From NCBI RefSeq assembly GCF_021117385.1, contig NZ_CP088252.1, positions 2,998,501 to 3,062,500 of the forward strand: a stretch of 64,000 bases of DNA, written 5' to 3'. The translations under genes were made by a program, and so were the position numbers. The notes under the pieces are model-generated. The model was not told the origin of the DNA. It saw only the letters and a list, made by a program, of their open reading frames with translations, and ran no database searches. This DNA is from Frateuria soli. Lineage in GTDB: Bacteria > Pseudomonadota > Gammaproteobacteria > Xanthomonadales > Rhodanobacteraceae. Each line of letters begins with the position of its first letter. The stretch's first letter is position 1. Shown here one piece after another: positions 1-64,000 of the stretch.

Positions 1-1466
1 GGCAACTGAGCGAGCTCAGCCTCACCTCCAGCTATTACCTGTACAACCTCAAGACCGGCGAAACCGAGCTGCTGTTCCGCGGGGGGGCGCGTGCCACGCC
101 GGCGCTCTTCGACTCCCGCACAGGCAAGGTGCTGGCCAAGACCGAGATCGTCCCGGTCGGCGGCGGCTATGAGCAGCAGGTGCAGCTGCTCAATGCCAAG
201 ACCGGGCAGTTCGAGCTGCAGGCTCCGCTGACCACCAGGCTCTCGGACCGGTACACGGTCGACGTCGTGGGCATGGACGATGCCTCGGGCAAGTTCTATG
301 TGCTGACCGACCAGTTTTCGGACAAGGTCCAGGCACGCCTGTACGACCCGGTCCAGCACAAGTACGACGCCGAGCCGGTCGTCGCCGATCAGGACTATTC
401 GATCGACGCCCTGCTGTTCAGCACGCGCCGCGCCGACTTCAACCAGGTCGTGGGCTTCGTCGTCGACGGGCCGCATCGGCAGGTGGTCTACGTGGACCCG
501 ATGCTCAAGGCCATCCAGACCGGCATCAAGAGCGCGTTCCCCGACCAGCAGGTGTCGATCGGCGAGTACACGGACGATTTCTCGCGCGTACTGTTCAGCA
601 CCCAGGCGCCCGGTACGCCCATCGCCTACCACCTGCTGCTGGACAAGAAGATCGTCAACCTGGGCAGCCAGCGCCCGTGGCTCGAGAAGGGCCTGGCGCT
701 GGACGAGAGCTGGGTGACTTACAAGGCGCGTGACGGTCGCGAGATTCCCGCCATCCTCGACCTGCCGGTCGGCTGGAAGAAGGGCGACGCTCCGGCACCG
801 GCCGTCGTGCTCCCGCACGGTGGTCCATGGGCGCGCGATTACGTGGGTTGGGACGCTTCCGGCTGGGTGCCGCTGCTCACCTCGCGCGGCTATGCCGTGC
901 TGCGCCCGCAGTACCGCGGTTCGTCGGGACTCGGACGCAGCCTGTGGCTCGCCGGCGACAAGCAGTGGGGCCTGAAGATGTCCGACGACAACGATGACGC
1001 AGCCGCCTGGCTGGTCTCCCAGGGCATCGCGGCACGGGATCGCATCGCCATCTTCGGCTACTCCTACGGCGGCTTTGCCGCAGTGGCCGCGGTCGTGCGC
1101 GACCCGTCGCCCTTCCAGTGCGCGATCGCCGGCGCGCCGGTAGCCAACCTCGGCCGGCTCGGCACCTCATGGAGCGACAACCGCCTGCAGCGCATTCTGC
1201 AGGGGCAGACGGTCAAGGGCATGGACCCGATGGACAACACGAGCAAGGCCCACCTGCCGATCATGCTGTTCGGCGGCGACCGCGACGTGCGCGTACCGCC
1301 CTTCCACCCGCGTGATTTCTACAAGGCGGTCAAAGACGTCGTTCCTGCGCAGTACCACGTGATCGCCGACATGCCGCACAGCATGCCGTGGTATCCGCGC
1401 CAGCAGCGCGAGACGCTGAGCCTGATCGAGAGCTATCTCGGCAAGGACTGCGGCCTCGCTCGCTGA
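1..1466 (+). CDS. S9 family (prolyl oligopeptidase-type) serine peptidase, 5' partial
   Basis: This is the C-terminal part of an alpha/beta-hydrolase peptidase that cleaves peptides or acts on their N-termini. The frame is open from base 3 to the left edge, so the start lies outside the window. The early part reads like beta-propeller sequence with no catalytic motif. The hydrolase domain begins near base 690. The nucleophile is in GYSYGG (Ser codon 1062-1064), the probable acid is the second Asp of GGDRDVRVPP (1284-1286), and the His is in MPHSMPW (1377-1379). A TonB-dependent receptor follows 103 bases downstream on the same strand, which would fit a shared peptide-scavenging role, but that is inference. 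No signal peptide can be judged because the 5' end is missing. The family is clear; the substrate is unknown. Confidence 0.9.
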   Translation, partial: QLSELSLTSSYYLYNLKTGETELLFRGGARATPALFDSRTGKVLAKTEIVPVGGGYEQQVQLLNAKTGQFELQAPLTTRLSDRYTVDVVGMDDASGKFYVLTDQFSDKVQARLYDPVQHKYDAEPVVADQDYSIDALLFSTRRADFNQVVGFVVDGPHRQVVYVDPMLKAIQTGIKSAFPDQQVSIGEYTDDFSRVLFSTQAPGTPIAYHLLLDKKIVNLGSQRPWLEKGLALDESWVTYKARDGREIPAILDLPVGWKKGDAPAPAVVLPHGGPWARDYVGWDASGWVPLLTSRGYAVLRPQYRGSSGLGRSLWLAGDKQWGLKMSDDNDDAAAWLVSQGIAARDRIAIFGYSYGGFAAVAAVVRDPSPFQCAIAGAPVANLGRLGTSWSDNRLQRILQGQTVKGMDPMDNTSKAHLPIMLFGGDRDVRVPPFHPRDFYKAVKDVVPAQYHVIADMPHSMPWYPRQQRETLSLIESYLGKDCGLAR

Positions 1467-1507
1467 CGTAGTTTTTTCGGCCCGGACTCGCCCGGGCTAC
1501 ATCGGCT

Positions 1508-1529
1508 CGACCGCAACCTGATGCGGTCG
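1508..1529. promoter_or_regulatory. stem-loop in the leader of the TonB receptor gene
   Basis: An 8-base perfect inverted repeat (CGACCGCA, loop ACCTGA, TGCGGTCG) lies about 40 bases before the receptor start. A second, shorter GCCCGG/CCGGGC stem sits at 1480-1497 directly after a run of six T. The T-run precedes the stem, so neither looks like an intrinsic terminator for the upstream peptidase. They could be leader structures; function is unproven. Confidence 0.3.
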
Positions 1530-1569
1530 CGGCTTCTTGCGTCAAACTGGGGAAACAAGGGGAAAATTG

Positions 1570-4467
1570 ATGAAAAAGGTTGTCCAACGCGGGCTCCGTC
1601 GCCTGCCGCTGGCAGTAGCTGTCATTGCCGCACTGCAGGTCGTGCCCGTGTTCGCACAGGACCAGTCGCCCTCGCCGGCGCAGTCCACCGAATCGACCGG
1701 CCAGCCCTCCACGACGGAGAAGGCAAAGAACCTGGAAACGATTACGGTCACCGGCTCGCTGCTGAAGCGGCCCGAGTACGAGACCACCGCCCCGGTGCAG
1801 GTGATCGAGATCGAGAACAACATTGCCGCCGGCCAGTTCGACACGGCCGACTTCCTGCAGACCTCGGCTGCCGCGGCCGGCTCCACGCAGATCAACGGCC
1901 AGTTCGGCGGTTACATCGTCGAAGGCGGCACCGGCGTGCAGACGGTCAACCTGCGCGGCCTCGGCGCCAACCGCACGCTGATCCTGCTCGATGGCCAGCG
2001 GCCGGGTCCGGCGGGCGTGCGCGGCCAGGTGGGCGCGTTCGACCTCAACGTCATTCCGCAGGTGATCCTGTCGCGCATCGAGATCGTCAAGGACGGTTCG
2101 TCCTCGATCTACGGTTCCGACGCGCTGTCGGGCGTGGTCAATCTGATCACCAAGAAGAACATCGATCGTCCGGAGATGACCTTCGCGGCGAGCGTGCCGC
2201 AGCATGGCGGTGGCGAGCAGTACACCGGCTCGTTCGGCACCGGCTGGAACTTCAAGAACGGCAGCGTCGTGGCCGCCGTGCAGCTGGACAAGCTGGAGGC
2301 CCTGGAACTGGGCGACCGCGACTTCCTCAAGTGCAACCGGGACATGGTCTGGGGCACGGACGGACAGCGGATCGATCGCGAGGACCGCTCGATTCTCGCG
2401 GGCTCCTCGCTCGCGGGCTGCAACAACCTCTACGCCAACTCGATCATCTGGTACCTCAATTCGCGCGTCCGTTACGTGCCCTCGGCGGACGGCAGCACCG
2501 TCGGCCCGTTCCCGGGCTACCACCCGCGTCCGTACCCCACGCCCCGCTACGACACCAACGGCCAGGCGTACTACGAGGACGTGCTGAACTACCCGTTCAT
2601 GAACGACGCCTACGTCATCAACCAGCGCAAGCGCGCCAGCGTCTACGCGGCGACCGACTTCAGCTTCGGCAGCGTGAACTGGAAGACGCAGTGGCTGTTC
2701 AACCACCGCGAGAGCAAGGACCACTCCTACCGCCAGTTCTTCCCGCTGGTCTCCGATGGCCCGATGCAGCCGGACCTGTCCAACGTGTACGAGCCGATCA
2801 TGCCGTTCCCGGACGACGGCACGGAGAAGGTCAACTACCTCTACGGCACCACCAAGCTGGAAGGCCTGTTCTCCTCGACCGACAGCTGGTCGTGGGAAGT
2901 CAATGCCGGCTACAGCCGTTCGAGCGGCGATTACACGCATCGCGACATCGACGTGGCCAAGACCGGCGACCTGAGCTACGACGATTCGGGTGAGGCCTCG
3001 GTCGACTACTTCGATCCGGGCATCCTGAGCGGCGAGCGCATGGGCGACCTGGTCAACGCCATCGGCGCCTGGAATACCGGCCACACGCTGTACACCCAGG
3101 CCACGGCCAATGCGCTGCTGACCGGCAACCTGTTCACGCTTCCGGCAGGCGACGTCGCCTCAGCCTTCGGTGTGGAATACCGCCACTACAAGATCGACGA
3201 CGTGCCGAGCGACTTCACCCTCGCCTCCAGGGCCTGGGGCTACACCTCGGCGCAACGGACCCACGGCACGGACAACGTGCGCGAGATCTTCGGCGAGGTG
3301 GACGTGCCGCTGCTGAAGGGCATCCCGGCCATCGAGTCGCTCTCGGTCAACATGTCCGGGCGTGTCTTCAAGTACGGCTCGGTGGACAGCCGCGACCAGG
3401 TCTGGAAGACCGGTCTGAACTGGCAGATCACCCCGACCTTCCGCATCCGCGGCACGCTCGGCACCTCCTACCGCGCACCTGGCCTGTACGAGCTGTACCT
3501 GGGCGACCAGACCGGCTTCCAGTCGCAGACGACCATCGACCCGTGCATCCTGTGGGGCGACAGCACCAACGACCGCCTGCGTGCCAACTGCGCGGCCGCC
3601 GGCATCCCCGCCGACTACTCGGCCGGCGGTGCCTCGTCGGCCACGATCCACTCCGGTGGCGGCAAGGGCCATCTGGAAGCGGAGACCTCGCGCGCCAAGT
3701 CGCTGGGCTTCGCCTGGTCGCCGGACTTCGCCAACCTCAACCTGGCCGTCGACTACTTCGACTACGACGTGCGTGGCGAGATCACCAACCTGGATGCAGG
3801 CGACGTCATTTCCGGCTGCTATCTGTCGTCGGTGTACCCGAACTCGTTCTGCGACCAGATCGTCCGCAAGCCGTCCAGCGATCCGTCGACGCCGTTCATG
3901 ATCACGGACGTCTATGGTTCCTACATCAACATCAACCGTGAGCGGACCCGCGGCTACGACCTTCAGGTCAACTACGCGAAGGACTTCTCGTTCGGCAAGC
4001 TCTCGGCCGATGCGCAGGTGACGTACACGATCGAGGACACCACCCTGCTGTTTTCCACGGCCGAGGCCAGCGGCTTCAGCCGGGAGAACCAGGTCGGCTT
4101 CATCGGTCGTCCGAAGACCGTCGGCATCAGCGACCTGAGCCTGGAACGCGGCGACTGGACGTTCGCCTGGCAGGGCCGCTACGTGAGCACGACGTCCGCG
4201 ATGGACCTGGACCCCACCTTCAACTACTCCGGTTACGCGGGCGCCACACGCGACATCAAGGCAGGCTGGCAGCTGCTCCACAGCGTGTCCGTGGCCTACG
4301 AGAAGGGGCACTGGGGAGCGATGTTCGGCGTGCGCAATCTGTTCGACAAAAAGCCGGACCAGATCTCCGCGAGCGCGGGTACCGTGATCGGCAACACGCC
4401 GCTCTACGCCTCGCAGTACGACTGGTACGGCCGCACGTTCTTTGCCCGCCTGAACTACAAGTTCTAG
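1570..4467 (+). CDS. TonB-dependent outer-membrane receptor
   Basis: This 965-residue receptor imports a ligand across the outer membrane using TonB energy. The start at 1570 is preferred over 1537 because AAGGGG lies just upstream and the protein then begins MKKVVQRGL, a normal Sec signal peptide ending near VFAQD (about residue 30). A TonB-box-like stretch (LETITVTGS) and a plug domain follow; plug motifs include GVQTVNLRGLGANRTLILLDG and SSIYGSDALSGVVNLI. The rest is a beta-barrel ending in Phe (NYKF), as expected for BAM-assembled proteins. No N-terminal carboxypeptidase-like or signalling domain is seen, so it is not a transducer. The ligand cannot be told from sequence; the peptidase just upstream hints at peptides. 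A strong terminator follows. Confidence 0.93.
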   Translation: MKKVVQRGLRRLPLAVAVIAALQVVPVFAQDQSPSPAQSTESTGQPSTTEKAKNLETITVTGSLLKRPEYETTAPVQVIEIENNIAAGQFDTADFLQTSAAAAGSTQINGQFGGYIVEGGTGVQTVNLRGLGANRTLILLDGQRPGPAGVRGQVGAFDLNVIPQVILSRIEIVKDGSSSIYGSDALSGVVNLITKKNIDRPEMTFAASVPQHGGGEQYTGSFGTGWNFKNGSVVAAVQLDKLEALELGDRDFLKCNRDMVWGTDGQRIDREDRSILAGSSLAGCNNLYANSIIWYLNSRVRYVPSADGSTVGPFPGYHPRPYPTPRYDTNGQAYYEDVLNYPFMNDAYVINQRKRASVYAATDFSFGSVNWKTQWLFNHRESKDHSYRQFFPLVSDGPMQPDLSNVYEPIMPFPDDGTEKVNYLYGTTKLEGLFSSTDSWSWEVNAGYSRSSGDYTHRDIDVAKTGDLSYDDSGEASVDYFDPGILSGERMGDLVNAIGAWNTGHTLYTQATANALLTGNLFTLPAGDVASAFGVEYRHYKIDDVPSDFTLASRAWGYTSAQRTHGTDNVREIFGEVDVPLLKGIPAIESLSVNMSGRVFKYGSVDSRDQVWKTGLNWQITPTFRIRGTLGTSYRAPGLYELYLGDQTGFQSQTTIDPCILWGDSTNDRLRANCAAAGIPADYSAGGASSATIHSGGGKGHLEAETSRAKSLGFAWSPDFANLNLAVDYFDYDVRGEITNLDAGDVISGCYLSSVYPNSFCDQIVRKPSSDPSTPFMITDVYGSYININRERTRGYDLQVNYAKDFSFGKLSADAQVTYTIEDTTLLFSTAEASGFSRENQVGFIGRPKTVGISDLSLERGDWTFAWQGRYVSTTSAMDLDPTFNYSGYAGATRDIKAGWQLLHSVSVAYEKGHWGAMFGVRNLFDKKPDQISASAGTVIGNTPLYASQYDWYGRTFFARLNYKF

Positions 4468-4488
4468 GCAAGGACCGTGCGAGCATGG

Positions 4489-4519
4489 AAGGAGGCGACA
4501 TTGTCGCCTCCTTTTTTTT
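4489..4519 (+). terminator. intrinsic terminator of the TonB receptor gene
   Basis: An 11-base stem (AAGGAGGCGAC / GTCGCCTCCTT) with a three-base loop is followed by an eight-T run, 22 bases after the receptor stop. This is the most canonical rho-independent terminator in the window. Confidence 0.9.
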
Positions 4520-4679
4520 CGTCTTCGTTATGGCCGGGCCAATCGTGCAGACGGTCCGGAGAGTTCGACAAAGCCTGGCGACGCCACTGCAATACCCCAC
4601 GAACGGCAACCGGGGTCGCGCGCGCCTGCCATCAGGGTCACCCGTTCCTTGCCCGCGAACGAGGAGGCAATACCGCGGC

Positions 4680-5714
4680 CTACAGCAGCCCCTCGCCTTC
4701 CAGCTCGCTCTTGAGGTAGGCGTAGTAGATCGGCGCGGCGACCAGGCCGGCCAGGCCGAACGCCGCCTCCATCACCAGCATGGCGATCAGCAGTTCCCAT
4801 GCGCGCGAGCGGATCTGGGTGCCGACGATGCGTGCGTTGAGGAAGTACTCCAGCTTGTGGATCAGGACCAGGAAGACCAGCGCGGCGATGCCCACGCCGA
4901 GGGACACCGACAAGCCGGCGATGGTCACGGCGGTATTGGAGATCAGGTTGCCGATCACCGGCAGCAGGCCGACCACGAAGGTCACCACCACCAGCGTCTT
5001 GGCCAGCGGCACGTGGATGTCCATCACCGGCAGCACGCCGATCAGGAAGATCGCGGTGAACAGGGTATTGATCAGCGAGACCTTGATCTGCGCGAACACG
5101 ATGTTGTGGAACGCATCGGCGAGCCGGTTGCAGCGCCGGCCGAGCGTCGCCACCAGCGGGCCGGCCTGGTGCGTCGGGCCAGCGCTGTGGCTGAGCGCCA
5201 CGATCGCGCCCAGCACCAGGCCGATGATGATGTGGGCGAAGCCGCGCGCGGTGTCCTTGCCGGCCAGCTGCAGGCTGGCGGCGTGCTTGCGGGTCAGTTC
5301 GCCGGCCATCACGCGAAGCTCGTCCACGCTGTCCGGCAGCGAGCCGACCAGTGCCGCCGGCAGCTGTTCACGTGCCTTCTCCACCAGCGGCATCAGCTGC
5401 TTGTCCCAGAGTTCCTGCGGGTTGCCGATCTCGCTGTGGAAGAAGCTGATCGCGCCAAGCGCCAGCAGGATCAGCAGCCCCACGACCACCGCGCCGATCA
5501 GCGCCACCACCACCACGCGGGCACGCCGGCCGGACAGGCGCCGCTCCAGCAGGGGGCTGATCGTCCGCACCAGTTCGAACACCAGCAGTCCGGCCAGCAG
5601 CGCCGAAAGCAGGTGCAGCACCAGCACCAGCACCAGGGCGATACCCGCCAGCGCGTAGCTGGCCAGTCGCACGGCGCGCGAGGGATCGCGCAAGCGGGAA
5701 GGATCGGGGAGCAT
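4680..5714 (-). CDS. AI-2E / PerM family membrane transporter
   Basis: This 344-residue protein belongs to the AI-2E (formerly UPF0118, PerM) family of inner-membrane proteins. It has hydrophobic segments near residues 20-45 and 63-90, a soluble region around 95-160, then several membrane spans to the C-terminus. Conserved family features near the end include VVGLLPVIGNLISNT and the GVGIAALVFLVLIHKLEYF stretch. Members have been linked to export of small molecules or to Na+/H+ exchange; the substrate here is unknown. The gene converges on the TonB receptor gene and is divergent from the acid phosphatase gene, with 149 bases between the two starts. It appears monocistronic. The first ATG is the only reasonable start. 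Confidence 0.85.
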   Translation of the reverse strand: MLPDPSRLRDPSRAVRLASYALAGIALVLVLVLHLLSALLAGLLVFELVRTISPLLERRLSGRRARVVVVALIGAVVVGLLILLALGAISFFHSEIGNPQELWDKQLMPLVEKAREQLPAALVGSLPDSVDELRVMAGELTRKHAASLQLAGKDTARGFAHIIIGLVLGAIVALSHSAGPTHQAGPLVATLGRRCNRLADAFHNIVFAQIKVSLINTLFTAIFLIGVLPVMDIHVPLAKTLVVVTFVVGLLPVIGNLISNTAVTIAGLSVSLGVGIAALVFLVLIHKLEYFLNARIVGTQIRSRAWELLIAMLVMEAAFGLAGLVAAPIYYAYLKSELEGEGLL

Positions 5715-5863
5715 GCCGGGACTCGGGGGAAGCGCGGGCGTTTAGTCTCGCAGCAGGCCACGCCGTTCGCCAGCCGGCCGAACCCGCGCGGGGCCTGCCG
5801 TGGGGCCTGTCGTAAACTGGACCGGTTCCGTCGGCTTGCCCGCGCCCCACCCCAAGGATCCCC

Positions 5864-6748
5864 ATGTCGTTGCGCCTCCCCCTCGTGGCCGCCCTCGCGC
5901 TACTCGCCGGTTGCGCGACACCGCCTGCGCGGACTCCGCCGCCTGCCGTACCGGCGCCACCGATCACCCGGACAGTCGGCGCCGACGACAACCTCAACGC
6001 CGTCGCCTGGACGCAGACCGCCCTCGAGCATGACCTGATCTACCTGCAGACCTACCGCGACGCCCAGGCCCGCCTGCTTGCCGCGTTGGCCGACCCGGGC
6101 TGGGACGCCCTGTCCCGGGCCGACCGCGTGGTGCCAGCCAGGGGCCTCAAGCCGGCAGTAGTGCTGGACATCGACGAAACCGTGCTGGACAACTCGCCCT
6201 ACCAGGCCCGCCTGGTGCGCAGCGGTGGCGAGTTCAACGAGGCCGACTGGGCCGCGTGGTGCAGGGAAGCCAGGGCGCGCGCACTGCCTGGCGTGGTCGC
6301 CTTTACCCGCTTTGCCGTCCGGCACGGGGTGGATGTGTTCTATCTGTCCAACCGCGCCAGGGACCTGGACCAGGCCACCCTTGCCAACCTGCGCGCGGCT
6401 GGCCTGCCCGTGGCCGGTCCGCAATCGTTCCTGGGGCTGGGTACCGTGGTCGAAGGATGCGAGCAGGTCGGCTCGGAGAAGGGCTGTCGCCGCCAGCTGA
6501 TCGCGCGCCGGTACCGCGTCCTGATGCAGTTCGGCGACCAGCTGGGCGACTTCGTCGACGTGCTGCCCAACACGCCGGCAGGCCGCCAGCGGGCGGTTGC
6601 GCCCTATCTGGACTGGATCGGCGAGCGCTGGTTCGTGCTGCCGAACCCGACCTACGGCAGCTGGGAGGCGGCGTTGTTCGACAATGACTGGCAGGCGCCG
6701 CGCGATGCGCGTCGGCAGCTCAAGCTCAGGGCCTTGCGTGTTGATTGA
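5864..6748 (+). CDS. acid phosphatase, lipoprotein e(P4)/class C (HAD IIIB) family
   Basis: This 294-residue protein is a predicted outer-membrane lipoprotein that hydrolyses phosphomonoesters such as nucleotide monophosphates. The lipobox is LLAGC with Cys17. The HAD catalytic motif is VVLDIDETVLDNS, with nucleophile Asp102 and acid Asp104. Later parts (VDVFYLSNRARD, LMQFGDQLGDFVD) match HAD motifs II-III of the class C phosphatases, and the length is normal for the family. In Haemophilus the relative e(P4) takes part in NAD and haem acquisition; here phosphate or nucleotide scavenging is more likely, by inference. Its last codons overlap a perfect FNR-type palindrome that seems to belong to the next transcription unit. 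Confidence 0.88.
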   Translation: MSLRLPLVAALALLAGCATPPARTPPPAVPAPPITRTVGADDNLNAVAWTQTALEHDLIYLQTYRDAQARLLAALADPGWDALSRADRVVPARGLKPAVVLDIDETVLDNSPYQARLVRSGGEFNEADWAAWCREARARALPGVVAFTRFAVRHGVDVFYLSNRARDLDQATLANLRAAGLPVAGPQSFLGLGTVVEGCEQVGSEKGCRRQLIARRYRVLMQFGDQLGDFVDVLPNTPAGRQRAVAPYLDWIGERWFVLPNPTYGSWEAALFDNDWQAPRDARRQLKLRALRVD

Positions 6749-6754
6749 AATCAA
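6741..6754 (+). promoter_or_regulatory. FNR/Anr-type binding site
   Basis: The sequence TTGATTGAAATCAA is a perfect TTGAT-N4-ATCAA palindrome, the consensus of the FNR/Anr/Dnr oxygen- and NO-sensing regulators. It overlaps the stop codon of the phosphatase gene. Its right half is followed by AT-rich DNA and a -10-like TATAAG at 6767-6772. The 12-base gap to that hexamer is shorter than in a classical class II site, so the exact start point is uncertain. Confidence 0.55.
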
Positions 6755-6772
6755 TAGCTTAGGGTCTATAAG
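6745..6772 (+). promoter_or_regulatory. candidate sigma-70 promoter overlapping the FNR-type site
   Basis: TTGAAA (6745-6750), a 16-base spacer and TATAAG (6767-6772) form a promoter-like pair in otherwise very GC-rich DNA. Transcription would begin near 6779. No ORF with a start signal follows before the terminator at 6880-6910. Confidence 0.4.
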
Positions 6773-6778
6773 ATCACG

Positions 6779-6910
6779 TATTGCCTTAACTGTGGAGAGC
6801 CACTAAGCTGGCCGCGCCGAAACCTGCTGACCTCCAAACTGCGGGCAAGGCCATTTCCCTTCCGGCCCGGCCGGACTTCCCCCGCGCGGCTCCAGGCCCG
6901 CGGGGTTTTT
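6779..6910 (+). ncRNA. candidate small non-coding RNA
   Basis: Between the promoter-like element and a terminator lie about 130 bases with no plausible coding sequence. They contain a small GTGG-AGAG-CCAC hairpin (6792-6803), a TCCGG/CCGGA hairpin (6861-6875), several unpaired C-rich stretches (CCTCC, TTCCC, CTTCC), and a terminator stem ending in a U-run. This arrangement is typical of an independent sRNA. It lacks the conserved loop of 4.5S RNA and does not look like 6S, tmRNA or RNase P. I do not recognise the family; the evidence is architecture only. Confidence 0.35.
6880..6910 (+). terminator. intrinsic terminator of the candidate sRNA
   Basis: CCCCGCG and CGCGGGG pair across a 12-base loop and are followed directly by five T, then CTTTT. 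It lies about 130 bases beyond the phosphatase stop and about 110 before the next gene. Confidence 0.6.
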
Positions 6911-7013
6911 CTTTTCCGGCCCGGACAGACATCCGCTTGCCGCCAGTTAGACAGGCTGCGTACGCCCTCCCGGCGAAGCTAGGCGCACCCACGCACGCCC
7001 CCGCAAGCCGAGA

Positions 7014-7928
7014 ATGAGGTCCATGCGCGCACGTTTCCTTCGCCTCCTGCCGTGGCTGGCCCTGCTCGCACTGGCCGCCTGCCGGTCCGGTGAGAACACC
7101 CCTGCCGACACGGCCGGCCAGTCGCCCGAAGCGGCCGTGCAGCAATCGATCGCGCTGGTGCGTGCCGGCGACTTCGCCGGCTTCTGGCAACATGCCCTGC
7201 CGCCATACGACTACGCCATGCTGCGCGAGGACTGGGGCAAGGCGCGTGCCGACGGGGCACCGTTGACCGACGGCGAGCGGGCGCGTATCGACGGTGCCCT
7301 GCAGCAACTGGCCGCGCCCGACGCCGCGGCCACCCTCGATGCCCGCCTGCAGCCCTGGCTGGCCGACGCACAGGCCCGCTATGCCGACCAGCTGCCGTTG
7401 CTGGTCGGCATCGGCCGGGCCCTGGCCGGCAAGGCGATCGAGGAGGACGCACGCCTCACCGACACCCAGAAGCGCCATGCCTCGGCGCTGGTCGATGCGC
7501 TCGGCCCGTGGGCGCAGCAGGCACCGTGGTTCGATCCGGCCAGGGCGCGCCAGGCGGTCGGCGTGGTGGTGGCCACCGCGCGCGAGCTGGACCTGCGCGA
7601 TGCGCGGAGCCTGCGCACGATGGATTTCGACCAGGCGATGCGCAGCTATGCCATCGCCTTCCATGGCCTCGAACGCATGCTCGCGCTGTACGGATTACCG
7701 CTGGACGAGGCGCTCGCCTCCGCCCGGGTGGTGCCGCTGGAATACCACCCGCCCTATGCGCGCGTGCGCGTGGAATACCAGCTGCTGGGCACGCCGCTGT
7801 CGATGGAGTCGACGCTGGTGCAGCAGAGCGGTCGCTGGTACGACCAGGATCTGCTCGAAAGCGTGCGCCGGTCGCATCGCCGGCTGGCTGGGCCGGCTCC
7901 CGCCGGGACGGTGGCCGTCGCGCCCTGA
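7014..7928 (+). CDS. hypothetical lipoprotein
   Basis: This 304-residue protein starts with a lipoprotein signal (LLALAACRSG, lipobox LAAC), so it is probably membrane-anchored in the periplasm. The rest is soluble, Ala/Arg-rich and mostly helical in character, with no motif I recognise. An alternative ATG lies at 7023; neither has a strong Shine-Dalgarno. It ends 34 bases before plsB on the same strand, but plsB seems to have its own promoter in the gap. Function unknown. Confidence 0.75.
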   Translation: MRSMRARFLRLLPWLALLALAACRSGENTPADTAGQSPEAAVQQSIALVRAGDFAGFWQHALPPYDYAMLREDWGKARADGAPLTDGERARIDGALQQLAAPDAAATLDARLQPWLADAQARYADQLPLLVGIGRALAGKAIEEDARLTDTQKRHASALVDALGPWAQQAPWFDPARARQAVGVVVATARELDLRDARSLRTMDFDQAMRSYAIAFHGLERMLALYGLPLDEALASARVVPLEYHPPYARVRVEYQLLGTPLSMESTLVQQSGRWYDQDLLESVRRSHRRLAGPAPAGTVAVAP

Positions 7929-7950
7929 GCGGCCTCCGCGGCCCACCGGG

Positions 7951-7956
7951 TACAAT
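7951..7956 (+). promoter_or_regulatory. -10 element close to the plsB start (probable leaderless mRNA)
   Basis: TACAAT ends six bases before the plsB ATG, which has no Shine-Dalgarno. Transcription would start at or within a base or two of the ATG. The same spacing recurs at trmL, ubiJ and arfB in this window. Confidence 0.45.
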
Positions 7957-7962
7957 CCGCCG

Positions 7963-10575
7963 ATGCAGAACATGACCGCGGATTCCCCCGCCCGCAGCCG
8001 CGCGCCCTGGTGGTTCAGCCTCGCCGGCCAATTGCTCGAGCCCTGGGTGCGCATCCGGCGCGACCCGGCCGAACCGGCCAGCCTGCTGATGCCCGGCGCT
8101 CCGGTGTGCTACGTCATCGAGCGTGACGGCTTCTCCGACGCGCTGATCCTCGAACGCGCCTGCCGCGAGGCCGGCCTGCCCGCGCCGATGCAGCCGCTGG
8201 CAGGCACCCGCCGGCGCCGCTCGGTGTTCGCGCTGGCGCGACGCGACGGCTGGCTGTTCGGCCGCAACCGCCGCCGCGCACCGTACGAAACGCTGGGCCA
8301 GCTGGTCCGTTCGCTGGAAGAACATCCCGGACGCGACATCCAGATCGTGCCGGTCTCGATCTACGTCGGCCGCGCCCCCAGCCGCGACACCGGCTGGTTC
8401 CGCGTGCTGTTCTCCGAGAACTGGGTGATGGTCGGCCGCTTCCGCCGCCTGCTCGCGCTGCTGCTCAACGGCCGCGACACCGTGGTGCACTTCTCCGCGC
8501 CGGTGTCGCTGCGCCAGGTGCTGGACGAAGCCGGCGAGGCCAGGCCCGAACGCTTCGCGCGCAAGATCGCGCGGGTGCTGCGCACGCACTTCCGTCGCAT
8601 CCGCGCCGCGGTGATCGGTCCGGACCTGTCGCACAGGCGCACCGTCGCCGACGCCGTGCTCAACGCCGAGCCGGTGCGTGCCGCGATCACCGCCACTGCG
8701 GCCAAGGAACACATCTCCTATGCGAAGGCCTGGCGCCGCGCGCACAAGCTGGTGATGGAGATCGCCGCGGACTATTCGCATCCGGTGGTGCGCTCGGCTT
8801 CGTTCCTGCTGTCGAACTTCTGGAACAAGCTGTACGACGGCATCGCCATGCACCACTTCGACAAGGCCCGCGCCGCCGCGCCGGGCTTCGAGGTGGTCTA
8901 CGTGCCCAGCCATCGCAGCCACGCCGACTACCTGCTGATGAGCTACCAGTTGCACGTCTCCGGCGTGGTGGTGCCGCACATCGCCGCGGGCGTGAACCTC
9001 AACCTGCCGGTGATCGGCCCGATCCTGCGCCGCGGCGGCGCGTTCTTCCTGCGCCGCAGCTTCAAGGGCAACGCGCTGTACTCGGTGGTGTTCAACGAGT
9101 ACATGGCGCAGCTGATCGATCGCGGCGTACCGATGGAATACTTCATCGAGGGCGGCCGCTCGCGCACCGGGCGCCTGCTCGCGCCGCGCGCGGGCCTGCT
9201 GGCGATGACCGTGCGGGCCTTCCTGCGCGCGCCACGCCGGCCGGTGCTGTTCCAGCCGGTCTACATCGGCTACGAGAAGCTGATGGAGGGCAAGAGCTAC
9301 ATCGGCGAGCTCTCCGGCAAGCCCAAGGAGAAGGAATCCCTGCTCGGCCTGCTCAAGGGTCTGAAGGTACTGCGCCAGCGGTACGGCCACGTGGCGCTCA
9401 ACTTCGGCGAACCGATCGAGCTGACCCCGCTGCTGGATGCGGCCAGCCCCGACTGGCGGGCCGCCACCGGCGATCCGGACGCCAAGCCCGAGTGGCTCGG
9501 GCGCACGATCGACGACCTGGCCGAACGCATCCAGGTCAACATCAACCGCGCCGCCGACGTCAACCCGATCAACCTGCTGGCGCTCGCGCTGCTGGCCACG
9601 CCGAAGCACGCGATGGCCGAGAACGACATGCTCGCGCAGCTGGAGCTGACCCGCGCGCTGCTGGTGGAGCTGCCCTATTCCGATCGCGTCACGGTCACCC
9701 CGATGGATCCGCCCGCGATCATCGCCTACGGCGAGCAGATGGGCTGGATCCGCCGCGTGCGCCATCCGCTGGGCGACGTGCTCAAGGCCGACGACGAACC
9801 GGCGGTGCTGCTGTCGTACTTCCGCAACAACGTGCTGCACCTGACCGCGACCGCGGCGTGGGTGTCCTGCTGCTTCCTGAACAACCGGCGCATGACGCGC
9901 GCCTCGATTTTGCGCCTGGGCCGGATCATCTACCCGTTCATCCAGGGCGAGCTGTTCCTGCCGTGGGACACGGACGGTTTCGTGGCGCAGATGCAGGGCA
10001 CGATCGACTTCTTCGTGCGGCGCGGCCTGCTGGAGGCCTCCGGTGACGGTCGCGTGCTCGAGCGCGGTCCCGGCCAGGACGACGCCGCGTTCCAGATGAA
10101 GACCATCGCGCGCAGCCTGATCCAGGCCTTCGAGCGCTACTACATCACCATCGCCGCGCTGGCCAAGAACGGCCCGCACACCACCAGCGCCGCGGAGCTG
10201 GAGAACGCCTGCGCGCTCACCGCACAGCGGCTGTCGCTGCTCAACGAGCAGTCGGCGCCGGAGTTCTTCGACAAGGCGCTGTTCCGCGGCTTCATCCAGA
10301 AGCTGCGCGAACAGAAGATCGTGTGGACGGACGAGGGCGGCAAGCTGGACTACGACCGCCGCCTGGAGGACATGGTGCGCGACGCGCGGGTGATCCTGGC
10401 GCGCGAGGTACGCCATTCGATCCTCAAGATCACCGGCGTGGACGGCGACATGGACGCCGCGCCGCCCAAGGCAGTGGCGCACGTGCCCGCGGACAGCGGC
10501 AGCGAGGACCTGCACCGGCGCCACGTCGAGGCCGAGCATCGCCAGCACGAGCACGATGCGAACAGGAACGCCTGA
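7963..10575 (+). CDS. plsB: glycerol-3-phosphate 1-O-acyltransferase PlsB
   Basis: PlsB transfers an acyl chain from acyl-CoA or acyl-ACP to the sn-1 position of glycerol 3-phosphate, the first step of phospholipid synthesis, at the inner membrane. The open frame extends much further upstream, but the protein starts at 7963 (MQNMTADSPARSR), giving 870 residues, slightly longer than the E. coli enzyme. The acyltransferase HX4D motif is HRSHAD at residues 317-322; the glycerophosphate-binding block is FIEGGRSRTGR near 397. A FEPxxxGYE-like block (LFQPVYIGYEKLMEG) follows. The C-terminal third is helical and typical of PlsB. A TACAAT -10 sits six bases before the ATG. The C-terminus carries a short His/Glu-rich tail (RRHVEAEHRQHEHD). 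Confidence 0.95.
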   Translation: MQNMTADSPARSRAPWWFSLAGQLLEPWVRIRRDPAEPASLLMPGAPVCYVIERDGFSDALILERACREAGLPAPMQPLAGTRRRRSVFALARRDGWLFGRNRRRAPYETLGQLVRSLEEHPGRDIQIVPVSIYVGRAPSRDTGWFRVLFSENWVMVGRFRRLLALLLNGRDTVVHFSAPVSLRQVLDEAGEARPERFARKIARVLRTHFRRIRAAVIGPDLSHRRTVADAVLNAEPVRAAITATAAKEHISYAKAWRRAHKLVMEIAADYSHPVVRSASFLLSNFWNKLYDGIAMHHFDKARAAAPGFEVVYVPSHRSHADYLLMSYQLHVSGVVVPHIAAGVNLNLPVIGPILRRGGAFFLRRSFKGNALYSVVFNEYMAQLIDRGVPMEYFIEGGRSRTGRLLAPRAGLLAMTVRAFLRAPRRPVLFQPVYIGYEKLMEGKSYIGELSGKPKEKESLLGLLKGLKVLRQRYGHVALNFGEPIELTPLLDAASPDWRAATGDPDAKPEWLGRTIDDLAERIQVNINRAADVNPINLLALALLATPKHAMAENDMLAQLELTRALLVELPYSDRVTVTPMDPPAIIAYGEQMGWIRRVRHPLGDVLKADDEPAVLLSYFRNNVLHLTATAAWVSCCFLNNRRMTRASILRLGRIIYPFIQGELFLPWDTDGFVAQMQGTIDFFVRRGLLEASGDGRVLERGPGQDDAAFQMKTIARSLIQAFERYYITIAALAKNGPHTTSAAELENACALTAQRLSLLNEQSAPEFFDKALFRGFIQKLREQKIVWTDEGGKLDYDRRLEDMVRDARVILAREVRHSILKITGVDGDMDAAPPKAVAHVPADSGSEDLHRRHVEAEHRQHEHDANRNA

Positions 10576-10583
10576 CCATCCCA

Positions 10584-10604
10584 CCCTCCCCTTGAAGGGG
10601 AGGG
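10584..10604. repeat. CCCTCCCC palindrome (REP-like)
   Basis: A perfect 10-base inverted repeat (CCCTCCCCTT / AAGGGGAGGG) separated by one base lies just after the plsB stop. It is a short relative of the CTCCC-type palindromes found at several other intergenic sites and may act in termination or mRNA protection. Confidence 0.55.
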
Positions 10605-10647
10605 CCTGGAACGGCGAAGCTCTCCACCTCGCCAGAGGAAGCCGCCG

Positions 10648-11967
10648 ATGACCCGCCGTCCCGTGCTCGCCCTCGCCGCCGCGGTGCTCGCGGCCACGCC
10701 CGTCCTTGCCGCGGAACCGCCCGCCCAGGGCGGACTGATCGTGCTGCATTGCCCGCACCTGCTCGATCCGGCCGCCGGCAGGCTGCTGGGCGATTCGACC
10801 GTGGTGATCCGCGACGGGCGCATCCAAGCCGTGCGTCCGGGCACCGGCAGCGAGCCCGGCGCCCGCGTGGTCGAGCTGACCGGCCAGACCTGCCTGCCCG
10901 GCCTGATCGACGCGCACACCCATCTGACTTCCGAAACCAGCCCCACCGGCTACACCGACCAGTTCCGCTGGAACACCGCCGACTACGCGATCCGCTCCAC
11001 CGTCTATGCCAGGCGCACGCTGCTGGCCGGCTTCACCACCGTGCGCAACCTGGGCGACAACGCCAACGAGTCGATCGCCCTGCGCAACGCGATCGACGCC
11101 GGTGTCGTTGCCGGCCCGCGCATCTTCACCGCCGGGGTGCCGATCGGCTCGACCGGCGGCCACGCCGACCCCACCGACGGCTACCGGCAGGACCTGGCCG
11201 GCGACCCGGGTCCGGAGGAGGGCATCATCAACAGCCCCGCCGATGCCTGGAAGGCCGTGCGCCAGCACTACAAGGACGGCGTGGACCTGATCAAGATCAT
11301 GCCTTCCGGCGGCGTGCTGGACGAAAGCGCCAGCGCCGACAACCCGCAGATGACCACCGAGGAGATCAAGGCGGTGGTCGCCGCCGCGCACGACTACGGC
11401 TTCACCGTAGCCGCCCATGCGCACGGCGCCGAGGCCATCCGCCGCGCGGTGCTCGCGGGCGTCGATTCGATCGAGCACGGCACCTTCATGGACGAGGACG
11501 ACATGAAGCTGATGAAGGAGCACGGCACCTGGTTCGTGCCGACCATCGTTGCGGGCAAGTACGTCGAGCAGATGGCCGCCAAGCCCGGCTACTACCCGCC
11601 GCAGGTCGCGCGCAAGGCGAAGGAGGTCGGTCCGATCATCCAGGCCACCGCGGGCCGTGCCTACAAGGCCGGCGTGAAGATCGCCTTCGGCACCGATGCG
11701 TCGGTGTACCCGCATGGTCAGAACGCCAAGGAGTTCGAGTACATGGTGCAGGCCGGCATGCCACCGATGTACGCCATCCAGGCCGCTACCACGCATGCGG
11801 CCGCGCTGCTGCACAAGCCCGACGAACTGGGCCAGATCCGGCCTGGCCGGCGCGCCGACGTGGTCGCCGTCCCGGGCAACCCGCTCGAGGACATCACCGC
11901 GCTGCAGCGGGTGAGCTTCGTGATGAAGGACGGCCTGATCTACAAGCAGGACGGCAAGCCGCTTTGA
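10648..11967 (+). CDS. exported metal-dependent amidohydrolase family protein
   Basis: This 439-residue protein belongs to the amidohydrolase superfamily (imidazolonepropionase or Xaa-Pro-dipeptidase-like group). A Sec signal peptide ends near VLAAEPP (residue 23), so it acts in the periplasm or outside. Metal-binding features in order are LIDAHTHLTSE (near residue 90), a possible carbamylated Lys in DLIKIMPSGG, AAHAHGAEAIRRA, IEHGTFMDEDD and the distal Asp in FGTDASVYPHG. The domain ends with the typical GQIRPGRRADVVAV stretch. Such exported enzymes often cleave dipeptides or lactams; the substrate here is not known. It follows plsB by 72 bases, with a palindrome between, and is followed by a 41-base repeat. 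Confidence 0.88.
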   Translation: MTRRPVLALAAAVLAATPVLAAEPPAQGGLIVLHCPHLLDPAAGRLLGDSTVVIRDGRIQAVRPGTGSEPGARVVELTGQTCLPGLIDAHTHLTSETSPTGYTDQFRWNTADYAIRSTVYARRTLLAGFTTVRNLGDNANESIALRNAIDAGVVAGPRIFTAGVPIGSTGGHADPTDGYRQDLAGDPGPEEGIINSPADAWKAVRQHYKDGVDLIKIMPSGGVLDESASADNPQMTTEEIKAVVAAAHDYGFTVAAHAHGAEAIRRAVLAGVDSIEHGTFMDEDDMKLMKEHGTWFVPTIVAGKYVEQMAAKPGYYPPQVARKAKEVGPIIQATAGRAYKAGVKIAFGTDASVYPHGQNAKEFEYMVQAGMPPMYAIQAATTHAAALLHKPDELGQIRPGRRADVVAVPGNPLEDITALQRVSFVMKDGLIYKQDGKPL

Positions 11968-11973
11968 GCTTTG

Positions 11974-12014
11974 GCTCCCTCTCCCCGCCGGGGAGAGGGC
12001 TGGGGTGAGGGGCC
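11974..12014 (+). repeat. 41-base CTCCC-palindrome element, full copy
   Basis: The element consists of a palindrome (CCCTCTCCCC, loop GCC, GGGGAGAGGG) followed by a TGGGGTGAGGGGCC tail. A nearly identical copy lies in reverse orientation at 28579-28619 and a variant at 28433-28488. It lies just after the amidohydrolase stop, where it could serve as a terminator or REP element. Confidence 0.7.
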
Positions 12015-12200
12015 GGGGCTTGCCACGATTCCGGTTTGCGGCTGGAGTCAATCGCTCTTTGCGCAACCTTCGGGTCTCCCTCGCGTTCCCTCCGCAAAAG
12101 AAGAGAAAGCGAACGGGCCTGCTCCAGGCCCTTTCGTCACGGGCACCCCCGCCTGACCGGATGGCATACTCGCCGTTCCGCCCCCCGCAGAGATGTCCGC

Positions 12201-14057
12201 ATGCGTGCAATCCCCGCCCTCGCCCTCGGCGCCCTCGTCCTGCCGCTGTCCGCGCTTGCCGCCGACCCGCATTCCTATGCTCAGCCCGACCTGGTGCGCG
12301 TGACCCATCTGGACCTGGAGCTGGCGGTCGATTTCCCGCACAAGGCGCTCGATGGCACCGCCACGCTCAGCCTGGACTGGAAGAACCCCTGGGCGCCCGC
12401 GCTGGTGCTGGACACGCGCGACCTGAAAATCGCCAAGGTCGAGGGCCTGGATGCCGCCGGCCGCGCCACGGCGCTGAAGTTCGCGCTGGCGCCACGCGAC
12501 AGGGAACTGGGCAGCAAGCTCACCATCCAGGCGCCGAAGCACCCGACGAAAGTGCGCATCGTCTACGCGACCTCGCCGCAGGCCTCGGGCCTGCAGTGGC
12601 TGACCCCGACGCAGACCGCGGACAAGAAGCTGCCCTTCATGTTCTCGCAGTCCGAATCGATCCACGCCCGCTCGTGGGTGCCACTGCAGGACTCGCCGGC
12701 GATCCGCTTCACCTACAAGGCGCACGTGACCGCGCCGAAGGACGTGCGCGTGGTGATGAGCGCACTCAATGACGCCAAGCATCCGCTCGACGGCGACTTC
12801 CGCTTCGACCAGCCCCACCCGATCCCGTCCTACCTGCTGGCGATCGCCGCCGGCGACCTCGCGGTGAAGGAAACCGGCCCGCGTTCGGCCGTCTACGCCG
12901 AACCGTCCGTGGTGGGCAAGGCCGCGCACGAGTTCGAGGACACCGAGAGGCTGATCGAAGCGACCGAAAAGCTCTACGGCCCCTACGCCTGGGGTCGCTA
13001 CGACATCCTGGTGCTGCCGCCCTCCTTCCCCTACGGCGGCATGGAAAACCCGGACATGACCTTCGCCACGCCCACCGTGCTGGTCGGCGACAAGAGCCTG
13101 GTCTCGCTGGTCTCGCATGAACTCGCGCACTCCTGGTCGGGCAACCTGGTGACCGCCGCGAGCTGGCGCGACATCTGGCTCAACGAGGGCTTCACCACCT
13201 ATGTCCAGGGCCGCATCACCGAGGCGGTCTACGGCAAGGCGCTGGCCGACGAGGAAGCGCTGCTGTCGGCGCGCGCGCTGCAGAAGTCGATCGGGGAGAT
13301 GCCGGAGAACTCGCAGAAGCTCGCGCCGGACCCGCGCGGCGTGGGTGCGGACGATTCGCTCTCGGACGTCGCCTACGACAAGGGCTCCTGGTTCCTGCGC
13401 ACGCTGGAACAGCGCTTCGGTCGCGCCACTTTCGACGAATGGCTGAAGGCCTACTTCCACCGCCACGCCTTCACCTCGATCACCACCGAGCAGATGCTCG
13501 CCGACATGAAGGCCAACCTGTTCGACACCCACCCGGGCAAGATGGCCTGGGACGAGGCGAAGGCGTGGGTCTACCAGAGCGGCATTCCGAAGGACGCGCC
13601 GCTGCCGAGTTCCGCCCGCTTCCAGGCGATCGACAGGGAGCGCGCCGACTTCCTGGCCGGCACGCTGGACGCCGGCCAGCTCGACGCCAGGGGCTGGAAC
13701 ACGCAGGAGTGGATGTACTTCCTCGACCGCCTGCCCGACGCGCCGCCGCTGTCGAAGATGAGACAGCTCGACGCCGCCTGGCATCTCACCGGCACGCCCA
13801 ACGCCGAGATCGGCATGCGCTGGTACAGCCACGCCATCGCCGCGGGCGACCGGAACGTGTGGGAAGACGCGCGCGAGCACATGACCCGCATCGGCCGCAT
13901 GTACCTGACCCTGCCGGTGTACAAGGCCTTCGCCGCCACGCCGCAGGGCCTGGCCTATGCCGAGGCGGCCTATGCCAGGGCGAAGGACGGCTATCACCCG
14001 ATGACGCAGGCCGCGATCGAGTCGATCCTGCGCAAGGCCAAACAGGGCAAGAAGTAA
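12201..14057 (+). CDS. M1 family zinc aminopeptidase (leukotriene-A4-hydrolase-like)
   Basis: The 618-residue protein is predicted to remove N-terminal residues from peptides. The start at 12201 is chosen because it gives a clean signal peptide (MRAIPALALGALVLPLSALAAD); the upstream frame is open but looks non-coding. The exopeptidase signature is GGMEN (279-283). The zinc site is HELAH (306-310) with third ligand Glu329 in WLNEGF. A Tyr for transition-state binding is likely in DVAYDKGSWF. Length and the helical C-terminal domain match the LTA4H-like branch rather than the larger PepN. An exported location suggests use of extracellular or periplasmic peptides. A strong terminator follows. 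Confidence 0.92.
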   Translation: MRAIPALALGALVLPLSALAADPHSYAQPDLVRVTHLDLELAVDFPHKALDGTATLSLDWKNPWAPALVLDTRDLKIAKVEGLDAAGRATALKFALAPRDRELGSKLTIQAPKHPTKVRIVYATSPQASGLQWLTPTQTADKKLPFMFSQSESIHARSWVPLQDSPAIRFTYKAHVTAPKDVRVVMSALNDAKHPLDGDFRFDQPHPIPSYLLAIAAGDLAVKETGPRSAVYAEPSVVGKAAHEFEDTERLIEATEKLYGPYAWGRYDILVLPPSFPYGGMENPDMTFATPTVLVGDKSLVSLVSHELAHSWSGNLVTAASWRDIWLNEGFTTYVQGRITEAVYGKALADEEALLSARALQKSIGEMPENSQKLAPDPRGVGADDSLSDVAYDKGSWFLRTLEQRFGRATFDEWLKAYFHRHAFTSITTEQMLADMKANLFDTHPGKMAWDEAKAWVYQSGIPKDAPLPSSARFQAIDRERADFLAGTLDAGQLDARGWNTQEWMYFLDRLPDAPPLSKMRQLDAAWHLTGTPNAEIGMRWYSHAIAAGDRNVWEDAREHMTRIGRMYLTLPVYKAFAATPQGLAYAEAAYARAKDGYHPMTQAAIESILRKAKQGKK

Positions 14058-14063
14058 GCCGTT

Positions 14064-14100
14064 CGCTCCTCCCCCTGCGCGCAGGGGGAGGAGCGATTTT
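14064..14100 (+). terminator. intrinsic terminator after the M1 peptidase gene
   Basis: A 15-base perfect stem (CGCTCCTCCCCCTGC / GCAGGGGGAGGAGCG) with a two-base loop is followed by ATTTT. It begins seven bases after the stop codon, 22 bases before the next start. Confidence 0.8.
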
Positions 14101-14121
14101 CAGACATCCTGGACTCCACGC

Positions 14122-15102
14122 ATGAACCCACCCGCCACCCGTCCTCTCTGGCAGCGCATGCTTTTCCGACGCCTGAAGTTCCTCGGCGTACTGGTGGCGC
14201 TGGTGGTGCTCCTGCTGGGCGGCAGCTATCTGTTCGCGCCGCAATGGCTGCTGCGCGCACACGTGATGCGCCAGGCGATGACCGCGCACGTGGAGGAACA
14301 CACCCTGCGTGCGGGCGACACCACCTGGAGCTATTACGAAGGCGGCCAGGGGCCGACGCTGGTGTTGCTGCACGGTTTCGCCGCGGACAAGACGATCTGG
14401 CTGCCGCTCGCCGAGCAGCTCACGCCGCATTTCCACGTGGTGATCCCGGATCTTCCAGGCTGGGGCGACTCCTCGCGCAACCCGGATGCCAGCTACGGCG
14501 TCCAGGCGCAGGCGCAGCGCCTGCAGGCCTTCCTCGCCGCGCTGGGCCTGCAGCGCTTCGTGCTGGTCGGCCACTCCATGGGCGGCGCCATCGCCGGCGT
14601 CTATGCGGCCGGACACCCGCAGGACGTGGCGGCGCTCGCGCTGGTCGATGCCTACGGCCTCAAGGCGGACCCGAACGATTTCGATCGCGCCATCGCGGCG
14701 GGCAAGGATCCGTTCGTCTATGACGACCGTGCCGGGTTCGAGCATGCGCTCGCGCTCGCCTTCCTGCAGCCACCCGAGGTGCCCGGCCGCATCGAGGACG
14801 TCTTCATCGCGCGAAACCGTAGCGATCGCACGTTCATCGAGCGCACCCTCGCCGAGCTGCGCAAGCCCGGAGACTACCTCTCGCTGCAGCAGCGGCTGGG
14901 CCAGCTCACCATGCCGGTGCTGGGGCTGTGGTGCAGCGCGGACCGCATGGTCGATCCATCCGCGCTGGACAGCCTGCGCAACGGCCTGGTCCGGGCGCCG
15001 GCGATCAGTTCCAGCCTGCTCAACGGCTGCAACCACATGCCGATGATGGAAAAGCCCGAGGCCACTGCGCAGGTGCTCACCGGGTTCGTGCTGGGGCGCT
15101 GA
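14122..15102 (+). CDS. alpha/beta hydrolase, membrane-anchored
   Basis: This 326-residue hydrolase has one N-terminal membrane segment (FLGVLVALVVLLLGGSYLF, about residues 19-37), which probably anchors it to the inner membrane facing the periplasm. The fold and triad are clear: oxyanion region LLHGFAADKTIW, nucleophile Ser152 in GHSMGG, acid Asp274 in WCSADRMVDPS and His305 in CNHMPMMEKP. It resembles lipase or esterase-type hydrolases such as the Psychrobacter/Moraxella lipase 3 group. The natural substrate cannot be told. The unit stands alone between two palindromes. Confidence 0.87.
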   Translation: MNPPATRPLWQRMLFRRLKFLGVLVALVVLLLGGSYLFAPQWLLRAHVMRQAMTAHVEEHTLRAGDTTWSYYEGGQGPTLVLLHGFAADKTIWLPLAEQLTPHFHVVIPDLPGWGDSSRNPDASYGVQAQAQRLQAFLAALGLQRFVLVGHSMGGAIAGVYAAGHPQDVAALALVDAYGLKADPNDFDRAIAAGKDPFVYDDRAGFEHALALAFLQPPEVPGRIEDVFIARNRSDRTFIERTLAELRKPGDYLSLQQRLGQLTMPVLGLWCSADRMVDPSALDSLRNGLVRAPAISSSLLNGCNHMPMMEKPEATAQVLTGFVLGR

Positions 15103-15167
15103 CCGCTGCTCGCCCTGCTCCCTCCCCTCCGGGGGTCGCTCCACCTGCCATGCTGCCGCATGCTCCT

Positions 15168-15195
15168 GCTCCCTCTCCCCGGGGGGAGAGGGAGC
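15168..15195. repeat. CTCCC-type palindrome
   Basis: CTCCCTCTCCCC and GGGGAGAGGGAG pair across two bases, between the convergent hydrolase and ArsR-type genes. It lacks the TGGGGTGAGGGGCC tail of full copies. A degenerate half-copy (CTCCCTCCCCTCC) lies about 50 bases to the left. Confidence 0.6.
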
Positions 15196-15210
15196 CAGGC
15201 TGCGACCGGT

Positions 15211-15897
15211 TCAGCCGGGCAAGCGCACGCCCAGCAGACCGAACCGCCGCAGTCCTTCCACGCTGGGCAGCAGCGCCCGCCCACGCGGCGCGTGGCGTAG
15301 CCAGCCCGCATCCAGCATGGCGCCGGTGAGCGCCACGCCCAGCGGCCCGCCCAGGTGCAGGCGTCGTTCGGTCCAGTCCAGGCAACCGCGGCCGCGCAGC
15401 TCCGGCAGGCGCGCCACGGCCTGCGCATCGAGCCCCGCCTCGGCCAGCGCCGCGGCCCCGGCCGGGCGCAGCGCGAGGCCTTCGCTGGTCGTCGCCAGGT
15501 GGCCGCGATCGAGCAGCTGCGCGCACAAGGCCACACCGAGCTGGCCGGCGAGATGCCGATAGCAACTGCGCGCGCGTCGCAACACGGCATCCCCGGTCGG
15601 CGACGCGATCGGCTGGCGCGGGAGGGCAAGCGCTTCGAGCCAGCCGGCCACTTCGTCACCGGCCAGCCGGTAGTAGCGATGGCGTCCCTGCACCTGCACG
15701 GCGAGCAGGCCACCCTCGAGCAGGCGCTTGAGGTGTGCGCTGGCCGTCGGCGCACCGACGCCGGCTGCCCGGGCCAGCTCGCCGGCGGGACGTGCGGTGC
15801 CATCGACCAGGGCGAGCAGCATCGCCGCGCGCGCCGGTTCGGCGAGCAGGGCGCCGATTTCGGCGAGCTGGTGCGGGGTGAGCGAGGCGGGGGGCAT
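15211..15897 (-). CDS. ArsR-type winged-helix transcriptional regulator
   Basis: This 228-residue protein has an N-terminal ArsR-like winged helix (about residues 8-85): an ALLAEPARAAMLLALVDG helix, recognition helix ARAAGVGAPTASAHLKRL, and wing LLAVQVQGRHRYYRL. The C-terminal 130 residues form an extra domain without the Cys clusters of metal sensors; two Cys occur (SCYR, GCLDW). Two-domain ArsR proteins of this length are known and often sense small molecules. The neighbouring genes are convergent (hydrolase) and co-directional (hrpB upstream), so no clear target is visible. Confidence 0.85.
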   Translation of the reverse strand: MPPASLTPHQLAEIGALLAEPARAAMLLALVDGTARPAGELARAAGVGAPTASAHLKRLLEGGLLAVQVQGRHRYYRLAGDEVAGWLEALALPRQPIASPTGDAVLRRARSCYRHLAGQLGVALCAQLLDRGHLATTSEGLALRPAGAAALAEAGLDAQAVARLPELRGRGCLDWTERRLHLGGPLGVALTGAMLDAGWLRHAPRGRALLPSVEGLRRFGLLGVRLPG

Positions 15898-16079
15898 GCA
15901 CGGAGTCTAGTACCGGTCCCGCGCCGGACTTTTCGATGGCTGGCGAAGGGTGGACCTTTGCAGGGTCGCCCGTCCTCCCCCGGTCACCGTTCCCGCCATG
16001 CGGGGGCAGGAGGCGACGCGCCGCGCCGCAGGGTCCGCGACCAGAGGCGGAATGGGCGAGCTTGCCGGGATCGTCCCGG

Positions 16080-18638
16080 CTACGTTCCGCGCGGCTTGGC
16101 CCGGTGCGTCGGCGTGGCGGACCACGGATCGTCCGGCCACGGGTGGCGTGGATAGCGGCCCTTCAGTTCCTTCTTCACTTCCGGATAGGTGCGCTCCCAG
16201 AAGCCCTTCAGGTCCTGCGTGACCTGGATCGGCCGCCCCGCCGGCGAGAGCAGGTGCAGGGTGACCGGCACACGGCCGCCCGCCACGCGCGGCGTGTCGG
16301 CCAGGCCGAACAGCTCCTGCAGCTTCACCGCCAGTACCGGCGGCTCGCCCGGCGCGTACTCGAGCTTGCGCGCCTGTCCGCTGGGCACGGTCAGGCTTTC
16401 GGGCGCGTGCTGGTCGAGCTGGCTGCGCTGCCCGTAGTCGAGCATCGTGGCCAGCGCCAGGGAAAGCTCGTCGGCGCCGAGCGCATCGAGCTTGCGCTTG
16501 CCCTGCAGGTACGGGCCGAGCCAGTTCTCCAGCGAGGCCAGCAGTGCCGCGTCGGACACGTCGGGCAGGCCCAGCTCGGGCATCCAGCCGGCCAGCGCCT
16601 GCATGCGCGCGCGCAGGCGGCGCGCGGTTCCGCTCCAGGGCAGCGCATCGATGCCGCGGCTGCGGACCGCGGCCAGCAGCGCGGGCAACGCGTCTTCCGG
16701 GCGCACCGGAACACTGCGCCGTTCCAGCACGATGGCGCCGAAGCGCTGCTCCTCGAACGCCTCCACGGCGCCACGCGCGTCGTTCCAGCCCAGCGTGCGC
16801 TCGCGCAGGAAGTGCTGCGGGAAATCCGCTTCGAGGCGCCGCGGGTCGAAGGGCGCCGCGGCGAGCACCAGGCTGTCGCGCGCCTCCAGCCGCAGGTCGA
16901 GCACTACCAGCCAGGGTTCGCCGACCAGCGTGCTGGCCTCGTGCAGGCTGGCACCGCGGCCATTGGCGAGCGTGTAGCGGCGGGGCCTGGCCTCGTCCTG
17001 GCGGGCGATGCGATCAGGCCAGGCATGCAGCAGCAGGTCGCCTATGGCGTGACTGTCGGGCACGCCACTGGCAGCCGTGCGGACGCCCAGACGCCTGCGC
17101 CAGCCCCAGGACGCCTGCTCGATGGCGGCCATGGCTCCGCTGTCGAAGCCCCCGCGCGCACCGGCTCCCGTCGACGGACCCGTGGCGGAGACGCGGCGAT
17201 CGCGCCAGGCATGCAGGGCATCGACCCGGGCGCGGAAATCGTCGCTGCGCGCCTGCTCGCCGCGCAACGGCGAGCGAGCCTCGACCAGGGCGAGCAGGTC
17301 GGCAGCCAGTGGGCGCAGCTCCACCGGAGCACGCCATGCCATGGCGGCCAATCGCGGGGTGGCGCCGAGTTCGAGCATGCGCCGGCCCAGCGGCGTGATG
17401 CGGCGATCCGCATCGAGCGCGCCCAGCGCGGTCAACAGCTCGCGCGCCTGCGCCAGCGCCCCGGATGGCGGCGGGTCCAGCCAGCGCAGCGTGTCGTCAC
17501 CGGCGGCACTGACGCCCCACGCGGCCAGTTCCAGCGCCAGGCCCGACAGCTCGGCCTGGGCGATCTCCGGCGTGCGCGCTGCCTCCAGCCGCCGGCTTTG
17601 CGGCCACAGGCGGTAGGCCGTGCCTTCGGCGACGCGGCCGGCGCGGCCGGCGCGCTGGTCGGCCGAAGCCTGCGAGATCGCGACCGTCTCCAGCCGCGAG
17701 AAGCCGGTGTTGGGATCGAAACGCGGCTCGCGCGCGAGGCCCGCGTCGATCACCGCGCGGATGCCGGGCAGCGTCACACTCGATTCGGCCACGTTGGTGG
17801 CGAGGATCACCCGCCGCATGCCCGGCTCGGCCGGCGCCAGCGCGGCCTGCTGCTCGGCCAGCGAGAGCTCGCCGTGCAGGGCGAGGATCTCGAGCTTGCC
17901 TTCTCCCCTCCCCGGACGAGCGGGCAAGGCGTTCTCCAGCAGCGCGTGGGCGCGCGCGATCTCGCGGCGACCCGGGAGAAACACCAGCACGTCGCCGGCG
18001 TTTTCCTCCAGCGCCTGGCGCGTGACGCGCGCCATGTGATGTTCGGGCGTCTCCTGCGCACGCGCGGGCGGGTGCTCGATGCGCACGGGAAAGCTGCGGC
18101 CCGGGCTGGACAGCCGTGGCGCATCCAGCCAGCGCGCGATGCGCTCGCCGTCGAGCGTGGCGGACATCACCAGCAGGCGCAGGTCGGGACGCAGGGTCGC
18201 CTGCACGTCCAGCGCCAGCGCCAGGCCGAGGTCGCCGGCCAGGTGGCGCTCGTGGAACTCGTCGAACAGGATCGCGCCGACACCCGACAGTTCGGGGTCG
18301 TCCTGGACCAACCGCGTGAGGATGCCTTCGGTGACCACCTCGATGCGGGTGGCCGCGCTCACCCGGGACTCGAAGCGGATGCGGTAACCGATGGTCTGGC
18401 CCACGTCCTCGCCGCGCTGCGCGGCCATGAACTGGGCAGCCGCGCGTGCGGCGATGCGGCGCGGTTCGAGCATCACGATGCGGCGGCCTTCCAGCCACGG
18501 CGCGTCGAGCAGGGCCGGCGGCACCTGGGTGGTCTTGCCGGCCCCTGGCGGAGCTTCCAGGACGAGTCGCGGGTGGGCGTCCAGCGCCTCGCGCAATGCC
18601 GGGAGCAGCGGGACGATGGGGAAGTCGGCTTGCGTCAT
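16080..18638 (-). CDS. hrpB: ATP-dependent RNA helicase HrpB
   Basis: This DEAH-type helicase has 852 residues, the normal HrpB length. The start at 18638 (MTQADFPIVPLLPALR) is used; the longer frame adds 27 unlikely residues. Motifs in order are Walker A APPGAGKTT (residues 32-37 core), DEFH in LFDEFHERH, SAT in VMSATLDG, then helicase motifs in ILATNVAESSVTLPGIRAVIDAG and RAGRAGRVAEG. The C-terminus carries the HrpB-specific block (KGRYPRHPWPDDP). In E. coli the cellular role of HrpB is poorly defined; in Xanthomonads related helicases affect adhesion and virulence gene mRNA. On the minus strand a -10-like TATCAT lies eight bases before the ATG, suggesting a leaderless message. Confidence 0.94.
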   Translation of the reverse strand: MTQADFPIVPLLPALREALDAHPRLVLEAPPGAGKTTQVPPALLDAPWLEGRRIVMLEPRRIAARAAAQFMAAQRGEDVGQTIGYRIRFESRVSAATRIEVVTEGILTRLVQDDPELSGVGAILFDEFHERHLAGDLGLALALDVQATLRPDLRLLVMSATLDGERIARWLDAPRLSSPGRSFPVRIEHPPARAQETPEHHMARVTRQALEENAGDVLVFLPGRREIARAHALLENALPARPGRGEGKLEILALHGELSLAEQQAALAPAEPGMRRVILATNVAESSVTLPGIRAVIDAGLAREPRFDPNTGFSRLETVAISQASADQRAGRAGRVAEGTAYRLWPQSRRLEAARTPEIAQAELSGLALELAAWGVSAAGDDTLRWLDPPPSGALAQARELLTALGALDADRRITPLGRRMLELGATPRLAAMAWRAPVELRPLAADLLALVEARSPLRGEQARSDDFRARVDALHAWRDRRVSATGPSTGAGARGGFDSGAMAAIEQASWGWRRRLGVRTAASGVPDSHAIGDLLLHAWPDRIARQDEARPRRYTLANGRGASLHEASTLVGEPWLVVLDLRLEARDSLVLAAAPFDPRRLEADFPQHFLRERTLGWNDARGAVEAFEEQRFGAIVLERRSVPVRPEDALPALLAAVRSRGIDALPWSGTARRLRARMQALAGWMPELGLPDVSDAALLASLENWLGPYLQGKRKLDALGADELSLALATMLDYGQRSQLDQHAPESLTVPSGQARKLEYAPGEPPVLAVKLQELFGLADTPRVAGGRVPVTLHLLSPAGRPIQVTQDLKGFWERTYPEVKKELKGRYPRHPWPDDPWSATPTHRAKPRGT

Positions 18639-18783
18639 TCCCGCGAATGATAAGGCGTGGGGCAGGCACCCCGCCCGCCTCGGGGCATTTCCCTCGTGGG
18701 CGGGGGAAGGCACCCGCACGACCCGCCTACCGCGTCCCTCCCGCTGACGGGGGGATGGTGCCGACAGGCGGGCGGAGGTGGCC

Positions 18784-18808
18784 CGGGCGGGAAACTACTT
18801 CCCGCCCG
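18784..18808 (-). terminator. stem-loop across the gspD stop codon
   Basis: CGGGCGGGAA and TTCCCGCCCG pair across ACTAC; the gspD stop codon lies in the loop. It marks the end of the secretion operon. There is no T-run, so it may stabilise the mRNA end rather than terminate on its own. Confidence 0.45.
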
Positions 18809-21407
18809 CCATGCATTGGGCCACCCATTTGCGCGCCGTATCCACGCCCTCGGTATCGTTCAGGTGCGTACGCACGCTGGCGATGATCTGCCAGTTGCGT
18901 GCGCACAGCTCGCCGCGCTGCGGGCCGTTGCGCCAGGACTCCAGCGCCAGTCGCTGCGCGGCCGCGTAATCGGTCTGCCTGAGTGCCGCCGCGGCCTGCT
19001 GGTTGAGCTGCTCGGGCGTGGCCGGCGGCGTGGGCAGTGGCACGTCGGCCGGCGAGGTGGCCGGCGGCGGCGGTTCCTTCGCGCGCTCGGCGCGCAGCGG
19101 CGCGAGCGACTCGAACTTGGTCTGGTATTCGTCGGTGATGCGCCTGGCGTCATCGCTGGAGCCGATCACCCGCGGCGTGATCAGCACGATCAGCTCGGAG
19201 CGGTTGCGATGCCGGTCGGTACTGCCGAACAGGCGGCCGATCAGCGGGATGCGGTTCAGGCCGGGGATGCCGGTGTCGGTGTTGCCCTCATCCTGGCGGA
19301 TCAGCCCGCCGAGGAGGACGGTCTGGCCACTCTGCACGCCGACCTGCGTGGCGATCTCGCGCTGCTGGATGGTGTAGTTGCCATTGGAGTCCTTGTTCCC
19401 CGGCACGCTCACCTGCTGCTTGATGTTGAGGTAGACCAGGCCACCCGGATTGATCCGCGGCTGCACGTCGAGGATCACGCCGGTGCTGATGTACTGCACC
19501 TGGCCGATGGTGGTCGGGCTGTCGTTGGTGGTAGTGCCCAGGCCGGTGGTGAAGAAGGTCTGGTTGACCGGGATTTCGTCGCCCGCCTGGATGTGCGCGA
19601 CCTGGTTGTTCATCACCACCAGCGATGGCGCCGAGAGCGTCTTGACGTTGCCCTTGGTCTCCTGCGCGTGCAGCGCGACCTGCAGGTTGTTGTTGAGGAA
19701 GGAGTAAAAGAACGAATCGCCGGTCGGGTTGTAGGTCATGCCACCCTTGCCCAGCGCCCACTGCTGCTGGTTGCCCGGTTGCCCCGGAGTGATGCCGCCA
19801 CTGCTGTTGGGCGTGCCGCCGACCAGGCCTTCCAGATACCACTGCACGCCGAACTGGAAGGCGCCGGTAAGCTGCACTTCGAGGATGCGCGTCTCGATCT
19901 GCACCTGCAGCGGCACGTTGTCCAGGCGCTGGATGGCGCCCTCGATCTCCGCCCACTGGGACGGCCGCGCGCGCACCAGCAGCTGGTTGTTGGCATCGAC
20001 CGAGGAAATCTTGATCGATCCGTCGGCGGAGCTGTACTGCTGGTCGTTGGCCGAACTGGTGGCGTTGGCCAGGCCGCCACTGTTGCCGAAGCCGCCATTG
20101 CCGCCCAGGCCGCCAGCCTGGCCGGCCATGCCGCCGTTGTCGCCGACGTCGATGCCGCCGCGGCCCGTGCTGCCGTCGCTGCCGCCCTTGAAACTGCCCG
20201 AGCCGCCGGCGATGCCGCCGCTGTTGCCGAAGCTGCCGGCGGCACTGCCCATGGCGTTGCCGCTGGCGTTGTCGGCGTTGCCCAGGGTGCCGGAGCTGAG
20301 GCCCGGGCCGACCTCGCCGCCGCTGCCGCCGCTGGCCGAGGCGTTGGTGTAGATCTGCGCCAGGTACCTGGCCAGGTCCGACGCCTTGATGTTGCGCACG
20401 TCGTAGACGAACAGCTGCGGCTCGTTGCCGCCGCCGCGGTCGATGCGCGCGATCCAGTCCCCCACTTCCTGCAGGTAGTCCGGCTGCGTGCTGATCACCA
20501 CCAGCGCGTTGGTGCGCTCGATCGGGATGAAGCGCAGCATGCCGGCCAGCGGGCTGTCGCCCTGCTTGCCGAAGATCGCGTCGAGCTTGGGCATCAGCTC
20601 GGACACGTTGGCCCGCTGCAGGCTGAACACGCCCACCGACATGCCCTTGAGCCAGTCGACGTCGAAGGTGCGGATGGTGCGCGCGTAGTTGTCCAGTTCC
20701 TGCGGCGAGCCGGCGAGCACCAGCACGTTGCGCGCCGGATCGGCCAGCAGGATCGCGTCGGGCCGGGCGAACGGCTTGATCAGCTTCTGCATCTGCGCGG
20801 CGGAGATGTAGTGCAGCGGGAACAGCCGCGCCTGCATGCCGCCCTGCGGCGCCACCGCGCCGAGGCTGGGCGAGACGCTGCCGGCAATCGCGTTCTTGGC
20901 CGGCATCACCACGTAGCTGTTGCCCTGGCGCACCAGCGCGTTGCCGGTCCAGGACAGAAGCGTCTCCAGCACCGGCAGCGCCTGGCTGGCGTCGATCGGC
21001 TCGGAGGTGGAGAAGGAGATGTTGCCCTGCACGCCGGGCACGATGGTGTAGTTCTTCTTCAGGAAGTCGCCGAGGATGGCCTTGACCACCGCCTGCACCG
21101 GCTGGTTCTCGAAGTTGAAGGTCACCGCGCCCTCGCCGTGCGCGGCCGGCCGCGGCTTGGCCAGCGCCTGCGGGTGGATGAACTGGCCGGTGCCGCTGTT
21201 GATCTGCGGCTGCGGGCTGGCCTCGCCGGCCGGGCCGAGGTTATTGTTGAGCGGCAGCGGCGCCGGCGCGGGCTTCTCGGTACCGGCGACGGCCTCGCGC
21301 TGCAGCGCGTAGTCGTCGTGCTGCGGCATGCTGGAGCAACCGACCAGCCAGACCGTCAGCGCTATGGCGCCGATCCGGAACATTCGGTGCAGGGCGTTGG
21401 GGAACAT
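18795..21407 (-). CDS. gspD: type II secretion system secretin GspD
   Basis: GspD forms the outer-membrane channel of the type II secretion system. The 870-residue protein starts with a lipoprotein-like signal whose lipobox is LVGC (Cys24), so it may be lipidated itself. N0-N3 ring domains follow (for example FNFENQPVQAVVKAILGDFL and PLHYISAAQMQKLIKPFARPD). Between about residues 355 and 455 the N3 region is interrupted by a long Gly/Asn/Ser-rich stretch. The secretin core includes VQIETRILEVQLTGAFQFGV, VPGNKDSNGNYTIQQREIAT and GQTVLLGGLIRQDE. Residues beyond about 750 form an S-domain-like helical tail. AAGGAG precedes the start inside the end of the upstream gene, two bases apart. It is the last gene of the operon, as in Xanthomonas xps. 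Confidence 0.95.
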   Translation of the reverse strand: MFPNALHRMFRIGAIALTVWLVGCSSMPQHDDYALQREAVAGTEKPAPAPLPLNNNLGPAGEASPQPQINSGTGQFIHPQALAKPRPAAHGEGAVTFNFENQPVQAVVKAILGDFLKKNYTIVPGVQGNISFSTSEPIDASQALPVLETLLSWTGNALVRQGNSYVVMPAKNAIAGSVSPSLGAVAPQGGMQARLFPLHYISAAQMQKLIKPFARPDAILLADPARNVLVLAGSPQELDNYARTIRTFDVDWLKGMSVGVFSLQRANVSELMPKLDAIFGKQGDSPLAGMLRFIPIERTNALVVISTQPDYLQEVGDWIARIDRGGGNEPQLFVYDVRNIKASDLARYLAQIYTNASASGGSGGEVGPGLSSGTLGNADNASGNAMGSAAGSFGNSGGIAGGSGSFKGGSDGSTGRGGIDVGDNGGMAGQAGGLGGNGGFGNSGGLANATSSANDQQYSSADGSIKISSVDANNQLLVRARPSQWAEIEGAIQRLDNVPLQVQIETRILEVQLTGAFQFGVQWYLEGLVGGTPNSSGGITPGQPGNQQQWALGKGGMTYNPTGDSFFYSFLNNNLQVALHAQETKGNVKTLSAPSLVVMNNQVAHIQAGDEIPVNQTFFTTGLGTTTNDSPTTIGQVQYISTGVILDVQPRINPGGLVYLNIKQQVSVPGNKDSNGNYTIQQREIATQVGVQSGQTVLLGGLIRQDEGNTDTGIPGLNRIPLIGRLFGSTDRHRNRSELIVLITPRVIGSSDDARRITDEYQTKFESLAPLRAERAKEPPPPATSPADVPLPTPPATPEQLNQQAAAALRQTDYAAAQRLALESWRNGPQRGELCARNWQIIASVRTHLNDTEGVDTARKWVAQCMAGGK

Positions 21408-21409
21408 GG

Positions 21410-22234
21410 TCAGCGATCTCCTTCGTGAGCCTTCGCGGCTGCCTGTTCGGCGCGGCGCTTCTGGATGGCAGCCTTGAGCTGGCGCAGGCGCTCGGCCTGG
21501 CGCTGCTCGTTGGTCATTTCCATGCGGACCGGCGCGCCGCCGCGCAGGCCCTGGACCGCGCCACCGGCGGGCGCGGCGTTGTCCTCGTCGCCATTGTCCT
21601 GCGGTGCATCGGCGCCGGGCTGGTCCTGCGGGTTGCCGTCCTGGTCGTTCTCGTCGGGCGGCTGCAGGCGGTGCGAGGGGTTGGTGATTTCATTCGGCAA
21701 CTCGTCGGGCACGGACGAGGCTTCGGCCGGGCTGCCGCGCACCTGGTCGATCGGCACGCCCGCCGGCAGCTGCAACTCGACGCGCCCGCTGGACGAATCG
21801 AACACCGCCGAGCGGGGCTTCACCTCGACCAGGGTCCAGCTGCCGTCGGGCAGGCTGGCGCCTTCTTTCACGCGCAGCTCCCGGTTCTTGTCGGCCTCGC
21901 GCTTGTTGTGCAGCAGTGCCATGCGCAGCGTCGGCGTGAGGATGATGCCGGTCAACTGCATGTCTCCGAGCTGGCTGCTGCCGCTGGCGGCATGCGCCAC
22001 CGGCTTGCGGTCGGGATTGAACAGCGGCTGCTGCCACACCGGCGCGTAGTGCTCCAGCGGCACCGGCGGCGGCAACGTCGCCGCATGCTGGGCCGGCAAC
22101 GGCGCCGGGGCGCGCGGCGGCGCCCAGTGCACGCCGCGGCCGATGCCGGCCAGCAGCGCCAGCAGCAGCACGCCCAGCACCACCGTGGTGGCGACCAGCG
22201 GCACGGTCAGGCGGCGTTGCGCGGCGGCGTTCAT
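21410..22234 (-). CDS. xpsN: type II secretion protein GspN/XpsN (GspC-like inner-membrane linker)
   Basis: This 274-residue protein has a short cytoplasmic start, one membrane span (VPLVATTVVLGVLLLALLAG, about residues 10-30) and a periplasmic part. In Xanthomonas the protein at this place links the inner-membrane platform to the secretin, the job of GspC elsewhere; that role is assumed here by position. The homology-region-like core (PLFNPDRKPV, LGDMQLTGIILTPTLRMALL) resembles the HR domain of GspC. No PDZ domain is visible. The tail is Asp/Gln/Pro-rich (PDENDQDGNPQDQPGADAPQ) and then a charged helix (RQAERLRQLKAAIQKRRAEQ). Start and gspM stop overlap as ATGA. Confidence 0.85.
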   Translation of the reverse strand: MNAAAQRRLTVPLVATTVVLGVLLLALLAGIGRGVHWAPPRAPAPLPAQHAATLPPPVPLEHYAPVWQQPLFNPDRKPVAHAASGSSQLGDMQLTGIILTPTLRMALLHNKREADKNRELRVKEGASLPDGSWTLVEVKPRSAVFDSSSGRVELQLPAGVPIDQVRGSPAEASSVPDELPNEITNPSHRLQPPDENDQDGNPQDQPGADAPQDNGDEDNAAPAGGAVQGLRGGAPVRMEMTNEQRQAERLRQLKAAIQKRRAEQAAAKAHEGDR

Positions 22235-22893
22235 GGTTCCTCCCCGCCGTCGGCGTCGACCGTAGCCGGGACAGGTGCCGGCACGGGGGCCGCCGGCCCG
22301 TGCGAGGGACGCACGTAGCCGGACAGGGTGAACTGGATCTCCAGCACCGGCTGGTTGCCCTGCTGCGCGGCGACCGGGTTGCGGTAGATGCTGAGGTCGT
22401 CGACGAACAGGTAGGGCGTGCCCTGCTCCAGTGCGTTGAGCACCGCCACCAGCGGCTCCATGTCGCAGCGCAGACTGATGCTTACCGCCGCCTTGCGGTA
22501 GGGGCTGTTGTCGTCGTCGGGCGGGTTGGGCAACGGCATCTTCTGGGTGACTTCGCAGGCACCGCCGGCGGTGTGCGCACCGACCGCGTCGACCACCCGC
22601 TGCATCAGGCCGGCCGAGGCGGCGTTGGGGTCGCTCTCGGGCAGGAACGCGGCGCTGGCGGCCTGGCCGGCGCCGAGTTCGGCGATGCGTTTTTCCAGCG
22701 CCGGCTTCTCGGCGATGGCCGCCGCATAGCGGCTCTGGGTGTCGCGAAGGTCGTCCATCTGCGCGTCGACCGCGCGCAGCGGCGCGACGAACCACCAGTG
22801 GACCAGCAGGAAATAGACCAGCACCCATGCCATCACCAGCAGCAGCACGGCGGCGATGCGGCTGTCGCGCGGCTTGAGCTCCAGTTGCCTCAT
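22231..22893 (-). CDS. gspM: type II secretion system protein GspM
   Basis: This 220-residue bitopic protein has a short cytoplasmic N-terminus, one membrane span (IAAVLLLVMAWVLVYFLLVHW, about residues 13-33), a coiled-coil region and a small periplasmic ferredoxin-like domain (RKAAVSISLRCDMEPLVAVLNAL). It matches the shorter GspM/PilO-like subtype. It pairs with GspL in the assembly platform. The C-terminus is a Pro/Ala-rich tail. Its start overlaps the gspL stop and its stop overlaps the next start, indicating coupled translation. Confidence 0.88.
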   Translation of the reverse strand: MRQLELKPRDSRIAAVLLLVMAWVLVYFLLVHWWFVAPLRAVDAQMDDLRDTQSRYAAAIAEKPALEKRIAELGAGQAASAAFLPESDPNAASAGLMQRVVDAVGAHTAGGACEVTQKMPLPNPPDDDNSPYRKAAVSISLRCDMEPLVAVLNALEQGTPYLFVDDLSIYRNPVAAQQGNQPVLEIQFTLSGYVRPSHGPAAPVPAPVPATVDADGGEEP

Positions 22894-24056
22894 GGCTGCG
22901 CCTCCGAGGCGGCGCTGGCCGGCGTCGCCGGTGCGGCGCTACCGGCCTGGCGCAGCTGCGCGACCATGTAGAAGCGCTCCTTGCCGCTGGCCGGATCAGG
23001 CTGGATGCTGCCCTGGAAGTTGGGATCGCGCACGATCTTCGAATCCTTCAGTGCATCGATCAGCGCCGCGGCCTGCGGCGCCTGGCCCTGGAAGCCGACC
23101 TGCCCGCTCGGGTCGACGCTCAGCCGCTCCAGCCATGCGCTCTGCGGCAGCCGGCGGGTGAGATCGAGCAGCAGGTCGAGCATCGTCACGCGGTTCTGCT
23201 TGCGCCGGACCAGGAAGCTCGCCGCGCCGGCGTTGTCCTGCAGCTCCTGGCGCAGGGCCGCGACCTGCTGCGCCTCGGCCTGCATGTCCTGCACCTGCGC
23301 CTGCATCGTGGCGAGCGCCTGCTGACGGTTGTCGAGCCATTGCGACAGCGCCAGCACCAGCAACAGCACGGCGGCACCGGCGAGCGCGAGGTTGAGGCGC
23401 TGGCGCGGGTTGGTGCGATAGGGCACGCGGGCAGGCGGCAGCAGGTTCACGCCCAGCCGACCGGTGCCTTCGGCCACGTCGACCGCATCGACGCGGATGC
23501 CGGCGCCCTCGAGCTCGGCCAGCAGCGGATCGAGCGTGTCGCGGGGCACCGCCACCAGTTCGGCGAAGAAGCGGCCGGCCGGGGCCGGCGTGTCCAGTTC
23601 GAGCACGGCGTAGTACACCTGCTCGACGCGGAAGGGGGTCTGCCGGTCCATCTCGAAGGCCCCCACCTGCTGCAGGTCGTCGGCCGCCGCGCGCGGGAGC
23701 AGCAGGCGCCGGCGCAGGACCGCACTCGCCGGCAGCAGCAGCGCCAGGCGCAGGTCTTCGCGATCGGTTTCGCGCACGGCCGCCGAGAGCGCCGCCTGTT
23801 CGATCGCCGGCTCGGCGCCGCGTGGCCATTGCGCGCGCGCCTCCGGCTCGCCGGCGCGGCGCAGCTCCCAGTGCCCGTCGGTGCGCTGCAACAGGTACCA
23901 CTGCGCGCCGCCGCCGAACAGCCGGCCCCACGAGGCCGGCAGCAGTGCGCCGAGCTCGCCGGACCACCAGGCGAAGAACCGCGGCAGCGGCGAGGCCCGC
24001 CAGGCGCGACGCGCACGGTCCAGCTGCGGCCGCAGCGATTGCGTTGCGTTGGTCAT
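22890..24056 (-). CDS. gspL: type II secretion system protein GspL
   Basis: This 388-residue protein recruits the ATPase GspE to the inner membrane. The cytoplasmic actin-like part (about residues 50-215) is shorter than in enterobacterial GspL and looks PilM-like in places (AFEMDRQTPFRVEQVYYAVL). One membrane span follows (LNLALAGAAVLLLVLALSQWL, about 243-263), then a coiled-coil (MQAQVQDMQAEAQQVAALRQEL) and a periplasmic PilN-like domain with LDLLLDLTRRLPQSAWLERL. The start overlaps the gspK stop as ATGA. Confidence 0.9.
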   Translation of the reverse strand: MTNATQSLRPQLDRARRAWRASPLPRFFAWWSGELGALLPASWGRLFGGGAQWYLLQRTDGHWELRRAGEPEARAQWPRGAEPAIEQAALSAAVRETDREDLRLALLLPASAVLRRRLLLPRAAADDLQQVGAFEMDRQTPFRVEQVYYAVLELDTPAPAGRFFAELVAVPRDTLDPLLAELEGAGIRVDAVDVAEGTGRLGVNLLPPARVPYRTNPRQRLNLALAGAAVLLLVLALSQWLDNRQQALATMQAQVQDMQAEAQQVAALRQELQDNAGAASFLVRRKQNRVTMLDLLLDLTRRLPQSAWLERLSVDPSGQVGFQGQAPQAAALIDALKDSKIVRDPNFQGSIQPDPASGKERFYMVAQLRQAGSAAPATPASAASEAQP

Positions 24057-24901
24057 TCGCGGTCACCCTCCCGCCAGTGCAACACCGCGTAGGGCTGCGC
24101 GCCCGGACGAACGCCCTGCAGGCGTACGGTGGCATGCAGCACGGCGCGCGTGCCGTCGGCCATCGTGGCCTCCGAGCGAATACTATGCGTCACTCCGTTG
24201 CCCGCGAACAGGGCGGCCACGCCCGGCCGCGTATTCCTGCGCGCGGCCAGCACCTGCGCGACCCGCTCGGGCGTCATGCCGGGGATCGCGCCCAGCGCCA
24301 GCGGCTGGGCCGTGTTCGGATCGGGGCTTTCGCGGCCGGACCAGATGGTGATCGCACCGGCGATGATGCGGTACAGCGAGGGCGTCATGCCGGCCACCTG
24401 CTGCAGCTCCTCGATACTCAGGAACGGCGAGTGACGCGGCTGGTAGCCGTTGGCTGCATACACCTGCGCACCCACCTTCCGGCCTACGTTGAATTCCCGC
24501 CAGTCGACCACCGCGGCGGCCATCTTCCGCGCCTCGTCGGGGCGCAGGCCGGCGGCGCGGAACAGCCCCTGCAGCACGATCGGCGAGGCGCTGTTCAAGT
24601 CCACCTTGCCGCCCTCGTCGACCGCGCTGACCTGCACCGTGGCGCCATCGAAGCGGAACGTGTAGGGCCGGCCGTCAGCCTGCCAGCGCTCGGCCAGCCG
24701 CGGGTCCTGCAGGCCATAGATGGCGCGGGACAGGCCCGCCTCGGCCGCGTAGTGCGCCTGCGTCTGCGCGAACTGGAACCGTGCCTGCAGGCCCTCGGTG
24801 CGCGCGGTCATCGCGTAGCCGCCCAGCATGATCGCCAGCAACGTGCAGGCCCACAGCACCAGCAGCAGCGCGACGCCACGCTGGCCGCGACGCGCGCTCA
24901 C
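24053..24901 (-). CDS. gspK: type II secretion system minor pseudopilin GspK
   Basis: GspK caps the pseudopilus tip. The start is a GTG at 24901 overlapping the gspJ stop as GTGA, giving 282 residues with a short prepilin leader (VSARRGQRG before VALLLVLWACTLLAIML). The usual Glu at position +5 is absent, as is normal for GspK. The globular part contains the saposin-like and alpha-helical blocks (VDLNSASPIVLQGLFRAAGL, FLSIEELQQVAGMTP). It acts with GspI and GspJ in the tip complex. Unlike gspH, gspI and gspJ, its leader carries no palindromic insert. Confidence 0.88.
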   Translation of the reverse strand: MSARRGQRGVALLLVLWACTLLAIMLGGYAMTARTEGLQARFQFAQTQAHYAAEAGLSRAIYGLQDPRLAERWQADGRPYTFRFDGATVQVSAVDEGGKVDLNSASPIVLQGLFRAAGLRPDEARKMAAAVVDWREFNVGRKVGAQVYAANGYQPRHSPFLSIEELQQVAGMTPSLYRIIAGAITIWSGRESPDPNTAQPLALGAIPGMTPERVAQVLAARRNTRPGVAALFAGNGVTHSIRSEATMADGTRAVLHATVRLQGVRPGAQPYAVLHWREGDRE

Positions 24902-25590
24902 GGCTGCCTCCAAGCGATGGCGGGGCCGGCGGCATCCAGCATCGCGAACTGGCGCTGGTTGGCCGAGGCATCCACGCGCAGCGGCACGGTCAGCTGCGGC
25001 CAGTAGCCGGCGCCGGGCAGCTTGAGGTCGATGCGCACCAGCTGCGGCAGGCGGTCGCCCTGGCGCCAGTCGTCCCGCCACGGACCGGCGCGGCCCCGCT
25101 GGTCCACCCCGCGATAATGGAAGCCGGCGTCGTGCACGTCCTCCAGCAGCACCTGCGGCGGCCCGGGCTTGAGCGGTTCGCCGCTGGGCGGCAGCAGCGC
25201 AAAGCGGACCTGCAGGCGCTGGCCACCCTTGCCGTTGTCGACCAGCTCGAGCGTCTGCACCTGCGGCCCGAGCTTGCCGAGGTAGCCGGGCAAGGGCGCC
25301 ACGAAGCTCATCGAGTCCGGCTCGCCACGGAAGAAGATCGCCTCGTCGTTGTCCGGGTTCTTGGCCAGTTGCTGGGTCATCGCCTGCGCCAGCTCGTTGC
25401 GCAGGAACTGTTGCGCCGAACGCACCGCGTCCAGCCGCTCCACCGCCGCGGTACCCGAGCGCACGCTGTGCGAGGCGGTGCGGATGCCGGAGTAGACGCC
25501 CACCAGCAGCAGCGCGAGCAGCGCCAGCGCGGCGAGCGTTTCGAGCAGGGTGAAGCCGCGGGCGCGTGTTGCGCGCCCGGGAGTGGGCAT
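24898..25590 (-). CDS. gspJ: type II secretion system minor pseudopilin GspJ
   Basis: With the proximal ATG at 25590 the protein has 230 residues and a 12-residue leader ending ARG, followed by FTLLETLAALALLALLL with Glu at +5. This ATG lies inside the left arm of a palindromic element. A second possible start is the GTG at 25680, which overlaps the gspI stop as GTGA and reads in frame through the whole element, adding 30 residues. The proximal start gives a normal prepilin leader, the distal one matches the coupling used throughout the operon. The rest is a typical GspJ (LGPQVQTLELVDNG, VLLEDVHDAGFHYRG). Confidence 0.87.
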   Translation of the reverse strand: MPTPGRATRARGFTLLETLAALALLALLLVGVYSGIRTASHSVRSGTAAVERLDAVRSAQQFLRNELAQAMTQQLAKNPDNDEAIFFRGEPDSMSFVAPLPGYLGKLGPQVQTLELVDNGKGGQRLQVRFALLPPSGEPLKPGPPQVLLEDVHDAGFHYRGVDQRGRAGPWRDDWRQGDRLPQLVRIDLKLPGAGYWPQLTVPLRVDASANQRQFAMLDAAGPAIAWRQP

Positions 25591-25666
25591 TCGGGATTCG
25601 GGATTCGGAAGGGTACGCACCCGCACGCGGCCGGCCGCCTTTGCGAAGCCCGAATCCGGAATGCCC
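25585..25666. repeat. palindromic element copy 3 (gspI/gspJ junction)
   Basis: Left arm (25585-25607) and right arm (25644-25666) are 23-base inverted repeats built on GATTCGGGATTCG with two mismatches; the 36-base centre is GC-rich. The element fills the space between the gspI stop and the gspJ prepilin leader and is open in the gspJ frame. Confidence 0.85.
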
Positions 25667-25676
25667 GATCCCGTCC

Positions 25677-26123
25677 TCACGACCCGGCCCCTTGCGGCTG
25701 CGGCCCACCCACCCGCAGGGTGCTGAAGCGCGCGCTGTAATCGTGCCCGGCGCTCTTCCACATCACGTCCAGGTCGAGCCGGTAGAGCTTGAGCGGCGAG
25801 GCCGGCGCACGCGGTTGCGGGCCGCTCGCCTGCGCGGTGGGCAGTGGCTGGAACGGCCGCACGTCGAGCTGCCAGCGATAGCGTTCGTCGAAGCGCCCGC
25901 TGCTCTGTCCGACGCGGATCGGCTCCAGCACGAACGCGCTGTCGAGCAGGCTGCGTGCCCACATCGCCGCCGCGCTGCGTTCGGCCGAGCGCGCGGTGAG
26001 GTTCAGGGAACTGCCCGCCACGCGCATCAGCGAGGCGAAGGTGATCGCCAGCAGCAGCACGGCGGCAATCACCTCGAGCAGGGTGAAGCCGCTGGCGCGC
26101 GTCGCGTGCCCGCGATTCGGCAT
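25677..26123 (-). CDS. gspI: type II secretion system minor pseudopilin GspI
   Basis: The ATG at 26123 gives 148 residues with leader MPNRGHATRASG followed by FTLLEVIAAVLLLAITFASL, Glu at +5. This ATG is inside the left arm of a palindromic element. An alternative GTG at 26213 overlaps the gspH stop as GTGA and reads in frame through the element, adding 30 residues. The globular part is short and ends with a strand-rich stretch (LYRLDLDVMWKSAGHDYSAR) typical of GspI. It initiates the pseudopilus tip with GspJ and GspK. Confidence 0.85.
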   Translation of the reverse strand: MPNRGHATRASGFTLLEVIAAVLLLAITFASLMRVAGSSLNLTARSAERSAAAMWARSLLDSAFVLEPIRVGQSSGRFDERYRWQLDVRPFQPLPTAQASGPQPRAPASPLKLYRLDLDVMWKSAGHDYSARFSTLRVGGPQPQGAGS

Positions 26124-26200
26124 TGGGGATTCGGGATTCGAAAGGGCCCGCAAGCGTACGCGACTCGCCGCCTTTGCGAATCCCGAATCCCCAATGCCGA
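26117..26200. repeat. palindromic element copy 2 (gspH/gspI junction)
   Basis: This is the best-preserved copy: arms of 24 bases (26117-26140 and 26177-26200) are perfect inverted repeats, separated by 36 bases. The arms consist of TCGGCATTGGGG plus two GATTCG units. The whole element is open in the gspI frame. Confidence 0.9.
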
Positions 26201-26209
26201 TTCCCGTGG

Positions 26210-26665
26210 TCACGACGTCACCACGCTCACCGCGCCGGTCAGCCAGGCCACGTTGACCTGCCAGCGGCGCCCGCCGCGCTGCAGGATGATGTGGCCGCCG
26301 GTCGAACTGCCGTCGGGGAAGAAACGGATGCGGCCGGTGTGGCTGTCCGGCTGGTCCTCGCGGGCGCTGGTGATGGACAGGCGCATGCCCCTGGGCAGCG
26401 CCACTTCCCTGCCGCCGGCCGCCTGGTAGCTGGCCGATTTCGTGTCCAGTTCGAAGGTCTGCTCCTTGCCCTTGACGATGGCCTGCGCGCGGGTGGCGCG
26501 CAGCGCGGCGGCCAGCTCGACGCTGGCCGCGCGGGTGCGCGCGCTGGCCAGTCCCTGGGTCACCGAGACCGCGGCCGCGGCGGCGGCAATGCCGATCAGC
26601 AGGATCACCGCGAGCATTTCGAGCAGGCTGAAGCCGCGGCGGCGCGCGCGTCCGGGATCCGGCAT
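26210..26665 (-). CDS. gspH: type II secretion system minor pseudopilin GspH
   Basis: With the ATG at 26665 the protein has 151 residues: leader MPDPGRARRRG, then FSLLEMLAVILLIGIAAAAA with Glu at +5. An upstream ATG at 26752 overlaps the gspG stop as ATGA and reads in frame through a palindromic element, adding 29 residues. The globular part (RATRAQAIVKGKEQTFELDT, GMRLSITSARE, GRIRFFPDGSSTGGHIIL) is typical of GspH. It probably joins the core pseudopilus to the tip complex. Confidence 0.86.
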   Translation of the reverse strand: MPDPGRARRRGFSLLEMLAVILLIGIAAAAAAVSVTQGLASARTRAASVELAAALRATRAQAIVKGKEQTFELDTKSASYQAAGGREVALPRGMRLSITSAREDQPDSHTGRIRFFPDGSSTGGHIILQRGGRRWQVNVAWLTGAVSVVTS

Positions 26666-26737
26666 CCGGGATTCGGGGTTCGGGAAGGCGCGCAAGCGCC
26701 GGCCGCCCGCGTTCGCGAATCCCGAATCCCGAATGCC
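26661..26737. repeat. palindromic element copy 1 (gspG/gspH junction)
   Basis: Left arm 26661-26682 and right arm 26716-26737 are 22-base inverted repeats with a few mismatches, again built on GATTCGGG units. It occupies the gap between the gspG stop and the gspH prepilin leader and is open in the gspH frame. Confidence 0.85.
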
Positions 26738-26748
26738 CAGTCCCGGCT

Positions 26749-27180
26749 TCATTGCCAGTTGCCGATGTCCTGGCTGTAGCCATCGCCGCCGGGCTTGCCG
26801 TCCTGGCCATAGAACACCAGGTCATAGCTGCCGTGCTCGCCGGGGGCCTTGTAGCCGAAGGCATGGCCGAACGGATCGACCAGATCCGAGGGCTTGGCGT
26901 AGGGGCCCTGCCAGTTCGGCGCGTTCGGCGGCTTCTTGACCAGCGCGTCGAGGCCGGCCGGCGGCGAGCCGTTGTCCAGCGAGTAGTTCTCGATTTTCTG
27001 GCCGAGCGTCATCAGCTGCGCCTTGCCCGCGCCGTACTTGCCCTTGTCGACACTGCTGCCGACCTGGCGCACCACGATCGCGCCGATGATGCCGATCAGC
27101 ACGATCACCGCGAGCATTTCGAGCAGGGTGAAGCCGCGGGCGCGACGCGCACGCATCGGGCCGGTCCGTTGGTGTTTCAT
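26749..27180 (-). CDS. gspG: type II secretion system major pseudopilin GspG
   Basis: GspG is the main subunit of the pseudopilus. The ATG at 27180 is chosen because GGAGAG lies eight bases upstream; a GTG at 27192 is less likely. The 143-residue product has leader MKHQRTGPMRARRARG and mature FTLLEMLAVIVLIGIIGAIV, with Glu at +5. The C-terminal region has the calcium-loop features of major pseudopilins (DPFGHAFGYKAPGEHGSYDLVFYGQDGKPGGDG fragment, with DGKPGGDG). It lies 14 bases after the gspF stop. Confidence 0.94.
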   Translation of the reverse strand: MKHQRTGPMRARRARGFTLLEMLAVIVLIGIIGAIVVRQVGSSVDKGKYGAGKAQLMTLGQKIENYSLDNGSPPAGLDALVKKPPNAPNWQGPYAKPSDLVDPFGHAFGYKAPGEHGSYDLVFYGQDGKPGGDGYSQDIGNWQ

Positions 27181-27193
27181 TGCACTCTCCACA

Positions 27194-28411
27194 TCATTGA
27201 ATATTCGCCGTGAGGCTCAGCAGCGGCAGCAGGATCGCCGCCATGATGATCGCCACAAGCACCGTCATCACGATCGTCAGCGCCGGCACCAGCGCGGCCA
27301 GCAGGCGGTCGATCGCGCGTTTGGATTCGAGGTCGAAGGTATCGGCGACCTTCAGCAGCATGCTGTCCAGTTGCCCGGCTTCCTCGCCGACCTGCACCAT
27401 CTGCAGCGACAGCCGGGGGAAGCGCTGCGAGCGCGCCAGCGCGGCACTCAGGCCACCGCCGCCCTTGACCTGCTCGGAGGCCTGCGCGAGCGCTTCGTCC
27501 AGCGCAGTGTTGCCGGTGACCTGGCGCGCGATGCCGATCGCGGTCAGCAACGGCACCCCGTTCTTGAGCAGCGTGCCCAGCGTGCGCGCGATGCGCGCGG
27601 TCTCCACCTTGAGCAGCAGCGGGCCGATCACGCGCACGGTCAGCAGCCTCGCGTGCCAGGCCATCCGCAACGCCGGATCGCGCAGGCGCGCGCGCCAGAC
27701 CGCGATTCCCGCGATCAGCAGGATCAGCAGCAGCCACCACCAGCCCTGCAGCACCTGGCCGATGAACAGCACCACGCGCGTGATCAGCGGGATCGGCACC
27801 TGCATGTCCTGGAAGATCGGCACGAACTGCGGCACCACGTAGGCCAGCAACAGCACCAGCGAGCCGAGCACGCCGATGAGCAGGAACGCCGGGTAGATCA
27901 ACGCGTTGATGATGCTGCCGCGCAGTTGCTGGGCGCGCTCGAGGTATTCGGCCAGGCGACGCAGGGTGTCCTCCAGCGAGCCGCCGGCCTCGCCCGCTCG
28001 CACCAGCGAGATGTACAGCTTGGGGAACACGCCGTGTTCCTCCTCCAGCGCCTGCGACAGCGTGGTGCCGCCGCGCACCCGGTCGCGCACGCGCTCGACC
28101 AGCCGCTTGGCGCGCTCGGCCTCGGGCAGCTCCATCAGGATGCCCAGCGCCCGGTCCAGCGGCTGGCCGGCGCCGAGCAGCGTGGCCAGCTGGTGGGTGA
28201 ACTGTGCCAGCTGGTCGCCGGTGAACGGGCCGCGCTTGAACAGGGCGGCGAAGGCCGAGCCTTCGCCCATGGCGTCCGCCGGCTTGGCCTCCAGCGGCGT
28301 GTGGCCCTGGTCCTGCAGGCGGCCGATCGCCTCCTCCAGGCTGGGGGCCTCGATCTGGCCCTGCAGCATCTCGCCGGCGGCGCTGATGGCGCGGTAGCGG
28401 AACTGCGCCAT
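27194..28411 (-). CDS. gspF: type II secretion system inner-membrane protein GspF
   Basis: GspF is the polytopic platform protein that works with the GspE ATPase. The ATG at 28411 (MAQFRYRAISAAGEML) gives 405 residues; the longer frame would run through a repeat. Two repeated cytoplasmic GspF domains are seen (FTHQLATLLGAGQPLDRAL near 73 and ARTLGTLLKNGVPLLTAI near 275), with membrane spans near 170-195, 220-245 and 375-397. The typical PxLxxxMVQVGEEAGQL motif is present (RLSLQMVQVGEEAGQLDSML). A 215-base gap with two inverted repeat copies separates it from gspE. Confidence 0.94.
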   Translation of the reverse strand: MAQFRYRAISAAGEMLQGQIEAPSLEEAIGRLQDQGHTPLEAKPADAMGEGSAFAALFKRGPFTGDQLAQFTHQLATLLGAGQPLDRALGILMELPEAERAKRLVERVRDRVRGGTTLSQALEEEHGVFPKLYISLVRAGEAGGSLEDTLRRLAEYLERAQQLRGSIINALIYPAFLLIGVLGSLVLLLAYVVPQFVPIFQDMQVPIPLITRVVLFIGQVLQGWWWLLLILLIAGIAVWRARLRDPALRMAWHARLLTVRVIGPLLLKVETARIARTLGTLLKNGVPLLTAIGIARQVTGNTALDEALAQASEQVKGGGGLSAALARSQRFPRLSLQMVQVGEEAGQLDSMLLKVADTFDLESKRAIDRLLAALVPALTIVMTVLVAIIMAAILLPLLSLTANIQ

Positions 28412-28432
28412 GTCAGAGGCCCAGCGCGAGCT

Positions 28433-28488
28433 GCTCCCTCTCCCCCATCTTTGATAGATGCGGGGGGAGAGGGCTGGGGTGAGGGGCC
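28433..28488 (+). repeat. CTCCC-palindrome element, variant copy
   Basis: CCCTCTCCCCC and GGGGGGAGAGGG flank a small CATC...GATG stem, followed by CTGGGGTGAGGGGCC. It lies between gspE and gspF and faces a second copy at 28579-28619. Confidence 0.75.
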
Positions 28489-28578
28489 GACGCTTGCGCA
28501 ATGGATAGGGCGGAGCGCGGCGCGCTGGTGCTTTTCAGCATGACGGCCGCTGCTCGACGGGAGTTACGGGCGAGCCCC

Positions 28579-28619
28579 GGCCCCTCACCCCAACCCTCTC
28601 CCCGGCGGGGAGAGGGAGC
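28579..28619 (-). repeat. 41-base CTCCC-palindrome element, reverse copy
   Basis: The reverse complement of this copy matches 11974-12014 at all but one position. With the variant at 28433-28488 it forms a large inverted repeat with 90 bases between the copies. The gspE stop follows within eight bases. Confidence 0.8.
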
Positions 28620-28626
28620 CAGATGT

Positions 28627-30357
28627 TCAGCCTTCCTGGGTGACACGCAGCACCTCCTCCAGGGTGGTGACGCCGGCAACGGCCTTGGCAATGCCGTCCT
28701 CGTACATCGTGCGCATGCCTTCGGCGCGCGCCTGCCGCTCGATCTCGCTGGCGTCGGCGCGCTGCATCACCAGGCGGCGCAGCGGTTCGCTCATCACCAG
28801 GAACTCGACGATGGCGCGGCGGCCGCGGTAGCCGGTGGGGTTGGTCGTGCTGCTGCCGGGTTTCCACAGCCGGATCGGACGCTCGTCGGTGTACTTCTGA
28901 AGTTCGAACTCGGCGATCACCTCGGGCGAGGCCTCGTAGGGAATCGCCGTTTCCGGATCGAGCCGGCGCACCAGGCGCTGGGCCAGGATCGCGTTGACGG
29001 TGGAGCCGAGCAGGTAGTCCTCCACGCCCATGTCGAGCAGGCGGGTGACGCCGCCGGCGGCCGAGTTGGTGTGCAGCGTGGACAGCACCAGGTGGCCGGT
29101 CAGCGCCGACTGGATCGCGATCCGGCAGGTCTCCAGGTCGCGCATCTCGCCGATCATGATCACGTCCGGGTCCTGGCGCATGATCGAGCGCAGCGCGTTG
29201 GCGAAATCCAGCCCGATCTGCGGCTTGACCTGGATCTGGTTGATGCCCTCGAGCTGGTATTCGACCGGGTCCTCGACGGTGATGATCTTCACGTCCGGCG
29301 TGTTGATCCGCGAGAGCGCCGTGTACAGCGTGGTGGTCTTGCCCGAACCGGTCGGACCGGTGACCAGCAGGATGCCGTTGGGGCGCTCGAGCACTTCCAC
29401 GAAGCGCTTCTCGAACGCGGGCGTGAAGCCCAGCGAGGCGAAGTCGAACACCACCGATTCGCGGTCCAGGATACGCATCACCACCGATTCGCCGTAGGCG
29501 GTCGGTACGGTCGACACGCGCAGGTCCAGCTCCTTGCCCTGTACGCGCAGCTGGATGCGCCCGTCCTGCGGCAGGCGCCGCTCGGCGATGTTGAGCTTGG
29601 CCATGATCTTGACGCGGCTGATCACCGCCGCGGTCGACGAGGAGGGCGGCGCCTCGACCTCGTGCAGTACGCCGTCGACGCGATAGCGCACCTTCAGGCG
29701 GTTCTCGAACGGCTCGATGTGCACGTCGGAGGCGCGCTGCTCGACCGCGCGCTGCAGGATCAGGTTGACCAGGCGGATGACCGGAGCCTCGGACGCCAGG
29801 TCACGCAGGTGCTCGACGTCGTCCTCCTCGCTGGCTTCGCCGCCGAGGTTCTCCACGATCGTGCCCATCGCCGATCGGCCGGTGCCGTAATAGCGTTCGA
29901 TCAGGTCGTCGATTTCCGAGCGCAGCCCCACGCGCAACGCGACCGGCCGACCGGCGGCCAGCTCGACCGCCTGCAGCGGATACGGATCGGCGGGGTCGGC
30001 CACCACCAGCGCCAGGTCGTCCTCGCCCTCGCGCACCGGCACGACGTGCTGCTGCTTGAGGAAGCGCAGGGAAAGCTCGGGTTCGGCCGGCGGCATTTCC
30101 GGCGCATCGCGCGCGGCCAGCAGTGGCACGCCAAGCAGCTCGGACCAGGCCTCGGCCAGGTCGCGCTCGGACACCAGACCCAGCCGCGCCAGCAGCGCGG
30201 TCAGGGTGCCCTCGGGCGCCTCCTCGTGCAGACGGCGCGCGCGATGGAGGTCGCTGTCCTTGAGATTGCCGCGCGACACCAGGAGTGCGCAGACCGCCGT
30301 TTCACGGTCGTCCACGGAGAGCGCCCAGGTGGCCGCCGGCGTTGGAACTGCCGACAT
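28627..30357 (-). CDS. gspE: type II secretion system ATPase GspE
   Basis: GspE powers pseudopilus assembly in the cytoplasm. The start at 30357 (MSAVPTPAATW) has GGGAGA seven bases upstream; the product has 576 residues. N-terminal helical domains (about 1-150) bind GspL. Catalytic motifs are Walker A GPTGSGKTTT (near 330), the Asp box (IITVEDPVEYQLEGINQIQV), Walker B (DVIMIGEMRD) and the His box (GHLVLSTLHTNSA). The C-terminal region, where most GspE proteins carry two CxxC pairs binding zinc, has none: RRLDPETAIPYEA and RLWKPGSSTTNPTGYRGR lack every cysteine. It is the first gene of the operon. Confidence 0.95.
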   Translation of the reverse strand: MSAVPTPAATWALSVDDRETAVCALLVSRGNLKDSDLHRARRLHEEAPEGTLTALLARLGLVSERDLAEAWSELLGVPLLAARDAPEMPPAEPELSLRFLKQQHVVPVREGEDDLALVVADPADPYPLQAVELAAGRPVALRVGLRSEIDDLIERYYGTGRSAMGTIVENLGGEASEEDDVEHLRDLASEAPVIRLVNLILQRAVEQRASDVHIEPFENRLKVRYRVDGVLHEVEAPPSSSTAAVISRVKIMAKLNIAERRLPQDGRIQLRVQGKELDLRVSTVPTAYGESVVMRILDRESVVFDFASLGFTPAFEKRFVEVLERPNGILLVTGPTGSGKTTTLYTALSRINTPDVKIITVEDPVEYQLEGINQIQVKPQIGLDFANALRSIMRQDPDVIMIGEMRDLETCRIAIQSALTGHLVLSTLHTNSAAGGVTRLLDMGVEDYLLGSTVNAILAQRLVRRLDPETAIPYEASPEVIAEFELQKYTDERPIRLWKPGSSTTNPTGYRGRRAIVEFLVMSEPLRRLVMQRADASEIERQARAEGMRTMYEDGIAKAVAGVTTLEEVLRVTQEG

Positions 30358-30511
30358 GCAGTGTCTCCCGCCAGTCACGTCAACCCGTCAACACCCCCCG
30401 CGTCGACGAGAAAACCCATTGGTAGCACATCCCCCGGCCCGGGCGCGAGCGCGCGACGGGGGACGCCGTGGAACTTCCGACTAACATCCCGCGCGCAAGT
30501 TCAGCGCGACG

Positions 30512-30545
30512 TGAAACGGCCGGCGCCTGCATGTGCGCCGGCCGT
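30512..30545 (-). terminator. stem-loop terminator after the autotransporter gene
   Basis: An 11-base perfect stem (ACGGCCGGCGC / GCGCCGGCCGT, loop CTGCATGT) lies 20 bases past the autotransporter stop; read on the minus strand it is followed by TTTCA. Also just upstream of the gspE leader, so it separates the two units. Confidence 0.55.
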
Positions 30546-30565
30546 CCGCAGGCGCCTGCCGGGGC

Positions 30566-32968
30566 TTACCAGCCCACGCCCAGGCCCACGCCGCCGGAGG
30601 TTTCGTCGCCGCTGACCGCGGCACCGAAGGTCAGGCTGGCGTGCGAGGACAACTGGCGCGAATAGCCCACCGCCAGCGCGCCACGGTCGCGGTAGCCACC
30701 CACTCCCACGCCCAGCCGGTTGGGCGTGTCGATGCCCTGCGTGCTGAACGCCATCTGCGCCATCGCCGAACCCATCGCCCCGACCTGGTCCAGGCGCGTG
30801 TTCACGCTGCGGAAGCGGTCATCGACCTCGCGGCGGAAGCTGGCCAGGTCCAGCGAGACGTTGGCCAGGCGCTGGTCCGCGTAGGCCTGCGCGCGGGCCA
30901 GGGTCTGCCGGTCGCCGGCATCGGCGTAGGTCCTGGCGGTGGCGATGGCCTGGTCGACCTGCCCGGTATTGGCTGCGTCCGTGGCCTGCGTGCCCGCCGC
31001 GACATTGACGATCTGCCGCTGCTGGCTGGCCGTGCCCACCGAAACGGTTTGGGCGCGGTCGGCCACTGCACCCTGGCCGAGAGCGACCGCGTCGCTGGCA
31101 CTGACGCTCGCACCTTCACCCACGGCGACCGCGTTGGTCGCGTTGGCCGCGATGGTGGTGTTGGCACCGACCGCCGTGCTGCCGTCGGCATTTACGCGGG
31201 CATTGCCGCCGATGGCCGTATCGTTCGGGCCCGCCGCATAGCTGTCGCCGCCGATCGCGGTGCCATGGTCGCCCTGTGCCGAGGCGGCCGATCCCAGTGC
31301 CACGGCCTTGCTGCCGGTCGGGGTGCTGGCCGCGGTGTCGCCATCGACACTGAGGTAGGTCATGTCGGCGGTGCTCGACTGGAGGCTGCCGAGCTGCCCC
31401 TCGATGTTGGTCACCCGCCCGTCGATATGGGTTACCTGGACGCCCAGGTCGCTCAGCGCCTGGCCGTTGGCCCCGACGAGGTCGGCTACCGCATCGAGCT
31501 GACCCTTGTTCACCGCGTCGGTGGCGTAGACGCCGTCGCCCACGTTGGTGACGCGGCGTTCGCTGCCCATCGCGCCGACCGATACCGTGTTGTCCTCGTC
31601 GGCGACCGATCCGGCACCCAGCGCCACGCTGTTGTCGGCCGGGGCATAGGCGCCCGCACCCAGCGCCACCGCTGCCGCGCCATCGGACTCGCTGCCGTCG
31701 CCGACGGCGACGCTGTCGGCATTCGATGCGATCGAACCGACGCCCAGCGCTACCGAATAGTCACCCGAGGCCGTGCTCTGCACACCCGACGCGAGGCTCG
31801 CGAAACCGAGGGCGCTGGCGCCATAGCCGTAGGCGCTGGCGAACTTGGCGGCCACGCTGAAACTGCCCAGCGCGTTGGCGTAGTCGTCGGCGGCGAAGCT
31901 GTCCAGGCCGATGGCGATCGACTGGCTGCCGAAGGCGCCGGTGTTCGGATCGCCTTGGGAACCGATGGCGATGCTGTAGCGGCCCTGGGCGAAGGCGTCC
32001 GCACCAAGCGCGGTCGACGAGGCGTCGAGCGCCTGGGCGTTGTTGCCCACGGCGGTGGCCTTGTCGGCGGCTGCGAGCGCGCTGCTGCCCATGGCCGAGG
32101 CGCCCGTGCCCTGCGCCCAGGCGCCATTGCCGCTGGCCAGCGCGAAGTTGCCCAGCGCGGTGGCCTGGTAGCCGTTGGCCATGGCGCCGGTGCCGGAGGC
32201 GTAGGCCAGCGAACCGAGCGCAATGGCTCCCTCGCCCGCGGCGGTGGTGGCCTCGCCGGACATCGGGTCCGGGTCGCCGCCGCCGATCGCGATGGTGCCG
32301 CGGTCGGAAGCCTGGGCGTTGGCGCCGAGCGCCACGCTCTCGTAGCCATCGGCGCCCGCGTTGCTGCCGCCGGCAAACGAACCCTGGCCGGTGGCGTAGG
32401 CAAGCGAACCGACTGCCGTGCTGTCGACGCCATCGGCTCCGGCGCCAGCGCCGATCGCGGTGGCGCCGAAGGCGCTGGCTTCGGTGCCGTACACAGTGCC
32501 GTCGAAGTCGGTGTAGTTGCCCCCGACCGCGGTGGCGCTCTCGTCGCTGGCCATGCTGTCCGTGCCCACGGCCAGGCCGTACAGCGAGGACGTGTAGGCG
32601 CGCGCACCCACTGAGGTGGACCAATCGCCGTCGGCGCCCGCATTTTCACCCAGGGCAACCGAGCCATGGCCGGCTGCGTTCGCATACAAGCCCAGTGCGG
32701 TGGCATAGAGACCGGCATAGGCGTTGTGACCGCCCGCCGTGCCGCCTTCGAGCACGAACGGATCGACGAACGCCGGGTCCGTACCCTGATCCGCGACAAA
32801 GACCGCCGCGTGGGTCGGGGCCGCCATCACCACGAGCGCCATTGTCGTGCCCAGCGCCAGCGCACGAGTACGCCTGCCCGAACCGGATCCCTGGCTTCGG
32901 GCAAGTTCGGAGGCAACCGTCACCAGACCCAACGCCCGATTCCAGACCTTGCTGTAGATTTTGTTCAC
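30566..32968 (-). CDS. YadA-like trimeric autotransporter adhesin
   Basis: This 800-residue surface adhesin (type Vc secretion) forms a homotrimer anchored in the outer membrane. The start is the GTG at 32968, since it gives the extended signal peptide region MNKIYSKVWNRALGLVTVAS and has GGGAGA upstream. The long signal ends near THAAV (about residue 54). Residues about 75-440 are many left-handed beta-roll head repeats of the form AxAxGxxAxA (for example ATAVGNNAQALDASSTALGA). Neck and stalk segments follow (VGDGVYATDAVNKGQLDAVADL, ATQATDAANTGQVDQAIATA). The last 75 residues are the YadA anchor ending in Trp. Ligand unknown. It has no passenger protease or toxin domain. Confidence 0.93.
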   Translation of the reverse strand: MNKIYSKVWNRALGLVTVASELARSQGSGSGRRTRALALGTTMALVVMAAPTHAAVFVADQGTDPAFVDPFVLEGGTAGGHNAYAGLYATALGLYANAAGHGSVALGENAGADGDWSTSVGARAYTSSLYGLAVGTDSMASDESATAVGGNYTDFDGTVYGTEASAFGATAIGAGAGADGVDSTAVGSLAYATGQGSFAGGSNAGADGYESVALGANAQASDRGTIAIGGGDPDPMSGEATTAAGEGAIALGSLAYASGTGAMANGYQATALGNFALASGNGAWAQGTGASAMGSSALAAADKATAVGNNAQALDASSTALGADAFAQGRYSIAIGSQGDPNTGAFGSQSIAIGLDSFAADDYANALGSFSVAAKFASAYGYGASALGFASLASGVQSTASGDYSVALGVGSIASNADSVAVGDGSESDGAAAVALGAGAYAPADNSVALGAGSVADEDNTVSVGAMGSERRVTNVGDGVYATDAVNKGQLDAVADLVGANGQALSDLGVQVTHIDGRVTNIEGQLGSLQSSTADMTYLSVDGDTAASTPTGSKAVALGSAASAQGDHGTAIGGDSYAAGPNDTAIGGNARVNADGSTAVGANTTIAANATNAVAVGEGASVSASDAVALGQGAVADRAQTVSVGTASQQRQIVNVAAGTQATDAANTGQVDQAIATARTYADAGDRQTLARAQAYADQRLANVSLDLASFRREVDDRFRSVNTRLDQVGAMGSAMAQMAFSTQGIDTPNRLGVGVGGYRDRGALAVGYSRQLSSHASLTFGAAVSGDETSGGVGLGVGW

Positions 32969-33097
32969 GAACACTCTCCCTGTCCGCCAGCGCCGCGTGC
33001 GCCCGGCGGACGTGCATTCACTCTCGAAGGGGTGGTCGGCCGTACATGCGACGGCCGACCGGTCTGCCGCGAGCCGCGAAGCCCGCGCTCTAAGGCA

Positions 33098-34678
33098 TCA
33101 GCGACAACTGACCCCGACCGCACCGAAGGCGGCCTCGACGTCGGTCTGCGGGTAACCACGATCGGTCGCCGCCTGCTCGACGCCGCAGGCGCCCGAGTCG
33201 AACGTTTCATCCGCATGCCAGTACAGCGCGTTGGCGTCGTGGAACACCTCGAACGCCGTGCGCGTGTTCCATCCGGCGGTCCTGGCCAGGGTGCAGAACG
33301 CGCGGTTGTAGACGCCGCTGGAGTAATGCACGTCCAGCCTGTCGTTGTACTGGCTGGCGTTGTCGATCGAGGAGCCGTCGTTGCTCGGCGTGCACATGTC
33401 GCGCAGCGCCGCCATGCCCAGCAGCGGCACGGTGTCGGGCTTGACGATCTCGCCGCCGGTCATGAAATCGTTGCTGCCGCGGTCGAAGTACTTCGCCGCT
33501 TCGCCGGCCATGTCCGAGAACGCCTCGTTCATGCCGCCGGACTGTCCGACGTACTCCAGGCCCGAATGCTGCTCGGTGAAGCCGTGGCTGATCTCATGCC
33601 CGGTGATGTCGAGCACCACGAACGGGTAGAAATACCGGTCGCCATCGCCGAACACCATTTCGGAGCCGTCCCAGAACGCATTCTCGTAGTTGGCGCCGTA
33701 ATGCACCCACATGTGCAGCTGCATCGGGCTGCCATCGCCATTCTTCAAAGGCGGAGCGCCGAACCAGTTGCTGTACATGTCGTAGACCACGCCACCGAAA
33801 TGGTGCGCGTCGTTGATCGCCGAATAGGCGCCATTGATCTCGTCGCCCATACTGGTCCAGCCGGCCGGGTTGGTGCCGGCGCAGCCGAACGACCAGAGCG
33901 TCACGCGCTGGCCGCCGGCCACGTTGTAGGTGGCGACCTTGTCGTTCTGGAGATAGCAGGTGCTGCCGATGCGCGTGGCGCTGAGCAGCTCGCGGCCGGC
34001 GCCGGAGCCGTCGTAGTGGTACAGGCCGATCAGGTCGTTGCCGCCCGGACCGTTGGCGTCGACCGCGGTCGGGGTGCCGGTGCCCGGCGCGCGGCGACCG
34101 GTGGTCAGTCCGTCCCAGTGGCGCAGCACCTCGCCGGTGTCGGCGTCGACGATCGCGGTCGGGCGGGAGATGCGTCCGTTGGACGTCACCAGATACGAGG
34201 TGCGGTAGGCCAGCCGGGCGTTGCCCTTGGCCTGCGGGTAGACGAACAGCTCGCTGCGGACGTTGCTCACGGCTAGTGCGTGCTGGCCAAGCTTGCCCTG
34301 CAGGGCGGCCTGCGCCTGCGCACCGTCGAGTCGCGGACGCACGGAATGCAGCTGGCCGGCCAGGCTGGCCTCGGCTTCGCCGAGGGCGCTCACCACGTTG
34401 CCGCGGGCATCGCGTTCGACGACCAGGCTGCGTCCGTATACCGGCACTCCCTGGAAGGTCTGCCATTCACGGGTCTTGACGGTGCCGCGCACCGTTCTGG
34501 CGCGCGCACCGGCGACGAAGGTGCTGCCCTGGCCCAGGCCCAGGCGATTGGCCAGCGTAGCCGGCGCGAGTTGGCCGAGGTGCCCGGCACGGATATGGAC
34601 CGGCGTGGCGGCGCACAATGAAACCGACGCACACCCCAGCGCGGCGAGCATGGCGCCGACGAGCTTCTTCTGGAACAT
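33098..34678 (-). CDS. secreted M4 family (thermolysin-like) metalloprotease
   Basis: This 526-residue pre-pro-protease has a signal peptide (LVGAMLAALGCASVSLCAAT), an FTP/PepSY-type propeptide (about 25-190, with TREWQTFQGVPVYGRSLVV and ADTGEVLRHWDG) and an M4 catalytic domain. Zinc ligands are His361 and His365 in HEISH and Glu385 in GGMNEAFSD; the catalytic base is Glu362. A later DVHYSSGVYNRAF carries the usual substrate-binding His. No C-terminal PPC domain follows, so the mature enzyme is compact (about 33-36 kDa). Position next to the type II system suggests it is a substrate. GGGGGAAG precedes the ATG. Confidence 0.94.
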   Translation of the reverse strand: MFQKKLVGAMLAALGCASVSLCAATPVHIRAGHLGQLAPATLANRLGLGQGSTFVAGARARTVRGTVKTREWQTFQGVPVYGRSLVVERDARGNVVSALGEAEASLAGQLHSVRPRLDGAQAQAALQGKLGQHALAVSNVRSELFVYPQAKGNARLAYRTSYLVTSNGRISRPTAIVDADTGEVLRHWDGLTTGRRAPGTGTPTAVDANGPGGNDLIGLYHYDGSGAGRELLSATRIGSTCYLQNDKVATYNVAGGQRVTLWSFGCAGTNPAGWTSMGDEINGAYSAINDAHHFGGVVYDMYSNWFGAPPLKNGDGSPMQLHMWVHYGANYENAFWDGSEMVFGDGDRYFYPFVVLDITGHEISHGFTEQHSGLEYVGQSGGMNEAFSDMAGEAAKYFDRGSNDFMTGGEIVKPDTVPLLGMAALRDMCTPSNDGSSIDNASQYNDRLDVHYSSGVYNRAFCTLARTAGWNTRTAFEVFHDANALYWHADETFDSGACGVEQAATDRGYPQTDVEAAFGAVGVSCR

Positions 34679-34731
34679 TTCTTCCCCCTGCGGACGGTGG
34701 CCCCGGCTTGCGCGCGAAGGGCCCGGATAAC

Positions 34732-34792
34732 GTCGTCATAATCCAAAAATGACGACTGCGTCACACTATGGAGGCTTGACAGGTAGCGTCAA
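34732..34792 (-). promoter_or_regulatory. promoter region of the M4 protease gene with two inverted repeats
   Basis: In 61 bases there are two perfect inverted repeats: GTCGTCAT-N9-ATGACGAC (34732-34756) and TTGAC-N7-GTCAA (34776-34792). On the minus strand TTGACG (part of the second repeat) is followed 18 bases later by TAGTGT, a promoter-like pair. The first repeat would then lie downstream of the start site, like a repressor operator. The region is clearly more AT-rich than its surroundings. Confidence 0.4.
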
Positions 34793-34920
34793 CCGCGAAA
34801 TTTTCCAAGAGCCTTCGTGACGCGCTTCTGCTATCACTGGACAGTTTTGCCACTTGCAGCCAATCACGGCGGCACGCGCTGGCGGGCCGCCGTGTCCCGG
34901 AAAAGGGCTGCGGGCGTGCA

Positions 34921-34945
34921 GGCCGGCGGCGCGCAGCCGCCGGCC
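34921..34945 (-). terminator. stem-loop after the S8 protease gene
   Basis: GGCCGGCGG and CCGCCGGCC pair across a seven-base loop, immediately past the S8 protease stop on the minus strand. A TTTT run occurs only 20 bases further, so termination strength is doubtful. Confidence 0.45.
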
Positions 34946-34952
34946 CCGTTGC

Positions 34953-36908
34953 TCAGCGCAAAACGGTGTATTTGCCCACCAGGTTCACGCCGCTGTAGTC
35001 GGTCCGCCCCACCAGGGTGACGAACCAGCGGCCAGCGGCCGGGTGATCGAGGACGACCGACTCGCCCGTGCCTGCGTGGGCGGAGCGGCAGTGGTAATCG
35101 TCCGCCGTGGCGGGGACGCCCGGGTTCACGTAGAGGGTGATGTCGCCGCTGCCGTCGCTCGTGCGCAGGCTCAGCTTGCCGGCACCTTCCGGCACGTCGA
35201 TGCGGTACACCGTGCGGCTGCCCTTCGCGCCGGACAGGTTCGACAGCGCCACGCCGTTGCCCAGCAACGTCGCCTGGCTGGTCGACCCACCACCGGCGAT
35301 GGCCATGCTCACCGCCGCGTGGGCGTCCAGGATGCCCGCACCGATGCGGTGATCGGGTACCACCCTGGGCGTGACGGCGGTGCGCCGGAGGATGTCCAGC
35401 ACCGCCGCGGGCGACAGTGGCTTGAGGCCGCGCGCCAGCCGCGCGCCCTGCATCAGCGCCACCGTGCCGCTGACGTGCGGGGTCGCCTGCGAGGTACCCG
35501 CGTAACCGGCATAGCTGGTGTCGTCGGCCACCGGCTTGGTGGTGCCGCTGTTGATCGCCTGCCAGACGAAACCGTCGGTCACCTGCTCGCCGCTGCTGCG
35601 GTCGCCCTTGTAGATGCCGCCGCCCGGTGCGGCCAGGTCGATCGTGCGGCCGTAGTTGGAGTAGTACGCGCGACGGCTGGTGATGCCGGTGGCGGCCACC
35701 GTGATGGTGCCGGGACAGCTGGCGGGCGAGAAGTTCTTCGCGTTGTCGCTGTCGTTGCCCGCCGCGACCACCACCACTGCGCCGCGCTTGTTGGCAAAGG
35801 CGATCGCCTGCCCCATCGGATCGTCCGCGGTGCACTGGCCGTAGCCGCCCAGGCTGAGGTTGATCACCTGCGCCGGATGGGTGTTGTCCGGCACGCCGGC
35901 GACGTGGCCGCCGGCGGCCCAGACGATCGCGTCGCTGATATCGCTGTCGTAGCCGCCGCAGTGGCCGAGCACGCGGATCGGCAGCACGCGCGCGCGGTAG
36001 GCGATGCCGGCCAGGCCGATGCCGTTGTCGGTGCGCTCTGCGCCGACCGTGCTGGCCACGTGGGTGCCGTGCCAGGAGCTGGGCTGCGGCGGGTAGAACG
36101 CGTCCGTGCACATCGACTTCCACGGCTGGGTCGTGGTCCAGTCGCCGGGGTCCCAGCCGCCAGGGATGCGGCCATCGGTCTTGCGTCCGGACAGGAGCGC
36201 GTCGGTGATGAAATCGTAGCCGGCGCCGGCCAGCCTGGTGTTGACGTCCACGTGCGTGGTGATGCCGGTATCCAGCACCGCGATCACGATGCCTTTGCCG
36301 TCGGCCAGATCCCAGGCGGCATTGACGTGGGCGCCGCCGTAGTTGCGGTCGCCGAACGCGGTGGCGTGGCCGCTGGGTGCCTTCAGGTCCCACTGGTACT
36401 GGGGGAACTGGCTGTCCGTGGGCCGGAACGCATCCGGGCGGAGCGAGGCCGGCGCGGCGATGTCGCGCACGGGATGGCGCAGCACGTCCGGTGCAACGTG
36501 CAGCACCGCCGGGTCGCTGGCGATCTGCGTCATCAGCGCGGCGGCCTCGTCCCGGTCGAGCTTGCGCGAGGTGCGCAGCACGTCGGCGCCGACCGCCAGT
36601 CGTCGCCCGTAACTCGCCTGCACGGGTGCCTGCAGGGTGCCCTGCGGGCCGAGCCTGGCGCGCATCAGGCCTGCACGCGCGATCGCCGCGCCCATGCTCT
36701 GCCGCATCAGCGACGGGTTGGCCCGCTCGGCGGTGCCGGCTCGCCAGGTCACGATGAAGCGGTCGTACTGGCCGCCGCGCTTGAGCGAGCTGGTGTTGTA
36801 GTGGGTGCCGCCCAGTCCGCCGGCGGTGCTGCCGGCGTGCGCCGCCATGGAAAAGGCAAAGGCCATGGAAGCGCCGAGCAGCGCTCCGATCCGCATACGA
36901 TGTGTCAT
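34953..36908 (-). CDS. secreted S8 family subtilisin-like serine protease with PPC domain
   Basis: This 651-residue extracellular protease starts at 36908 (MTHRMRIGALLGASMAFAFSMAAHAG signal peptide); the longer open frame upstream is not used. An I9-like propeptide (about 40-150) precedes the catalytic domain. The triad is Asp213 in AVLDTGI, His280 in HGTHVAS and Ser473 in GTSQATP; the oxyanion Asn is in VVAAGNDSDN. The C-terminal 110 residues form a pre-peptidase C-terminal (PPC) beta-sandwich (SGDITLYVNPGVPATADDYH, GRWFVTLVGRTDYSGV). Xanthomonad proteases of this design are exported by the type II system. Two stem-loops occur in the leader. Confidence 0.95.
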   Translation of the reverse strand: MTHRMRIGALLGASMAFAFSMAAHAGSTAGGLGGTHYNTSSLKRGGQYDRFIVTWRAGTAERANPSLMRQSMGAAIARAGLMRARLGPQGTLQAPVQASYGRRLAVGADVLRTSRKLDRDEAAALMTQIASDPAVLHVAPDVLRHPVRDIAAPASLRPDAFRPTDSQFPQYQWDLKAPSGHATAFGDRNYGGAHVNAAWDLADGKGIVIAVLDTGITTHVDVNTRLAGAGYDFITDALLSGRKTDGRIPGGWDPGDWTTTQPWKSMCTDAFYPPQPSSWHGTHVASTVGAERTDNGIGLAGIAYRARVLPIRVLGHCGGYDSDISDAIVWAAGGHVAGVPDNTHPAQVINLSLGGYGQCTADDPMGQAIAFANKRGAVVVVAAGNDSDNAKNFSPASCPGTITVAATGITSRRAYYSNYGRTIDLAAPGGGIYKGDRSSGEQVTDGFVWQAINSGTTKPVADDTSYAGYAGTSQATPHVSGTVALMQGARLARGLKPLSPAAVLDILRRTAVTPRVVPDHRIGAGILDAHAAVSMAIAGGGSTSQATLLGNGVALSNLSGAKGSRTVYRIDVPEGAGKLSLRTSDGSGDITLYVNPGVPATADDYHCRSAHAGTGESVVLDHPAAGRWFVTLVGRTDYSGVNLVGKYTVLR

Positions 36909-36932
36909 GAAGTGATTCCCCGGTTTTGAGCA

Positions 36933-36983
36933 CCCGCCGCCTTGCACGGCGGGAAATACTGCACGGGGTCCACAGACCCCGGT
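36933..36983 (-). promoter_or_regulatory. two stem-loops in the leader of the S8 protease gene
   Basis: CCCGCCG/CGGCGGG (36933-36953) lies about 25 bases before the ATG on the minus strand; CGGGGTC/GACCCCG (about 36964-36982) lies just upstream of it. Together they form tandem hairpins in the presumed 5' leader. No known riboswitch family is recognised. Confidence 0.3.
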
Positions 36984-37182
36984 TCCGTCGACGATGGCTG
37001 CGCTGGACGCTTCCTGCCGGCTGTCGCGTGACTGCATCACCCACGCCCCCGTTGCTTCCGTGCCGTCGTCGGCCTGCACGCTAGGTGTTCGTTTGTCGCC
37101 TTCGTGTGACAGCGGGCTGGACGGGCAGGCCGCTTGCCAATCGGGCCTGCTCTGCAACAATGCGCGCTTTTGCGGGCATGCC

Positions 37183-37968
37183 ATGCAGCTGGTCGACATC
37201 GGCGCCAATCTCACCCACGAGTCCTTCCGCCACGACCTCGCCGGCGTGCTTGCACGGGCGGTGGAACACGGCGTCACGCGGATGGTGGTGACCGGCGCCT
37301 CGCGCGACGGCAGCGAGCAGGCGCGGGACCTTGCACAGGCGCATCCGGGCATGCTGTGGGCAACCGCAGGGGTGCATCCACACCACGCGATCGACTACGA
37401 CGAGGCCACCGGCGCGCGCCTGCGCGAACTGGCCCGGCTGCCCGAGGTCTGCGCGGTCGGCGAGACGGGGCTGGACTACCACCGCAACTACTCGCCGCGC
37501 GACGTGCAGTTGCGCGTGTTCGAGCAGCAGCTGGCCATCGCGGCGGAACTGGGCAAGCCGCTGTTCCTGCACCAGCGCGACGCGCACGCGGATTTCCTGG
37601 CCCTGCTCAGGCGCTATCGCGATCGCGTGCCTGCCGCGGTGGTGCACTGCTTCACCGACACCCGTGAAGCGCTGCACGACTATCTCGCGCTGGACTGCCA
37701 CATCGGCATCACCGGCTGGATCTGCGACGAGCGGCGCGGCACGCATCTGCGCGAATTCGTACGCGAGATTCCCGCCGACCGGCTGATGCTGGAAACCGAC
37801 GCACCCTACCTGCTGCCACGCACCGTGCGCCCGCAACCGGGCCACCGGCGCAACGAGCCGATGTACCTCGGGCACATCTGCGAGGAAGTGGCGCGCGATC
37901 GCGGGGAGCCGGTGGAAGTGACCGCGGCCAACAGCACGGCGGCGGCGGCGGCGTTCTTCGGCCTGTAG
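37183..37968 (+). CDS. tatD: TatD family metal-dependent deoxyribonuclease
   Basis: This 261-residue TIM-barrel protein matches E. coli TatD itself rather than YcfH or YjjV: the usual HxH start motif is replaced by DIGANLTHESF, and it shares AGVHPHHA, VGETGLDYHRNYS, FLHQRDAHADF, HCFTDTREAL, ITGWICDERRGTHLRE and ETDAPYLLPR. TatD is a 3'-5' exonuclease with a role in DNA repair and degradation. The ATG at 37183 is chosen to match the family; the open frame further upstream is not coding. TTGCCA (37134-37139) and AACAAT (37156-37161) form a likely promoter with a short leader. Confidence 0.93.
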   Translation: MQLVDIGANLTHESFRHDLAGVLARAVEHGVTRMVVTGASRDGSEQARDLAQAHPGMLWATAGVHPHHAIDYDEATGARLRELARLPEVCAVGETGLDYHRNYSPRDVQLRVFEQQLAIAAELGKPLFLHQRDAHADFLALLRRYRDRVPAAVVHCFTDTREALHDYLALDCHIGITGWICDERRGTHLREFVREIPADRLMLETDAPYLLPRTVRPQPGHRRNEPMYLGHICEEVARDRGEPVEVTAANSTAAAAAFFGL

Positions 37969-38170
37969 CGGGCGTCTTGCTCGCTACGGCGGCAAAGGCT
38001 TCGCTGTAACCGCCTCTTTCCTGCGCTCCCCGATGTGAGATAGGGGGCCAGGTCCCGCCTCGCCTTGCCTGGTCGGCCGCTTGCTCCTGGAGGAGCTGCC
38101 ACCCCTATACCGCCGCGCGCGGGAGCTGAGGCAAGAGGACTCGCAGGCCTGTGTGCGCGGGCGCCGCTAT

Positions 38171-38236
38171 GGCTCCCTCTCCCCTCCGGGGAGAGGGAGC
38201 ATCACCCCGCTCGCTTTCCCTAGGGAAAGCGAGCGG
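38171..38236. repeat. two adjacent palindromes between convergent genes
   Basis: A CTCCC-type palindrome (GCTCCCTCTCCCC / GGGGAGAGGGAGC, 38172-38200) is followed by a second, perfect 30-base palindrome (CCGCTCGCTTTCCC / GGGAAAGCGAGCGG, 38207-38236). They sit between the convergent tatD and methyltransferase genes and probably serve as a bidirectional terminator. Confidence 0.65.
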
Positions 38237-38244
38237 AAGCCTGG

Positions 38245-38991
38245 TCAAAGACGGCTTACGCGAGTGAAGAACGGCCAGCGCACGGTACGCACCCGGTCGG
38301 ACTCGCCCCAGGCCTGCGCAAGCGCAGGTGCCGCCGCTTCCACCGGGTCGACGCCCACGCGCTCCAGATGCCGCTGCGTGGCCGACCAGGAACGCAGGTA
38401 GGCGAGGAACTGCGCAAGATTCCAGTGCGCCTGCATCGCAAAGCTCGGCGTGGCGACCGGCTCGAACGGAAACGGCAAGCCGCGGTAGCCCTCGTCCACC
38501 AGCGCCCGCTCGGGCGGCCAGTCGCCGCCGAGCGTCTCGGCGTACAGCTGCCACTCGACCGCATCCACTGCTCGATCGACGCTGCAGTTGCCGTAGCCGC
38601 AAATCGCCAGCAGCGCCCCCGGCCGGGCCACCCGGCGCACTTCCGCGTGGAAGGCGGCCAGGTCGAACCAGTGCAGTGCCTGCGACACGCTGACCAGGCT
38701 CACGCTGCCTGCCGCCAGGCTGCTGTGCTCAGCCGGCTCCACGCGGTATTCGATGGCCGGGTGCGCGCCGGCCTGCTCGATCTGCGTGGTGCTGGGGTCG
38801 GTCGCCACCACCCGTTCGAAGTGCGCGGCCAGGCCCTGGCTGGCCTGGCCGTTGCCGCAGCCGGCATCCCAGGCGAGCGCGGTGTCCGGGGCCTGGCCGG
38901 CGAGCCAGTCAAACCAGTCGGCGGGCGGTAGCGGCCGTGCATCGCGGTAGAGGGCGGCGTGCCCGGAAAAATGGTCTTTGAAGGTAGCCAT
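38245..38991 (-). CDS. class I SAM-dependent methyltransferase
   Basis: This 248-residue cytoplasmic protein is a methyltransferase of the type 11 family. It starts at 38991 (MATFKDHFSGHAALYRDARP). SAM-binding motif I is AWDAGCGNGQASQGLA (near residue 42-50), followed by ATDPSTTQIEQA (motif II) and VSQALHWFDLAAF (post-motif). The FSGHAALYRDARP start and HWF motif are typical of a group often annotated as trans-aconitate-like or ubiquinone/menaquinone-type methyltransferases; the substrate is unknown. Separated from rluE by a stem-loop. Confidence 0.88.
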   Translation of the reverse strand: MATFKDHFSGHAALYRDARPLPPADWFDWLAGQAPDTALAWDAGCGNGQASQGLAAHFERVVATDPSTTQIEQAGAHPAIEYRVEPAEHSSLAAGSVSLVSVSQALHWFDLAAFHAEVRRVARPGALLAICGYGNCSVDRAVDAVEWQLYAETLGGDWPPERALVDEGYRGLPFPFEPVATPSFAMQAHWNLAQFLAYLRSWSATQRHLERVGVDPVEAAAPALAQAWGESDRVRTVRWPFFTRVSRL

Positions 38992-39008
38992 GAGCGGGGT
39001 CGTAGCGC

Positions 39009-39055
39009 GGGCTTCGGCCCACCGTCCGGGTGCCGGCACGGTGGGGCTGAAGCCC
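39009..39055. repeat. GGGCTTC inverted repeat (REP-like)
   Basis: GGGCTTCGGCCCACCGT and ACGGTGGGGCTGAAGCCC form a nearly perfect stem across 12 bases. It lies between the rluE stop and the methyltransferase start and may act as terminator or mRNA-stabilising element. Confidence 0.55.
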
Positions 39056-39058
39056 ACC

Positions 39059-39592
39059 CTACAGGAGCCGGCGGGTTTCACCCGGCGGCAGGCCGTCCAG
39101 CGCCCAGTCGCCGATGCGTACGCGGATCAGCCGCAGGGTGGGAAAGCCCACCGCCGCCGTCATCCGCCGCACCTGCCGGTTGCGCCCCTCTTGCAGGGTG
39201 ACCGTGAGCCAGCTGGTGGGGATCGCCTTGCGGAAGCGCACCGGCGGATCGCGCGGCCACAGCCAGTCCGGCTCCACGGCACGCTCGGCACCGGCCGGCA
39301 AGGTAGGGCCGTCGTTGAGCGTGACGCCACGGCGCAGCGCGGCGAGCGCCTCGTCGGTGATCGCACCGTCGACCTGCACCAGGTAGGTCTTGGGTTGCTT
39401 GTGGCGCGGATCGGTCAGGCGGTGCGCGAGGCGGCCGTCGTCGGTCAGCAGCAGCAGGCCCTCGCTGTCGTGGTCCAGCCGCCCGGCCGGATAGACGTCC
39501 TTCTCGCGCACGTAGCCGGCCAGCGTCGGCCGGCTGCCGTCACCGGAGAACTGGCACAGCACGCCATAGGGCTTGTTGAGCGCGAGCAGCAT
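39059..39592 (-). CDS. rluE: 23S rRNA pseudouridine synthase RluE
   Basis: This 177-residue enzyme of the RsuA/RluB/RluE family isomerises a uridine in 23S rRNA (U2457 in E. coli). It lacks the N-terminal S4 domain, like RluE. Motif I is [13 protein letters not shown], the catalytic Asp40 is in [15 protein letters not shown], and the C-terminal [23 protein letters not shown] region is typical. It lies three bases from the stop of the next gene upstream and may be cotranscribed with it. Confidence 0.92.
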
Positions 39593-39595
39593 CGG

Positions 39596-40474
39596 TCACG
39601 GCGCGGAGGCCGCGCGCGCGGGCGCCTCCGGCTTCACGAAGCGCAGCGTCATGCGATCGGATTCACCGATCGCCAGGTACTTGTCCTTGTCCCGGTCGCC
39701 CAGCGCCAGCGTGGGCGGCAGCGTCCATACGCCCTTGGGATGGTCGTGGTCGTCCTTCGGGTTGGCGTTGATCTCGCTGCGGCCGTCCAGCACGAAGCCG
39801 GCGTCGGTGGCGAGCTTGACGACGTAATCCACCGGCAGGTAGCCGCTGCCCTTGACCTCCTCCAGCGCAGCGTCGGCATCGGCGCGGTGGTCCACCACGC
39901 CGAGCACGCCGCCGGGCTTGAGCACGGTGTAGAACGCCTTGAACATCGCCTGCGCGGTGCCGTCCATCGCCCAGTTGTGGACGTTGCGGAAGGTCAGCAC
40001 GCGATCGGCCGAGCCCGGGGGCCCAAGCACCGGCGCCCTGGGGTCGAAGGCAACGATCGCGGCCTTTCCGAACTGCGCCTGGTGGGCGGCGAAAAGCTTG
40101 CGCAGGGCGCTGTCGTCGCTACGCGCTTCGCTGTCGGCGGACGGCTGCTTTTCGGCGGCGATGTAATGGCCGTTGTCGTGCAGCAGCGGCGCCAGGATCT
40201 GCGCGTACCAGCCGCCGCCCGGAGTGATCTCGATCACCGTCTGGTCCGGGCGCAGCCCGAAGAAGGTGAGGGTTTCCTTCGGATGGCGGTAGGTGTCGCG
40301 CGCGCGCTGGTCGGCGGGGCGCCAGTCGCCGCCGACGACCCGGTCAAGCTGCGCGGCGGTGTAGTCGCCGGCGGAGGTCGGCGGTACGAGTGCGTCGGTG
40401 GGCTGGTCCTGCGCGACGGCCGGCAGGGCCAGCAGGGCAGCGGTACAGAAAGCGGAAAGCAGCAGGGTCTTCAT
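39596..40474 (-). CDS. exported SAM-dependent methyltransferase-like protein
   Basis: The 292-residue protein has a clear Sec signal peptide (LLLSAFCTAALLALPAVAQDQ, cut near residue 21) yet its mature part has a methyltransferase fold: VIEITPGGGWYAQILAPLL (motif I), FRNVHNWAMDG, and TVLKPGGVLGVVDHRA. It belongs to a group of predicted methyltransferases (COG4798) in proteobacteria. Export is puzzling because S-adenosylmethionine is not expected in the periplasm. It may bind another ligand or have lost methyl transfer. A short 36-base gap separates it from the NYN gene. Confidence 0.85.
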   Translation of the reverse strand: MKTLLLSAFCTAALLALPAVAQDQPTDALVPPTSAGDYTAAQLDRVVGGDWRPADQRARDTYRHPKETLTFFGLRPDQTVIEITPGGGWYAQILAPLLHDNGHYIAAEKQPSADSEARSDDSALRKLFAAHQAQFGKAAIVAFDPRAPVLGPPGSADRVLTFRNVHNWAMDGTAQAMFKAFYTVLKPGGVLGVVDHRADADAALEEVKGSGYLPVDYVVKLATDAGFVLDGRSEINANPKDDHDHPKGVWTLPPTLALGDRDKDKYLAIGESDRMTLRFVKPEAPARAASAP

Positions 40475-40510
40475 GGTGTCTCCTTACGGCCACGCGCGGG
40501 ATTGGATGCT

Positions 40511-41173
40511 TCAGAAGGGACGCGGGCAGACCGACTGCAATCCGTCGATGTGCTCGTGCAGGTCCGGGGCTATACCCTGCCACATCGGGTCGAGGATGAA
40601 GTCGATGCCCTCGTAGCGGGCGAGCTTGGCCGCCGGGATGAAATCCGCATCGCCGGCGACCAGGATGATCTGGTCGACCAGCTTCTTGTAGGTCAGCGCC
40701 GCGATGTCGATGCCGATCTTCATGTCCACCTGGGTCTGGCGCATGTCCGGCTCGAAATGCTCGTCGCCCAGATCCTCCCACGCCAGGCTGCCCTCGCGCA
40801 GCTGCTGGTAGGCATGGTGCCTGAGTTTCCATTCGCCGCGCTCGGCCAGGCGCCCGAGCCGCAGCGCCATCTTGCGCTGGCGCCGCAGCTGGTCGTGCAG
40901 CTCGCGACGGAACGCCGCCGCACCGGTGCGGGAGAAGTCCACCGCCTCGCCGCTGAGCGGGCGCACCAGCACCTTGTCCAGCGGCGGGCAGTCGTAGAAG
41001 AAGATCCGGTACAACTGCTCGCGCGGGCGATCGAGCGCCTTGAGGTGCTCCAGCGCCATGCCGAACACGGTCTTGGCCACGGTGCGCGCGTCATTGGCGT
41101 CGCGCTCGCCCCACACCTTGCGGTAGCGGGCAAGGAAGAAGGCGCCGTCGACGAGGATGGCGGTGCGCTGCAT
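40511..41173 (-). CDS. NYN domain (LabA/DUF88-like) protein, putative ribonuclease
   Basis: This 220-residue protein has a PIN-like NYN domain. Conserved acidic residues that would bind Mg2+ appear in AILVDGAFF (Asp9), VDMKIGIDIA (near 155) and LVAGDADFIPAAK (near 176). The region between includes RIFFYDCPPLD and an Arg-rich helix (ELHDQLRRQRKMALRLGRL). Relatives are predicted or shown to cut RNA, some involved in RNA turnover. It is first in a minus-strand run with the exported methyltransferase and rluE. Confidence 0.87.
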   Translation of the reverse strand: MQRTAILVDGAFFLARYRKVWGERDANDARTVAKTVFGMALEHLKALDRPREQLYRIFFYDCPPLDKVLVRPLSGEAVDFSRTGAAAFRRELHDQLRRQRKMALRLGRLAERGEWKLRHHAYQQLREGSLAWEDLGDEHFEPDMRQTQVDMKIGIDIAALTYKKLVDQIILVAGDADFIPAAKLARYEGIDFILDPMWQGIAPDLHEHIDGLQSVCPRPF

Positions 41174-41264
41174 GGGGATCCTTTGGGGAAGGCCTGGGAG
41201 GCGCGGGCATTCTAGCCGAGCGCCGGGCTCCGGGCCTTGCCCGCGGAGCGGGGTGGGCCCGGAC

Positions 41265-43362
<2,098 letters not shown>

Positions 43363-43399
43363 GAGGTTCGGCCCTCCGGGCGAAGCGACTTGAATTCTG

Positions 43400-43416
43400 C
43401 GCAAGGCTGGCTTGCG
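43400..43416. promoter_or_regulatory. putative LysR operator between divergent genes
   Basis: CGCAAG-N5-CTTGCG is a perfect palindrome, followed by the AT-rich GAATATATC that could serve as -10 region in either direction. Placement between the LysR GTG (43362) and the small ORF (43495) fits an autoregulatory divergent promoter. Confidence 0.45.
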
Positions 43417-43494
43417 AATATATCGCTTTTTGGCGCTCCGGGGCCGGCGTACCTTGAGCACACCCCAAGGCAACACCCCACACCGGAGGTTCCC

Positions 43495-43668
43495 ATGAAA
43501 CCGTTCTGGAAGCAGTTGCTGTACCTGCACGGCCACGCTCTGCCGACCGGGCTGCGCTGGCGCGAGGATGCGCCGGCGGCGCGCGGCCGCCGTGTCGCCG
43601 CAAGCCCGACACCCGTGGCGCCGATGTTGCGCTGGCGCGAGGTGCTGCGCGCGGCGCTGATCAGCTAA
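43495..43668 (+). CDS. small basic protein of 57 residues, unknown function
   Basis: A strong Shine-Dalgarno (CGGAGGT, 43483-43489) lies six bases before the ATG. The product is very basic (net positive, many Arg) and has a Trp-rich start (MKPFWKQLLYLHGH) and the repeated motif LRWRE at about residues 20 and 46. No signal peptide or clear membrane span. The good ribosome site and its place divergent from a LysR regulator support a real gene that the regulator controls. I do not recognise a family. Confidence 0.55.
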   Translation: MKPFWKQLLYLHGHALPTGLRWREDAPAARGRRVAASPTPVAPMLRWREVLRAALIS

Positions 43669-43700
43669 CTGCAAGTCCCGTCAAAACCCGCATGCCGGAT

Positions 43701-43721
43701 TGCAGGAGCGCAGCTCCTGCA
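43701..43721. repeat. GCAGGAGC palindrome
   Basis: TGCAGGAGC and GCTCCTGCA pair across three bases, just after the small ORF. It resembles half of the larger GGAGCGCAC repeats seen at 44739-44798. Confidence 0.5.
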
Positions 43722-43780
43722 GTTGATTCCATCGAAAAGGCGCTCCATTTCTCCGGGATTCCCACGCCTGGAGGAATCCC

Positions 43781-44731
43781 ATGCAACTGCGCCCGCTCGG
43801 CCGCTCGCCGCTCGCCATCGCCCCGCTCGCCTTCGGCGGCAACGTATTCGGCTGGAGCGCGGACGAGAAACGCTCCTTCGAGCTGCTCGATGCCTTCGTC
43901 GATGCCGGCTTCAACCTGGTCGACACCGCGGACGTCTACCCGGCCTGGGTGCCCGGCAATCACGGCGGCGAGTCCGAGACCATCATCGGCCGCTGGCTGA
44001 AGACCAGCGGCAAACGCGACAAGGTCCTGATTGCCACCAAGGTGGCCAAGTGGGCCAGGCAGCCTGGCCTGTCGCCGGTCAACATCCAGCAGGCGGTGGA
44101 AGGGTCGCTCAAGCGCCTGCAGGTCGAGTGCATCGACCTGTACCAGGCGCACCAGGACGACGCCGCGATCCCGCTGGCCGACACGCTCGGCGCGTTCGGG
44201 CGACTGATCGAGCAGGGCAAGGTGCGCGCCATCGGCGCCTCCAACTACACCGCCGAGCGCTTCGCCGACGCGCTGAGGATGTCGGCCGAACACGGCCTGC
44301 CGCGCTACGAATCGCTGCAGCCGGAGTACAACCTGCTGCGCCGTGCCGGCTACGAGCGGGAACTGGAACCGCTGATCCGGCGCGAGCAGATCGGCGTGAT
44401 CAGCTACTACGCGCTGGCCAGCGGCTTCCTGACCGGCAAGTACCGCAGCGAGGCGGACCTGTCCAAGAGCCGCGCGCGCGGCACCGGCGTGCGCAAGTAC
44501 CTCGGTCCCCGCGGGCTGGGCATCCTCGACGCGCTCGACCGGGTAGCGGCCAGCCACCGGGCCACGCCCGCGCAGGTCGCGCTGGCCTGGCTGATCGCCC
44601 GCCCCGGCCTCACCGCGCCGATCGCCAGCGCCACCAGCGTGGCACAGCTGCGCGAGTTGCTGGATGCGGTGAAGCTCGCGCTGGCGCCGGAGGAGATCGC
44701 GCTGCTCGACCAGGCGAGCGCCGAAGCCTAG
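43781..44731 (+). CDS. aldo/keto reductase
   Basis: This 316-residue NADPH-dependent oxidoreductase has the TIM-barrel AKR fold. Catalytic residues are visible as Asp in [12 protein letters not shown] (with Tyr of ADVY), Lys in [10 protein letters not shown] and His in [10 protein letters not shown]. The cofactor-binding tail is [17 protein letters not shown]. It resembles the AKR11/YajO-like group acting on general aldehydes. GGAGGAAT precedes the ATG. It is a separate unit ending at a large inverted repeat. Confidence 0.9.
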
Positions 44732-44738
44732 CCCCCTG

Positions 44739-44798
44739 CTGCAGGAGCGCACGTGCGCGCCGGGAAGTGCGCGGTCGCGCACGGGTGCGCTCCTGCAG
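44739..44798. repeat. GGAGCGCAC inverted repeat (REP-like)
   Basis: CTGCAGGAGCGCAC and GTGCGCTCCTGCAG are perfect 14-base arms around a GC-rich centre with GTGCGCG units. Related copies lie near 54150-54230 and 59127-59190. It sits between the convergent aldo/keto reductase and icd genes. Confidence 0.7.
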
Positions 44799-44834
44799 AC
44801 TGGAGAAAGGGCGCCCGGGGGCGCCCCTTCCTGG

Positions 44835-47171
<2,337 letters not shown>

Positions 47172-47305
47172 CTATCGCACCGGCATACGCGGGCGCACGG
47201 AAGAGCGGCGCACGCGCGTCCGCGCGCGGGCGCGAACGGCAAACACCGTGAAGCGCCCCGACTCGTCAGCGGAGCACACAAGCCAGGGGAAAGGAGCGCG
47301 AGCGC

Positions 47306-47710
47306 TCAGCCGCCGCTGATCGGATAGGTCTGCAGGCCGCCGCTGGCGGCCGGCGCCGGCTGGGAAGCCGGGCGGGTGGCCGAGGACGGACGTGCGCTGC
47401 CGCACTGGTAGGCACCCCAGGCCTGCTCGCCATCGACCGGCTCGCCCAGCGGCTTGACCGTGTCGGCGCCCATCTTGGCCGCTTCGTTGCGGGCCATCAC
47501 TTCCAGTTCGTCGCGCACCTTGATGTCGTTGCGGTCGACCGGGCCGACGCGCTCCATCACCGACACGGTGACCTTGCCCAGGTCGCGGCATTGCGAGACG
47601 TCGCCGTTCCAGGCCGTACGCACCTGCTTGCCCGCATCGTTGAGGGTGATGCCCCAGGTGCAGGCGCCGAGGAGCAGGACAGGGACGAGCAACAGCGGGG
47701 TCTTGCGCAT
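47306..47710 (-). CDS. DUF4156 family lipoprotein
   Basis: This 134-residue protein has a lipoprotein signal (LLLVPVLLLGACTW, lipobox LGAC, Cys17) and a short conserved domain (ITLNDAGKQVRTAWNGD, CRDLGKVTVSV, EVMARNEAAKMGADTV) typical of DUF4156/RcsF-like small lipoproteins. It has two more Cys (VSQCRDLG, YQCGS) that may pair. The C-terminal 30 residues are Pro/Ser/Ala-rich. Function unknown; location probably outer membrane. Confidence 0.85.
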   Translation of the reverse strand: MRKTPLLLVPVLLLGACTWGITLNDAGKQVRTAWNGDVSQCRDLGKVTVSVMERVGPVDRNDIKVRDELEVMARNEAAKMGADTVKPLGEPVDGEQAWGAYQCGSARPSSATRPASQPAPAASGGLQTYPISGG

Positions 47711-47856
47711 GGGTGGGGCTCCGGAGGGAAAACTTGGGACCAACGCATCGTAGCGTGGCGCGCGGGGAGGCGGGCACCCGGGTTGCGCGGTGCCGTTTGC
47801 CTGCGTGCAGGAAACCCGCCCGCCGGCCTGCAAGCCGGCGGGCGGATCGCGTCTCC

Positions 47857-50718
47857 TTACTTCACCGGCTTGCCGTCGGCATCGAGCACCTGCACCGTGC
47901 CCAGGTTCAACGCGCGCACCGGCGCCTCGATCTTCTTGAGGTCGCCCACGATCACCCAGGTCAGGTGGTCCGGATGGATCACCTCCTCGGCCGCCGCCTG
48001 TACCTGCGTGTCCTTCAATGCCTGGATGCGCGCCTTCTCGGTCTGGATCCAGTTGTCGGGACGGTCGTACAGGGCGATGTCCTCCAGCGCACCCATCACC
48101 GACGACGTGGTCTGGTACTCGCCGGGCAGGCTGCGCACGTCGCCCTCCTTGATCTTGGCGATTTCCTGGGCGGTCAGCGGCTGCTTGCCGACCACGCCGC
48201 GGGCCTCGGCCAGGATCTGTTCGGCGGAGGGCGCGGTCTTGTCGGTCTGCACCGGCGCGTACATCAGGAACGGGCGCTGGCCCAGCGCATCGGGCATGAA
48301 GCTGTAGGCGCCGTAGGCCCAGTGCTTGTCCTCGCGCAGGTTCATGTTCAGGCGCGAGGTGAAGGTGCCGCCGAAGGCCCCGTTCATGGTTTCGATCGCC
48401 AGGTTGTTGTCGACCTTGGTGGACGGCGCCAGGCTGCCGGCCAGAATCAGGCTTTGCTGGGCCCCCGGGCGGTCGATCAGGTAGACGCGCGACGACTCGG
48501 GCGCCGCCACGTGGCCCACGTTCTTGGCCGGCACCTTGCCCGCGGCCGGCTTCCAGTCGCCGAACACCTTGTCCAGTCGCGGGACGATTTTGTCCAGCGT
48601 GGTGTCGCCGGCGACCAGGATCCGCACGTTGTCCGGGCGGATGAAGTCGCCCATGAAGCGGCGCATGTCGCCGACGTCGAGCGCGGTGATCGATTCGGCG
48701 GTGCCCGACCCGGTGAACGGGATCGCATACGCATGGCCCTGCCCGTACAGCAGCGGCGGCAGCGTGCGCAGCGCGATGCCGATCGGCTGGCTCTTCTCCT
48801 GCGCGATGCGTGCCAGCCACTGGCCGCGCAGGCGATTGACGTCATCGGTACGGAACGCAGGGTTGCGCACGATGTCGGCGAACAGCGTGAGCGACGGTGC
48901 GAGCTTGTCGTTCAACGCATTGAGCGAGGTGTTGCAGAAATCCAGGCTGCAGCCGCTGCCGATGACCGCGCCCAGGCGCTGTTCGCGCTTGGCGATCTCG
49001 ACCGAATCCAGATCCCTGGTGCCCTCGTCCAGCATCGCCATGGTGAAGCTGGAGGTGCCGAGCTTGCGTCCCTGGTCGGCGGCGTAGCCGGCATCGAACA
49101 GCAGCTGCACCTGCACCGCCGGCACCTCGTGGCGCTCGGCCAGGGTGACCTCGATGCCGTTGGAAAGCTTGCCGTGCTGCAGGGTCGGGAAGGTCAGGCC
49201 GGGGAACCGGGTCACCTCAGGCACGCCCTTGCTGCGGTCCACCGGGCTGGGCGTGGTGTGGTAGTCACCCTGCGCGGCGAGCCTGGGTTCGGGCTTGCCC
49301 GGCAGCGCCGGCCGGCCGGCGCTGGTGGCGAAGTCGGTCTGCTCGACCTTGCCCGGCGTCACCGTGAGGGTGTAGTCGCCCCCGGCGATCCACCGGTTGG
49401 CCGAGGCCTTGACGCTGGCCGGGGTAGCCGCCATCAGCGTCACGAAGTCCTTCCGGTACGCACTCGGGTCCTGCTGGTACAGCTGGCCCTCGGCCAGGAT
49501 CATCGCCTGCGTGTTGACCCGCTCCAGGCCGCGCACGAACGCCGCGCGGATGCCGGTCTTGACGCGCTCGAGTTCGTCGGCGGTGGGGCCGTCCTTGAGG
49601 AATTTCGCCCACTCGTCGGCCACGGCGGCCTCGACCCTGGCCGGGTCGGCACCTTTCTTCACGTCCACCTGCAGCTCGAACAGGCTGGCCAGCACATGCT
49701 GCTCGATGTCGACCGAGACGTCGTCGGCAAGCTTGTCCTTGTAGACCAGGCGCTGGTACAGGCGCGAGGTCTTGCCGCCGCCCAGCACTGCCGCCGCAAG
49801 CTGCAGCTGGTTGAGTTCCTGGTCGTTGCGCGAGGGCACGTTCCATTCGCGGTAGATGCGCGTCTGCGCGACGTTGTCGGTCATGCTGCCGCGGGTGGAC
49901 TTGTCGCGCGGGGTGATCCACACCTGCGGGCGAGGTACTGCCGGGCCGGAGCCGATGTCGCCGAAATACTTGAGCATCTTCTCCTTCGCCTGCGCCGGCG
50001 TGATGTCGCCGGCCAGCACCACCACCGTGTTTGCGGCACCGTAGTAGTCCTTGAACCACTGCTTGACGTCGGCGAGCGAGGCGGCGTTCAAGTCGGCCAT
50101 CGAGCCGATGGTGTCGTGGTGGTAGGGATGGTTGGCAGGGAAGGCCTCGGCCTGGATCAGCTCGCTGACGCGGCCGTAGGGCTGGTTCTCGCCCTGGCGC
50201 TTTTCGTTCTGCACCACCCCGCGCTGTTCATCCAGCTCCTTCTGCCCGATCGCCCCGAGCAGGTGGCCCATGCGGTCGGACTCCATCCACAGCGCCATGT
50301 CCAGCGCGGTGGTCGGGACGGTCTCGAAATAGTTGGTGCGGTCAAGCCAGGTGGTGCCGTTCTGGTCGGTGGCGCCGGCCAGCTCGAACGGCTTGAAGTA
50401 TTCGTCCTTGTGGTTTTCCGAGCCCTGGAACATCAGGTGTTCGAACAGGTGCGCGAAGCCGGTCTTGCCCTTCGGCTCATAGGAGGAGCCCACGTGGTAC
50501 CAGACGCTCACCGCCACCACCGGCGCCTTGTGATCCTCGTGCACCACGACGGTCAGGCCGTTGGGCAGGGTGAAGCGTTCGTACTTCAGCTCGGGGATCT
50601 TCGAGGCCTGCGCCGCCGGCGCATCGGCGGCCTGCGCCACCGGCAGCAGGGCCGGTCCGGCGAGCAGGCTGGCGGCGATCAACGCCAGCGCGGACTTGGG
50701 CGGGAAACGCTTTGCCAC
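47857..50718 (-). CDS. M16 family zinc metallopeptidase (pitrilysin/insulinase-like)
   Basis: This 953-residue exported protease starts at a GTG (50718) with AGGAGGTT upstream, giving the signal peptide VAKRFPPKSALALIAASLLAG...AQAAD. The N-terminal M16 module has the inverted zinc motif HLFEH (in FAHLFEHLMFQGSENH) and a distal Glu in ELDEQRGVVQNEKRQ. The second half is a catalytically inactive M16 repeat (from about residue 480). The two-module architecture is typical of periplasmic M16 peptidases that degrade peptides. It is divergent from a sigma-54-controlled small gene, with 252 bases between. Confidence 0.92.
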   Translation of the reverse strand: MAKRFPPKSALALIAASLLAGPALLPVAQAADAPAAQASKIPELKYERFTLPNGLTVVVHEDHKAPVVAVSVWYHVGSSYEPKGKTGFAHLFEHLMFQGSENHKDEYFKPFELAGATDQNGTTWLDRTNYFETVPTTALDMALWMESDRMGHLLGAIGQKELDEQRGVVQNEKRQGENQPYGRVSELIQAEAFPANHPYHHDTIGSMADLNAASLADVKQWFKDYYGAANTVVVLAGDITPAQAKEKMLKYFGDIGSGPAVPRPQVWITPRDKSTRGSMTDNVAQTRIYREWNVPSRNDQELNQLQLAAAVLGGGKTSRLYQRLVYKDKLADDVSVDIEQHVLASLFELQVDVKKGADPARVEAAVADEWAKFLKDGPTADELERVKTGIRAAFVRGLERVNTQAMILAEGQLYQQDPSAYRKDFVTLMAATPASVKASANRWIAGGDYTLTVTPGKVEQTDFATSAGRPALPGKPEPRLAAQGDYHTTPSPVDRSKGVPEVTRFPGLTFPTLQHGKLSNGIEVTLAERHEVPAVQVQLLFDAGYAADQGRKLGTSSFTMAMLDEGTRDLDSVEIAKREQRLGAVIGSGCSLDFCNTSLNALNDKLAPSLTLFADIVRNPAFRTDDVNRLRGQWLARIAQEKSQPIGIALRTLPPLLYGQGHAYAIPFTGSGTAESITALDVGDMRRFMGDFIRPDNVRILVAGDTTLDKIVPRLDKVFGDWKPAAGKVPAKNVGHVAAPESSRVYLIDRPGAQQSLILAGSLAPSTKVDNNLAIETMNGAFGGTFTSRLNMNLREDKHWAYGAYSFMPDALGQRPFLMYAPVQTDKTAPSAEQILAEARGVVGKQPLTAQEIAKIKEGDVRSLPGEYQTTSSVMGALEDIALYDRPDNWIQTEKARIQALKDTQVQAAAEEVIHPDHLTWVIVGDLKKIEAPVRALNLGTVQVLDADGKPVK

Positions 50719-50800
50719 GGTGCAACCTCCTGTCTCACGAAAGAAGTCCGAGGCTATCGGTCCGGGACGAGCGAGCACAAGCGGCCCCACGCCCGCGGCG

Positions 50801-50846
50801 CTGTCCGGACGGTGTCCGCCCGCGGACCGTGCAGTGTCCGCGGACA
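50801..50846 (+). promoter_or_regulatory. putative enhancer-binding sites (tandem TGTCCG palindromes)
   Basis: Three TGTCCG half-sites with GGAC partners occur in 46 bases: CTGTCCGGAC, GTGTCCGCCCGCGGAC and the perfect 12-base palindrome TGTCCGCGGACA (50835-50846). They are centred about 115 bases before the expected start site of the sigma-54 promoter, the usual distance for bacterial enhancer-binding proteins. The cognate activator is not in the window. Confidence 0.5.
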
Positions 50847-50868
50847 GCCCACCCGCGCCGCGCCGCGC

Positions 50869-50882
50869 CTGACAAACGTCAG
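50869..50882 (+). promoter_or_regulatory. CTGAC-N4-GTCAG palindrome
   Basis: A perfect 5-4-5 palindrome lies between the tandem TGTCCG sites and the sigma-54 promoter. It could be a further regulator site; it is not one I can assign. Confidence 0.3.
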
Positions 50883-50913
50883 TGGATCAGCGGGTTGGCT
50901 GCCACTGCATGGC

Positions 50914-50930
50914 TGGCACGGGGCTTGCCA
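50914..50930 (+). promoter_or_regulatory. sigma-54 (RpoN) -24/-12 promoter
   Basis: TGGCACGGGGCTTGCCA matches the sigma-54 consensus TGGCACG-N4-TTGC at every conserved base; GG (50915-50916) and GC (50927-50928) are 12 bases apart start-to-start, as required. Transcription should begin near 50940, 31 bases before the ATG of the small ORF. Confidence 0.75.
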
Positions 50931-50970
50931 GAGTAGCTGCAGGACCCACCCTGCCCAAGGAACCCAAACC

Positions 50971-51177
50971 ATGAACTTCGAAACCCTGATGCTGCGCAGC
51001 CTCTTCGCCGCCTGCCTGCTGGTATGCGGATGGATCATGGCCTCGATGTTGTTCCTGCCCGGCCCGGTGCAACTGGCCGGCAGCAGCGACGGCGCCGGGC
51101 TTGGCGTGCTGCTGGCGGTGCCCGGCACCTGCATGCTGCCGCCCGACGGCGTGGTTTGCCCGCGGCAGAACAGCTGA
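50971..51177 (+). CDS. small single-span membrane protein of 68 residues, sigma-54 controlled
   Basis: The product starts MNFETLMLRS and has one long hydrophobic segment (LFAACLLVCGWIMASMLFLPG, about residues 11-31). The rest is short, Gly-rich, with two Cys near the end (GTCMLPPDGVVCPRQNS) that could form a small disulphide loop outside the membrane. AAGGA lies about 11 bases before the ATG. The perfect sigma-54 promoter 41 bases upstream makes a real, conditionally expressed gene likely. It does not resemble PspB, PspD or other small stress membrane proteins closely enough to name. Function unknown. Confidence 0.6.
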   Translation: MNFETLMLRSLFAACLLVCGWIMASMLFLPGPVQLAGSSDGAGLGVLLAVPGTCMLPPDGVVCPRQNS

Positions 51178-51231
51178 GGTCGCCCTCGTTCGGAAAAGCG
51201 GCCTATGGGCCCACCGACGCCTCGCGCAGCG

Positions 51232-51237
51232 GATAAT
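51232..51237 (+). promoter_or_regulatory. -10 element close to the trmL start (probable leaderless mRNA)
   Basis: GATAAT ends six bases before the trmL ATG; no Shine-Dalgarno is present. This is the same geometry as at plsB and ubiJ. Confidence 0.45.
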
Positions 51238-51243
51238 GGGCGG

Positions 51244-51711
51244 ATGCTGCACGTCATCCTCTTCCGCCCCGAGATCCCGCCGAACACCGGCAACGCCATC
51301 CGCCTGTGCGCCAACACCGGTGCTTCGCTGCACCTGATCCGCCCGCTCGGCTTCGAACTGGACGACGCCCGCCTGCGCCGAGCCGGCCTGGACTACCACG
51401 AGTACGCCCGGGTGGCGGTGCACGACGATCTTGCCGCCTGCCTGGCGGCACTGGGCCAGCCACGGGTGTTCGCCTTCTCTACCCGCGGCCGCGTCGCCCA
51501 TGTGGATGCGCGCTATGCGGAAGGTGATGCACTGCTGTTCGGCTGCGAGACCGCCGGCCTGCCGGCCGGGGTGCTCGAGGCTATCCCGCCCGACCGGCGG
51601 CTGCGCCTGCCGATGCGTCCCGAGAGCCGCAGCCTCAACCTGTCCAACAGTGTGGCGGTGGCGGTATACGAGGCCTGGCGCCAGTTCGGTTTCGCCGGCT
51701 CCGCCCCGTAG
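51244..51711 (+). CDS. trmL: tRNA (cytidine(34)-2'-O)-methyltransferase TrmL
   Basis: This 155-residue SPOUT enzyme methylates the ribose of the wobble base in tRNA-Leu isoacceptors. SPOUT motifs are [20 protein letters not shown] at the N-terminus, [15 protein letters not shown] in the middle and [22 protein letters not shown] at the knot. Length matches E. coli TrmL. The ATG at 51244 follows the -10 element by six bases. Confidence 0.95.
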
Positions 51712-51754
51712 GAGGCGTCTGTGCCCGAGGCCCCGGCTCCGACCCTGGGGACAG

Positions 51755-51779
51755 GCATCACCCACGAGTGGGCTCATGC
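51755..51779. repeat. GCATC-CCCAC repeat, short copy
   Basis: GCATCACCCACGAGTGGGCTCATGC contains the CCCAC/GTGGG palindrome core of the larger repeat at 56211-56274, with GCAT/ATGC ends. It lies between trmL and ubiJ. Confidence 0.5.
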
Positions 51780-51809
51780 AGGATCCGGCGGCTTGGCGGC
51801 CCTGCCCGC

Positions 51810-51815
51810 TACAAT
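51810..51815 (+). promoter_or_regulatory. -10 element close to the ubiJ start (probable leaderless mRNA)
   Basis: TACAAT ends six bases before the ubiJ ATG, exactly as at plsB. No Shine-Dalgarno sequence is present. Confidence 0.45.
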
Positions 51816-51821
51816 CGCCCG

Positions 51822-52469
51822 ATGAATGCTCCCGCCCCCAACGCCTGGCTCCCGCAGCCGCTGCGCAAGCTCGCCGGCCGCGCGCTGGAAACCGCGCTCA
51901 ACCACACGCTGTCGCTTGATCCGGACACGCGGCAGAAGCTGGGCGCGCTCGCCGGCCGCAGCATCCAGCTGCACCTGCGCGGACCGGAACTGGCGCTCAG
52001 CGTGACCGTGGAGGGCGAGCGCCTGAAGGTCGGCCCGCCGCAGGACACCAGCCAGCTGCGCGTGGCGGCCAGCCCCGGCAGCCTGCTGGCGATGGCGCTG
52101 CGCCGTGGCGAGGAAGGCGTTTCGCCCGGCAAGGTGGAAATCGCCGGCGACGCCGACCTGGCCCGCCGCCTGGAGAAACTGGCCACTGCCTTCCAGCCGG
52201 ATTTCGAGGAAGCCTTCGCGCGCAGCTTCGGCGACGTGCTCGGCGTGCCGCTGGCGCAGGCGATCGCCAAGGGGTTGCGCCACGCGCGCGAGAGCGCCGC
52301 GCATGTCACCGAGGACAGCGCCGACTGGCTGCGCGACGAGGCCCGGCTGACGCCGGCGATGGGCGAGGTGGACGATTTCCTCGACGCCGTGGATGCGCTG
52401 CGCGAGCGCAGCGAACGCCTGGAAGCCCGGCTGGCGCGCCTGCGCCAGCGCATGGGGCCGCACGCATGA
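51822..52469 (+). CDS. ubiJ: ubiquinone biosynthesis accessory factor UbiJ
   Basis: This 215-residue protein has an N-terminal SCP2 lipid-binding domain (about 15-125: [19 protein letters not shown]-like, [32 protein letters not shown]) and a C-terminal coiled coil ([21 protein letters not shown]). UbiJ and UbiK hold the soluble ubiquinone biosynthesis complex and its lipid intermediates. The stop overlaps the ubiB start as ATGA, so the two are translated together. Confidence 0.93.
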
Positions 52470-54112
52470 CGCCGCTGAAGGTGGTCCCCGGCGTACTGCG
52501 GGTGGCCTCGGTGCTGCTCGCCTGGCGCCTGGACGAGCTGGTCGACGCAGCGCACCTGTACCGCCCGCTCAAGCTGCTGCGGCCGCTGCTGGCCCGCACC
52601 CGCCCCGGTGCCCGCCAGCTGCCGCGGGGCGCGCGACTGCGCATGGCACTGACCGAGCTGGGTCCGATTTTCGTCAAGGCCGGGCAGGTGCTGTCCACGC
52701 GCCGCGACCTGGTTCCGGCCGACATCGCCGACGAACTGGCGCAGTTGCAGGACCAGGTGCCGCCGTTCCCCGGCAGCGAGGCACGCACCATCGTCGAGCA
52801 CGAGCTCAAGGCCCGGATCGGGCGGCTATACGCCCAGTTCGACGAAACACCGCTGGCCTCCGCCTCGATCGCGCAGGTGCACGCCGCCACCCTGCACGAC
52901 GGCAGCGCCGTGGTGGTCAAGGTGCTGCGCCCCGGCATCGAGCAGAAGATCGCGCGCGACATCGCGCTGATGCGCTCGCTTGGCGAACTGGCACAGCGCT
53001 GGCATCCCAACGCCGACAAGATCCGCCCGCTCGACGTCGTCGCCGAGGTGGAGAAGATGCTCGAGAACGAGCTGGACCTGCAACGCGAAGGCGCCAGTGC
53101 CAGCCTGCTCAAGCGCAACTTCGAAAGCGGCGTGGACCTTTACGTGCCCGCGGTGCACTGGGATTTCACCTCCGAGCGGGTGCTCACGCTCGAACGCGTG
53201 CACGGCGTGAGCGCGGACGACATCGCCGCCATCGACGCGGCCGGCATCGACCGCAAGGCGCTGGCTGCCAAGGGCGTGCGGGTGTTCTACGAGCAGGTGT
53301 TCCGCGACAACTTCTTCCACGCCGACGCACACCCCGGCAATATCTGGGTGGACCTGGAGCGGCGTAGTGAACCGCGCTTCGTCGCGCTCGACTTCGGCAT
53401 CATGGGTTCATTGCCCGAGGCCGACCAGTACTGGCTGGCACAGAACTTCATCGCCCTGTTCGAGCGTGATTACGCGCGCATCGCCCAGTTGCACGTGGCG
53501 GCCGGCTGGATGCCCGCGACGGTGCGGCTGGACGAACTGGAAGCGGCGATCCGCACCGTGTGCGAACCGTACTTCACGCGCCCGCTGTCACAGATCTCGC
53601 TGGCCGAGGTAGTGGTCAAACTGTTCCAGACCGCGCGGCGATTCGAGCTGACCCTCCAGCCGCAACTGATCCTGCTGCAGAAGACATTGCTCAACATCGA
53701 GGGCGTCGGACGCATGCTCGATCCGGACATCGACATCTGGGCGGTGGCGCATCCGGTGTTGAAGCGCATCCTGCGCGAGCGCTATAGCGCCCGCCGCACC
53801 TTGCGCGCGGTGCGCCAAAGGCTGCCTGAGTGGCTGCATGCGGCGCCGCAGCTGCCCGAACTGGTACGCGATGCGCTGCGCCAGACGGCCAGTGGCGAGC
53901 ATCGGCGGCTGGCCGACCCGGCGGAGCTGGCGCTGCACGCGGAACTCGCGCTGCGCCGGCGGCGCACGCTGCTCGGCGGCCTGTTCGGCACGGCCCTGCT
54001 CGGCTGCGCCACCCTGCTGTGGATTGCCGGGGGACCGGAGGGTTCCGACTGGGTGGCGCTCGGCTGCCTGGCCGCCGCCCTGCTCGCCTTCCTGACCAGC
54101 GCCCGCCGCTGA
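52466..54112 (+). CDS. ubiB: ubiquinone biosynthesis atypical kinase UbiB
   Basis: UbiB is a membrane-bound ABC1/ADCK-type ATPase needed for ubiquinone synthesis. The 548-residue product carries the family motif KxGQ in [14 protein letters not shown] (near residue 70), the Ala-rich loop [11 protein letters not shown], and catalytic-loop residues in [14 protein letters not shown] and [14 protein letters not shown]. Two membrane spans end the protein ([21 protein letters not shown] and [15 protein letters not shown]). The gene follows ubiJ with overlap. In E. coli the same pair is preceded by ubiE; no ubiE is here. Confidence 0.95.
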
Positions 54113-54151
54113 TCCGGCGCTTGCGGGCAACCTTGAACTCGACGCAGTGCC

Positions 54152-54222
54152 CCTGTAGGAGCGCACCTGTGCGCGACCGCGCGCCTGCCAGTCCCCGTGC
54201 GCTCGTGCACAGGGTGTGCTCT
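54152..54222. repeat. GGAGCGCAC inverted repeat, imperfect copy
   Basis: CCTGTAGGAGCGCACCTGTGCGCG and a partial complement GTGCGCTCGTGCACAGG form an imperfect stem after ubiB. It matches the type at 44739-44798 and 59127-59190. Confidence 0.5.
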
Positions 54223-54273
54223 GGATTCCCACGCCGGCGGCAAGGCACCGCCCACACGTGAGCTTGAAGAACC

Positions 54274-54975
54274 ATGCTCGAGATCCTCTACCAGGACGAT
54301 GCCCTGCTCGCGGTCGACAAACCCGCGGGCCTGCCGGTACACCGCTCCAGGCTGGTCGGCCCGGCCGACGCCTTCCTCATCGACCTGCTGCGCGAGCAGA
54401 TCGGCGGCGAGTTGTTCCTTGCCCATCGGCTGGATCGGGCGACCAGCGGCGTGCTGCTGGTCGCCCGCTCGGCCGCCGTGGCCGCAGAACTGGGCGAACA
54501 GTTCATGGGACGCGACGTGCACAAGCAGTACCTGGCGGTGGTGCGTGGCTGGCCCGAACCGGCCGAGGGCGTCGTCGACTATCCGCTGCCCGGCTCACGC
54601 GAAACCGGCCCGCGCCGCGAGGCGCGCACCCGTTACCGGCGCCTGGCCACGGTCGAGGTACCGATCGCACTGGGCCGCTATCCGCAGCAACGCTACGCAC
54701 TGTTGCTCGCCGAACCGGAGAGCGGCCGCTTCCGCCAGATCCGCAAGCACATGGCGCACATCCACCACCCGGTGATCGGCGATTGCCAGCACGGACGCGG
54801 CGACCACAACCGCCTGTACAAGCAGCACTTCGGATGCCACCGCATGCTGCTGCACGCCTGGCGGCTGTCCTTCAGGCATCCGCGCGATGGCCGGGCGATG
54901 ACCCTGGAGGCGCCGCTGGACGGGGCCTATCGGGCATTGCTGGAGCGGTTCGGCTGGCCGACGACGTTCCGGTAG
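54274..54975 (+). CDS. truC: tRNA pseudouridine(65) synthase TruC
   Basis: This 233-residue RluA-family enzyme makes pseudouridine at position 65 of some tRNAs. Catalytic Asp54 is in AHRLDRATSGVLL. YALLLAEPESGRFRQIRKHMAHIHHPVIGD and FGCHRMLLHAWRLSF are typical of TruC (no N-terminal S4 domain, HF-x-CHRMLLHA region). The ATG at 54274 is preceded by a weak ribosome site. It stands between ubiB and arfB without overlap. Confidence 0.92.
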   Translation: MLEILYQDDALLAVDKPAGLPVHRSRLVGPADAFLIDLLREQIGGELFLAHRLDRATSGVLLVARSAAVAAELGEQFMGRDVHKQYLAVVRGWPEPAEGVVDYPLPGSRETGPRREARTRYRRLATVEVPIALGRYPQQRYALLLAEPESGRFRQIRKHMAHIHHPVIGDCQHGRGDHNRLYKQHFGCHRMLLHAWRLSFRHPRDGRAMTLEAPLDGAYRALLERFGWPTTFR

Positions 54976-55079
54976 GAGGCCCCGGTCGCATCGAGGCGGC
55001 GGACCTGCTCCTGGCGGCCATCGAAGCACTCGGGCGCGCTTCGACCGTGCGGCCCCTTCGCGGCTCACGGGCTTGCAAC

Positions 55080-55085
55080 TAGACT
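55080..55085 (+). promoter_or_regulatory. -10 element close to the arfB start
   Basis: TAGACT ends seven bases before the arfB ATG, again without Shine-Dalgarno, consistent with a leaderless or nearly leaderless transcript. Confidence 0.35.
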
Positions 55086-55092
55086 TGGCGCC

Positions 55093-55515
55093 ATGCTGCA
55101 GATCAGCCGCACCCTCGCCCTCCCCGATACCGAACTGACCGAGCGCTTCCTGCGCGCGGACGGCCCCGGCGGGCAACACGTCAACCGCACCGAGAGCGCG
55201 GTGGAGCTGCGTTTCGACGTGGCCTCCTCGCCGTCGCTGCCCGAACCGGTGCGTGCGCGCCTGCTCTCGCGGCGCGACCGGCGCATGACCGACGAGGGCG
55301 TGCTGGTCATCCAGGCACGGCGCTTCCGCGAGCAGGCGCGCAACCGCGACGACGCGCGCGAGCGGCTGGCCGAGATCGTGCGCGCCGCGCTGGCCGCGCC
55401 GAAGAAGCGCGTGGCCACCCGCCCCACGCGTGCCTCGAAGGAGCGCCGTCTGGCCGGCAAACAGCAACGCGGCCGGATCAAGCAGAACCGCTCGCGCGAC
55501 TGGAGCGGCGAATGA
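55093..55515 (+). CDS. arfB: alternative ribosome-rescue factor / peptidyl-tRNA hydrolase ArfB
   Basis: This 140-residue protein frees ribosomes stalled without a stop codon. The GGQ motif (residues 26-28) lies in RADGPGGQHVNRTESAVE, as in class I release factors. The C-terminal tail is very basic (PKKRVATRPTRASKERRLAG...RGRIKQNRSRDWSGE) and enters the empty mRNA channel. Length is normal. The stop overlaps the start of the acyltransferase gene as ATGA. Confidence 0.95.
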   Translation: MLQISRTLALPDTELTERFLRADGPGGQHVNRTESAVELRFDVASSPSLPEPVRARLLSRRDRRMTDEGVLVIQARRFREQARNRDDARERLAEIVRAALAAPKKRVATRPTRASKERRLAGKQQRGRIKQNRSRDWSGE

Positions 55516-56129
55516 GCGACCCTGTCCTGCCGCCGCTGCCGCCGCAGGCGCCGCGGATCGACAGCCGCTTCTGGCCCTGGCTGATGCGCGGCCTGCTGCG
55601 CCTGTCCGGCTGGCGCCTGCTGGGCGACCTGCCGGATGTTCCGAAGCTGATCATCATCGGCGCACCGCACTCGTCCTACTGGGACGGTGTGTGGGGGCTG
55701 ATGATGAAGATCGCGCTGGGCGCGGACATCAAGGTGATGATCAAGCGCGAGGTGCTGGACAGTCCGCTCGGATTGATCCTGCGGCCGCTGGGCATGATCG
55801 GCATCAACCGCAAGGCCGCGCTCAACGTGGTCGGGCAGATGGTGCGCCGATTCGCCAACCATCCGCGCATGTGGCTGGGGATCACCCCGGAAGGCACCCG
55901 CAAGCACGTGGTGCACTGGAAGAGCGGCTTCCTGCGCATCGCGCGGGATGCCGGGGTGCCGATCCTGCCCGTGTTCCTGGACTACCCGACCAAGACCTTC
56001 ACCCTGGGCAAGCCGCAGTACGCAACCGACGACCCGGACGCCGACATGGCGCGCATCCGCGCGCTGTTCCGCGGCTACCGCGGCAAGCACCGCAACACCG
56101 AGCAGGCGCAACCGGAGCCCGACCTCTGA
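55512..56129 (+). CDS. 1-acyl-glycerol-3-phosphate acyltransferase family protein
   Basis: This 205-residue membrane-associated acyltransferase (PlsC-like superfamily) has the HX4D motif at His53-Asp58 (PHSSYWDG), a substrate-binding ITPEGTRKHV block and ILPVFLDYPTK. Short relatives of this form are common next to arfB-like genes; the acyl acceptor may be a lysophospholipid. Translationally coupled to arfB. Unlike plsB it lacks the long N- and C-terminal extensions. Confidence 0.87.
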   Translation: MSDPVLPPLPPQAPRIDSRFWPWLMRGLLRLSGWRLLGDLPDVPKLIIIGAPHSSYWDGVWGLMMKIALGADIKVMIKREVLDSPLGLILRPLGMIGINRKAALNVVGQMVRRFANHPRMWLGITPEGTRKHVVHWKSGFLRIARDAGVPILPVFLDYPTKTFTLGKPQYATDDPDADMARIRALFRGYRGKHRNTEQAQPEPDL

Positions 56130-56210
56130 TGAGCGCGCCCGGCATCGGCGCTTCGGTGCCAGCGGCCGGCTACAGGCTTCCCCCACGGTATCGGCCCCTC
56201 TTTGATAGGA

Positions 56211-56274
56211 GCCCACTTGTGGGCGATGCTCCTACTCCCGCTACCACTGCGAAAGGCATCGCCCACAAGTGGGC
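56211..56274. repeat. GCCCAC inverted repeat (REP-like)
   Basis: GCCCACTTGTGGGCGATGC (56211-56229) and GCATCGCCCACAAGTGGGC (56256-56274) are perfect 19-base arms, each itself containing a CCCACNNGTGGG palindrome. It lies between the convergent acyltransferase and LysR genes; GGAGC and GCAGG units flank it. Confidence 0.75.
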
Positions 56275-56325
56275 CCCTGCAGTGTGCGTCGGAGTCTTCG
56301 GGGCTTTTGGAGTTCCGCTGCAGGA

Positions 56326-57348
56326 TCAGCGGCCGGAGTGGCCTGACTCGTCGTGCTCGCGGTGGGTCAGCAGGCCGGGCTTGACCAGGTCGACGAACGC
56401 CCGCGCCTCGGGGCTCAGGAACTTGCCCTTGCGCATCACCACCCCGTAGCTGCGCTGGGGGAAGAAGCGCTTCATGTTGCGCACCGCCAGGCGGGCGCGG
56501 TCGGCCTCGGTGATGCAGATGCCGGTGACGATCGAGATGCCCAGGCCCGAGGCGACGTACTCCTTGATCACCTCCCAGCCGCCGACCTCGATCGCCACCT
56601 GGTAGGGCACCTGGCGCTGCTGGAACACCAGGTCGACCAGCCGGTAGGTCGACAGCCGCTGCGGCGGCAGGATCAGGCCATACGGCGAGAGGTCCTCCAG
56701 CGTGACCTCCGTCTTGTGCGCCAGCGGATGATCACGCGGGGTGATCAGCATGGGATCGAAGTGACGTAGCGGTGCCCAGGCGATGTCGTTGGGAACGTCC
56801 AGCATCGAGCCAACCGCGAAATCCGCCTCGTCCGCGCGCAGCAATGCCAACCCGTCGCGCCCGGTGACATTGGCCAGTTGCAGGTGGACCGCAGGGTAGG
56901 CCTCGCGGTAGCGGCGCACCAGTTCGGGCAGCAGGTACTGGATGGTCGAGGCGCCGGCAGCGATGGTCAGCCGGCCCGCGGTGAGGCCTTTGACGCGCGC
57001 CTGGAAGTCACGGTCCAGGTTTTCCCAGCCCTCGATCAGCGGGCGCGCCAGTTCGTACAGCGCCTCGCCGGCGTCGGTCAGGTTGATGCGCCGGCGCCGG
57101 CGCTCCAGCAGCGGCACGCCCAGTTCACGCTCCAGGGCCTGCAATTGCAGGGTGACGGTCGGCTGGGAGAGGAACAGCGCCTCGGCTGCCCGGGTGAGCG
57201 TTCCCAGTTTGACGATGCTCACGAACGCACGCAGCTGCTTGTGGCGGTTGCCCTTGTAGTAGTAGCGCTCGGCGGCCTGGATCGCCTCCTGGTCCCTCGC
57301 GGCCGCTTTGCGGGGCTTTGACCGACGCAGCTTACCCGTCCCGTTCAC
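56326..57348 (-). CDS. LysR-type regulator of the glyoxylate shunt genes (predicted)
   Basis: This 340-residue regulator starts at a GTG (57348) supported by GGGAGGG eight bases upstream; an upstream GTG at 57372 is less likely. A charged N-terminal extension of about 35 residues precedes the HTH (HKQLRAFVSIVKLGTLTRAAEALFLSQPTVTLQLQALERELG). The effector domain (GRLTIAAGASTIQYLLPELVRRYREAYP, GWEVIKEYVASGLGISIVTG) resembles CysB/Cbl-type regulators. It is divergent from aceB-aceA, and a LysR-type palindrome lies between, so control of that operon is likely but not shown. Confidence 0.9.
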   Translation of the reverse strand: MNGTGKLRRSKPRKAAARDQEAIQAAERYYYKGNRHKQLRAFVSIVKLGTLTRAAEALFLSQPTVTLQLQALERELGVPLLERRRRRINLTDAGEALYELARPLIEGWENLDRDFQARVKGLTAGRLTIAAGASTIQYLLPELVRRYREAYPAVHLQLANVTGRDGLALLRADEADFAVGSMLDVPNDIAWAPLRHFDPMLITPRDHPLAHKTEVTLEDLSPYGLILPPQRLSTYRLVDLVFQQRQVPYQVAIEVGGWEVIKEYVASGLGISIVTGICITEADRARLAVRNMKRFFPQRSYGVVMRKGKFLSPEARAFVDLVKPGLLTHREHDESGHSGR

Positions 57349-57401
57349 TGCCGTTTCCCTCCCAGGTAGCACTTCAGCGCACTTTTACCTACTACTTTGA
57401 A

Positions 57402-57424
57402 TTTCTCAATAAGAAAGATTGAAA
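57402..57424 (+). promoter_or_regulatory. LysR-type operator and -35 region of aceB
   Basis: TTTCT-CAATA-AGAAA (57402-57416) is a perfect palindrome fitting T-N11-A, in an AT-rich island. TTGAAA (57419-57424) follows as a possible -35 element; a -10 hexamer is not clear (GCTAGC 17 bases further). The site lies 54 bases before the LysR GTG and about 75 before aceB. Confidence 0.5.
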
Positions 57425-57490
57425 CATTCGCTTTGTCAAAGGCTAGCGTTCGAGCCTAGCGTGAGCGGCAACCCTCCAAGGAGCCGCACC

Positions 57491-59110
57491 ATGGCCGTCC
57501 CGCAGGAACGACTCGACCCCGGTCCGCTGACCGTCCACGGCGATACCGCCGCCTACGCCAGCCTGCTGACCCCCGATGCCCTGGCTTTTCTGGCCGATCT
57601 GCACCGCCGCTTCGACGCCCGACGTCGGGAATTGCTGGCCGCCCGCGACGAGCGGCAGACCCGGTGGGACGCGGGCGCCCTGCCCGACTTCCGCGCCGAC
57701 ACCCGCGCCATCCGCGAGGGCGACTGGCAGGTCGCACCGGTCCCTGCCGCGCTGCGCGACCGCCGCGTGGAGATCACCGGCCCGGTCGAACGCAAGATGA
57801 TCATCAACGCGCTCAATTCCGGCGCGAAGGTGTTCATGGCGGATTTCGAGGATTCTTCAGCGCCCACGTTGGCCAACCAGCTCGACGGCCAGCAAAACCT
57901 GCTCGACGCGGTGGCCGGCACCATCGCCTACCGCTCGCCCGATGGGCGCGACTACCGGCTCGGCGCCAAACCGGCGGTGCTGGTGGTGCGCCCGCGCGGC
58001 TGGCACCTGCCCGAGCGGCACTTCGAGGTCGACGGCGAGCCGATGGCCGGCGCGCTGGTGGACTTCGGCCTGTTCGTCTTCCACAACGCCCGCGCGCTGC
58101 AGGCGCGCGACCGCGGCCCGTACTTCTACCTGCCCAAGCTCGAGGCGATGGAAGAGGCCGCGCTGTGGGACCAGGTGATGGCCCATGCCGAGGGCCAGCT
58201 CGCCCTGCCGCGCGGCTGCATGAAGGCGACGGTGCTGATCGAGACGCTGCCCGCCGCATTCCAGATGGACGAGATCCTGCATGCGCTACGCGAACGCGTG
58301 GTCGGCCTCAACTGCGGCCGCTGGGACTACATCTTCTCCTACCTCAAGACCCTGCGCGGCCACCACGACCGTCTGCTGCCCGAGCGCGGCCAGGTGCAGA
58401 TGACCGTGCCGTTCCTCAAGGCGTATTCCGAACTGCTGATCAGGACCTGCCATCGCCGCGGCGCGTTCGCCATGGGCGGAATGGCCGCGCAGATCCCGAT
58501 CAAGGGCGACGACGCGGCGAACGAGGCAGCGCTGGAAAAGGTCCGCGCGGACAAGCTGCGCGAGGTGCATGCCGGCCACGACGGCACCTGGGTCGCGCAT
58601 CCGGCGCTGGTCCCGGTGGCGCAGGAGATCTTCGACCGCCGCATGCCCGAACCCAACCAGCTGCACGTGCTGCGCGAGGACGTCCACGTCAGCCGCGAGC
58701 AGCTGCTGGCTCCCGCCTGCGGCACGATCACACGCGCCGGCTTCGACAACAACGTCGAGGTGGCGCTCCGTTACACCGCCGCCTGGCTCGACGGCCTGGG
58801 CTGCGTGCCGATCCACCACCTGATGGAAGACGCGGCCACCGCCGAGATCGCCCGCGCGCAGCTGTGGCAGTGGCTGCACTACGCCGGCGACGTGATCTCC
58901 GAGTGCGTGCCGCTGGAGTTCCCGGACGGCGCTCCGATCGACATGGCGCTGTTCGACCAGGCGCTCGCCGCGCATACGCATCGCCTGCGCGAAAGCACGT
59001 ACCCGGGCGCCCACCGCGCGGAAGACGCCGCCCGCCTGCTCGGCGAACTGACCCACGCCGACCAGCTCGGCACCTTCCTCACCCTGCCCGCCTACGCGCA
59101 ACTGGCCTGA
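57491..59110 (+). CDS. aceB: malate synthase A
   Basis: This 539-residue enzyme condenses glyoxylate with acetyl-CoA to malate, the second step of the glyoxylate shunt. Characteristic stretches are [78 protein letters not shown] and [10 protein letters not shown] (AMGGM). AAGGAG lies seven bases before the ATG. It is the A isoform, in operon with aceA 100 bases downstream, separated by a REP-like repeat. Confidence 0.96.
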
Positions 59111-59126
59111 CCGCCGCCTTCGCACG

Positions 59127-59190
59127 ACCGCACCTGTGCGCGACCGCCATGCATCCGGGTCGCGTACGGGGTGCGCTCCTGCGAGAACCC
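59127..59190. repeat. GGAGCGCAC-type repeat inside the aceB-aceA gap
   Basis: GCACCTGTGCGCGACCG and GTGCGCTCCTGCGAG form an imperfect stem of the same family as 44739-44798 and 54152-54222. It is located within the operon and could alter the relative mRNA levels of aceB and aceA. Confidence 0.5.
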
Positions 59191-59210
59191 CTCACGGAGC
59201 CCAGAGACCC

Positions 59211-60506
<1,296 letters not shown>

Positions 60507-60519
60507 TCGCCGCACGGGC

Positions 60520-60558
60520 GCCCCCTCCCCTCGGGGAGGGGCTGGGGGCGAGGGGTCA
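60520..60558. repeat. CCCTCCCC palindrome, variant copy
   Basis: CCCCTCCCC and GGGGAGGGG pair across two bases (60522-60541) followed by CTGGGGGCGAGGGGTC, a diverged copy of the 41-base element. It separates the convergent aceA and antiporter genes. Confidence 0.65.
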
Positions 60559-60581
60559 AGGGCTGGCGCGGAGCCCCGCCC

Positions 60582-62390
60582 CTATCCCCGCTCCGTCGCC
60601 GGTTCCGGCGGTGCCGGTGGCGTCAGCGCAATCGCCAGCCACCCGGCCTTCGGCTCCAGCAGCCGCTTGGCCGACGCCACCCGCAGGTTTCCCTTTTCGT
60701 CCACCCCGAACAGCAACACCAGTTGCGCGCCGTTGCGTTCGATGAAGTCGCTCCAGCCAAACGTCTGGCTCAGGCGGGTCGACTTGATCCGCCATCCGTC
60801 CGCCAGCAACTCGGCGAAGCGCGCATGCGTCATCTCTTCGCCGAACAACGGCGGCGCCAGCAGATTGCCGGCGATGGCCGCACGGTCGGTCGCCTCGTGT
60901 GGCGCGAGGTTGCGCAAGCGGTACACCTTCTCGCGCCCGAACTCGCGACGATAGTGCACGCAGGCCAGCGAGTTGCGCTCGCGATGGGTCGACATGGCCA
61001 GCAGCCGGCCCAGCCCGGTGAGATCGAGGTTGCGCTCGGCATGCGGCGAGGCCGGGTTGCCGAAGAAGGTTGCGAGACCCTCCATCCGTGCATGACGAAT
61101 GCCGTCCCAGGCATCGTCCGCCAGCACCACGCGGAAGCCGGCGTCGGCCAGCGCCTTGCCGACCGCGCGCGCCACCTCGTCGGAGCCGTAGATCAGCACC
61201 CCGCGCGGCTCGGGCTCCGCCACGCCCAGCCAGCGCGCCAGCGGCCGCGCGGTCGCGCTCTGCAGGACCACCGTGCCAATGATCAGGATGAACACCAGCG
61301 GCACCATCGCCTCGGCGCCGGCCACGCCCAGTTCCTGCAGGCGCAGCGCGAACAACGCGGACACCGAGGCCGCCACGATGCCGCGCGGCGCCACCCAGGC
61401 GATCAACGCGCGCTCGCGCCAGCTGAGCGAACTGCCTACGCTCGCGAAGGCTACCGTGACCGGCCGCACGACGAACTGCGCGATCAGGAACACCGCGATG
61501 CCGGCCCACAGCATGCCGTCCGGCAGCGGCCACTGCAGTCGCGCCGCCAGCAGGATGAACAGGCTGGAGACCAGCAAGGTGGTCAGGTTTTCCTTGAAGT
61601 CGAGGATGTCGTCGATGTGCACGTTGCGGATATTGCCCAGTGCGATACCCATGATGGTCACGGCCAGCAGGCCCGATTCGTGCGCGATCGTGTTGGACAG
61701 GCTGAAGGCCAGCAGCACCATCGCGAGCACGCCGAAGTTCTGCAGGTACTCGGGGATCAGTTGTCGCCGGAGCAGCCAGGCCAGCGCCCACGCCGCCAGC
61801 GCGCCGAGGATCGCGCCGCAGCCGATCGTTCCCAGGAACACGCCGACCGTGTGGCCCTCCTGGTGCGAGACGATCGCTTCGTAGATCAGTACCGCGAACA
61901 GCGCCCCCAGCGGATCGATCACGATGCCTTCCCAGCGCAGCGTGTTGGCGATGCGCGCGTTGGGCCGCAGCGTGCGCAGCATCGGCGCGATCACCGTCGG
62001 ACCGGTCACGCAGGTCAGCGCACCGAACAGCAACGCCACATCCCAGCCCAGGCCCGCAATGAGATGTACCGACAAGGCCAGCAGGAGCAATGCGGCAATG
62101 GCGCCGTAGCTGACCAGGCCGCGCACCGCCCGGCCGATCCCCGGCAGTTCGTGGAAACGCAGCGTCATGCTGCCTTCGAACAGGATCAGCGCCACCGCCA
62201 GCGAGACCAGCGGAAACAGCAGCTTGCCCAGCATCGCGTCCGGCTGGAACACACCGGTCGCCGGCCCCAGCACGATGCCGGCCAGCAGCAGGAACAGGAT
62301 CGCCGGCAGCTTCACCCGCCAGGCCAGCCATTGCGCGAGAAAGCCGATACCCAGCATGCACGCCAGCATCAGCCCGGGGGGGAGCGTCAT
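60582..62390 (-). CDS. cation/proton antiporter (CPA1 type) with TrkA-N domain
   Basis: This 602-residue inner-membrane protein exchanges Na+ or K+ for H+. About 12 membrane spans cover residues 5-400; typical antiporter features include LFGALTCVTGPTVIAPMLRTLRP, GIVIDPLGALFAVLIYEAI and ALIAWVAPRGIVAASVSALFALR. A TrkA-N-like nucleotide-binding domain follows (GVLIYGSDEVARAVGKALADAGFRVVLADD, about 418-520), then about 80 residues with FGWSDFIERNGAQLVLLFGVDEKGN. The start at 62390 (MTLPPGLML) is taken; longer frames lie in the untranslated gap. Confidence 0.9.
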   Translation of the reverse strand: MTLPPGLMLACMLGIGFLAQWLAWRVKLPAILFLLLAGIVLGPATGVFQPDAMLGKLLFPLVSLAVALILFEGSMTLRFHELPGIGRAVRGLVSYGAIAALLLLALSVHLIAGLGWDVALLFGALTCVTGPTVIAPMLRTLRPNARIANTLRWEGIVIDPLGALFAVLIYEAIVSHQEGHTVGVFLGTIGCGAILGALAAWALAWLLRRQLIPEYLQNFGVLAMVLLAFSLSNTIAHESGLLAVTIMGIALGNIRNVHIDDILDFKENLTTLLVSSLFILLAARLQWPLPDGMLWAGIAVFLIAQFVVRPVTVAFASVGSSLSWRERALIAWVAPRGIVAASVSALFALRLQELGVAGAEAMVPLVFILIIGTVVLQSATARPLARWLGVAEPEPRGVLIYGSDEVARAVGKALADAGFRVVLADDAWDGIRHARMEGLATFFGNPASPHAERNLDLTGLGRLLAMSTHRERNSLACVHYRREFGREKVYRLRNLAPHEATDRAAIAGNLLAPPLFGEEMTHARFAELLADGWRIKSTRLSQTFGWSDFIERNGAQLVLLFGVDEKGNLRVASAKRLLEPKAGWLAIALTPPAPPEPATERG

Positions 62391-62712
62391 CGGCCGTCCT
62401 TCGCTTTCCGGGGCGCCCCATTCTGCCCGAGAGTTCCGGCCAATTCGAAAGCACGTGCCGGTGGGTGCTCCCTGTGCGGGCAACGGCCTGGCTCGTGGCC
62501 AGCGCTTGCGGCTCGGTCCACCGGATCCCTTCTGCGCAGGATCGCTCGTACCTTCGGAACTTCGCCAGGGAGAGGAAGAGGCCAGCCCCGGTATCGGGCG
62601 GGGGGGAGGGGGTACCGATACCGGGGCGGCGGGGCCGGCAGCATTTAAGTACCGGCGAGTGCAGATATTAGCCGGCACCCCCGGGAAGTCAATACCCGCG
62701 AGTTCAGAAATG
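62391..62712. other. 322-base intergenic region
   Basis: No supported gene is found between the antiporter start and the yifB stop. A perfect 12-base inverted repeat (CCCCGGTATCGG / CCGATACCGGGG) occurs at 62586-62626 around a G-rich 17-base loop. On the minus strand TTCGAA and CAGAAT lie near the antiporter start as a weak promoter-like pair. The rest is ordinary GC-rich spacer. Confidence 0.6.
62586..62626. promoter_or_regulatory. 12-base inverted repeat with G-rich loop
   Basis: Arms CCCCGGTATCGG (62586-62597) and CCGATACCGGGG (62615-62626) are perfect; the loop holds two G-runs. No U-run follows in either direction. It is either a terminator-like hairpin after yifB or an operator upstream of the antiporter gene. 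Confidence 0.4.

Positions 62713-64000
<1,288 letters not shown>

Follow-up and report, generated by a model that had tools for sequence, protein, structure and literature searches.

In the 64,000-nt stretch of Frateuria soli DNA analysed here (the window), a palindrome stands at the start of each of three consecutive pseudopilin genes, gspH, gspI and gspJ. This raises the question of what these palindromes are and whether they are translated. The first-pass annotation had read them as in-frame insertions at gene starts, a point that our analysis supports, although its reading as a whole is only partly supported. We propose, with a probability of roughly two in three, that the inserts are translated, gene-less miniatures of a palindromic repeat located in disposable leaders, and that a long form carrying a PF05635 gene is the complete element.

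Three heptad palindromes in a pseudopilin operon

The palindromes lie between the stop codon of the preceding gene and the prepilin leader, and all are open in the coding frame. The distances from the coupled start to an ATG within the element are 87, 90 and 90 nucleotides, as had been noted earlier (Table 1). The inverted arms, originally put at 22–24 bases, are real and extend over 42–54 bases when mismatches are allowed, with a complementarity of 74–83%. The repeat unit of these imperfect palindromes is the heptad GGGATTC, and the mean column identity in a three-way alignment of the gspH, gspI and gspJ elements is 83%. Their predicted RNA folds have energies of −73.9, −84.1 and −76.3 kcal/mol (z = −5.1, −7.8 and −2.9), respectively, which 0, 0 and 1 of 200 shuffles equalled. 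No Rfam family reached its gathering score in a scan of the window. The flanking genes gspG, where the gap at the start is 61 nt, and gspK had been described as lacking the element; this is correct for the window, but the gspG leaders of relatives are palindromic in 14 of 79 cases. The GspI model gave no match in the profile search; gspI was assigned by its place in the operon and by its relatives.

Table 1 Pseudopilin genes and palindromic elements of the window
Feature	Position	Strand	Description
gspG	26749..27180	−	element-free in the window; profile match
gspH	26210..26752	−	coupled ATG; leader of 40 residues, then FSLLE; GspH (38.1 bits) and N_methyl (29.6 bits) both above cut-off
gspI	25677..26213	−	coupled GTG; leader of 42 residues, then FTLLE; N_methyl E = 6e-4, below cut-off
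gspJ	24898..25680	−	coupled GTG; leader of 42 residues, then FTLLE; N_methyl above cut-off, T2SSJ just below cut-off
gspK	24053..24901	−	element-free; start overlaps gspJ; exact start putative
gspH-leader heptad palindrome	26652..26746	−	arms 26652–26693 and 26705–26746; coding frame open from ATG 26752, which overlaps the gspG stop
gspI-leader heptad palindrome	26100..26217	−	arms 26100–26147 and 26170–26217, 83% complementary; coupled GTG at 26213
gspJ-leader heptad palindrome	25577..25680	−	arms 25560–25613 and 25638–25691, units less regular; coupled GTG at 25680
gspH in-element ATG	26663..26665	−	cleavage site 33 nt downstream; not conserved in relatives
gspI in-element ATG	26121..26123	−	cleavage site 36 nt downstream
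gspJ in-element ATG	25588..25590	−	cleavage site 36 nt downstream

Reading frame and start codons among relatives

The comparison of T2SS loci comprised the window and 80 related loci. All 54 palindromic leaders of gspH, gspI and gspJ (27, 17 and 10, respectively) are open from an upstream start, and so are all 44 leaders with strict heptads. Openness alone says little, because the heptads are stop-poor by nature (of the 14 commonest units, 13 are free of stops on either strand) and several non-coding copies also have open frames. The argument rests instead on the matching of frame and on missing later ATGs. The gap between the previous stop and the cleavage site equals 2 mod 3, which is the frame of the overlapping start, at 76 of 77 gspI and 76 of 76 gspJ junctions.

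Alternatively, the palindromes could be untranslated intercistronic hairpins, with GspH, GspI and GspJ starting at the ATG of the 3′ arm and possessing normal leaders of 11–12 residues; the first-pass annotation had likewise held that the element's own ATG supplies a normal prepilin leader. A late ATG, 33–36 nt ahead of the cleavage site, is present in all three window genes, which counts against our main explanation. Such an ATG is, however, found in the 3′ arm of only 3 of the 44 heptad-palindromic leaders, two of these from the window, and is missing from the other 41, while 19 of the 44 contain no ATG, GTG or TTG after the 5′ arm. Furthermore, the coupled-start frame is kept in every gap of at least 45 nt (27/27 for gspI, 19/19 for gspJ), and the window ATG is preceded by C-rich sequence with no Shine-Dalgarno-like motif and lies base-paired within the predicted stem. 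Given its rarity (3/44), the in-element ATG is probably a local accident. Its role as supplier of the normal leader is thus not supported, although it may act as the start in the window itself, and we regard late starts behind untranslated hairpins as quite improbable.

Judging from the sequence, the element is probably translated and then cut off with the leader. The copies sit in frame, downstream of the coupled start codon and ahead of the basic prepilin leader. A ribosome that initiates where this codon overlaps the previous stop would read through the entire palindrome, adding about 30 residues to the leader, and prepilin peptidase would then remove them together with it. Removal of the peptide would explain why this site tolerates insertions.

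Also in favor of the main explanation, a stem score of at least 28 was reached by 68 of 181 leaders of at least 60 nt and by 1 of 177 coding controls (leaders shorter than 60 nt, longer than 400 nt or containing N were excluded). At other coupled junctions added sequence is rare or absent (L|M 0/72, M|N 0/39, J|K 1/76, K|L 4/74). The mean arm score of gspH is 48.1 within an element versus 18.5 across species. A stable stem located downstream of gspG and of each coupled start might serve expression control, setting mRNA stability or translation and with them the ratios of the pseudopilins, as (i) the strong predicted folds, (ii) the covariation of the arms (changes on both sides in 11 of 38 predicted pairs), and (iii) the higher frequency of palindromes immediately downstream of the major pseudopilin gene, gspG (27/79 gspH leaders versus 17/77 for gspI and 10/76 for gspJ), would suggest. 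Against this, presence is patchy, having changed on the tree at least 20, 12 and 6 times for gspH, gspI and gspJ, respectively, and no common regulatory logic is seen among the ruvC, argG, nadE and fliA sites described below; we consider a role in expression control unlikely.

Copies across the genome

The sequence GGGATTCGGGATTCG occurs 37 times in the 3.49-Mb genome (tandem overlaps counted) and its reversed control 0 times. Heptad palindromes occupy 28 places, including those of the window and of accB: by eye, 24 lie between co-directional genes, three between convergent genes and one inside nadE, and none between divergent genes. Two further BLAST places were dropped as chance: 1288367, a loop-only match inside a gene, and 3348377, a 14-base match. 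Most copies are intergenic, and several genes downstream of such copies plainly start past the element, which speaks for untranslated hairpins. Nine of the 28 places supply coding sequence (gspH, gspI, gspJ, ruvC, argF/argG, hslV, fliA, ibaG and nadE). The ruvC and argG copies are also in frame with protein genes, and the nadE copy is internal and in frame, four same-genus genomes holding the short state. The ruvC and nadE copies show that a cleaved leader is no prerequisite for coding insertion.

Prepilin leaders as general landing sites were rejected. Eight of the 12 N_methyl matches lie outside gspGHIJ, and two of these were not located; the six readable leaders carry no element, so prepilin leaders in general are no magnet for it. 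In addition, in another family of the same order, probably Xanthomonadaceae, a convergent heptad pair lies within 200 nt of 1 of 79 starts in 20 loci, a single match that looks like chance, versus 64 of 311 starts in Rhodanobacteraceae.

The element had been likened to the protein-coding palindromes of Rickettsia. The in-frame nadE copy and its short state in other species uphold this likeness, and the review consulted (PMC10969869) likewise describes in-frame palindromes in protein genes, metabolic ones included. Compared with that description, the arms here have a period of 7, the copies are mainly intergenic, and the coding overlap is at gene ends. In unit, arms and placement the element matches the heptameric repeats of xanthomonads and cyanobacteria. 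Rehm et al. 2015 (PMC4692102) describe heptameric G-rich repeats in Xanthomonas and Nostoc that mostly lie between aligned ORFs, close to the upstream one; two Xanthomonas genomes hold 70 and 75 convergent pairs. Tandem G-rich 7-base units, convergent pairing and placement mostly between aligned ORFs are found here too, with GGGATTC as the main unit rather than GGGAATC. Their text nowhere uses the terms four helix, S23, IVS, intervening, transposase or 'in frame', whereas the present set includes a long form that bears a gene as well as copies that appear to be translated. REP/RAYT systems and MITEs share the scatter of short palindromes through intergenic gaps. A RAYT link was discarded, as the genome's two Y1_Tnp matches (2265723 and 3474530) lie about 155 kb and 48 kb from the copies nearest to them.

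A long form with a PF05635 gene between the arms

The copy at accB|accC, of about 440 bases, holds between its arms a gene for a four-helix-bundle protein (PF05635, 23S rRNA intervening-sequence protein). The other copies fetched from this genome have no PF05635 ORF, and no such gene occurs in the 80 T2SS loci. The heptameric repeat class is already known from Xanthomonas and Nostoc; a PF05635 gene inside a heptad palindrome is new, and titles and abstract openings, in a search that left most subscription journals outside, yielded no work linking the two.

PF05635 loci, scored best first, lie within inverted arms in 37 of 44 cases in Rhodanobacteraceae (29/30 plus 8/14 weaker matches; 44 of the 51 listed) and in 20 of the 35 scored among the places listed for other Pseudomonadota (18/29, or 19/29 under slightly different limits, plus 2/6 weaker matches). 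On plasmids the count is 14 of 16 (hand-chosen from 29 records; 15 of the 16 cyanobacterial). Random placements have inverted arms in 26 of 1448 cases (24/1198 plus 2/250), and a separate null gave a higher 19 of 482. The loci are not independent, since the 30 of Rhodanobacteraceae reduce to 8 sites (11 loci at accB|accC), the 29 others to 16, and the 16 on plasmids to 14. Among the 51 loci with a score of at least 36, a repeat lag of 7 is the best one in 50. Beyond Pseudomonadota, armed loci are found in Cyanobacteriota and at one Gemmatimonadota locus; phages gave no PF05635 match.

Given this association, the gspH, gspI and gspJ inserts would be short forms, devoid of the gene, of a palindromic repeat with arms of tandem 7-base units. 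These miniatures may descend from the long form, whose PF05635 protein might help propagate or maintain the arms. The arms could also have arisen locally, by heptad slippage and arm-to-arm copying with no mobile element, the PF05635 genes being passengers that insert into hairpins. Heptads of mixed type are mirrored within single elements, arm type at one place differs between species, and arm and protein sequence are uncorrelated in Rhodanobacteraceae (r = 0.02), all of which fit local origin; for protein–arm specificity in that family the last value was disqualifying, and the correlation elsewhere is weak (0.31, 0.49). However, arm spacing is narrow (median 380–396), the arrangement recurs in three phyla, and a loop-edge motif, chosen post hoc, marks 14 of 37 short-copy ends and 11 of 52 long-copy ends above a background of 72 in 1730. 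A purely local origin is possible, though on balance doubtful.

At accB|accC, 17 of 20 junctions read are insert-free, which favors the miniature-and-complete-element explanation. Of five other same-genus genomes, four are empty there and one has the gene split between frames, which gives no evidence of recent movement and counts against that explanation. Two alignments (nadE and accB|accC) gave no evident target duplication of the MITE kind, though their spacers differ strongly.

A broader proposition, which in our view could fall either way, is that the Xanthomonas and Nostoc heptameric repeats form the arms of small palindromic elements that belong to a single widespread class and carry a four-helix-bundle (23S-IVS-type) gene, present in Pseudomonadota, Cyanobacteriota and, by one locus, Gemmatimonadota. 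The protein would maintain or move the arms, and gene-less miniatures would create new in-frame protein termini, in Rhodanobacteraceae repeatedly the disposable pseudopilin leaders. This offers a concrete candidate for the nature of the heptameric repeats and for a protein travelling with them, and suggests for testing a function for PF05635, a widespread family to which none is assigned. How a poorly understood class of bacterial repeats arose and spread would become testable, and three consecutive genes of one machine would serve as an experiment repeated by nature, with repeats turned into protein ends at a site where removal of the extra peptide is expected.

The long form alone shares with 23S rRNA intervening sequences a terminal stem with an S23-type ORF in the loop. 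The Coxiella intervening sequence (PMC4990558) spans 428 nt, close to the length at accB|accC, and has a 28-bp terminal stem and the same protein family in its loop. In contrast to its 23S rRNA location, the present elements have heptad-tandem arms, abundant gene-less miniatures, and long forms that, where their surroundings were read, lie at accB|accC in a protein operon and, on plasmids, in gaps beside protein genes.

Probably translated heptad palindromes in pseudopilin leaders

The window (G000:C1:2998501-3062500) belongs to a single-contig genome of 3.49 Mb, and by GspF (94%) and tree position its closest relative among the fetched type II secretion (T2SS) loci is Frateuria flava. The leaders of gspH, gspI and gspJ each carry one imperfect palindrome of GGGATTC-like 7-base units (heptads) and their complement; the extended arms are separated by 11-24 bases. 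The RNA folds of these elements are strong, that of gspJ being the weakest of the three. The first-pass annotation had described them as in-frame palindromic insertions; this observation is real, and its coordinates, frames and distances from the coupled start to the in-element ATG (87, 90 and 90) are correct. The description that fits the inserts best is of heptad palindromes that would be translated as part of leaders and then removed. Our main explanation, which we hold with a probability of roughly two in three, is that short, gene-less heptad palindromes are translated as leaders, and that a longer, gene-bearing form is the complete element.

Eighty related T2SS loci were collected via GspF, and the gap from the preceding stop to the first mature residue was measurable in 79, 79, 77 and 76 loci for gspG, gspH, gspI and gspJ, respectively, including the window. 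The element-free state that had been sought at related junctions was found: short leaders are present, and the gspJ gap is 14 nt in 39 of 76 loci. Long leaders contain palindromes built from several distinct heptads: GGGATTC (translated GIRDSGF and ESRIPNP), GGGAATG (GNGEWGM, HSPFPIP), GGGAACG (GNGERGT, RSPFPVP) and GGGACTC (GTRDSGL, ESRVPSP). A stem score of at least 28 was reached by 68 of 181 leaders of 60 nt or longer vs 1 of 177 coding controls, and any of 15 shuffles reached it for just one of the 181. A strict heptad expression recognises 55 of the 68; the other 13 include irregular palindromes and unrelated repeats (e.g. loci L094, L097 and L148). Added sequence is rare at the coupled K|L (4/74), L|M (0/72), M|N (0/39) and J|K (1/76) junctions. 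Convergent heptad pairs precede 64 of 311 pseudopilin starts in Rhodanobacteraceae vs 1 of 79 in another family of the same order (20 loci). Palindrome presence and absence on the tree require at least 12, 20, 12 and 6 changes for gspG, gspH, gspI and gspJ, and the counts therefore do not represent a single inherited event. One Rhodanobacter MAG (L160) has, at its gspI|gspJ junction, 863 nt of in-frame open sequence (~288 codons) ahead of the point where mature GspJ begins.

An ATG or GTG overlaps the stop of the preceding gene at 75 of 77 gspI and 76 of 76 gspJ junctions. A gap of 2 mod 3, which keeps the overlapping codon in frame, is seen at 76 of 77 and 76 of 76 (27/27 and 19/19 for gaps of at least 45 nt). 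All 54 palindromic gspH, gspI and gspJ leaders are open from an upstream start, and seven contain an ATG within the 3′ arm. Among the 44 that are strictly heptad, 19 have no ATG, GTG or TTG downstream of the 5′ arm, and three have an ATG in the 3′ arm (gspJ of L085, gspH and gspI of the window); the window gspJ copy, where the late ATG is also present, is left out of the 44, its arms not matching the strict expression. For gspH the start is not always the stop-overlapping codon: of 21 strict heptad leaders, 18 have a gap of 2 mod 3, and the other three begin a few bases past the stop. As a caveat on openness, 13 of the 14 commonest heptads are open on both strands, so the repeats would be harmless passengers once their length fits. 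The known in-frame case is that of the Rickettsia palindromic elements (PMC10969869).

Copies elsewhere in the genome

A genome-wide count merged 69 BLAST pieces into 30 places, two of which were dropped; 25 of the remaining 28 lie outside the window and were read with a home-made gene finder. By eye, 24 copies occupy co-directional gaps, three convergent gaps, none divergent gaps, and one lies inside nadE, where a heptad palindrome encodes ~30 extra in-frame residues. The short nadE state occurs in four genomes of the same genus (G022, G151, G152, G154), and in a fifth, G153, the loop is intermediate in length and lacks clear heptads.

The first in-frame starts of ruvC (TTG, GTG) and the only upstream start of argG (ATG) lie inside element loops, so the 3′ arm would be translated if these frames are expressed. 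Four relatives (L252, L253, L256, L258) have other heptads in frame at ruvC, in a comparison of 20 loci, four of them unreadable with the motif used. Element sequence makes up most of the tails of fliA, hslV (13 residues beyond the end of the family model) and argF (7 residues), as well as the last residues of ibaG. A single element provides the C-terminus of an N-acetylornithine carbamoyltransferase (QGIGIRE) as well as the N-terminus of argininosuccinate synthase, the latter read from an ATG in the loop.

Features and their coordinates (L, fetched loci)
Feature	Coordinates	Strand	Remarks
gspG-H-I-J-K	window	minus	
fliA tail	L064:5748-5880		30-residue C-terminal tail past family model, mostly element-encoded
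carbamoyltransferase/synthase element	L071:2474-2651		
nadE	L076:2300-4006		
accB|accC long form	L077:2199-2642 (own genome about 2867.7-2868.1 kb)		heptad arms enclosing a PF05635 gene
gspE|gspF gap	window 28412-28626		different type of repeat that can be read as LTPALSPR (by eye)
ORF adjoining secretion genes	window 30566-32974		large, repetitive, surface-protein-like (by eye)
ORF adjoining secretion genes	window 33098-34678		probable secreted metalloprotease (by eye)
L357 heptad arrays	about 1410-1500 and 1860-1950		AAAGCTA/AAAGCCA

A long form with a four-helix-bundle gene

The larger lead is that this repeat class has a gene-bearing parent. At accB|accC 383 bases separate the arms, and within the loop lies a four-helix-bundle gene, the sole PF05635 match in the genome, whose frame opens in the 5′ arm (by eye). 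Its product resembles Xanthomonas XCC0516 (structure 2GSC, E 3.5e-43). Across 20 genomes the insert (459-465 nt) is present in three, namely our own, G159 and G152, in the last of which the gene is split between frames; the other 17 have a gap of 14-38 nt.

Matches to PF05635 were obtained for 42 of 117 Rhodanobacteraceae genomes and, across the phylum, for 44 of 249. Taking loci best-scoring first and one common method (score of at least 28), inverted arms flank 29 of 30 Rhodanobacteraceae loci (8 distinct sites, with accB|accC common to 11 of the 30), 18 of 29 others (16 sites) and 14 of 16 plasmid loci (14 sites), against 24 of 1198 random placements of equal length. Among twenty further, mostly weaker loci, arms were present in 8 of the 14 from Rhodanobacteraceae and in 2 of the 6 from elsewhere (null 2/250), which brings the totals, best-scoring loci first, to 37/44, 20/35 and 14/16. 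Because weaker loci have arms less often, our confidence in the main explanation was lowered from 0.70 to 0.68. Runs with other limits agree; plasmid loci run alone again gave 14/16, with a higher null (19/482) that is probably due to low-complexity flanks. The arms repeat best with a period of 7 in 50 of the 51 loci that score at least 36, and arm spacing falls in a narrow range (medians 380, 390 and 396; whole unit about 440-470).

Short copies and the long form share the same heptads, the same kind of place and the same genomes, and some genomes, e.g. G022, have short copies and no PF05635 gene. An AAAGC-like motif, picked after inspecting the data, lies just inside the arms at 14 of 37 short-copy and 11 of 52 long-form ends (background 72/1730). 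The link between the two forms is supported, not proven.

bAvd, a related four-helix-bundle protein found in diversity-generating retroelements, binds both nucleic acid and reverse transcriptase, which at most suggests that PF05635 proteins may act as chaperones of a hairpin in RNA or single-stranded DNA. Short tandem repeats with heptameric units, termed STRR, are known from cyanobacteria. The heptameric repeats of Xanthomonas and Nostoc, some of them in convergent pairs that lie between aligned ORFs, were described by Rehm et al. 2015 (PMC4692102); a word search of that text for four-helix-bundle, S23 and intervening sequence found none of these terms. In Coxiella the intervening sequence measures 428 nt, has a terminal stem of 28 bp and contains an S23 ORF (PMC4990558).

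In cyanobacterial plasmids the four-helix-bundle gene lies within operons, for instance between the CRISPR genes cas10|cmr3 and cas6|cas4 (L349, L351, L357). Arm scoring detected no inverted arms at L357 (Pseudanabaena), one of these three loci; its gene is flanked by long heptad arrays that seem to be direct rather than inverted repeats.
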